NCBI RefSeq assembly: GCF_030936135.1
Contig: NC_082596.1
Span: 100,773,383-100,837,382, forward strand
Source of the DNA: Gavia stellata
Taxonomy: Eukaryota > Chordata > Aves > Gaviiformes > Gaviidae
Reading direction: 5' to 3'
Length of the DNA stretch: 64,000 nt
Shown here: positions 1 to 64,000 of the stretch, piece by piece
How positions within the stretch are numbered: position 1 is the stretch's first letter
Layout of the letters: the number at the start of each line of letters is the position of its first letter
Program-made: the position numbers and the translations under genes
The notes under the pieces: model-generated
The model's input: only the letters and a program-made list of their open reading frames with translations
Databases searched by the model: none
Told to the model about the DNA's origin: nothing

Positions 1-2459
1 TTGTAAGTATAGTATTATCTCTTCTGATTTCAGCAGGCAGTACAAAATATAGAAGGGTATGAAATCACCAACTATTAAAAGAAAATTTTACAGCTTTTGA
101 CACTTTCTGAAAAGCAGAAAAATTGATCTTATCCGTGAGCCCATGAAAAGTCCCAGCAAAAACAATGAGCTACTTTTTTGGTGTGCACTGGATTAGGGTG
201 TTACTCATCAAAACTATTGCACTGACCTGAACCTGAAGAGAATCAGGAAGTAGTGCAGTTCTTGCAATATGGTGGCACTACAAGGTATGGAGAGCTATAG
301 CAAAGTCTGGAGAAAAACAACTGAGCAAAACCAATAAATTTTACGAGTATGTAAGATTCCAGGAAAACTCAGGAGCAAGTGAAAAAGTGAACCTCCTGAT
401 TTTACCACCAAAATTCCCCTCTACATTACAAACAAGGTCCCTGTCCTACTCAGATTACATTTCAGCCAGCTTTTTCCCCAAGTATGCCATCCAAAACTGA
501 TAAACAGAAAAGCAGACAACAGGTTAGGACTGTACCTATGATGCTGCTTTGCTGAAGCCATCTCCCATAAAAGCCACTGAGTAAATGCTGAAGAGGCAGT
601 CCAGTAGATTCTCAAACACTTTGCCATGCCAAAAGCAAGTATTAATACAGAAATAATAAGTCTCTCTATGTGTACATAAATAACTATTTGCCTTTTGCTA
701 ATATCTTAGAAAAAGAAACACACATCTGGGAGAATCATTTAAGAATTTCAAAATGGAAACTGGAAACATGAGGTAAACCTTATTTATAGTCCACAGACTT
801 TAAGAACGTGCACCCTTCTTCTAATACAGGTTATGAAGCCAAAAGCATTTTTCTTAATAACAGTTTTACCTAGACTTTCTAACTGAAAAACTCTTTTAAA
901 TGCAAGGATACAATGCTTGTACATAACTGACCACATGCAGAATTCCTGTGGGCACCGTGAACTCCTAGTGAACACCAGTCTGCTCAGAATTAGCACCTGA
1001 CTTAAGAGACATCAAATCTAAACGTTACAATAACAGCAATTATTGTCAATACTTATTTTGTCTGTGAATACACACACTGAGCAGTCTGTGCAAAAAAAAA
1101 ATACCTGTCTGCAGCTTGCTTCAGTTATTCATACAGTCTTTCATTTCCAATTACAAGTTGTTTAATATGGGTAGAGTACTTACCACAAAAGAACTTCAGC
1201 CTAATGGGCTTTTAGCACAGCTGTAATATTGCAGTCAGTCTGGGCTCCATGTTTTGCTAAGGCTAGTCAAGGTATCTCAATTATTTTCACACACTTTTAA
1301 TTAATACCTTTCTACGTGCCCACCACATGCAAACTCAGTAAGAGTACCACATGGGTTAATTAGTTAGTAACATCAGGATCAGTTAACTCAGATGGAAAAG
1401 CAGCACATAGTAACTGCTTAAAAGACACAGAATGTTTCAGATGCTGTAGTGCTAAATAGAAAACCTCCTATAGCATGCTGGTATTCTCTCTTTTACTTCT
1501 CCCAAGAAAAAATATTTGGCTGCTTCCCCCCCGCCAAAAAAAAACCCCAAACCACATAAAACCATCAAACCATGACTAGGTTAAGTCCAACATGTTTGGC
1601 CAAAGATTATTATGTTAAAGAAATCTAAAGACCTTTGCAGAAAAAGTAATACTATACCATTGCATGGATATTATCTGACTAGAAATACTTTTATCAGCAG
1701 CAATGGATGTTCTTCAGTTTTCATAATCACACTTCATCTTCAGTCAATGCTTAACAGCGTTTCAGCAATATTTTCAGCACATTAAAAGTATGATTAAGAT
1801 AAAGCTTAGCTAGAAAGGTAATTTTTGATAACTTTTTGTGTAGTTTGCAGGTTCAAAATAAAATGAATGAAAATAATGTGGAAAATGCAAGACTCAAGAC
1901 TACACTTACCATTACCATCACAGCAAGCTGCATATGCACAAACAACAAATTAAAGTTATTACAAAATGTGGAATGGGACTTTACTCATGTTTCATTGCAC
2001 CCTGTATGCAAATCGCTGAGTTCACTGTAGGAGAAAAGAGAAAGCTCAGGGCCTGGTTTTGGCCTTGGTATTTTCACTGAACGTTTTGATTGTGGGATTT
2101 GGGAAGGCTTTCCATCTTAATACGCCTTACATTTCATTTAACAAAACATCCACTGAGATAAAGGTAACTTACCACTTTCATGTACATCGCCTATCACGCT
2201 TTGGGAAGCTTTTTCACTTAAACCATCAAATACGTGGCTCAAACCCAGTTATTCTAAAGCAATGCAGAACTGTGAGGTTTCAATAGCACCCGTTTCCTAA
2301 CACGCTTTATCCTTGCTCCTTCCAGAGGTACGTTGGTCCTCTCCGCAGAACAGAAACCCTCATCTGTTGGATTTTCCTCCTCCCCTCACGGTACGTTAAC
2401 AAAGACGACTGGCACTCCCTGCATTACAGGCCACCTAAGCTCAAGGCCCAGCCCCTCAC
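1..2459. other. Flank upstream of SSR1, no certain gene
   Basis: This AT-rich stretch has no open frame that looks like a recognisable protein. The short frames present are isolated, low in complexity and lack a run of plausible splice sites. In mammals the 3' end of CAGE1 lies upstream of SSR1 in the same orientation, so terminal exons or 3' UTR of that gene could be here. One weak exon candidate at 1851-2030 is listed separately. Confidence 0.5.
1851..2030 (+). CDS. Weak candidate exon, coiled-coil-like
   Basis: A good acceptor context ends at 1850: a branch-like TGATAAC, a T-rich run and TTTGCAG. It is followed by an open frame reading VQNKMNENNVENARLKTTL and onward to a TAG at 2028-2030. 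The first 19 residues are Asn/Glu-rich with hydrophobic spacing that could form a short coiled coil; the rest does not look conserved. CAGE1, a coiled-coil protein, is the syntenic neighbour expected here on this strand. I did not recognise the sequence as CAGE1, and chance is a serious alternative. Confidence 0.18.
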   Translation, partial: VQNKMNENNVENARLKTTLTITITASCICTNNKLKLLQNVEWDFTHVSLHPVCKSLSSL

Positions 2460-2934
2460 GCTGCCCAGGGCCGAAGGCGTGCTGGCGGAGAAGCGGCCCT
2501 GCCCGTCCGCCCGTTGTGGCCACGCCAGCCACCCCACAGAGACAGCCACCACTTCCCACGGGGAGATGCAAGCCCACCCGCCGCGTCTTGCGCGGGCGGC
2601 GCGAGGCGCACTCCCGCTGCGCAGGGCGCCGAGAGGCCGCACCGCCCCACCACCGATCCCCCCAGCGCGACCTCCAGGGCACTGAGGGTCGCTACGCCCC
2701 AGGCCAGGCTACCCAGCCGTAAGTCACCTCAGGCAAGGCGCCCGTCCGCTGCGGGGCTCCGCAGCCCAGGCCCGCACCGCGAACCGCCCACCACCACCGC
2801 GAGGCCGGCCCGCGCGCGCTGCACGGCACAGGAGGCGGCTGCCTCCCGCCCTCTTTTAAGCAGGCAGCGAAGGCCAGCCCCGACCTGGAACCGGAAGGGG
2901 CGGTGCACGCGCACGGAGGGCCGGCGGAGGGGCG

Positions 2935-2987
2935 ACGTGTGTTAAGCTCACGTGACCGCCCTGCCTCCTCCCCGGCGGAGCCACGTC
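2935..2987 (+). promoter_or_regulatory. SSR1: Cluster of three ACGTG cores, possible UPR element
   Basis: Within 53 bp there are CGACGTG (2933-2939), CACGTGAC (2949-2956) and GCCACGTC (2980-2987). The last is the reverse complement of GACGTGGC, which contains the ACGTGGC-type core bound by XBP1 and ATF6; the middle one is a perfect E-box of USF/MiT type. TRAP subunits are known targets of the unfolded protein response, so a role in ER-stress induction is plausible. No full ERSE (CCAAT-N9-CCACG) is present. Confidence 0.4.
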
Positions 2988-3044
2988 CGCTGCGGCGCGG
3001 GGGCGGGACGGCCGGGGGCGCGGCCGGGGCGGGAGCGGCCCCGG

Positions 3045-3065
3045 ATGGAGGCGGCCGCCATTTAG
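3045..3065 (+). other. Possible six-codon upstream ORF
   Basis: An ATG at 3045 opens a short frame, MEAAAI, closed by TAG at 3063-3065, 66 bases before the SSR1 start codon. It is translated only if transcription starts upstream of 3045, which the sequence does not settle. Its stop overlaps the YY1-type motif that often lies at or just after a start site. Confidence 0.35.
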
Positions 3066-3131
3066 ATAGCGCGCAGCGGCAGGCGCGGGGCCGGTGGGGG
3101 GTGCTGGGTAGTTGGTGCCGCCGCCATCATC

Positions 3132-14179
<11,048 letters not shown>

Positions 14180-17100
14180 ATGTTAACTAGTACAACAGTT
14201 GAACCTTTACTAATCCTGCCTGTTCGCGTTTTTTGGATTGGAGTAGTGCAGAGAATCCATATCACCATAAGGAAAATACTGCTAAACATTTGGACTGAAC
14301 AGATTAACTGAATGGTGTTAATATTACTGAAAATGCACTTCTCTTTTTTGTTAATTGTTGGGGGGGTGGGGGGAGGTAGCCATTAAGATTTGTGCCTGCG
14401 TGTGTAAGCAGTTGGTCTTAACAGAACCACGTTACCTGAAATGTGCCTTTAGAGTTCTTTGTAATGCTGGCTTGTCATCTGTACCCTGTCTTTGAAGGAT
14501 TTTTCTCCTTTCCCTAATCTGAATGTCTAGTGACTTAATCTGTCTTGATTGTATCATGTCTGTATCAGAATCTGTATGCATTTTTCTTTTTGGGTAAGTA
14601 ACTGTATTCTCTACAGGGTGCACACACTGAATTTTGTGTGTGTGGTCCTATTTCAGTGGCAAGGCACTGATCATCTAGATTTCTGCATCGTTTGCATTCT
14701 AAAGGCACAATTGGGTATAGCCGCTCATAGCAGTAGATATTTTGCTGCTGTTTTGATCTGGGCATGCAGTGACCTAAAAATCTGAACTTACCTGCATAGA
14801 TATTAGGAAGACTCTTACACAGCAGCAGAATTTGTGAAGCATGGAATTTGTGTGCTGAATTGGTATTACTACATAAATTTTTTTATACCCAACTTGTTAA
14901 ATGGTTAGTTATTGAGTTGTGCCAGCAGCTTAGGTATTCTGATTGTAGTGGTAGCTCTGCAATGTTTACTCAAGAAATTGAATAAGCCAGAACAACTTTT
15001 TAGTAAGTTCTTGGTTCTCTCAAAAACTAGAATGTCATATGTATAAAAATGTGGACTTTTCTTAAAGCTTTACATGGGGCGGACTTTGCATTTACTGTAC
15101 ACACTTGAATTTGAAAAACTGTTGGCTTCAAATAATCCTTTTAAATGGCAAACTATTTAATTCACCCTTTGCAGGTTTTTAAATCTCAAACTTATTTCCA
15201 CTGGTCAGTACATTGGTCTGAGTTATTTTTTATCACCTTGTCTGTCTTACTAGTAACACAGGTGCATATCCATTATTAACTACATGTTAGTTCAGTACTA
15301 AAGCAGAAAAGCTATATGCAGTCAAAATGGGATCTTCTTTTGTGGCAGGCACAGCTTACATGATTACCAGGTGCTGAGGTATTGTTCCACATCCATTGCA
15401 TTCAGGAATTTAACTGACAGTAAAAAGAGCAGATGATACAGAGTGTCAGTTTGCTGCCATTCAGGCACTTGGCCAAGGCTTGAATTGTTTGCATCTCAAC
15501 TGCATCTCTTCCTGTGTCTGAAGGTTATCTGGAAGCTTGTTGAGTCCAGAATAGGCATTGATTTGAGACCTTTGTTTTCTTCTTTTCCTCCCCTTCCTGA
15601 TCCCCACATGTGAAAGTGCTCTTTCACATCTACACTTGCTCTGCAGGGATTGAGCATCTGAGCCAACGAATGCTGAGCAATACTTGCAAATCATGTCATA
15701 GCGTGTTTGAAGCATCTAAGCTCTGAAACTACCTGTACTGGCACTATTTTACTATATACTTTGCCAGAATGAACTGTGAAAGTGTTCTTGACTCATCCTG
15801 CTGTGGAAAAGATAAGAATAGGAAAAGCAACCCCAAAGATGCTTTATTCAACTTCCTGGTAATACAGCTAGCCTAGGCAGAATATTTTTAATAGTTAAGA
15901 TTGCCAAATTGTCATACAGACCACTTAGCAAACAGTTGAATGTTACCTCTTACAAAGGGATCTCCACTCAAATTGTGTGGAATGACTTTGTTTGCCTTTA
16001 GTGATGTAATATGACTGGTTCTGTGGTAGGTTTATGGGCTTATATTCAAACTTGCATTCATTCAACAAAGTGTTTCTCTATCAAATGCTTTGTATACTAA
16101 AGCCCTATAGAAGTTCAGCACATCAGGTGCTCCAATAGCTAAGTTCCTTCTCTTGGATTATGTCTCTAACCTGAAATCATGAGATTTTTTTTTCCACCTT
16201 CTGGTAATAACTAATCTTAAACTGTATACTCCAGTTCTTCCCAAGATAGGAAAGTACTCTTTTGAGGGGGTGATAATGAGAGCTGCTCTAGATACAGTGG
16301 TACTCCAGGAAAAAGACAAAGGATCAGAAGAGGAGATGCTAATTTGCAATATCCTAGTTTTATTTGTTCAGATAAATAGTTTAGCCCTTACTGATTGAGT
16401 TTTGGAGCAGGTTAAACCTTTACAAATCTTACACTGACCAGGACTTGAGAAGCTGAAGATCTGAAGCACTGTACAAATAAGTACTTGAAGGTTTTGGCTT
16501 TCTTCTGTGCACTCAGTGGTTAACATCCAAATGCTTAAGTTTTAAGCATGATAGAAGAGAGGAGACAGTTTAGCAAATTGCATAGGAACTAGCAATGGGG
16601 AAGTCCAGTTGTACCAAGGCTGTCTTCTGATCATACCACCTGGCATTCACTGTGGATGGTTCATAGTAACTTTTTTCAGCCAGAAGCAGTTCATAAGAAC
16701 AATGGCCAGCAGTCTGGTACTGCTCATGACAAGTAACAGTTTTAAATTCCTTGTTCCATGTTAGCTTACTGTAGTTGAAATTTAGCAATAACATTCTAAT
16801 GTGTAGTGGTAATTGAACTTTGATATCTCTTACATTATTTCTAGTAAAGAAGCCAGTCTACTACACTTGGATTTCTTCAAATGGAGAACATAGTTGTTGC
16901 TTTATCCTGTTGGTTAACAACTTTTGTTTTGGTACTTGAATTTTCTACTCAATTTTTAAATGCATACAGATAGCTTTGTATCACAGGTGTGTTCCTGGAT
17001 ATCATTATCAGCTGAGTAGGGTGTAGTTTCATTGACTTTTAAGATGGAAGAAGTAGCAATTCTGCCTGTCTCTATGCCAACCCTTTCCATGTGGTAGCAC

Positions 17101-18960
17101 AAGGATTTGTATAATCTAGCATTTCTTTCAGCAAGCTTACTACACTACCACACAACTACTCACATGAGGTTATGAGAAGAGCAAGGACTGAAAGCAGATG
17201 TGGACTAGGGTTTCTTCCCTATTAGTAAGAGATGCTAAAATGGTTTTAGACTGCAAAAGAACTGTGGTGTTAGTGTGAAGGACCACTATTAATTCCTTTC
17301 TCACAGCTCCTTAACTAATTCAAAAAATCGTGAAGACTTAATGAGTCTATACTTGAGGTAAGAAAAACTGCTTTAGAGTTTGTCTACAATGGTAGCAAAG
17401 CATTAATTTAGCTATACTTGAATTGCATTTGATAGTTGTAGCCCTCTGTATGCTGTCTTTGTGACAGCAGTTCATTTTTTTCCCCATATTACTTAATCTG
17501 AGAAAGAAGAGTGGCTGCTGTCAGACTAAAGATGAAGTATCATCTTTATTCTTCATGTACAAAATAATTAAATTCTGGGCTGTGGAGATGAATGGAGCAG
17601 ATTAGTGATGACAGTGCTTCTGCTTGTTTCAAAACAGTTATGCTTGGGAATGGATATAATTAAAAGCACCATTCACTGTTTATTCACAAAATGTTGTGGT
17701 TGAAAGCTCTGAATTTAGGGAAGCAGGAGGAAAGTCAAATACTAATACAGGTTGGTTGTCCTGTTTTTCAGTGCACCTGATGTACTGAGCAGCAGTTAAG
17801 AGTCTGTTCTCTTTTTCTTCAAAGGAAGGACAGTACCTACCTCATAAGTGCGACACAAGGGCTGTTTCAGGAGTGTTTTGAAGTTACTTGAGACTTGCAC
17901 AATACAATTCCATGGAGGTAGTAAGACATAGCACTAGTGTAACTTGATGGCAGTGACATAGATACATGTTATACCAGTTTAATCCCCTCACTGAACAGAA
18001 TTTAGCAGCTTTACACTAAGACTTTTCTTGAATACAAAGAGGAATTGCAGTTAACTTAGAGGAGAGCAAAGCCAGAAAGATCTTTCAGTTTCTGCAAGAG
18101 TTTATGGTGGCCTGAATAAACATTCTTCTAACATCTTTCCATTTATCTCTAAATTTCCCAGGGATTTTTTTAATCAAGTGATACAGATGATTGTTTGTGT
18201 AGATATAATCAACAGTCAGTTTAAGAATGACTGATTGTTTTGGATGATTAAGTTCAGATGATGTACTGCAACTGAAATGTTAATTTAACATTTACTTTCT
18301 TACCTGCTGACTTTCATTTATAAGTGAGATCAGATCTCTTGAAAATGGCTGCAGGTTTTTTGTAAAGTAAACTTGATTTTTTTGCCTTAGCATTGTGTAG
18401 CTTTTTTTAAATAAAAAAAAAGTATGGCACCAAAAAGCCTGAGTGGTATGCTGGTGCTCTTTTCCTTCATAAGCAACCTGTAGTAGCAAATATACAAAGA
18501 GTGAAAAAATGCTATTAAAAAGCTGCTTTTATACAAGTGTATTTTGAATGGGAATAATAGGGTGGAAGTATTCTGTGATGTTTTGGACAATGGACTAAGA
18601 TTAAAATTCTTTAGAAGAATAAGGGAGGGCCCTGGAAAAATGTTCAGTAAATTCTTAAATCCTGATCTGTTAAAACTGAACCATAGTCCCCTACATTTCC
18701 AGAAAAAATAAGCTATTGTTAAACTGTAGGCAGCGTGAAAAGGATCGGTTAAGATGCTTAAAGGCTGCTGAAGCACAAGGTTTTATAACAAGGCCAAATC
18801 CCTATAGCTTTAAAGTGCATGGCATTGTCTGACCAACCAAACAATATTTGAGGTAGTAATACTGAAAGTAGCAGTGCAAGCAGATGTAGTGCATCCTAAC
18901 AGAAGGAGGGGAAAAAAGCTAAAAACAAAAATGGCTTAAAAATAAAGGGTGCTGCGACTG
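14180..18960 (+). other. SSR1: SSR1 3' UTR (end uncertain)
   Basis: No further coding sequence follows the SSR1 stop. The stretch is AT-rich without a recognised repeat and holds AATAAA signals at 18115-18120, 18410-18415 and 18941-18946. Human SSR1 transcripts also have very long 3' UTRs (from memory). A G-rich run of seven, six and two G (14360-14376) about 180 bases after the stop could form an RNA quadruplex. Where the transcript really ends is not decided by the sequence. Confidence 0.5.
18115..18120 (+). terminator. SSR1: Candidate SSR1 poly(A) signal
   Basis: AATAAA about 3.9 kb after the stop codon. Two more copies lie at 18410-18415 and 18941-18946; the last is followed by a T/G-rich stretch, as expected downstream of a cleavage site. 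Confidence 0.35.
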
Positions 18961-21900
18961 CTGTATTTGTGAACTACATATGTGGATAAATAAGGGAAAA
19001 AACTTAAAAGCAGATGGGTCAAGATACATTTTTAGCTCCCAGAGAACATAAGAATAACAAATAATAATTTGAGATCTGCTTCATCTTTCCCTGGAAAGAT
19101 AGATAGATGTTTGAGATTTCATATTGGTCTGTATTCTTTCTAAGGCAGTCATTGCAGTCAATTTCAGCAGGCTATCTTTCTGTCCCCTCATGGTAGTAGT
19201 CTTGATTATAAATTTGTATTAACCAAGATGCAGTAAAGTTTCAGCATTACAACATTACACAGTCCCTTAACTAGTGAGGAAAAACTGAAACTTATCTTTC
19301 CTCATCACTGTTTTGGTCTGTTCAACTTACATGGAAACCACAGCTTGTTCTGCCTTAACTGAGTTTTCCCCGTGTCACTTAAATTCACATAATGAAACCA
19401 TGACTTAAGAGCTGGCTCTTTCACATAGCCAAGAGAATACTTGGAGTTAACGTACATAGCCATGCAAATGTCTGAACAAGAGACATTTTCAAGATGACCT
19501 CAGTGTATATTCTAGTAAAACAGATGCAGGGCCTGGATGGAGCTAGACAGTATAGTTTTTTCTCAGATGAAGCTGCGTTGGTGGACCATGTGCGATTAAA
19601 GCATTTACCCTGAAGATAAGATACAATACTAGGTTCAGTAGATGGAAATGATTAAAGCCAGCAATACCAGAAGCTGCCAGCTGAGGGATCTCCCAAGCCA
19701 GTGACAGCTGCTTCTCATAAGAGAGGCACAGGAAAACTTTAGTCCCTTCTGAAAGTGCAGCATCTAAATGGATGGGCTAGAGCAACTGTGTCTGGCTTTT
19801 CTTAATCATTCTTTGCTATATCTTGGTCACTGAAGTAAGTCTGAGCACTGCATTTTTCTGTGCTTTTAAGAAAATAGTTGAAAATTTGAAACTCTGAAAA
19901 GCTGTAAGCACTCGTGTCTTATATTTGCTTCCAAAACAAGTCAGGGCTATAGCTACCTACAGGGTCAGCCTAAGGTATGGCAGAAGCAGGGATAGTAGCG
20001 ATGCTGCATATGTACTGCCTCTCTGTCATCTGGTTTCCTGGTCCTAGGCTCTTCAGCAAGGTTTCCTGCAATTCAAGTTAGATTAAATTTGTCCTTTGAA
20101 CTCCATGTGCACCTTGACTAGATTCAGACACAAATAGGTCCACATTCTGTCTTCAGCTGGAGTATTTTTTCCCTGTGAAAGCTGAATCGGAGTCCAGTCC
20201 ATCCAGAACACAGAAGCATACTTCCATGCATGAGCCTGGATCCACAGCACTACAGAAGCAAGCAGTGCACAGGACCTTACCATGACAGCATGCTTGATCC
20301 CAGCCTCAGCTGGCAAGTCCACCAGCAAGTTTCCAAGAGAGACAGAAAGAAAGAACAAACTTTTTGTTAGCAGGAGTCTACACAGAAAGGAGGAAAGTCT
20401 TAAAAATACCCTATTGCAGGTTTCCAGTGGAAAGGAAAAGCTGGAATTTAAATAGCATTTGATGACTGTCATCACATACAGTGTGGCAAACATCACCAAA
20501 ATAACAGGTTATACTTAGAAGCAAGTATAAATACCCTAACAGATTTACAAACTGTGTTGCATTTTCCTTAAAGCCAGTATTTCAGACTTAGTTAATGCTT
20601 TGTTGGTTGTAATAGCGGTTCATTCATAGGGAGTGGAATTACTTCTCACAGCCATAAAAGAGATTTTGCTTAACTAATCCTAACTGGTTGCTACTAAAAG
20701 CAAGCTGAAAACCAGGAAGCACACCTTGCTGTTAGGCACCAGAAAGAAAAATAAGAGGATTTAGCTTGTATTTTAAATACCACACTGCCCAGGGACCATC
20801 TCCTTCTGACAGATTGTGATACAGCAGCATCCTATTCCCATGACAACCCCCCCACACCCCGAAAGGTATGACAAGGGTGAAGTGTGAAGCATCAGCTGCA
20901 GTCATATCGCCAGAATAATCACTGGCTTCACTCAGTAGCGTTATTCTGTGCACGTACAGGGCAAGACGTTCCCTCAAGGTCCCATTGAGACTGAACTCCC
21001 TCTGCTCCTGTTAAAAGCATGTCACTGGGTGTTATTTACTGGTCCTTTGGTTAGGTGCAGTGCTCCTTGTGCCTACTCCAGTTTTCCTTCAGTGACAATC
21101 CCCAAGGGCCATCGCCCCATCATTGCTATTTTGCTAATTTGTAGAATTGCAGCAAAACAGATGTCACTGATGCACTGCAGTGGTAATAAGTCCAGGCCAC
21201 CAAGGATCTGTTGACAAACTGCAAAACATCCCACAGCTGCAGTTCAGTAGAACACTGCCACAAGGAAGCCCAGGAGGAGCTGCTATCACTTAATTAAGTA
21301 CCTTCATTTTTAAGCAGGTGTTTTACAGCTGCTAAAGAGAATATTTGGTTCAGAAAAAAACTTCAGAACTGTTTGAGAGGTGCATTCATCAAAATGTAAT
21401 AACCAAATGCATTAAAAGCAGCATGTGGATCTGCATCTGTGCCAAAACGTGTTACCATGAGGTGCACAGGTTGCTCAGTTCTCCAGATCCCTTCCTTTCC
21501 CTTCCTGACAACCTCGGCAAGCTTTTCTAACCAGCTCAGTGCTGATTCTGGGTTTCAGGTAGCTGCGCTAGAAGGCCTCTGTGGTTTCAACTCCAAAAGA
21601 TACTGGCAGATAATGATCTAGACAGCAGATCAAAAAAAAAAAAAATCAAAACTTGCTGTGTTGTGGTGCAGACTTTTGACAGGTTGCTGCGTATACACAG
21701 GCAGCATGATACTTTGATTTTCTCCAGCTGTGGAGTATAATGGACCTGATGCATGTAACCTTGAAGCCTGTAAAGCCTTAATCATATAAGCATCTTGAAG
21801 GCAACAGGTGAAATGGTGTTAAGTATCCTGCCACCAAAAAGGGATTTACTGGCAAAGTGAGCAAACGTCTAAGTACTGTATCCCACTCGGCAGCAGTGCA

Positions 21901-24900
21901 CGTCCTCCCACATTCTGCCTCCTCCCCAACTGCTACATGGGAGCCCCGTGCATCAAGTAGGGCTACATTTCAGTAGAAACAGAGGAGAATGGCAATGAAA
22001 AATGTTATGTTTTTTGTTCACAGCCAGATTTTACCCAGTCACTTTTCCATTCTCAACACAGGTCACATGTTAAAGCTTGAGTTGCAAACACTTGGCAGAA
22101 ATACTGGTCAAAGCAAGCCTACATCTCACAACTAGCACTGCCATCACCCTAAAATAAGATACAAATATTTCTTTTGGATGCAGATTTCATTAGAAGTCAG
22201 ATGCTGCTCATTTAAAACAACAAATCTAGTCACAAACCTAGGTTGTCAGTTGTCCTCTGTGCAATCAAGTAACAGGAGATGGGAGGAAAGGTTAACAAGT
22301 TGATTGCTTTGATTACCCAAATGTAACTGAACTCATTCCTGTACCCATTCCTCGTCTGAGGGCAGAGGCTGCTCGTCTTGTGTGCACACACACACACTCG
22401 TGCGGGACCGTTTCTTTGCACACTTGCTGCAAAGAGGCACGTTTTGCGGTTCCTTGTCTCCCAGCTGCTCGGAACACGCATGACAGCGGAGCCACTGACT
22501 CCTCTGGCTGAGGTTTTGTCCTGACCTTCGCACGTTTTTACGAGTAGCACAGCCACACTCCCTGTGTGGTTACAGGCTAAAAATTCCTGATGGGAAGTCA
22601 GCCCACAGCAGAGCTGGCCTTTACCTCATTAACATCTGCCTCTGAGATTACGAAAATTGATCAGGCCCCTCATGATGAAAAGCCTTTTCTCCAGCAAACT
22701 TCTTATTTACAGCTTCCTATTAACTGATGTTCATGAACTGCTTCACAACCCATTGCTGCAAGGCCCTAGAGAAGTTCAAACACTTTCACAACAGCGTATT
22801 CCAAACACCCATCATCCAGAGTTCCCTCACGGTCCTGGCTGTTTTCCCTGCCAAACGAGAGACGAGTCTGGCATGGGAGAAATAAACAAGCACAGCAAAG
22901 GAGAAAGCTATTTTCAGTTCCTACTACTCAGGATTGCTACAAGGTTTTCTACCTCATTACATGAGCCAGAGAAGTCTTCCCACTTAGTAGTATTTAACAT
23001 AGGAAAAACTCCTGCTTCCTTTGAACGTGGTTATTTTTAGGCTGAGAGGGGACTTGAGAACAGTAGGAGGCAATACTAGAATTTTTGGAAAGCCTCAGCA
23101 GTGCTGCTCAACTTCATCTTTGCTTAGTTTCAGCTCTACAGAGTGATTTCAGATGCCTCCTGAAACAAAGGCATCTTGGCCCCTTTCCTAGGGATACTCC
23201 AAAGGTTTTCATTTCCCTAGAGAATTCAATCAACATTTTCCTCTGTCAGGCACCCTATTAACACCATGACACACACATGCAGATTAGATGTCACTTACCT
23301 GAGGTGACACGCACAGCCAGCAATAGCAAGGTAGACATTCCCGTATCTGTTAGGCATCCCATTCTGCGCAGTAACCTGCCATCAGCCTGTGGCTTCGCTG
23401 CTGTCTTCGAGCAGGGCAACTTCCCTCTGCCTCTCCTCTGTCTTTCTCCCAGGTGTTAATCCACTTCATTTCTTTGAAAAAGGAGATTTTACTGGAAAAA
23501 CAGTTTCATAAATATCTTTTTACAATAGAGAACTGCTGCTGCTGCTTCTTCAGCAGTACACAAATGCAACACCATTCTCCTTGCCCACATAATATCCTTT
23601 GCCCACCTCTTCCTTTAAAGAGGCCTCACTGCCCAGGTGAAGCCACTGATGAGCCCTGGCAGCACACAGGGATGCTTTTGCAGCCTTCGCACCTGGAAGA
23701 GGTGCAGCTGGTGAGATCCTAAAACACCAAATAATTCTGCCCCAGAGCCCTCCTCTCTGTGCTGTGCTCCCCCAGTCCTCTAGTAAGTCCCAAGCAAACA
23801 CATGCACACCGTAGGACGAATGAGTCCGTAACTTTTCGTAGGACCAAGGGCACACACCACCAGTGCCTGACACCCACTAAACATGTAGGAGAAACATCTT
23901 GTGCCTACTTGGTATAAATCGTCCTTTCAGGACCGTTGAGAAGGGGTTAAATCACCTACACCTGCATTCCCAGTAACACAATCCTCAGCTGAGGTGGCGA
24001 GGAAAGACCAGTGTGACCTTGTTGAGAAAGGCCAAGACCTTCAGACTTGCGGAGTGCGGGTCCGTGTGCCTGCAGGACACGCGTTAGGCTCTCAGGGGGC
24101 TGCATTAACAAACCGCTTTTCCTGCTGATGTTCTTACTTCAGCGGAACAGACTGCGACCATATGCACCCTCAGCAGAGCTGTTGTCTCAGGAATCCCAGC
24201 GGTGCTGAACCTCCTGTCGTTTTAGGGATATTTCCACTTTCTCTAATCCTGTGATCCAGCATGGCACTAATTGCCCAAGACTAGGGAAATCCTGTGATCT
24301 GCCAGCAAATCTGCAGGTATCAGTGGTCACTGGTTTCCAGATAGTGACAACAATTTGCTCCTGGACATTTGTTTCCCCTGTTCCCTGCGTGTGCACGTGA
24401 GGACGTGGAGCAAGGAGGGCAGCTGCAGTGTGGGGCTGGAGGCCAAACCCAAACCCAAACCCAGGAACTCCAGAGCATGGCCAGGACCCAAAGTCCGGGG
24501 GTCACCACAGTGACATGGTGCTACCAACCTGCAGTACATACACAGCCAGGCAACCCATCATCTCCCCGGGTCAGTCACCACACAGGCAGTCTAAGATGGA
24601 GATACCTAGTCAAATAATGTCATCCCACTCGCAGGTTAGAGACATACCTTTTCCCACACACACTTTCTTCCCACATCCCCAAACCTTGGACCATTTTTTG
24701 TGAAGCGCTCAGCTCCTCTCTGACATGAAGGAGGTTTTCAAAAGCCCCCAAGTCAAAATGTGGCTTTTCCACTTCCCCTGAACAGATGGGAGAGCAAAAC
24801 CCAGCATCTTCCTTATTGCCCGTTTCGCTGTTGCAGCACAGTTGCAGCGAGCCTCTCCCCTGCGCAGGGGGTTACAATTACTCCCAAGGAAAGGGACTAG

Positions 24901-27544
24901 AGAGGAAAAGCACTTTACGCAGTTCCTGGGCTGGAGAGCTCTAATGACCCACATCACCAGAAGATACTGGTGTGTTGTACTGGTTTTATTCACTTTCCTC
25001 CCTGATGTTGGCTGGCCAGGTACCCAAGCCCTGGGAAATGTCAGTGTGGCCCATTTTTCCACAGTCCAGCAGTTAGAGATGTCCCGATTAAACAATCTAA
25101 TCAATGCATTTCTCCGTCCTTTTCTTTTCCTGCCTTATCAGAGTGGCTGATAAAAGACACTGCCTCTTAGACGGATATACAGCAAGTGCCAGTTGTTCCC
25201 TGCTGGGGTCTTGCATCTCCCTTTTGCAGATAGTCCAACCCTCAGGGTTTCCAAAAGTGACATTGCCAATCCTCTCTTAACTCCCGATCTCTACAGAAAT
25301 GCCCAAAGGAAAAGCCATGTGTGATTCCTCAAACTGGAGGCTTGTCAACAAGGAAAGGTTTCAAGTACTTGCCTTCCTTGCTAGTTGAATTGTGACTCAT
25401 CTAATTTTGTTTGAGAGACTTTTTTCAACAGAACAGGCAAACCTCTATGGCAATGGTATCAACAGCAAATGATTTCTCATTGCATTCACTTTCTGAAGTT
25501 CTAAGTGTAGGTCTACAGCCCTCCCATCCCCCAAATGCTGAGTACTTTGTGACAGCTGGATAGTGGAAAACAAATACTTTTATTCCTTTCTCTTTACCAG
25601 TTTGCATTTCAGTATCAGTAAATATGCAAAACATGCTCCAATCAGGCTCCATATCCTACTTTGGGACAGCCAGTTTTCACCCAAGCCTGCTATCTCAAAC
25701 CTGCCCTCCTGCCCATCCCCATGGTCCAGAGCCCACAGACTGATATTCCACACTCCTTCCAAAAAACCTGCCCTCCTGGCGCCCCTCCCTGCCAAGGCAT
25801 CCCCGCGGTGGCAGAGGACTTGGGTCTTCCCCAAACCTTAACGCTCTGGGGCGAGCGCGTGGACTCCACACCCGAGGCACTGCTGTGAGACAGATCCACA
25901 ACACGGGGGCTGTGCCGCTCTCTCCACCCACGTCAAGAATTAACCTGCGGCTTCACCTTCAAAATGGTGGGGAAAAAAGCTTTAGGGAATGAGGCAAGGA
26001 AGCAGCAAGTTGGAGGAGGCACATGGAGACACCACCGCCTCCCCACCCCTCCGTCAACCTGGTGTTTCAGGCCAGCTCTAGCTATCGCTGCCACCGGAGT
26101 TAGTGCGGGAGGAGCGGAGGCAGGAGGGAGAGGGAAGTGCCAACAAGGAGCAAAGTTCAGCTGGCCTGCAGGACGTTACCCTGCCGAAGGCAAGAAGAGC
26201 AGGGAAATTCCCAGCTCAGGGATGGTCACAGCCAAAGTTAGGCAGCAGGAGAAAAGGGCTGGGTACACAAATTGCACCCTTCCATGGCCAAGAACCAAGT
26301 GCTTTCTAAGCCATCTATTTCGTAAGTAATTAGTCACAATCACTTCCTAGCCACATAAACTCATCCCATTTGATTTTACACCTCATGACAGGTCCCCACC
26401 CCCTTTGGACGCGAGTCTTCCCATCCGTCTATGCGAGAGGAGGGGAGATTTCTCAGGCCAGTGGGTGGGAGAGGGAAGAAAGTGATTTTCTGCAGGTTTC
26501 CTCCCTCCGAAATCTTGTTTCCACCCCTTCAGCCCGCCCAGAGGTAGTTCACAGAGCCCTGCTTCATCAGATATCCTTCCCTGGGGGCAGAGCTGGCTGA
26601 CTGGTTTCTTTCAACCTGTCCCTGTTGGGCAGTGAGGGACCCGGTCCTCCCCAGACAGAGCGCTGTGGGGAGTTTTAACGGCTGTCACGGAGGTACAAGA
26701 GGCTAGAGGGAAGAAAGCAGCAGCACTTTGACCCCTGGGGATGTCTCTCTGATTCTCAATCTGGTTCACTTCTCTCTACCAGAAAGAACCACCCCACCAA
26801 GACTTAGGAAGATGTGGGTGCTTCAGCTTCACTGCAGCTCCCTGGCCTCCGGAACTGGATACGTAACTCAGATGATTCTTTGGCTCACTGTCCCGTGAAA
26901 TGCGTTTTATTTATAGGAAAGCATATAAAATGCAGCTGAGGTGGCTCCAACAAGCTAAAACAAAGGATTTCTCTCTTTTTTCTGACACATGCACATGGAT
27001 TTCAAACACATCCTGAAGATTTCACAGCCATACACATTTATGTAAAAACAAAACTATGGTGGCAGAAACCTACTTCATTTATACAGAAAATGACTGATCT
27101 ACTGTCAATCACCACAACGTGCCAGAAGGACGCTCACTTACGCGATCACGGGGCTACAGTTAACAAAAAGAAGGACAGAGGACCCTGACCCAACGCCTGT
27201 GCAGGAAAATGGGCACCAAAGCACTTTCCTGCTGACTTCGGTTGCTATGTTAAGGAACTGCACTGAGAGAAAAGCACCATTTCAAAGGGGCTTGACTACC
27301 AGAAAGTGGTAGCCACTGGTTGCCTGTAGTCAATGGTTTGACTACCAGAAAATGGTGGTCAAAATGAACGTGAATTTTCGAAGTGCTATCATCATCTCCA
27401 ATGCAAACTCAGTCCAACTGAAGGAAGAGAAACAGTGATGCTATTTACATAGATAAGCTCCAGCTTGTACGTTGTCCTCTAGCAGACAGTCTGAAAGCAA
27501 GTTACAACCAACCCGCAAGAAAAGCCACGTCCATTTTGTAACCT
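18961..27544. other. Intergenic region between convergent genes
   Basis: About 8.6 kb between the tails of SSR1 and RREB1. The left part is AT-rich and the part from about 21.9 to 26.8 kb is richer in GC. The frames of 60-138 codons found here lack family motifs and splice context, so none is called. Small features seen are a 14-bp palindrome CCCCTGCGCAGGGG (24857-24870), three AAACCC-type units (24443-24462) and a hairpin cluster at 27291-27363. A non-coding RNA could be here, but nothing in the sequence shows one. Confidence 0.6.
27291..27363. repeat. Cluster of alternative hairpins
   Basis: GACTACCAGAAA occurs at 27294-27305 and 27340-27351, each followed by a complementary TGGTAG or TGGTGG. 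The second copy forms an 11-bp stem (27337-27347 with 27353-27363, one T-G pair) around GAAAA. Between them GTAGTCAA (27326-27333) pairs perfectly with TTGACTAC (27338-27345), so at least two folds compete. It lies about 200 bases past the predicted RREB1 cleavage site. Confidence 0.7.
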
Positions 27545-27564
27545 ATAATTTTTAAATATAACAT

Positions 27565-27570
27565 TTTATT
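27565..27570 (-). terminator. RREB1: Likely RREB1 poly(A) signal
   Basis: AATAAA on the minus strand, followed in transcript direction by an AU-rich stretch and then a G/U-rich stretch GGGTTGGTTGTAA near 27503-27515, a good downstream element. Another AATAAA at 27605-27610 lies just upstream and one at 26906-26911 lies further on; either could be used. Confidence 0.55.
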
Positions 27571-28883
27571 GCTTAGATGGTTTGATACAGAACAACTTTT
27601 ACTTTTTATTTTGAATTTGGAAGTACTGTACAACTGAATAAAAAGAGGAATAAAAGTACCAAAACAAATGTGTGATTCTCTGTTCATGTGGCATAAACCA
27701 GTCTTGTACACAATTCGTAGCAGCAGTTTAAGTTCCCTTTAGAAAAATATGAATTCTACACATTTATGACTGTTTCCTGCATGGGATGAAATCACTAGGA
27801 TTAAACTTCCTTCGTGGAGAGAGAGAAGAGAAAGGAGACACACAGAAGAGAGAAAAGATGATGATCATTCTGAAAATGGAATCAGACTGTCACATAGCCA
27901 AGAGTTATTTCACAACAGCCTCAAACAAGGTTCTCTTTTTTTTTCTTTTTCCTTTGTTTTTTTTTGCGCTTTCACAGTCAAGTGCTTAATGTAGTGATTG
28001 AATTATCTCAATGTTAAGTCCATTGCAACTCAGGCAAAAGAATTTCAGAAGATCCTTTTTTTTTGTTTGTTTTTTGTTTTTTGTAAAAGCCCTGAGAGAG
28101 GAAAAAAAATAAAAAGATTCAAACAAAAATCGTATAGAGACAAATTAGCTGAACATGCAAACTAAAGCCTAAGATTCACCCATAGTTTAAACACATTATA
28201 AATTTCACAGTTTAATATTGGGGAAGAGGGGAAACAAAAAAAACCAACAACAGCAACGGTTCTCAGTCAAACTCAACTAATAAAAATGTCAATAAAATGT
28301 GGCAAGATCTTATACTTTACTAGGATATAGATAAAGGCTAAATAAAGCTTTAAATCAATAGTGATTATTGCTAGCAGATGTCCCGGCAGGCTGCTGGGAA
28401 TTAATTACTTGCTACATTGTTCTGCAGCATATAGTTTAGTAATGGCTTCTCCCCCACAGTATTGCGCAGTTTAGTGTGGAGAGTTGCAAAAAAAAAAACC
28501 AAAACCAAAACAAAACAACCAAAACAACAAAAACCAAAAAAATACCCAAAATAATAATAATAATAATTATTATAATTATAATAGTAATAACAATTTAAGG
28601 GATGCATGAACTGGTTTTAATTAAGTAGAATGCACCTGGGTAGAGTTTCAAATGAATCATTGGTTGTGATTGATTTATCTATATCTGGCGTTAGCTTCGT
28701 TTCTGAACTGGTTCAAACATCCCTATTTAAAAAAAAAAAACAAACAACGAAAAAAATAGAAATCACATATACCTCAACCATTTTTTCTTATTCTATTTGC
28801 AAGAATATTACTCGAGAACGTTTCTCTTCTTTTGAATTCTGGACAGCGAGATTTCAGTCTCCAGAAATTTTTGGAGAATTTTT

Positions 28884-28930
28884 AATATAGATATAGATAT
28901 ATATAGATATATATATATTATATAATATAG
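28884..28930. repeat. AT microsatellite
   Basis: TATAGATATAGATATATATAG-like units in the RREB1 3' UTR. Likely polymorphic in length. Confidence 0.85.
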
Positions 28931-29203
28931 ACTGGGTCCGAGGCCCACTTCCTCCATGTCTGGTGAGAGCAGGGAAAGCGATTCTGCAGGGGGAAGGAGG
29001 GAGGGTCACAGTGCGGGCTGGGCTGGGGGGCTGCAGTGGTGGAATAGCACAGTGAGGCTCCGGCAATGCTATTATGGCTCTGTCTGTCCCAGAGGTCATG
29101 ACTGAAGGACAATTAACAAACAACAATAAGGACAACAACAACAAGGACAACAAAAACGCTGGGCACTCCTAAAAATGCGCAGCTACAGTAGGATACATTT
29201 TGC

Positions 29204-29297
29204 TTAACCCCTTCAATACTGGTGGCTGGAGTGTCACCTGTTGCCGGCAACAGGAGCCATAGGGAGAAATTCCAGCTGCCAGCATTAAAGGGGTTAA
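29204..29297 (-). ncRNA. Long imperfect hairpin in RREB1 3' UTR
   Basis: TTAACCCCTT (29204-29213) pairs perfectly with AAGGGGTTAA (29288-29297). Inside it AATACTGGTGGCTGGA (29215-29230) pairs with TCCAGCTGCCAGCATT (29271-29286). Read as RREB1 mRNA, 25 of 27 opposed positions pair, two of them G-U. The interior holds a perfect 18-bp palindrome, 29237-29254. Chance is very unlikely for an arrangement this long. It could be a conserved 3' UTR structure, a small-RNA precursor or the remains of a palindromic repeat; the sequence does not decide between these. Confidence 0.6.
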
Positions 29298-29650
29298 ATT
29301 ATTGATATGAAATTTAGACACACACCTCAAGTCTTCAAGCATCAACCCCAAAATCTCAGGAAGAATTTTTTTTAATTTATTTTATTTATTTTTAACATGT
29401 CTTATATCTGTAGTTTTATTACCAGTAGTATTTTCTTGCTCTAGAACATGACAGTAGCAAGATGACGGTAAGGCTCGCATTTCTCTCTTGCTTGCTTTCA
29501 ACTGGAAGACGGAATAACTTTGCTCTGTAAGTAACACACGCCGTCACCGATGTGATTGCAACAAGATAAACCTAGTACTCGCAGTGCCTTTCTTATGCAC
29601 TTGGAGGGGCCCGGCACGGCCCCGCTCTCGCACACTTCTCCCCCCAACAC

Positions 29651-29690
29651 ACACGCACGCACTCGCACCCACACGCACGCACTCGCACCC
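29651..29690. repeat. Perfect 20-bp tandem duplication
   Basis: The unit ACACGCACGCACTCGCACCC occurs twice in direct succession inside the RREB1 3' UTR, preceded by CA units. Confidence 0.9.
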
Positions 29691-30747
29691 CACCACGAGT
29701 GAGATGTTCCCCTGTACAGGTGTGATGATACCTCGCTGGCCTCCATTTGACTCTCCGGTCAGAGGAAGGATTTCATTTAAAGTACAGTAGAAGAGCTGCA
29801 ACATAAGAAGAGGAGCTGGTGAAAGCGTTAAGTCAAAAACATTTCGAGAGGGGATCCAAGCTGCGTTATACATCTGCGTGGGCAAATATTGCCCATTGGT
29901 TTCTGCTGACTGCAGAGACAAGCGAACTGATGGATTTATAAAATAATAATAAAATAATAATAATAATATACTGAAGCAAATCAAACATATATAACAGCGG
30001 GTGCATAATTTCCATAGGTTACGTTGCTATGTAACTCTTCTCTGTACACATGCTCAGTCCACAACGGCCAGAAAAACCCCCTAGGATTCAGAAGACCATT
30101 TCTAATGCTGAGAAGTGGAAACAAGCGTGAGGTTGAAATTCGTTGTGTTTCCTGCTTTTGGCTTGAACCACTTTGAACACCTTCAACTGCCACGTTGTTC
30201 AGGCCTGGAACAGGCTTAATGCTCCACCATGTGGCAAATGCAAGAACATCTACTGAGAAAAAATAATACGTGAACATCTCATCTGCATTTCCTCTGACTA
30301 TTTCATTTGAAATTCACATAATTTTTCTTCCAGTTATTGGTTGTGGTATCCAAGGGCCTCCCACCCCACTGCCCCCATTTCCAGCTCAGAGAACAAACAC
30401 AGCGACTATCACAGATATACAAGAACAAGCTCACGCACACCAATACAAAAGGTAACATTAATGCTTAAATGAAAAAGGTCCTCTCCAAATAATTCATTAA
30501 AATATTAAAAAAAAAATCATTTCTGAAAAAAAATCTATGATACCAAAAGATCTAATAAAGTAGTAAGGCACTCAAATCAGTATATACTGTAGTCTCTTGC
30601 ATTATTATACTGAAAGGCATATGGCACCGCATCCAGTCTGCCATACTCTCCCCACAGCCGTAGGTCGCTCTTCCAAAAACAAAGACTCCAGAAACCTTGC
30701 TCTGCTGGCTTCAGTTTGCGTGCTGAAGGGTCCAACCTCCTAGCAAG

Positions 30748-31268
30748 TCATTCAACCCCCAAGAGCTGAGGCGCAGTGTCTGCAGAGGCAAGGATGTGAT
30801 TCATGGGAGACTTTTTGTTGTGCACCTCCAGCAAGTCTTGAATGAAACCTGAGGGCCTCTCGTGCTCAGAGCTACCCCGAGGTTCCTGGTCTTTTGCTGT
30901 CTGTTTCTGTGCACTCTTGGTGGGCTCCACGAGGCAGGTGCCAGCTCCTCGCTCGCTCAGCCTCTCCTCTCTGCAGGGGGAGTCCTTGGCCGTGCCAGCC
31001 AGGGACTCTCTTCGGCTTCCCATGAGTGATGTATGGCTACTGACAGCCCCCGCAGAGTCGCACTCATTTTCTGAGATGGGGTTGGTGCCACTGTGGCTAG
31101 ACTCATTTTCGCTGTCTTCTCCACACCTCGACTGGGTCTCCTCCTTGTCGCTCTCCTTCCCATGGTTTCGGGCATTTTTGACTTTCTGATGTATGCGCTG
31201 GTGACGAACCAGGCTGTGTTTCAGAGTGAAGGTCCGTTCACAGGTTTGACACTTGTACGGTCTCTCAC
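30748..31268 (-). CDS. RREB1: RREB1 last coding exon
   Basis: The acceptor TTCTAG|GTGAG opens the exon in phase 1. It encodes [20 protein letters not shown] and on to the zinc ligands H-x3-H (finger at 31189-31251), the last finger of the protein, with the classical TGERPY linker bridging the exon junction. The rest is a Ser/Glu/Lys-rich, probably disordered tail ending [10 protein letters not shown], with TGA at 30748-30750. The finger is essentially identical to the mammalian one; the tail is diverged. Confidence 0.96.
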
Positions 31269-34200
31269 CTAGAAGAGAATTAAAATACAAAGTCAGATGT
31301 AAGGTCTCCAACGCACCTCCCTTTTGTTTCAAGCAGCGTAAGATGCTCTACACTTTGGAAATTCAGTACCTATATCAAACATGGATGTTGCATTTATGCA
31401 GATTTTTTTGCTTCTGTACTAGCAAACTAGCTGATGGCATGCAAGCAGGAATACAGCTAAATCCCTTGGGGCACAAATGAAAAACCAAAACTAAGTGTCT
31501 TGAGATTTCTACAAGCTTGGTATGGCCCTGCACTAAGGAGGAAGACCGTAAGCCCCAGGTGCTCATTAGCATCCTGTCTAATTTAGTCAACAACTTTTCT
31601 GGAAGAAGTTTGCAGTTGTCCTCTGGAGCTCAAAAGCCTTTGTGAAACCAGCCCACCACAGGAGTTCTCTGCTGCTGATCAGGCCCTGATGCACGCGGAG
31701 AGAGAGGACTTGAGACGGAAGGATGAGGATACTGCCCAGGTAACCGTGGTCACCAGCACTTAAGAACTGAACCAAACAGCACATGAGAAAACACCTCCCT
31801 CTCAGATGCTGACAGATTGGCAAGCATGAAATTCGCAGAGTTAATCACTGAAGTCGAAGAGAAGCTGTCAGGAATTACCCTTACCGCAACAGCCCTTCAT
31901 CTTTCTGTGAAGCAGAAGACAGTATGACCATGTTTCATAACAGACAAAGAGCAGCTGAAGGACCTAGACTTGTCAGGCGTTCATGGGACACGGGAGGTGT
32001 CTGTTAGAGGTGATAAGAATTTACTGACTGAGTGAAAAATGCCTGCCTCAGCATGTTATTTACAGAGCTGCTGGTGTTCCTCAGCCCACTGGTGCTTTAG
32101 GACAGCAGTGACATGGGAAAGCCCCTGAAAAACCTCTTCACGCCCATTCCAGAAATGCTACTTGGGGGACAAAATTCTTCCTTGTATTTTGCAATCTTAG
32201 GCCGCAGAGAAGCTCCAGGCATCCTCTGCTGTAATCAACAGCTCCTATCTCAGAGCTGCTTTTTGCACCTGAAATGCTTGAATACTTTCCTCATCATGAG
32301 ATCATCAGAAAACAAAGCCACTACAGCCCCACAGACAAAATCCCCCCCTCCAAGTCCCAACCAAGCACAGTGCCCAAGGTGCTGTCTGCCCTAAAGAACC
32401 GAAGGTCCCACCCTTACTGCTTCATTCTCTGTTTCCGATTGCACCTATTAAAGCAATTCCATCAAGACACCATCTTGTGCCAATGAGCATACAAAGCAAG
32501 ACACTTGCAGCTCATTTCTCACTCATAAAAATGCTTGGGATCATTAAAAGAAAACCAGTTACAAATTTGAGGTGGCTGGCTGAAATGTGCAAGTAGGTCC
32601 TGCTCTCTCTGGAAAGCCTGACGCTTCTTAGGAACATTTCTCTCTGGTGCCCTGCTCGGACTTCTGCTATCAAGGGAGGGCACGGCTCCCCGGGAGCATT
32701 TTTGGCCAACAGCCTTTGCCCATCCGGCACTTGGCTATGGCTGGTGCAGCGCCGTGGCTCACCCTGCGCTTGGGCAGGCGGCACCAGAGCACCCCACAGC
32801 TATTCGCTGGGAAGCAGCCTGCGCTGAGAGAATGAAACGTTTCCAGCCCAATTGCCAAAAACCAAGAGGTTTCTTGCACACTTCAGCGTGTCCCAAACGT
32901 TCCTCTTCTGAATAAGAAATTCTAAAACCTCACACTTATCTTTAAAAAAACCCACACATTAAAATCAAAGTATAAGCAATGTTACAACCTGACAGTATTT
33001 TGTCAATACAACTGAACAAGTGGGAAGAGAAGGAGGAGGAGAGTCAACCCACAGTATTGAGACAAAATCCTTAGTTGAAAATGCATTGATTTAACAGTGA
33101 GGATAGGTGGTATTTACATTTATTAGATTTGAAGTAAACACTGACCCGGGTTCCTATTCAACACCTATTCTATGTTAAAACACCCTCCAGTGTCAAACAG
33201 AGAAACAAATGGGAAAAAACAAAGTACTGACAAGGCCTGCATAGCTCAGCATGCAATGAAAACGATTAAAACATACAGTATGGGAATCTCCATGGGCACA
33301 CACCAGTGTATCATTCGGGGGTAAAGCTCAGTACTTTAGATATTAGCATCTTTCCAAGACTTCCAAATTTAGTATGAAAATAGGCACAAGAATGGGACCC
33401 ATCCCCTATTTCACTGACGGCTCAAGGCCAGAAGAAAATGGGTCAGTTTTGTACTCAAGAGGTCAGTATTTACGATTCAGAAGGGTAAAAAGTTTGGTTA
33501 AGGCACTTGTCTTTGGTGTAGTTTATTAAACATCACCGTCAATTACAGCACAAATATTTTGTTAATCACGAAGATCTTGTCTTCAGCAGAGAGCACCTTC
33601 AAAAGATACAAAATACCAAACTGCACCACTCTTCCCATGTCAGAGCAGCTCGCTGACAGGTAAAATGCATCATTAATAAGGATGTATTAATAAGGATGAA
33701 CGATTAATTCACCTTCGAGCTGGCTCATGGCTTCACCTCCTTTGCATGATACTGCTGCAAACTGTGTATCGCATAAAGCGATCTGACATATTTTAACTGC
33801 CGATTCCAGTCATCAGACAAGCGTTTTACTACCTGTGTTCCACCTTCCCTGCCCAAGCCTGAATGAAGAGCAGAGTGCCCACTGCAGCTTTGCCTTTCAC
33901 TCAGGCAGCAGGTCACGCAGATCACCAGCATATTACCCATGCCAGGCTTAGATAATCAGACAAAACCAGACTCTCCCTCTCTACGCTTTCACTCAGAGAT
34001 GAAGTCTTATCATATACTGCCAGGTTTCTCCACTGCTCGTCAAAATACTGGGAAGAGGTAGAGCCACATGCACATGACAAGAAGAGAGTCAGAAGCTGGA
34101 CAGAACAACTGCCCAAGGATCTCCATACTTGCCCTCACCTCTAAACTCTGCAAGCATGGGGAAAAACAGTTTGGGGATTGGAGATAAGGCAGTGCTGACA

Positions 34201-37200
34201 ATTTCTGCTCCCTCAATAGGCTTTATATGCAGCATGGGGGATTGGGGCAGAGAAGACACCTTGCAGGCACCCGTAGGACTAAAAGCAATGCCTCCAACCT
34301 CAAGTGCTAACAGCAATCGTGCATCTACAGAGCAGATGCCTCAGTCCGGTGGCAGACCTGCTTGTAATCTGTTCTGTCCTCAAGTCTCCTCTTACCTGTA
34401 TGAGACCGCATATGTCGCGTCAGATCTTGCAGAGACCAGAAACGCTTGTTGCACACAGTACAGACTTTCTTTCTTTTGTCTGCTTTTGCAGTACTCTTAG
34501 CCCCATCAGTCTTTGGTTTTTTGTCATCACTGCTCTTCTCAGTGGACTTTCTCTCTGTGCCTTCCCCCTCAGAGATGCTTTCGCTCTCTTCATTCTCCTT
34601 TCCTGTTGCCTCACAGTCCACAGGAGACTCCACTACCTTCAAGTCCATCGGAGACTCTTCCTGCTCAAGACCAGAGTCCTGCATCGAGGGAGCTCCTGCA
34701 TCATCCTGAATGCTTTTGCTTTCATCCTCACTGCTCCTTTCATCCTTTCTGTCCTCACGAGTGTGGGCCTTTTTGTGACGGCTAAGAGTGCCAGCAAACT
34801 TGAAGGTTTTGCCACAAATGTCACAGGCATGTTTCCTTTCAGTCTGAGAACTGCTGCCTGCACTCTGGTTACTCTCTGCCAGCTTGAAGTCCATTAATTT
34901 GCTGGCAAAATTGAGGTCAAGACTTTTGTTACTTACAGAATCTTCCTCAGGGCCCTCTTCATATCCATCCGCTTTTTCTTCAGCATCCTCTTCTGCCAGA
35001 GGGCAGTCAGCCTTTTGCTCCTCCTTGGGGCCGCACTCACTCTCTGGTAGCTCTGTTATTTCCTCTGGCTGTTCCTTCTCGCAGGAGGTCAGGTCCAAGA
35101 CTTCGTTTCCTGTAGCTAGTGTCTCCGCATCAGACTGGCTGTCTGCAAGCAAACAGAGAAAAACTTTCAGTGGGATGCTCTCCGCTAATTCACAACTAGA
35201 AGTGGTAAGGCTGCACATGGACCCACGAGCATTGCTTCTGATCAAGTGTCCCAACATCTTTTTCTCTTATCTGTGACCCAGGCCAGTAACTTACAGCTGA
35301 AACAGAGATTGAAACACCACAGAACCCAATTAACAAGATGATTAAAAATCTGTAACGAAATGCTTTCTTTCCCAAAATATACTCACTTTTTTGGCAGTTT
35401 CTTGAAGTAACTTTTAATATAATCACTTTTACCAGAGAATGCAAAATGCCAAGAGATCAAAGAAGAGTTGAGATCACTACTATTGCAAATACACTGTACC
35501 AGAGACACATGGATGTATTATTTAGAATATTTCACGTATGAGATTTGGATATAGTTGAAGTAATATACAACCACATATTAATCAAACTAACTTATTAGCT
35601 ATAAGTAGCGGGAAATGCTTTTCAAAGGGAATGTAAAGGCCTAACCAACCAACTGCTACAATTAAATGTTAAAGGTTAGCGCAGACAATAACACAGAGGT
35701 CAGTTAAAAAGTTGGGTATATATCATATAAGTGAAAGATGCAAAAGTTTGTCCACATGTGGGTCTTTGACACACACTCTTTGTTACACCGATACCTCCTG
35801 GAACCAAAACATAAAAGCCAAGATGCAGTTAACAGGCAGCATCCTTCATTGTTTCACAGTTCCCCCAACAAGAAAGCAAAACGCACCTAAGACATCCACC
35901 TTAATGACCTCTGCTTCCTTACCAGTTTGTAGCATTAACATTGCTGAAGACATAACATGTTGAAAAAAATAAAACAGATAAAGCGCTTAAGGAGAACAAA
36001 GGGCTGAAGCTGTACCCCTTCCAAGCTCTATACAAATAGTGTACATGTAAATAGGAAATAAGCTGGATGGGATCTGGAGGCCAAAGCTGACGATGATGCA
36101 CGGCATGTAACTGCATCCCCTCCAGTGCCACTTTCCAGCAACCGTTCCAGGACACGAACTTAGCAAGTTGTGCTTTCTGAAAGTTGAAACTTTCCTTGCT
36201 TTAAGCCCTCCCTCGCACCCCCTTCTTGTTGACAGCATACAGCCAAGGGAGCACACAACCTAACAGGCATTTCAGCATTCAGCTGCAGGCCTGATAGCTG
36301 CTGAGTAACTACAGGGATTTAGAAACTCTAGTAGAGCAGTTTAAATTCTCCATTTGACATAGTACAACATGTGCTTGTCTCCGAATTGCCTAGATTTCCT
36401 ACTACAGGCTTTTTTCATAAGCAAGGAGTAATGACAGGAGATAAGAAGATAGTTCTCAGGCACTTGGTAGTTTGAATGCAACATAACTTGCATTGACCCC
36501 ATCTCCTTGCACAAATGATAATAAATGGCTGTTAAACAAATGTCAAAGCTAAGCAGCATTTCCAGTAATCGTGAACAATCACTTAATAGAGCATAATCCT
36601 TGATACACTTTTTCTTGGAGGGGTGAAAGGGGGTGAAGTGACCTGTCAAAAAAAATCATCTCACCTTTTAATCAAAACAGATCCGTTTACATAGACAGTG
36701 GATTACACAAAAGCTTTCCACAAAGTTCATTGCTCATCTAATTATCTGCCCATTAAAACATGCAACTGAGCCATAATCTGTGTATAATGGTAGAGAATTT
36801 GAGGATGTGGGCATCTGAAAACAAAGGTCACCTACAAGTGCCCTATGAATCTGTACTTGAATTCTGTATTTTGACTCATTGCTTATCTCTTGGCTAAATT
36901 AAGGCAAAAAAACCTCCCCTATTATAAACAAAAAGAGGTAATTTCTAAAAATCAAGCTGAAATGCTGATGCATAATAATTAAGGGGAAGCACTGCTCTGC
37001 AATTCAGAGAAATGGGAGCCAGGCATGTATGAGAAGCCAGGTCCATGCATGGTGCTCCTGGATACAAGGCAGGCAGCCGAGTCTCACAGCTGCCGGTGCA
37101 GGCAAGAGAGTGAGCCCAGAAGCCAAACCCAGGCTGTACCTACACAGAGGATACGTTTAAAAAGGAAGCACAGCTATGGGTTTCTGCCTGCCGCCTTCTT

Positions 37201-40200
37201 CCACACACTGCATTTGGTGTAGGACAAGTGCATCTGGCTCTCATTGGCAGCGCCTCACTTTGGCCCAAGACCAGGGGTGAAAGGAAGGATTAATGGCAAC
37301 CAATGTGACTCCCCGCTGCTGCTGAAAGGGTCCTCGTCCTTCCTTGGCCACCCACTCCCGCCCCAGCCCTTGCACAGCCCTAACATTCACATGGCTGCGC
37401 AGTGACTGGGGCCTTTTTCATCAGAGCACGGGTTTATGTTGGGCTGAAAGGACCCTGTAATCACCGCTCCCTTTAGGCTAAGGGCAGGAGGGAAGGGAAA
37501 CAACAGGGAAGAGGAGTTTCCTGCCCAGCAGCCTTTGGTTGCTGCCATCACAAAGATGTATCTGTGGATGACGGATGAAGAGACAAAACTGTGCAAAGCG
37601 GGTCTGAGACACAAAGACCTTGAATTGACACCAACAGAAAGCATGTAAAACGGCTGCTGTACCCCCGTCCTCGGTGCTCATCCTCAGCAAGGTGTTGGGA
37701 TGGAGAGGAGTCAAGAGCACAAGGAGACTGAGATTGAGGGAGCTCCTCTTTTATCATACCAAGAGAGATGTTTTATAATTCTTTGCTGAACAAACACAAG
37801 ACAGCGGATAGAAGTTGGTTTTTCAACATAAAATATAGAGCAAAGTGAATGAGCAGAATATACACCAGTAGCACTCAAGTAACAGAAAAACAAAACCAAA
37901 ACATTTTAAAACACTCAAACACAAAAGCCACAACTTTTATGTTCAACATGTCATACATCATGCATGATTCTCCACTTTTCCCCTATTCTTCCCTAACTTC
38001 TTCTTGTTCTGCTTTCAGTATTTCCAAAAATACATTTTCATTTTTTTTTCTTATAGTATACTCATCCTTCAATGCATCATACTCAAACTCTATCTCCTTT
38101 TTTCCTCTCCTCTGTGCCCTGGGCCCCTTCCCAGCTGTTACTCTGTTCTTGAGTGGCTGGCCTGCAATTACATTTTCCTGCGCACGAGAGATACACTCCA
38201 AGGGATAGGTGGTCCACAGGTTAAGTGGCGTTGCCTTACTAGCACAGGCAAACAGATGAGGTTGACATCAAGAACAACAAATGTGAAATTTAAACAACGT
38301 GCCTTCACGAAGGGCAAAGACCACTTCAGACCCTGGGAGATGGATGCACACAGGCTTTCTCTTCCAAAGCTGGCCCACCACCCCTGAATGAACACATTCA
38401 AAACTCAGGTAGGGACGTAGCCAGAACGTGCTGACACGCGTTATGTGCTTGGGTGAGCGCTCTTCCTTCTTACCTGCACAAACCAGACCTGCTGTTTTCT
38501 TTGTCGAGGAGGAGTTTCACAGGTCCCTTATGAAACTTCATGCATATCGTAAAGCGGCAGCTCCCAACTAGTCGAGCTGCTCTGTGGTTACCCCCAACCT
38601 ACGTGGTTGGTTTCGCAGCTGGTGAAAAAGCAAGATGCTTTGCACAAACCCCAGCTGTTTGGGGATGGGTGAGAGTCAGCCCGGCTCTGCTGCAGACGAA
38701 CTGGAAGAGCAGCAGGGGAGCTGTGAAGGTGTGTGGGCAACACGACAATCATGACGACAGCCACGTCGGGCCCAGTGCGGGATCTCTCCCGCAGTGCAAG
38801 GGACAGCTGCAAGGGAAGTCTCGCACTGGCAGCCGCCCCGTCTGCTCTAGCAGAGGTTAGGCTTGGCCTACGCTACTGTTTCTTCCCCGCTTACATGCCT
38901 ATCTGCAGCAACAGAAAACCTTGCTGGCCATACAACTCCAGCAGTCTTGTATCTTACACAAAGAGGAGGATTTGGACTGAGCTTCAGATCTGGGCAAACA
39001 TCCCTCCAACAAGGCTGAGCTCCTCTCAGACAGGTATTTCATTTCCAGAATTTTGCTGATTTACGGTGCAGAGCAGCCACCTGCATCCAGGCAGTGAGGA
39101 AAGCAGGGTGTATGGGAAAGGCCTGCCGTTCCTTTCACCCCTTTCCCATCTTTCACTTACTAAGGTTGTAAAATGCTTTCCGGTCCGTTTGTTATCCCAC
39201 AGATATTTACACTCGGCAAGTCAAGAGGACAAGGGCAGAGAGGTCCACTTGTCAAGGCTCCCAGTCACCACCACTTCTTCAGCAAGCATGGGAGCAGAAT
39301 ACATTACCCTGTCGTGGACAACCACAGTTCGTGTCACTCCTCTTAAGCAAGGATAAGAAGGCGACGCTATTTGATGATGCCAATTATGACATCAGAGTCA
39401 AAGAAGATGGGCAAGGTAAGGGAGAGAGAAGAGATGAGCAGGGAGTAAGGATGTCTGCAGGAAGGCAACACGAAGCAACCACCGGTAGCTCAGCTGCTGC
39501 CTTGTCAGGGAAAAAACGAACTTCTCAGGAGATATATTCATAGGCAAAACCTCAAGGACTCCATCTGAGAATCCAAAAACTTTTCCACTTGCATGAAAGA
39601 AACCACTATATAGTTGTAGCCAAAATAATTTTTCCTTCAAACTGTGGAAAGAAAAGACTGTTTTGCTGAAGTCTATTTACAATTCAAGTTGCAGTTTTCA
39701 GTCAGCCCAGTCACAAGAGTCCGCTTAATCTTTTGTAGGTAGCAAGAAAGAAAGAGAAAGAGGAGTAAACTGCTTTGCCCTATACAAAAACCGAATTATC
39801 AAGAGAGACTCCAAATGTGGAAAGTTTCAGATAAAAGAGCAGATACAGATCAAGGTGGGGGTTGCTGGTTTGATTCTGTCTTCCCATGGTTTTCTTTTTT
39901 CCAGGAACTAAGGTGGAATAGAGAGTAGAGCTTGAGATGCTAAGGAGTTATTAGTCAAAACAGGGTGTTGTAAGGGGAACTATTTTGTGACTTTAAAGCA
40001 AATGTTTATTGTCAAACATTCCTGACATCCCGCGAGAAGTGTTAGAAAACCCATCACATAAATAATGCTCAAAACCGGAGCAGACAGAGCACTGGAAATG
40101 GATGTTGTACAAGCAGTTGGCATTATCAGTCAGATGAGTCGACGATTTACTGTTTTCCCTACGTTAACTGAAATAACCCCAGCTAGTCTTATATTTTACA

Positions 40201-43200
40201 ACAGATGCAGCTGCCACTAGGTGGTAGCAGTTTAGTAAATTTGGGGTTTTTTGGACCCGCTCACACAATGCTGCTTCTACTTCCACCCACGAACTGGAGA
40301 ACATCTTTCCAACCTGCAGTGTCAGCCTGCAAAATTTTGGGGGTTATCTTTGTCCATTTTTATTGTAAACACTCTGAACACTAAAATTCAGCCACCTTCA
40401 TTACACCACAGGCACACACACAAGTTAAATATTTAATTAGTCCACAGTTGAGGGAGCTTCCATATCTGTATGCCTTTTGAAATGAAAACATTCGAGATGA
40501 TAGAAAAGCACTATTTACAGTAAATGGAACTAAATATATCTGGGGGAAAAGGAGAAAACCAATTCTAGAAAAAAGCCTTTTTGCCTTTGACACGAGGTAC
40601 ATCCCCAGCTGAAGTCACCAGCACAAAGAAAGGTGTTCAGGACTAGCTCTGACTGCACCTACCAAATAGAAATGTGTATTGAAGGCAGGGGAAAAAACCC
40701 CAGACTTCCAGCTTACAGTGAATTCCACCATTTAGCAGTTTGATGTAGAGCCGGCAATACAATCAGCAAGTTATACACCATCTTCTCAGGATCTTCCAAA
40801 CAACAGCTCTAGTACTGAGGCCAACCCTACGGCTCTTCTGTTTGCCATGCACCCCAGCGGCAAGCAACTCTTGCTTTACCCTGAGCTGCGGCTCTGGAGC
40901 AGCTGTTAAACTTTGCCTGACACTGAAAAGGCAGTTTCAAGCCCTTTGTCCTCTAGGAAATACCCACAAATGTAGTTCAGAGGTACAGACAGCTAGAACA
41001 GTTTGGAAAAACAAAAAGTCCCCCACTACACCCAGGGCTCACATGATTTCTGGAAGGATCACAGAGTGGCAGATATCTAGAGCAAAGATGAATTCTGCTA
41101 AACGCTAATCAGAAAATTCACTGTTGAGTATACTTACTTTGTAAATATTTGCCTAGTTAGCACAGAGCAATTGTGTTCGACCCTCTCACATTAGGGGCAA
41201 GCCTCTTTAAGAAAGGGATCTTTCCTTAGCAAAGTCTCTTTCTGTATTACGTAAGAGATAATCCCTTACCCCATTCCCATCCCACATCTCTCCTCCGTCA
41301 ACTGTATTTTGTTGCAAGAAGGGCGCATTCAGAAAGCCCTAAGGAGACAAAGGCAGGGCTGCTTTAACATGATGAAAGTGGGCGATTCATTAAGTTGCTC
41401 CACAATTTCGTTGTATGCCTCTCTGCCGGTACAGGTCTCCCCTGGTCTGACTGCTGCGAGACAGGCGAGACGTCCTCAGTTTACTTCAGGTGCTTTAGTG
41501 AGACCATTCCCTTCCTCTCCATGCAGCAAGGACATGCACAAGCCCCATCACTTACAGAGCCTCTGAATCCTATTCAAAACCACCATCCTGTTTTTTGTTT
41601 TGGTTTAAAACAAGACCAAAAGAAACCCTCTATAAACTTGTTCCCAGTGACACTCTATTGAATTGCACTTCCTGTCTTGCACCTCATCTTAAAGCTTCGC
41701 TTCATTTACGGCTGACCAAACACCATCCAAGCATCTCCCTTCATTCCCTTTCCTTCTGGCGTACAGTGAAATCTGGACAATTATTCATTTCCAAGTACAG
41801 CCCTCACACGGGCTCTGCATGGGAGCCCCAAGCACGCTACTCACCCACCTTTTAAAACCAGCACAAAAAGAGAAACGACCCCATTTTAAACTAAGCCACA
41901 GTTTCAAATTGTTAATTTACTTCCACTGATTTTGAAATCCGTTTTTCTTGGACAATGGAGAGAGACCACAAGTCCAAAGCTGCTGAATGATTTTGGATCA
42001 TGATTAAACACCACTTGGAGAAGCCAGTTGTAAACACTAAGCTGTGCTACAAAGCGCACACGGTAACTATAACAGTATAGGATCTGGGCTCCTTCCTCGC
42101 TGTCTAAAGCTGCTGTTTGAAGACACAAAGCATTTGACAGCAAAGCCAATTTCAACAGCATCTACCCCCAGCGCCTCCCGGGAGATGCTGCCAACTCCAC
42201 ACCTCAGCTGCATCAATGTGCTCTTTTAGGGCCATACCGCCAGCCAGATCCGGGAACTGATCTCACGACTGCTGGTTCCTCCCCTTGTCCTTTTCATTTT
42301 TTTGGGCAGCTGGGTCAGCTACAGCTGTGGGGATGAACAGTTGGGAACAGGTTGAGCCAGCACGGCCAAGGAGTGCTTTGTGTTATCCAACCATGGCCCA
42401 AGGCTCTGTCTGCCGGGGGCAGGTCGAACCACTCTGACCAGCCCAGTGCGGGCTGCTAAGAACAACATCTACGTTCCACCAAAGTCCTACCCATCCTACA
42501 CGCCTCGCCAGCGCTCATCCGAGCAGCTTTAGAAATGCCTGCCTCCTCACCCCGCCGACCAGCTGATCTGTGCTAGGATCCCTCTGACTGCAAAGAAAGT
42601 TTTCAACAGACCCAAGTAGGTTGTTTTAGTTTCGTTCTGCCATGGAGGCTGTTGGAGGTGAGCAGTTTCAGAGGCCTTTCTGCAGACTTTTGTTCTGCGA
42701 GGGGATCATGTTATAACATGAGTCGTCTGCTCTCACACCGTAGCCACCCGTTGTCTGCATAGGCAGGATGAGCCCACGTGACACCCCAGATACCATCCTA
42801 CAGCCCTGTGAAGTTATGGGCTGCTAACACGGTAAGAAGGCAACTTAGTCTCCTCATGATAGGCAAGATCAAATCATGTCGTAACATGTCTCCAGAGTGG
42901 CAGATTTTAATGCCAGGCTAGTACTGAGACCTGTATTACTACATTTCAATCACTCCAAGGCAACCTGCTGTACTAAAAGAAAGGATGAGAGAGGTTGGGA
43001 AGACAGCAGACTTTCCCAAACAAACCGGAGTTTGGAAACATAAGAGGAAAACCCGGTGCATGCTTTTGTGCAATCTGATCAGCAGCTATCCTGAGGCTGA
43101 GAGTAACAACCGATTTGTAATTCTAACTACCCTGATGCACAGAGCCAACTTCTTGCTGCTTTTAGGTTTGTTACTTCGACGACTCTCCTGGGAAACTGAC

Positions 43201-46200
43201 TCAAAGTGACACAAAGTGACCGTGTCTCCCCTGGAGGTGTGAACACCATACAGCAATGGCTCCCTTCTGCAATCACTTTTCAAGCAAGGGACATGTACCA
43301 CCATCTGCTGAGCTTCCTCCTTGCATCTATCCCATTTGGTCAGCACAGAAAAACCCTGAGTGACTGTGCTCACCCTTGGTTTCGTGTCAGCTTGTCCCTT
43401 CTGACTAAATGCCCCTTCCCTGCCTACAACAAAGCCTTGCGTGATCGGACAATCAATCTCCTTTGCTGCAAAACTCTCAAAACAGAGTGTGCAAGAAGAT
43501 GGCGGGTGAGCTTCAATGCAGATGAATTTAAGGTAAAATACCTCTGGAAAAATAATGTAAAATATGCTTATGTGATGCTAAACATGCTAGTGACAGGTAC
43601 ATTCAGGCAGGACGTCTCAGAACCATCGCTGACAGCTCTCCAGGACCACTGGCTTGGCCTGCAGCAGTAGCCAAACTAAAGCCAAGAAACGCTGGGTACC
43701 ATGAGCAAGAGTATTAAAAGCAAGACCAAGGGTGTCCCTTTGCTGCTGCGTAAAGCCCTGGTGTGGTGTGCCCTCGTTTCAGGTGGTGTGTGCACTTCTG
43801 GTCTCCACGCTGCAGGAAGGAGGTAAGTCATCTTGCAGACGGCAGACAGCAAACCCGATCCAAGCGATAGGGCAGCTGCCCTGTGAAGAGACACCAGAAA
43901 GGCTCGGGCTCCTCATTTTGAAGGAGAGAAAGGGGGTGTTACAATTGAGATTTACAAATTGTGAAGGCAGCTGAGAGGGCGCACAAAGAACTGCAATTCA
44001 CCAAATCCTGCAATACTGGAACTAAGGGTGGCTCTCTGAAACTAGCAGAGGATCAGCTGAAAACAGATTAAAAATAGTTATTTAGACAGCACCATAGTGA
44101 ACTTCTGGAGCTTGATGCCAGATGAGGTTGGAGGCAGGCAGCATCAGCGGGTTCAGAAAGCAGTTGGAGAGACTTGCGGACAACAGGTCCCTGAACAGGT
44201 AGTAAAGGGAGCAGGTGGGGATGTGCCCTCTAACAGGGAACCCTAATGCAGCAGTTGTGGATGCTGATAGAGCATTCAGAGGAACAGGAAGTCGCCAGGC
44301 CCACATGTTCACCCTAAATAGCACATCCTACTGCTACCATCAGAGACACAAGTACTTGGCTGCATGTACCACCGCTCTAATGTGGCAGGGCACTTCCTAA
44401 TGTCCTTACGCTTTGCTTGTCTGCAGCATTCAGTCTGACCAAACACAACTTGGGCTTGCTATTCTGAACAGCTGGGAAAAAACTGCATGTGCTATTGTGA
44501 TATCCAGCATCCTCTTCCTTAGACTGGGGGAATAAGCACATTTGTCCTCAGGTAGCAACTGGCAACTCCAGGTTTGTGCAAATTCTGTTAGATTTGGTAC
44601 AAAAGACAACAACACATTTTTGACAGGGGAAGGGCTTCTGGACTGACACAAAAAAAAGAATGTCTCTCTGTCCTAATGTGTAATAACAAACTTCTTTAGT
44701 TTTTTTCCCCCTTTACTGCTTGGTGACCAACTACAACATCCTGACTGCAAGCTCCTCAACAGCAGGCTCTCTCCTGAGATGTCTGTCACCCGTGTGAATC
44801 TGACACTTCTGTCAAAGCCACGGGGCATCTTTCCATTGAATTCAGTAGAATCAAGCCCCAAATGTTGAATAAGCAATCAATTACTTCCCCACAGGAGAAA
44901 GTTTTTCACGACTGTAATTTATTTAAATGACTAGCACAAGGGAAGCGACTGAGTGCAGGAAGTTGAAAGAAAAGCCAGGATTATGCAGTGCAATGAGGAA
45001 AGTGGTCCTGCACGACATCTTCGTGACGAAGAAAGAGATTGTGAGGGTAGTTACACGTAAAAGGAGATCAGCTGCACACACACACAGAGACACACAAAAC
45101 ACCCTGCCCTCTCAGCTAGTAGCCTCTTTGAGACAACATTGTGGGTGCGTTTCTCACTTTAATCTTCCGCAAGTTGGTTCTGTTCTAATTAACATCTCAA
45201 CCTGTACGAGGGATTCCCTGCATCTTGCAGACATCCCAGGCGCTGTTTCTTTCCCTTCATTTTCTTCCAGTGTGAACACAACTTTTTAGAAGCATCAAGG
45301 CACTGCCTTTTTGTAGGCTTTCAAGTCACTCCTCCTTTTTAGATGCCTGCTAAGCCAACCATAAATTTATGGTTACAAATACCACCACTTTCTGCACTTT
45401 TATTTGGCTTCATTCACAATGCAAATACAAAACAGAACTTCGAAGTTGAGCAGAAATCCTTTTGCTTCATGATAGCCCAATTCCTTTCCACATTTCTTTT
45501 CAAGCATGCAATGACAGGATTAGCTGAGGATTAATTACTTGAAACTCAACCTGCATCTCAGGTCACAATTTTCTCATATTTTCAGCCTTTAAAACTTTCA
45601 TATCAACCAAATATTTGTCATACAGAACAATACTTAAAACAGATAGGATATTCTTCTTTCCACACAAACATCCTTGTTGGTGATCTCAAAACCCAAACAA
45701 AAATCCTGCTTACTGTGCAAACTCCAATCCTCCCAGCCCAAGTTACAGTCCTATTCCCAAATGGAAACCAGACTGCTTTCCAAAAATGTCACCTTTAAAG
45801 GCACAAAAAAGATCATTCGAAAAAGCAGTATTTTCTGCTTCCTGTATTGTCGCCTAAAGGCAACTGCTCTTCTCATAAAATATACTTACTCACTGGAAGG
45901 TAACCTGAACAATCAGTTTAAGTGCAATGTGATTTGATTTTTTATTAACCTTTTTTGTAAGAACGGTCGTGGCTTGGATTAAAATACATCTGTGTCTATA
46001 TACTGACTCAGAACTTACCCTAAAATTTGGTCAGCAGCACAGCAGGACTAGTCTAGGCTGGACACTTCATAGAAGCCAGTCATTTGAAGGGAGTCTTTTT
46101 CAATATAAAGGGTCATCTAAATAATCACAGCATGTAAGAAGATCATTCCTTAATTAAGTTATCTCCTGCTATTGTTGTCCTACTGGAAACATACTATTGC

Positions 46201-49200
46201 CATGGTAAGGACAAATGTTGCAAAGTAAAGATGTCTACACTTTCACTTTGACTTAAGTCATAAACGCAAAGATAAAAACTCCTCCAGTCCTTTTTTTATG
46301 ACTTGTGTCCTCCGATCAACAAGAAACATTCAGGTACCTGGGCTAGGCGTATTCTATTTATTTATTATTTTGTTTGTAGATCTTTTCTTGTACATTTCAT
46401 TCCTGTTTTAACAGCAAAACAAAACAAAAAGAAAAAAAATAAAACCCTTCTCTGCCATTAAATCTCACCTCCTACAAAAAATAATCCAGGGCCAAATAAG
46501 ATCTGGCAGTATCTCTCTGAAAATATCCTCAAGTGATTCTCTGCAAACTTATTTAGGTTATCTATAACAAACTTAATGGCCAAAAAAGACCATTATTTTC
46601 ATTTTATATTGAACCTAGTCTGATGCACATACCATAAAAGGAGCAAAATTAACTGCCCCACCTGCAGGGCACATCTTACTTGCTGCTCTGAGAATGAAAA
46701 AAGTCAGGAGCAGGAGAGAGGGCAAAGAAGAAAGGCAAACTGAGTTGAACATAGAAGAGTAAATTAAACAATAAAGACATCAAGAGAAAGAAAGTATTAA
46801 AAACAAGTGTTCAAGCATGTTCAAACGGAACACGGGTACCGTGTTAAACACTGTATAAAACCAAGCTATGCCAAATTCCCAGTGCCCCACTTGTGAGCTT
46901 TGCATTAAAATAAAACCCAGCAAAGAAGGTGTATGCTTCTTCAGGGAAATGCTTTAAACTAAAAAACCAAAGTGGTGTTGAGGCAAGAATAAGCAGGGCG
47001 AAAGCTGTCACAAGAGAGACTTTTGGTTGTGTGAGGGATGTGGGTTACTGATAGCATGTGCATTTTTGCACTTTCACAAAAGGTAAACATGATCTTGACA
47101 CTGCATGGAAGGAGTCTTCCATGTCGAAATTTTATTGAACATGAAAGACACACTTGAAAAATCTTTCCATGTCTGTATAAACACAGCAGTTTGAAACTGG
47201 TATATATAGATACTACTTAAATGCTCAAAATTATGTACCTTTTCCTCAACCATGCTCACTCATTATTTGCTTGGACCACTTACCCAAATTACTCCAATAA
47301 CAACTTCCCTACAAATCGCTGGAGAAGAGCTAGTAGCCACTTCTTAGCTCAAAAGACTGCCCTGGTTGTTTGATAGCAGCATACTACAGAAATCTAGGAG
47401 CATGGACTAGCTTCCCTGCAGTGATTCCCTATGGAGCAGATACCCAATACAGGCAGTTTGGAAGCAGTTCACCAGGACTCTTTCTATCCCATTCACATCA
47501 GCCTCTTGGCCCTTTCTCTCCCCAGGTCAGGGAGCAGCGATCAAGTCCAGACAATAAAGTTCCCCTTTTCTCTTTACAATAAGATTAGTGAATAGAATTT
47601 TTTCTTAAGTGCCTTTAAAAAGCAGAGCTATCTAACAAGTCACTGCCTGTGCAATAGGTGGGGACAGAAATGGTGCATTGCACTATGACACTGTAGATGT
47701 CTCCATCAGAAAACCAACTCGCCCACCCAGGACACAAACCCAACAAACTGCTGTATCTACCACACAGCTGCCAAACTCCTCCCGTGCCACCAGCACCTGA
47801 CACTCACCACAAAAACACGGGGCTCGCTCCACCTGAATGCATCCTAGTGCTTGCTTTGGCACCACCTCCCTGGCCTAAATCTCCTCTACCTTCCTAGCTC
47901 ACCTTTCCCTCTCTCCTCCAGTAAGCCTCATCTACACTGCTGCCACAGGGGAGCTGCTACAAACTCCCAGTTTGGAAACAGAGCACTAGTGTCACCTGAA
48001 AGGAGATGCCCCAAGACTAGTCAAAGCTTGCTGTGGGGTGGTCATCCAGCAACAAGTCTCCCTCAACACTGCTCTGATGCTGATTAGAAAATTGCTCAGC
48101 GTTACCATTGCCGGAGCGCATCAGTCTGAATCCGGTTATTGCCACTGCTGTAGTATCACCAAAAATCTTGTATCTGCACTGGGGATCCAGCCCTGCTACA
48201 GCCGCAGTTGCTTGCCTTCCCAGTGGAGATTGCTGCACAGGCTTTTTGAAAGGACGGTGTCTCCTTCCAAGCCCGGTGGTGGTAGGGGAGACAAGTTTTA
48301 CCTGTATAACTCATGGCTGAATGCATTTTCTTGCCTTCATTAAGGGTTTACACCAGTGCTGCTACCTTGGAAATCTGCCATCAATAAGCAAGTCAAACCC
48401 CTTAGTCTGGGAAAAGCCTCTCTATTGTTTTCTGTCTCATGAACAGTTCTTCAGTAACTATATATTTTTTTTGGAGAGCAGGGTGTTAGAAAACAATTGA
48501 TACAACTAAAGAGCTCTCCTTCACCAGTGAAAGTAAACCGTATGCTTAATAAGATGAAATAATTTGGTCTCTGTGGGCCAGAAAACAATAGCCTCACTGT
48601 TGCACTGATACCTTGCAAGTTATGTCCTTGGGTCACCCAAAGCAAACTGTAATAGGGACTGCTCCACAGCTCAGATTCCCTTTAAACCTCTCAGCTAACA
48701 TCTTTTACCTCTTCAGGTTTCCCTCTTTAGCACATACATGAATCAGCTGCTTCATGAAACCTCAATTCCATCAAAAATATGAAGTTGTCTTATCTCCTAT
48801 GAGGCTGTACTCAGTTCCCTAAAGTTTCTTACAAATATCCTTAGCTTTTACTCTTTATGCCAGGAGTTGAGATTGCATAATGAAGAAAATAATATCAACA
48901 GCTGTGACTGACTTAAACAGGAGCAACAGCAGGTAGAGCTTTGTCCTCTCCCTCTCCGAGCAGGATGAGAATCTACTAATTACTTTATTACAGGGTGGGT
49001 GGAAAAAGGAGTGAACTTCAAATCAGCACAGCATTCAAGGCAGTATCTCCTTCACAGAGAAGAATGAAAAATAACCCCAAACCTAGAATAAATCTCCCTC
49101 CCCAATTCCTCCTTTTGTTTACAACAGGTTTGAGGTTACTTACACAGTGGCACAATATTAAACATTCCATACACATCTCCACACCTTAGGGCATAAGCCC

Positions 49201-52200
49201 ACCTTTAGCTGTCTAGCACTGCGAAGAAACATTTCCTAGATGCAAGGTACTACGTAACGCTCAGGATGATGTTTCTCGCATTCTCCTTCTTTGATCTGTC
49301 AAATAAAAGCCACCGCAAGGAAAAAAAAATGCTAAACACTGTGTTATTTTGTTTTCCTGCCACAATTCTATACTTATTTGCTCTCATTTTTATGGATCTT
49401 TTTGTCATTACTGATGCAGACAAACAGCCACTGGAAGCAAGCAAACAAACCACGTAAGGCACAATGAAATATTCAACACACACGTTCACCTTCAAGATAA
49501 GACAATAATAACATAACACCTGAAACCAGAATCTTTTCCCAGGTATGCTAAGTTATGCCACTTAAGTCAAATGGGTTTTAGCAGTTTAATTTGCCCCCTT
49601 ACTACTCAAAGGCACAGAGATTACTCCGTTACTGAAAAATTTAACACTATATTAAACTATACAACAGCAACAGCTAGGGATTTGCAAAATAACAAAGAAT
49701 ACCATTCAGACATCAGAGAGAGGACAAGAAAGGAAGATTCCTCCATGGGGAGGCCCTTTCATGAGGAACATCCTCAGGGGCTACAATCCACCATGAGCAC
49801 AAGCTGGTCTTACCTGTGTGAGTGAGCATGTGCCGCTGCAGGGAATTTGCCCATGGAAAGACTCGAGAACAGTAAGGACAGGGGATATTTTGCAGGCAGT
49901 CTGAGTAAGCATTCCTCTTCCCTCTCAGCAGCTTATCTTCGGCAGTTTCCTTCTCATCCTCACTTGTTCCATTTCTGCCGCTTTCCTCCTTGAAATTGTC
50001 AGTGGACTGCAGAAACGGGCTAAATTTATTAGTGTCTGTGGTAGCCAGCATCTTCTCTATGCTGGCAAACTCCCCACTTGACTCCAGATCCACACCACTG
50101 CTAAGTTTAGGCTTATTTTTCGTTCCTTTCTTTCTACCTCTTTTCTTAGCCGACCCAACATCGGCAATGGGAGACTGCTCTGGATCACACACCTGAGACA
50201 GGTCACTGGGCAAGCTGGAGTCTCTCTGAACGGCGGTCACGATTGTCACTTTTGCTTTGGCGTTCCCTGATTTGTCACACCCAGTGGAGCCGCTCACTGC
50301 CTTGGGACTAGCATCTGCAGCCTCCGTATTCAGCAAAGCGGGAGCAGAAGACACCGATGAAATGATCTGTGCAATGGAAGCCAATGGTGGCAGCTCTTTA
50401 GTTACTAGAGGCTTTGGCAAGAGAGGTGGCGGTGGTGGTTTAGGCCTCAAGGGTCTCAGCAAGGCAGAATTGCCAAGGAGAGCCGGGGAAATGATCGGGA
50501 CAGTCAAATGCAACGAACCTTTCAGTGGCTGGGGATGTCTGACAGCCCTGTTTTTCTCTGAGTTCCCATTGGCACCAAAAACCAAAGGACACTGCAGACA
50601 GTTATAGGCTTTATCACTGTTCCCAGAAGCAGCCAACTCTGGATTCCTGGCTTCACATGGGACATCATCTTTATCCTTCTTCAGGGCTTTGGGGATGGAC
50701 AGGTCAATGGGCTCCATGGAACAGTCGTAGAGGGACAGGGGAGAAGAGCCAAACAGGTTCTCCTGCTTCACTTGCATGGCACTCAAGTTTTTGTTCTTCT
50801 GAGAGAAATCCAACGGCTCATCAAAATCCATCGGGAAGTTGCCCGCAGGTTCAAGTTTGATGGGAACATGAGATGACGTCCCAAGCAAGAAGCCATTTTG
50901 TGGCTCCAGGAAAGGCGTCATGGGCTTGCGGTCCACATAAGTGCTGTCCTCCAATAAAGGAGGATCTGTCTGGTTTTCCTGGGCACTGCAGTCCACTGCT
51001 AAGATGTAATTCTCAATCTCTCTTTCTTGCACATGCAAGTGCTGCTTGAGGATATGGTGAATGCAATTTCTCTTGGCCGAAAAGGCTGTGCCACACTCCT
51101 TGCACTCAAACGGCTTCTTCTTCTGGCAGCCGCTGTGCGTCCTCATGTGAATGCGGAGGGCCCGGTAATGCTTCAGGTCCTCGCCACACAGCTTGCACAC
51201 AGTGTCTGGAGAGCAAAAGGCATCCACCATCTCTGCGGCATTGCTGGTGACATACTCGATGTTCTTCTCTATATCCTTCCTGGTCACTTTGAGGTGCTTC
51301 TTTCGCAGGTGCCTCTCACAATTGGCTTTCACTGTGAACGGGTAGTGGCAGATTTTACAGATGTAAGGCCTCTCCCCGCTGTGTGTCCGCAGGTGCCGGA
51401 TCAGTGCTGCTTTGTCAGCTGCGATGTAGTCACAGATGTTGCACTGGTATGGGGAAATACCCAAGTGAGAACGGATATGAGCTCTCAGGACACCAGAGAA
51501 GGCAAACACCTGGTCACAGAAACGGCAGGGGTACAAAACTTTCCTCATGGTTGGGGCTTTCTTGTTCGCTGCCCCTGCGATGATGGCTTTGAGGTCCCCT
51601 TCTGTCACCTCTTGCTTGATCTTGGCTTCCATGCTCAGAGGCAGGAGAGCTTCAATGATGCTGTCCTGCTCCAGTTGTGTCTTCATCTCGTGCTGAGTTA
51701 AAGGCTCTACTTTGGGTTGGAGGAGCAACTGCGAGGATGGACTTGATTTGGCTCCTGGCTGGGGGAGGTGAGAGTTGGAGGAGGACTCCACCGAGTTCTT
51801 GATCAGCCTCAGAGGGGGAGGTGGGAGACTTGGGCTGATGCAGCCAGGGGAGGCTTGCTGGGCACTGATAAGAGGAGGAGGTGTAGAGGTTGCAACGACT
51901 GTTCGGGGTGTTACCAAAGGCTTTGGCTTCAGTGGCGGCATATGCTTGAAAATGGACTGCACAGGGACAGAAGGTGCCTTAGAAAGTGGAGGAAGACTGA
52001 TCTGAGGAGGAGCGGAAGAAGCCATCTTTAAGATCTGCTGAATGTCTGCCAGCTCAATGGCAGACTCATTGGAGATGGGTTTTACCACAATACTGCTGTC
52101 AGGCTGGATGATAAAACCCTTCTGGAAAGGCTGCAGCGAGAGGAGCTTTATGTTTTCTTTTGTAGGGGGAAGGACTGAAAATGACCCTCCCATAGAGGCA

Positions 52201-54541
52201 GCTTCCAGAGGAGAGAGGCTGAGCAGACCGGTGCTGCCGGGTTCCTGAGGTAGGTTACTCTTCAGTGCTCTGAGCCGCATTTCTTGGACCTCATCTTGTG
52301 TATTGTCCTCCTGCTTGACAGGCTTGATGTCTTTGGTGTACTGTAGGCCCAAGGATGCCATGAAGGCTTTCTGGTCTGGGTTCTCACCAGGTGGGGTCAT
52401 GGACTGTGCCTTGTGCTTGTCTTTCCCCTGATCCACCACGTGAGTTTCTGTGTGCAGTTTGAGCGCCGAAAGCATGGGGAATGCCTTGTTACACGTCTCG
52501 CAAATAAATCGATGGAAGTCACTGATGCACCTTCGCAAATTTGTTTCACACCAGACCTGCAAGACATGCAAAAATATTTAGAGTAGACATCTCAAACTGT
52601 AAAGGCATCACATGCTGCTGCAAAACAAAAACAGTTCACTCTCTCTTCCACTGCCCAAGTTAAGGAGTTTAAAGCAGCCACCACCTACCTGGCATGGAGA
52701 TATTCCTGCTCCACAGCCTTTAGTCACCTAAGCAGTGTATCTAAATTAGGGGCTGATTCTCCAGCAGTTCCCTTCTATAAAGGCAAACTCCTTCAGAGGG
52801 CTATTCAGACTCTCAAATACTTTTCCATCCTGAACTTCCCTTCCAGAAACCTCTCTCACTTCACTGACAGGACAGGAGCCTCAGCAGACTATACAGCAAA
52901 CTTCAGTAAGCTGGGCAGCAAGACTACCTCCTTTAGCTTTATTACTACAAAGAAACTAGGAGGAGAGGAGAAAAAAAAAGGCACCCAAGAAGGTAAAACA
53001 ACATAAACCAACCAAAATAATATCCCCCAAAAGCAAATCAATGAAATGTAGAGCCCAAAGCGGAAAGGCTTTTGGTTAGTGAAGTCTCATTACATTCATT
53101 CTCCCAAGAAAAAAACTAACCTCACAAATGGGTTTTATACCTGTACCTGAAAACGATCATGAATCAAAATGGTATATTTAAATGCTACCCAGATAGCTCA
53201 CATGTTGCAAAGGTTCCACATCAAAGGAGAGCACAAGTGATGAATTAAGTAGAGGGCTGGCAAGATCTTTATATACTCTAAACACCTTCTTCAGATACTT
53301 TGTAGGTCTTGCCTCATAGTGCAAGCAAAATTATTACAAAAGGGAAGTCCCAACATTTAAATCCCTTAATAATTTTAAATGTTTGCCATTAATTACAAAA
53401 GAAATAAACCCAAGTTGTATAAAGTTCTCTCTTCTCATGATTTTGTAACTTTTACACCAGAGTTATAGAACGCCCTACATGCTCCCCTAGACCAGCAGCA
53501 AATTTAAGGTCTACCACCTTGCAGCCACAAGAACTGGAAATCAATGCTTTAATCCAAGGAGAATAAGAAAAGTGCAGATACTGAGTAAGCATGTTCCTGA
53601 TGGATTGTGCTGTTGATGTATTTATTTTTATTTGTTTAATAGATAAGCAGCTTCATCCAGACCCAAGCCAACTAAGGCAGGCAAGGTTTGACAGAGGGAG
53701 GAATAATACCATCCAACAGAAAGCTTTATGGATCTCAGAAAAATATTTACAGACTCTCTGCCTTTCCCCAGTCAGTTACCCTCAAAGGTGCAAAATCTTC
53801 AGAATTCACATAAGGAACATAGTAGAAAGGTATTTGGGAGTTTTTAGTGAAGAAGTCACTGAAGATGTCACCATTCAGTACGTAAGGTGACTTCCCGAAG
53901 TTTTTCATGATAAAATCTTTCGCACCACAACTGCATCCTTGTTACAGTAAATTAAAATAAATAATGCCTCCCTTACCACATGTCCTCCCTATTGATTTTA
54001 GATGTGGGATGGTTTGGGGAATGTGAGAATTAATGGGCAGGCTGGAAGGGGCAAGGATCTAATAACAGCACCCAAGTTTTCCTTCAAAAAATTTTTACAG
54101 ATCTTTACTCCAATAGTTATCCACTGGAATGCTGAAAAAAAACCAAAACCCAAATATTCTCTAGATGAGAAAAGGAAAGGCAGGAAGTGTTTGAAGCCTA
54201 CACAGACAGTGGTAATGTGCTTCCCACAAAATATTCTACACCCCACAAAATATTCTACACCCAATCTCTGCCTCATCAAGGACGAGTCTTTCAATGAATT
54301 CAGAATGCACTTCATCAGTTGGTTCCTGAAGTTATGAAGAACAGAGCTTACCTGAGAAATGCGGGGGAACTTCCTACAGGAGAAGTCTGTGAATCCCAAG
54401 TCATGGAAGCCTGCCGGAATCGAAGGGTTGTTCTGAATGAAAGGCTTTCCCATGGGATCTCTGGGAAGCTGCTTGTGGATAACTGCATTATGGCGCAGTA
54501 AGCCCCGATGAGTACGAAAGGTAATACAACAGATGTCACAC
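30748..54541 (-). CDS. RREB1: RREB1, 3' part of gene (4 coding exons, partial)
   Basis: Ras-responsive element-binding protein 1, a large nuclear C2H2 zinc-finger transcription factor (vertebrate relative of Drosophila hindsight). It acts downstream of Ras/MAPK and cooperates with SMADs and CtBP-type corepressors. Exons in transcript order are 54352-54541, 49814-52556, 34396-35142 and 30748-31268. They join in phase to 1,399 residues plus TGA and contain 11 canonical C2H2 fingers, one decayed finger, acidic and proline-rich linkers, two PxDLS-like CtBP motifs and a basic AT-hook-like patch. The protein ends QLLGVE (human QLVGME, from memory). The N terminus, about 230 residues with four fingers in human, lies beyond position 64000. 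The 55-codon finger exon known from mammals is only a fossil here (44486-44642). Confidence 0.96.
31269..34395 (-). other. RREB1: RREB1 last intron
   Basis: A 3.1-kb intron. A 13-bp direct repeat ATTAATAAGGATG (33672-33698) is present. No coding exon or clear mobile element was recognised. Confidence 0.85.
34396..35142 (-). CDS. RREB1: RREB1 penultimate coding exon, two fingers
   Basis: It opens after TTGCTTGCAG in phase 1 with [20 protein letters not shown], then a long acidic region. A C2H2 finger, [19 protein letters not shown] and on (34763-34825), and a second, [20 protein letters not shown] and on (34400-34462), are separated by a Ser/Glu/Lys-rich linker. VLDLTS resembles a weak CtBP-binding motif. 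The exon ends HTG|GTAAG in phase 1, matching the following exon. It agrees closely with the mammalian protein. The 197-codon open frame on the opposite strand is a shadow. Confidence 0.96.
43700..44290 (+). mobile_element. Decayed CR1/L3-type LINE fragment
   Basis: The sequence from about 43748 (TAAAGCCCTGGTGTGG) through TGTGTGCACTTCTGGTCTCC and GCAGGAAGGAGG matches the order of the reverse-transcriptase 3' region of CR1/L3 LINEs. Later landmarks follow in the same order: GGAACTAAGGGTGGC, GAAACTAGCAG, GCACCATAGTGAAC, GATGAGGTTGGAGGC and GGACAACAGGTCCCTGAACA. It has many stops and small indels, so it is old and inactive. It lies antisense to RREB1. The family is judged from memory of consensus sequences, and the borders are approximate. 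Confidence 0.7.
44486..44642 (-). pseudogene. RREB1: Fossil RREB1 zinc-finger exon
   Basis: An acceptor CTTTTTTTTGTGTCAG is intact before 44642. Frame one then reads [18 protein letters not shown], against [18 protein letters not shown] in human (from memory). About 10 bases are then missing where the two zinc-binding histidines should be. From 44569 a shifted frame reads [14 protein letters not shown] (human GVTTCSLRRNGLIP). One extra C restores the first frame as [13 protein letters not shown] (human QSKESDVGSHDST). Frame one also has a TGA, and the donor site has become ACATGCAG, without GT. The remnant is 157 nt against 165 in human. Position, strand and order all fit the exon between the two neighbouring RREB1 exons, both joined in phase 1, so skipping it is harmless to the frame. 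Confidence 0.85.
49814..52556 (-). CDS. RREB1: RREB1 large central exon, seven fingers
   Basis: 2,743 nt open from the acceptor TCTTGCAG|GTCTGG to ACACAG|GTAAG. One finger begins [19 protein letters not shown] (52440-52502). A cluster of five (51039-51527) includes [38 protein letters not shown] and [20 protein letters not shown] last finger, [19 protein letters not shown], lies at 49818-49880. Between them are proline-rich stretches, four SUMO-type sites (VKQE twice, IKQE, IKLE), CtBP-type motifs PLDFS (50802-50816) and PIDLS (50697-50711), and the basic patch [10 protein letters not shown]-hook-like but without the usual proline. A decayed finger lies at 50535-50606. The fingers are almost invariant with human; the linkers diverge. 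The exon ends in phase 1. Confidence 0.97.
50535..50606 (-). other. RREB1: Decayed C2H2 finger inside RREB1
   Basis: The translated stretch [20 protein letters not shown], then AVRH, has the spacing of a C2H2 finger: C-x2-C, Phe four residues on, then x12 to the first His position, which is Asn (codon 50550-50552), and a second His five residues later. The core Leu is Ser. It cannot bind zinc in the classical way. In human the aligned stretch has lost the cysteine pair (from memory). Confidence 0.6.
52557..54351 (-). other. RREB1: RREB1 intron between first two window exons
   Basis: A 1.8-kb AT-rich phase-0 intron. A perfect 19-bp tandem duplication lies at 54223-54260. Nothing else was recognised. 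Confidence 0.88.
54223..54260. repeat. Perfect 19-bp tandem duplication
   Basis: CCCACAAAATATTCTACAC occurs twice in succession about 90 bases past the donor of the exon at 54352-54541. A recent slippage-type event. Confidence 0.9.
54352..54541 (-). CDS. RREB1: RREB1 exon, one finger and conserved linker
   Basis: Acceptor CTTTCCTTTCCAG; the first base completes an Arg codon (previous exon phase 2). It encodes a C2H2 finger [20 protein letters not shown] and on with H-x4-H, then a linker with [20 protein letters not shown] and [11 protein letters not shown]. It is near-identical to the mammalian protein. The donor is CAG|GTAAGC in phase 0, agreeing with the large exon that follows. It is the first RREB1 exon in the window; the upstream exon with HCPVCFKEF-type sequence in mammals is not present before 64000. 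Confidence 0.96.
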
Positions 54542-57444
54542 CTGGAAAGGAAAGGAATAAAATAGAAATTACTTACTGACTGCTGTAAGCTTAAGAAGTA
54601 CATTCTTCTCGTATTAGGCCAGCCTCTTTCTCTTGCCCCATGATACTAAGAACCTGCTAAATGCAAAACGAAGCCACAGCGTGTCAAAAACCTATCACCA
54701 CAGAAAGGCCATTTCAATCACAGTCACTTTCTACCAGTTTCTGGCTATTAAGTTCACTGGAAGTTCAAAGAATATATTGCATGAGAACTGAGCATCCCAC
54801 GTGGGCAGATGGCGAAGTGGCAGCCGAGACCACAGCCTTCCGACAACCTTCCCATAGTTTGACATAAAATATTTCAATGGCTTTACACCATTTCATTTTT
54901 ACTAAAAAGTACTACTAAAATAAAAGACATTTTAAAAAACTCAGTGACAAGGAGAGGCTAAATCAGACCTAAGTAGCAAGCAGCTGCAAATGTATAAATA
55001 GCACCTTTTTTAACTACTGCTTAAAACGTACTACTACAGACCACTCAAATACCCATATATGAATTTTCTCTGCACTGCCTTTCCATAAACTGTCACTGAT
55101 TTTTCTCAAAGCTGTTATGAGAAATATACTGTTTTAAAAGAAAAACTAGTGCTCCTTGAAGGGAAGGAGGGTCAGAAGAGGAAGACCTGAAACAGGTTCA
55201 ATGCTTCTGACACTTACACATTCCCTTCACAGTCAGCATGTCCCAAAGAAAAACGCAGAGGCAGTATTTTTTCCCTACCCACACCTTATTGTTATGATTT
55301 CTTGTTTTTCTTAAGTTCTCAAATCCCAAATTCAGATAAACAAACCTTTCTCACATAAAGTAGACTTGTGTTAAACAATCAAAGGTACTAGAAATGCAGC
55401 TATGCTGCAGGCAGTAAGGACTACACAGCAACATTTCGCCAACACATCGACAAACAAGCCTATTGCCTTTTAAATATCTGGGATTTGAGCTCTGCAGCAT
55501 GACAGGTCATGTCCACTCTGCATTCAACAAGTCACACACAGTTTCACTCAACATGGTTCCTTGTGGTTACAGGTCCAGTTCACAACCAAAGCATGAGTTT
55601 CACAGAAGCAAACACCAGTGAATGTGAAGCAGTCAGATTCTGTCAGTGAGAATATTATATGCACTAGGAGTTTTTCACGTCTCCCCCTGCCTTAGTTCTC
55701 CCCATACTGTCTTCACCCTCCACATCAAGGAAAAGGACATATGCCTACTCATTAAAAAAACATCCTGCAATTAGAAATGACTTCTGACAAATTCCTGAAA
55801 CCACTCCCTCCCTGTCCTGTCCCTAACAAACTCCCATTGTTGTTCTTTTTATCACTACATAAACTTCCACAGACCTTTTTTATTCCCTGAAAATGAAGAG
55901 ATAACCAAGTCACCCACAAAGCAATTGGACTCATAGTCTCTGAGTGGTGAAAGAAGCAAGTGTGAAGTATATGTAACACGGCCTTTGTTATCACGGTACC
56001 CAGAAGGCTGGGACATAAATACTATGCACTGGAGGTTTAATCTGTTTTATCTCCCCTGTCAATTCACTTGCATCCTACCTTTATAATAATTGCCAGCATA
56101 GTCCCTGCATTCCATTAAATACCGAACTAATGCCGTTTACAAAGCAAACGTTTACTTAAAGATGTCTGCTAAATATGACAATAATCTCTGGTGGTGGGGT
56201 GAGAATGCCAACACGTAGCGCTCCTCCAGCGTCAGGATCTACAGCTCTCCTCCAGCTCACTTGGCAGCACCCATTCCATGATGCAAAGCTTTCATCTTCA
56301 GCGAAAACAAAAACAGACAACCACCAAAACCGCTGAGGGAAGGAGGGCATTAAAGGGTTAGAGCAGTCACCTGAAGAACTTGCAGGCTACTGAAGTAAGT
56401 TCTTTTTTAGAGGTGATGAAAACACCTCACGTGAAAGCAAGCAGTGCTTCTGGCACGCTCCTCCTGGTACGTTAGCATACGGACAACGAGGGCTTGCAAG
56501 CAATGCTCCTGCACCCCCGGGAGCATCGCTGGTGGTCTGTGGGGCGAGCTGTTCTGCAGAGGGACGCAGACCCTCACCTTAGGGCGTCCTGAGGCAGCTC
56601 TGGGGTCCCCACTATGTCTGGCCTCTCCCGGAACAGCAACCCAATGCAGCGGCCGTATCCCCTCGTGTGTGATGAGGCAGGCACAGCTACCAATGATGGG
56701 ACCACAGAGCTACTGGGAGAGCTGGTGCCTGCCACGGTACCCCCAGGATTTGGGCTGAGCAGGAGCCAGTGGTCCTGGGCAAGCAGCCAGCCCCCCCCGC
56801 AGTGGGGAGATGCGCTTCATCCATCTTGCACTCCCTCACCCCCACTGGGTGCGTGACACACGCCGATTTTAAGCACTGATTTATTTAGGGCTCGCATCAA
56901 AGGCTGCACTTGAGAGTAAATCTTTCAGAGCAGAGACCCGTGTGAAAGTCCTTCACAGTACACCTGTATCAACTACTATGCCTCAGGACAGTAAAAATTT
57001 GCAATTTAAAAACGGTGTTTTCCATGCAAAGGGAACTGCCTCTCCTCCCCCAAAAGAAAGGTAGTGTATCTTGAGAAAGGAACATGTACTTTCTCTCTTT
57101 TATAATGCACAGAATTAAAAACCCCTCTGTATTTTTCTCTGTATTCAACAATGCATAGAATTAAACACTTCCTCTATATTTTGCAGCAAGCAAAAAGAGA
57201 AGTCGGGAAAAGGATTAAGCTCTTTTTCCATTTGGTCAAAAAGAAGCTCCTGGCTGAAAAAAGAAACATCCAGATAAATCATGACTGTCATCTCAAGATG
57301 CAGGCACTTCAGGGCATATAAATGCACCGTGCCCTGGCTCAGCACCTTCCCCTGGTGTCACAGTTCACAGGATCAGATGGGAGCTGGAGCACAGGAGAGA
57401 CCCATGGATGCCCTCCCTTCCTCTGCCGTCCAGGCACACCTGCA

Positions 57445-57710
57445 GAGGCAGCCGCAGCCTGGAATAAGAACAGCCCGAGAAAAGCCCTCCCAGCGAGACG
57501 CGTGGAGCAGCCTCGCGGGGTGGGCTCCCCAGCGAGCCGGCGGCCCAGTGGGCTCCAGCCATCGCACTGGCACCTTGCACCGTGCCGCCCGTCAAGGGCA
57601 AGGGAGGTCACTGTAAAGCCGCTCCTGATGCGGAGGGGTGCCGCTGCTCGGAAGGTCTCTCAGGCTCCGCAGAACTCACTTGGGCTTGTCAGTCTTCGCT
57701 ACGTATGCAA
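57445..57710. promoter_or_regulatory. Intragenic CpG-rich patch
   Basis: About 20 CpG dinucleotides by eye in roughly 270 bp, standing out from the CpG-poor intron around it. It could be a small intragenic CpG island, an alternative promoter or an enhancer. No clear core promoter element or splice donor is seen. Confidence 0.35.
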
Positions 57711-58335
57711 GCTATTTAAAATACACGGCCCGTTTGCCCAAGCGTATGCACAACGGTTTTTTCCTGCGTGTGTTTTTGCTGAGCTCCCTCCCCCTCACCT
57801 CAAGTAGAAAGGGAGTCCAAGTTTCTCCCAAATGACATGACTTGAGTTTTGAATACAATTAGCAATGCAGATGCAGATGTGGACATGTACCACCTCCAAG
57901 AAAAACGTACAGGTACTAAGCTTCAAAACCTAACTGGTTAAGGCAAGGATCATGCTGCATTGACTAAAGCTTGTGTTGATTTAAAATGGAGGAAGCCACC
58001 ATGCCTAACAATGCATTAAGTGGAAACATTAATTTTTTTAAGGAAGCCTAACCATTAACTTCTCTGTTTTGTCATCAGTACTATTTTCCATCTTTAGGTA
58101 GTGTCAATTTTTTACATCTACAGTATTTTTACATCTAAAACTACAGTCTAAGAAGGACAAGAAAAAGGAATCCTACGTGATATGAACATTTTTTCATCTT
58201 GCTTCAATTGCTTTAAAAAAAAAAAAATTAAATAATTGTGGAAAGTCTGAAAAGTCCAGCATATCAAATAAAACATCTGAAACATATGGTAATAATTTGC
58301 TCATGATGAACTTTAAAAAAACTCAAACCAAAACA

Positions 58336-58351
58336 CCCCCCCCGCCCCCCC
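58336..58351. repeat. C-tract (minus-strand G-tract)
   Basis: Eight C, one G and seven C; in the RREB1 transcript this is G7-C-G8. Confidence 0.9.
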
Positions 58352-61300
58352 TTACAATTTCACAAGTCTGCTCATGTGTAGTGCCAAGTCAAACATGGAT
58401 GGTATGGCTGCAGAGAACAGAGATGGGAACAGGTTCTGAGGTTGTTAGCAGAACAGGCAGAGCAATGGCTCAACACCTGAGCAGAGATAAAAGCACTCTA
58501 CTTGCAAGGTAAGTTTCCAGATGTAGCAAATAAAAGCTGCTGTGTTATCATGCGATTGCTAGTCTTGGCCACAGTCTTCCATTTTTCTATAAATACGATT
58601 ACAGAGCAGAGAGAAGAAAGCTGTTCAGTCCCAAGCACAGAGATTCAATTGTAAGTAAAAAGGAAAAAACTGCTTTTAGCAGCTAAGACCGCTTTAAGAT
58701 CAGCTTCACTCTCAATTGCCTTTATGTTTCGGAGGTGTTCATACCTGTACAATGCAAATGTAAAGCTAGAGCTCTGGCTAGCTGGCAGAGGTGTACCAAG
58801 CAAGTGGGTGAAAAAACAGAACTGCTAAAACACAGAAGCAGAACCAAAATACAACTGTGTAATGACAGTGCAATGACCAGGCTGACCTTGGTGCTCAGGC
58901 CACATACCACACCAGGCAAGTCTGTTTAATTATTACTACACCAGCACACCTTTTTTGGTTTTCTAAAGCGTAGACAAGGTGTCTGTGTAAAAACACACCA
59001 TTAAAAAGCTTTCTACTAAAATAGGTTAGTATTCTTGAAATCTGTAATGCTAATTAGGATATAAAAGCATTATAAGAGCCTTTTCGAAATAGTCAGTGCT
59101 TTGTGCAGCTTGTTCAAGAGGCAAGCCAGGATTTGCTACACTTATGACAAGCGGCACCTATGCAAGAAAAGTTTACATAAGCGATGCCTGTTGCCTTGCA
59201 CTACACTCTCCTCTAAGCCAATTCCAATTTGTCAGCAATGGAAATAGCTTTTTCTCTTTAAGAAAAGGAAAGACATTTTACAACGTAAATGCAGAGACAA
59301 ATTTTAAGCAAAATTAATCAGTCTTGATTTTGATTAAGGGTAATGCAGTCAAACATTCAATCCTTCTATATTTTATATTTCAGTAGTCAAGGTGCAAATG
59401 CCGAATATTTATAACCATCATTCTGTTACCAAGAAATTAAACAAACACTATGCTCTGCATTACCTGAGACTGGCGGTGGGAAAGGGAAAGTGACATTTAG
59501 CATTCTTCTACTTACACTTCTGAAACCCTCAAGAGTAGACCAAAACCTAAAGTTTTCACCCATGCAGCTCACTAACACTATGTTGCCCATGGTGTGGATG
59601 TCAACAAATAAAAACAGTGCTAATTTCTAGGCCTTGTCTAAAATAAAAACCTTGGTACCATTTTGTTCCTATCCTCTCTGTGCTCTTTAGCAACTGCCAC
59701 AAACAGAAGCAAGGAAAACAAAACAAGAATGAAACACATCCTGAGACGGAAGTCATCAATACACAGTTATGTTATTAAGTCATCTAACTCCTCCCGCTGA
59801 CATCCCTAATACGTACCGTGTATGAATTTCTACCTTTGTTGCTATTATTCTCCTTTCTGTCTCAAATTATTTGCAGAATTAATGCGGCTCTCCTTATGAG
59901 CAAAGAAAATCCTATGCTGACCTAAAAATAATACAACTGGGCAGAAGAGAAAGATGGGCAATTACTGCCGTTGACTCATGTCCGCACCAGGGATGGGAGC
60001 AGCCTCCACACCGGTAACGTGCACTGCAGAGGAGGCCGACAAGGAGGGGGAGATGGAGAAAGGATGGTTTTAAACATAAGGGCTTTCACCACTTACGAAA
60101 AAAAGAAAAACTAGCAGGTTACAGACATATTCCCCTTCAGGAAAGGATTCCTTTGCCTCTTCTTCACATCTTTTGGGGCAAGGCAAACGGAGGGAGATGA
60201 GAGAGAGCAAACTGGTTTCTGCTCCTCTGCAACCCCACCCAGGTCCAGATACTCATCTCCTTTTGGATGAAAAACCCTTCCTGGCCTCCACACCCAGGGC
60301 CCTGGGAAATAACATCCAACAGCTGCACTAATCTCTCCCACTTGTTGCAGATGAGTGATGGAAAAGCAGCAGTGCTGTGAATGCCACTCCTGGCTCCCTC
60401 CCGGGGATCCCTGTGGGTGCTCCCGTTGTCCTGCGATGCCCATTGTGCCTCCTTCCCCCGCAGCATCACAGCATGTCTGACCCTGAAGGACCTGCTGCTC
60501 TCCCATCTCCACCCTGCCCTGTGCTATGGGTCAGTGCTGAAACCTCAATCAGCACAGTAGCACTGGGAGCCAACTCCCTGCCAGGCGCAATGGGCTGGAG
60601 AGGCTCCCCTCCCCTTCCCTTTCCCAGTGCATACAGGGACGGACACCTCTCACCAGAAGTTCAGTGCACGCTGCTTTTCTTCCTCAGCAAAGGCGGGACT
60701 TTTAACTTTTTCTCCCTCCCACTTCCCCACTGGCTGACTGACTTTCTTACCAACGTGTCCATTGCTCCCCTTAATCCTCTCCCTCAAAGAAGCCACCCTT
60801 GGGTGCAGCAAAGGCTGAAGCCACTGTGCCAGCCCCTCTATTAATAGAGGGATGCACAATGCTATGTGCATTCCTATAGCCGTGCTGTGGTCCAGGCGAG
60901 AAAAGTATCACGTAGGTGCCAGAGCAGTTCTGATATAAACCAGGATGATGTGCTTCAGAAACTTGTCAGCATGCTGTGGAGCCACTGTCCATACTGGCGT
61001 ATCATGACTCCTATTGTCAGAATAACTCAAGTGAAGTTAACTGCTATAAGGTTTAATAAAAAGGCACAAGCCATCCTGTGCCATCCTTTAATTTTTTCTT
61101 TGTGTGTGAGCAAAGAAAAATCAGGAAGAGATTTCACTTGTACCAGCAGCACCTCAACATTGCCAGATTTAAATAGCTCTGCCCCAGTGGAACAGTACCT
61201 TACTCTACCATTTACTTCAACAGAATTAACATGCAACTAAGAACAAATAAAGGGAAAATGGGAGATGGCCTGCAGACACTTGCACAAACAAAGTAGTTCA

Positions 61301-61448
61301 TTTTCTCATAATGACCTTTTTACTTAATAAAGATCAAAGTTTTAAAAAACAGAAGTGTCAAGAAATTGGCTGGACAGAATCACGGAGCAAGAGCTGAAGA
61401 TCAACAAAAATAACGATGAAGGATTTAATAATTAGGGCAAACATACCT

Positions 61449-61463
61449 GGGGGGGGGGAGGGG
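61449..61463. repeat. G-tract
   Basis: Ten G, one A and four G inside the RREB1 intron, C-rich in the transcript. Confidence 0.9.
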
Positions 61464-64000
61464 AAAGCATGACCAGTACAGTCCTCTACAGCTACCAAAA
61501 TTGCAAGCTGCACAGCATCCAGAACAAAAGTCATTATTTGTGCACACAAACTCAAATGGAACTTCCACTATTCTTTTGGGGTAAGAAAAGGAAAGCTGTT
61601 CCTGTGTTCTAACACATCTTTCAAAAAAGGAAACCAAGTACTTGTGCAGTTTTAAAATTAATGGCAAGAGTTAAAAAGCAAAAACCTATGTGCCTACCAT
61701 GTTAAAAAAGCAACACCACTTTTCACAAGTAACATAAGGAGAAACACATCTACAGGTGCTTGTCTAACCTACAACCGTCCACTGATGACAACAGGGCCCA
61801 GTCCAGATTTGGACTGAACACCCTTGCCCTTATCTACATTCACAGGTAAGCTATGCTCAGCACGCAGATATGACTGCTAACACAACAAGCAGCAGCCAGC
61901 ACTTTAAGAGAGCCTGTGTATAAACAAACCCTAGTCATCAGGAACAGGCAGGCATGCTAATAACCTATTTTGGCTCAGCCCTCTTTCCCTCCTGTATTCC
62001 CTTTTACGAGAAGCTTTCGTCTACAGTCAGCTTTGCATTTTACCCACTTTCTATTCTTGCAACCGAGCTAAGATATTCAACACCATGTGACACACCACAC
62101 AGTTTCACATGAGAGCATCACTCCCTGTGCCCATTCACTATCGGGTATTTTTACCCGGCTGCTCTGGATTCCCAGTCTCCTCGCACAATGAGCTCCCTGA
62201 TGTGAGCTGACCACTTCTAGGCCAGCACTGGACTCACACTGCTCTTCAGATGTTTCCCATCTCTCTTTTCTGAACAGAAACTTCAGAAAGCACTTAAAAT
62301 GCAGTTCTGGTCTGCTTTTGCAAGCCAGCATACAGACAGATGCTCGACCCACTGATTTTACTTCTCCATTTGCTCAGTAAAAGAATGCATTCACCAGCTT
62401 GCTTGCATACCCTCTCATCTGCCTTATCAACATTAAGAGTTGCATTGTACCACTGCGTATTTTTGGTCCTAGCATTTACCAGAGCTGGATTTCATTGGCA
62501 CCAGCTGGCTCATGGAATTGCTCCTGCACTGAAAATGCTGCCAACACAGATCAGGATTCAGCTCCTATCGGCAAGACACCAAGCAAGCAGCTTGCAGAGC
62601 AGGGTAGAACAGTAGAGTTAGATGAACAGGTAGTGCCACACAACTGACCCTTGTGCGCCTCCACCCTTGGCTGTACCAAGTCTTGTAGCAGTGACTCTGT
62701 CAGTACTCGGTAACTCCAGCAGCAGTTTTCCTACACTATCCTTGCTGGTACAAGCTCAAACAATGACTAAGAAGGGAAGTATCGGGACCAAAGTATAGTG
62801 TGCCAGAACCAAAGGTCAAGGAGGTCCATGAAGATTTCTGTGCTAGAGTGCTCTTCATCTCTCTCTTGGTATTCAACAATCGTGTAAGATACTACAACCT
62901 CAGAACTATCCAGCTGCATTAAAGGAACACAAGGTTGCATATTTTGAAGTGCTAACAAGGAATGAGGCTTATCTATGCACACAGTGACAACTGTGATAGA
63001 GATGGAGATGTAGTATGAAATTTCACAATGCTGCATGAAGACTACTTGTCATTCATGTTGCGTCCAGTAACAGTAGTGTCAACTACTAGGAAAAAACTTC
63101 CTCTCCCCACCACAAACCTGTAGTTTTGTCTCACAAGTAATATAAATTGCACATGACATTTAGTTTTCAAACATATTCACTTTTGTAAGTTTGCAATGTC
63201 ACTAACACCCTCTTCCCACAAAAGGCTAACCATGTGTAGAAAGCAACGTGCTTCACAAAAATGAAGTCAGCAGGATTATTCCCTACTATATAAGGAGAGA
63301 AAAGAGAGAAAGTGAATTCCTAAAGTTGCTTAAGTAGGCATTGGCAAAAACACGAACGAAACTTAAGGGGCTTTTTCTGTTTGGTTTTTTTTTTCCTTTT
63401 ACATCCTGTACAATGTACTTTCACTCAGTCACATTGCTGCTCCATACACAACTTAAGTCTTGTACTGGTGCTTTTTACTGGTGCTAATGATTGAAATCAT
63501 CTCCATACACTTTCAATTTACATTAATTTATTTTCTTGGCTATTTTATCTCCCCAAAGCTGATGTGCAGAACTGCCCTGAAGAACAGTAACTGGGCAATA
63601 ATCATGTAATATTCTAAGTAGCTGGAGTAATTTTGACTCAAAACCCACTTCCTTTTGACTTGACTCAAACGAGGCTGTTCATGTGCATTGGCTAAAACAA
63701 TTAAGACAGGGATGTAGGTCCAGGTGCCTTGCAGCATCCCACCACCTGACACCATGTACTGAAGAATGGGGATGTGCTGGCAAAGGGAGAAACCTAGTGA
63801 GCAGCCCGACTGAATCGCAAGCTGCATGCAACATCTTGTGAAACCATTTACCCACACAGTCCAGGAGACCATTCTTAGGGCTTTTAAGGTGTCTGCTCCT
63901 GAGTGAAGCCAGGTAACACCAAGACACAACAGCAGCATTTTGCACCTGGGAACATTTTCAGAAACAAGAGCTCACAGTGGTTACCCTGGCAAATCTGGAG

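Follow-up and report, generated by a model that had tools for sequence, protein, structure and literature searches.

Probable remains of coding exon 8 of RREB1, a zinc-finger cassette exon in mammals, between live exons of the gene in Gavia stellata

RREB1 is a RAS-responsive transcription factor, and its human isoforms of 188, 181 and 159 kDa are taken here to be proteins of 1742, 1687 and 1476 residues, respectively. The excerpted text of PMC7495420 gives three human RREB1 isoforms with these masses, which fits the lengths of 1742 and 1687 residues. According to the parts of PMC10780896 used here, the mouse Rreb1 form V7 leaves out the eighth coding exon (exon 12), which holds one zinc finger, and has a later start, without one N-terminal finger; V7 shows strong enrichment in spinal cord and eye as well as in brain, where it is the predominant form. 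The methods text of that paper states that an "eighth coding exon" probe detects all transcripts, which conflicts with the skipping of this exon in V7, and our reading follows two mutually consistent passages of the paper over its methods text. By the lengths given in these parts of the paper, V7 falls 136 residues short of the long form. Only one methionine of the human sequence fits the removal of one N-terminal finger; a start there takes away 82 residues, so that the skipped exon would account for the other 54, compared with 55 expected, a sum that applies human numbering to mouse lengths. The same parts of PMC10780896 leave undecided whether it is the exon-12 finger itself that counts or only the timing and place of each form.

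Single exons that are skipped in some species and lost or inactivated in others have been described elsewhere. In the portion of PMC12992808 available, TNNI3 exon 3 is reported as lost in moles and shrews and partly skipped in bats, and the exon described below resembles it in this respect. The TNNI3 loss has comparative and functional evidence behind it, whereas the RREB1 loss is known from one genome, with no phenotype. The amelotin pseudogene of birds, as described in an extract of PMC4373244, likewise represents coding sequence that decayed in bird DNA after disuse. In that case, however, the whole gene was lost 80–100 million years ago and is hardly recognisable (PMC4373244, same extract), whereas in RREB1 the gene is alive, one exon is lost and the relic is easily recognised. 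The loss of an exon is a known type of event, and it is the identity of the gene that makes the relic informative. Among the papers listed on exon loss and splicing and on RREB1 isoforms and chicken, with subscription journals largely missing, no report of the loss of RREB1 exon 8 appeared.

The window analysed here, a stretch of 64 kb of the Gavia stellata genome, contains a 14.7-kb RREB1 intron with an exon relic of 156 nt (165 − 10 + 1) on the minus strand at positions 44642–44487. We consider with high confidence that this relic represents the dead remains of coding exon 8 of RREB1, which in mammals is a phase-1 cassette exon of 55 codons encoding one C2H2 finger. When the 55 residues of the human exon were aligned with the intron in a frameshift-aware manner, the relic scored 139, whereas shuffles of the whole peptide (n = 60) averaged 37.8 and did not exceed 47, the reversed peptide scored 36 and the other strand 34. 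The human exon letters used as the query are an assumed sequence and not a database entry, though a peptide with wrong letters would be unlikely to score as high as 139. We take the second peak in the intron, with a score of 61 at 44287, to be the trailing end of the relic's own alignment, and the next peak scored 37.

The relic consists of three blocks, each lying in the ancestral frame of the exon and defined by codon alignment and block shuffles. Block 1 (44587–44640, minus strand) comprises 18 residues, 14 of which are identical to the human exon, and keeps both finger cysteines (CQKC). Block 2 (44528–44569, minus strand) and block 3 (44488–44526, minus strand) comprise 14 and 13 residues with 9 identities each. 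The ungapped scores of blocks 1, 2 and 3 were 79, 44 and 47, respectively, against maxima of 37, 39 and 32 in 300 shuffles of each, so that none of the 300 shuffles matched the score of any block. Across the relic, 32 of the 45 aligned codons are identical to the human exon, a count that omits 10 of the 55 codons: the first, which is split, and the nine that surround the deletion described below.

In a search of the whole genome (1.32 Gb), in which 150 of 287 candidates were scored, the relic was the top of the 159 matches listed (tblastn, E = 3.5e-6; 51% over query positions 6–61, with one TGA), and the next-ranked of the matches listed were open zinc-finger-like frames, one of them being exon 7 of RREB1 itself. 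The 27-residue tail of the exon scored 45 at the relic and at most 32 at seven other loci from this search, and the DNA of the relic, compared with the genome, matched itself and nothing else. Searching the genome with the exon tail alone gave no match, a result that carries no weight because the frameshifted relic was missed as well. A search of solved structures returned 139 matching sequences (E ≤ 0.01), and the best 60 of them were other zinc-finger proteins. Among genome contigs scanned for contaminating vertebrate sequence there was one finger match at 48%, and viral contigs gave no match.

The coding exons of the host gene were mapped with human RREB1 over the window and a further stretch of about 97 kb past its upper edge. 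Six exon matches, gap-free over the human protein, precede the large exon; the large exon is therefore coding exon 7, and the relic occupies slot 8. Exon 6 lies at 54352–54543 on the minus strand (extent of the match only; tblastn 92%). The large multi-finger exon 7 (49814–52556, minus strand) has 912 open codons and ends in the donor CAG/GTAAGA. On the other side of the relic, exon 9 (34396–35142, minus strand) is 747 nt long with phase 1 at both ends, and 144 of its 241 aligned residues are identical to the human sequence; it is followed by exon 10, the last coding exon (30748–31268, minus strand), which ends in LLGVE and a stop and matches at 52% in tblastn over the human residues. The host gene appears otherwise whole, in that exons 7, 9 and 10 are open and exons 1–6 are all matched. 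Exon 7 had a single full-length match in the genome, alongside 11 partial finger matches (50 of 2272 candidates scored) and exon 9 had one match; RREB1 appears to be single-copy in Gavia stellata.

Much of what had been proposed for the locus from its sequence is confirmed. The original prediction had placed three blocks of the exon in order on the minus strand, where each beats all of its shuffles and the joint score is well above that of the shuffled peptide; it had also identified the locus as the fossil of the 55-codon exon, in agreement with score, strand, slot and phase. The flanking exons were correctly described as phase 1, and the junction that joins exon 7 to exon 9 translates in frame, so that skipping keeps the reading frame. 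The span needed a small correction, in that the start at 44642 holds, but the end had been set one base too far at 44486 and should be 44487. An intact second copy of the exon would have contradicted the identification; none was found in the 64-kb window, in the genome, where 150 of 287 candidates were scored, or at the seven further loci.

Three disabling lesions are counted in the relic: two frameshifts and a dead donor. Codon alignment shows that 17 nt at 44570–44586 (minus strand) stand for 27 nt in the human exon, a net deletion of 10 nt that takes out or shifts both zinc-binding histidines, though its exact position is ambiguous. One C has been inserted at 44527 (minus strand) in a run of C, shifting the frame before block 3. 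At the old donor (44485–44486, minus strand), GC stands instead of GT, preceded by T (CAT/GCAGTT at the boundary), and the site scores −4.18 bits (−4.2 against +11.0 bits for the live donor of exon 7). The acceptor survives at 44643–44660 (minus strand) with a pyrimidine tract and CAG at the exact exon edge, and scores 7.81 bits (7.8 against 9.5 bits for exon 9); these splice-site scores use assumed consensus frequencies. The deletion across the histidines, the inserted base and the loss of the donor had all been foreseen in the original prediction. Its view of the acceptor as usable agrees with the score, though the site is unremarkable, as 42 of the 1089 AG sites in the intron, the relic acceptor counted, equal or exceed it. 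The in-frame TGA that it had listed as separate damage did not hold up. The TGA is read only in the frame of block 1 carried on past the deletion, and the same bases are CTG AGG in the frame of block 2; since only the frame shift of the deletion exposes the TGA, it is not an independent lesion and is excluded from the count. In the ancestral frame, none of the 45 alignable codons is a stop.

By substitutions, the relic does not stand apart from live sequence. In the finger part, 14 of 18 residues are identical to human in the relic and 25 of 31 in the live finger stretch at the end of exon 7; in the tail, the values are 18 of 27 in the relic and 144 of 241 in live exon 9. In this respect its decay does not clearly exceed that of live exons, so it could be young. 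What marks the exon as dead is its frameshifts and its lost donor, and not its substitutions. The mildness of the decay (0 of 45 stops and 32 of 45 matches to human) weighs against death, as does the intact acceptor.

Because the acceptor is intact, the relic might still be spliced at times to a donor downstream, acting as a poison exon with the TGA or giving RREB1 without its last three fingers. A GTAAGG donor of 4.8 bits lies 77 nt beyond the old end and would define a candidate exon of 233 nt ending at 44410, two more donors of about 5.1 bits lie further downstream, and reading through from exon 7 into the relic gives 35 residues. These donors are ordinary, however, as 70 of the 948 GT sites in the intron score 5 or more, and within 3 kb downstream of the acceptor there is only one A[AT]TAAA site, 1.7 kb off. 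An acceptor and a premature stop are present, the original donor is dead and the downstream donors are ordinary. We regard such splicing as improbable.

Smaller still is the chance that the relic is not the orthologous exon, but resembles it by coincidence or derives from a different RREB1 finger as a stray copy. Block 1 is mostly generic finger sequence, scoring up to 55 in the remaining window, and other RREB1 fingers score up to 84 with the whole peptide; yet the relic scores 139, and the non-finger blocks 2 and 3, with 44 and 47 at the relic, score no more than 29 elsewhere in the window. The edges, strand, phase and slot of the relic are all consistent with the orthologous exon, and no intact exon 8 was found elsewhere in the intron. 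We give equally little credence to assembly errors within a live exon, for although a change of one base in a C run is a typical long-read error, the net loss of 10 nt and the change at the donor are unlike read errors, and the adjacent exons 7 and 9 are open.

The best reading is that the 55-codon exon persists here as a fossil and that losing it fixed the shorter form, and this reading is supported. The eighth coding exon of mouse Rreb1 resembles the relic in gene, slot, single zinc finger and optional splicing, as far as the quoted passages of PMC10780896 describe it. The mouse exon is alive and optional, whereas the bird copy is broken, so that skipping would be permanent. As the relic lies in slot 8 and V7, in those passages, skips the same slot, the reading as a fossil and a shorter form gains support that is independent of the original prediction.

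Considering these results, we propose the following as a likely scenario. The ancestor of the bird would have carried exon 8 alive, as suggested by the mammalian exon, both in its human letters and in the passages of PMC10780896. The exon would already have been optional, its skipping costing 55 residues and no reading frame. Its loss may then have been tolerated, after which the donor mutations, the net 10-nt deletion and the 1-nt insertion would have built up; we infer this order of the lesions in time. Present-day splicing would lead from exon 7 directly to exon 9, and presumably no transcript uses the relic. Judging from the genomic sequence, the bird probably makes only the RREB1 form without the exon-8 finger, and the predicted protein would lack this finger in every tissue, like V7 of mouse nerve tissue. 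It is conceivable, though doubtful, that with the death of exon 8 the RREB1 of a whole bird clade became confined to the exon-8-skipped state, which in mice is found mainly in the nervous system, so that one of two isoform programmes ended in all tissues of that clade. If the exon has been lost for good, the bird would amount to a natural experiment on the dispensability of the finger.

The age of the loss was estimated by simulating the neutral decay of 45 codons, with 3000 runs per setting and an assumed identity to human of 80–100% at death. The best-fit divergence since death was 0.06–0.15 substitutions per site, with support from 0.02 to 0.26, where 0.02 is the lower edge of the grid and not a closed limit. 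The intron rate used for birds was 2.0–3.9e-9 per site per year, as given in part of PMC2946954. With this rate, the best fits correspond to about 15–75 million years and the outer range to 5 or fewer up to 130 million years, rough values with wide error that depend on the assumed human letters, on a single sequence, on treating replacements before death as random and on the identity chosen for the time of death. The comparison with live exons 7 and 9, whose identities to human are close to those of the relic, weakens the estimate further. The split between birds and crocodiles dates to about 245 million years ago, and the loss of the exon is probably younger than that split.

Three further observations concern this genome. 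In the first coding exon of RREB1 (L025:3736-3915, minus strand), the codon at the position of human Met1 is not ATG, and the frame is open upstream toward an acceptor-like stretch; the start of bird RREB1 may be the equivalent of Met20 or lie within an earlier exon. SSR1 lies tail to tail with RREB1 at 3132–14176 on the plus strand of the window, where human SSR1 gave eight ordered tblastn matches, beginning in a GC-rich stretch at 2–4 kb, and the order of these neighbours is presumably the same in human. Elsewhere in the genome, a long mitochondrial insert (L012:3450-9305, in C44) carries, in order, ND5, cytochrome b, tRNA-Pro and ND6 (on the other strand), then tRNA-Leu, ND1 and ND2-like frames, where all names but those of cytochrome b and the tRNAs are our own assignment. 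ND6 after cytochrome b is the avian mitochondrial gene order, and cytochrome b was matched solely at this insert (13 of 13 candidates scored).
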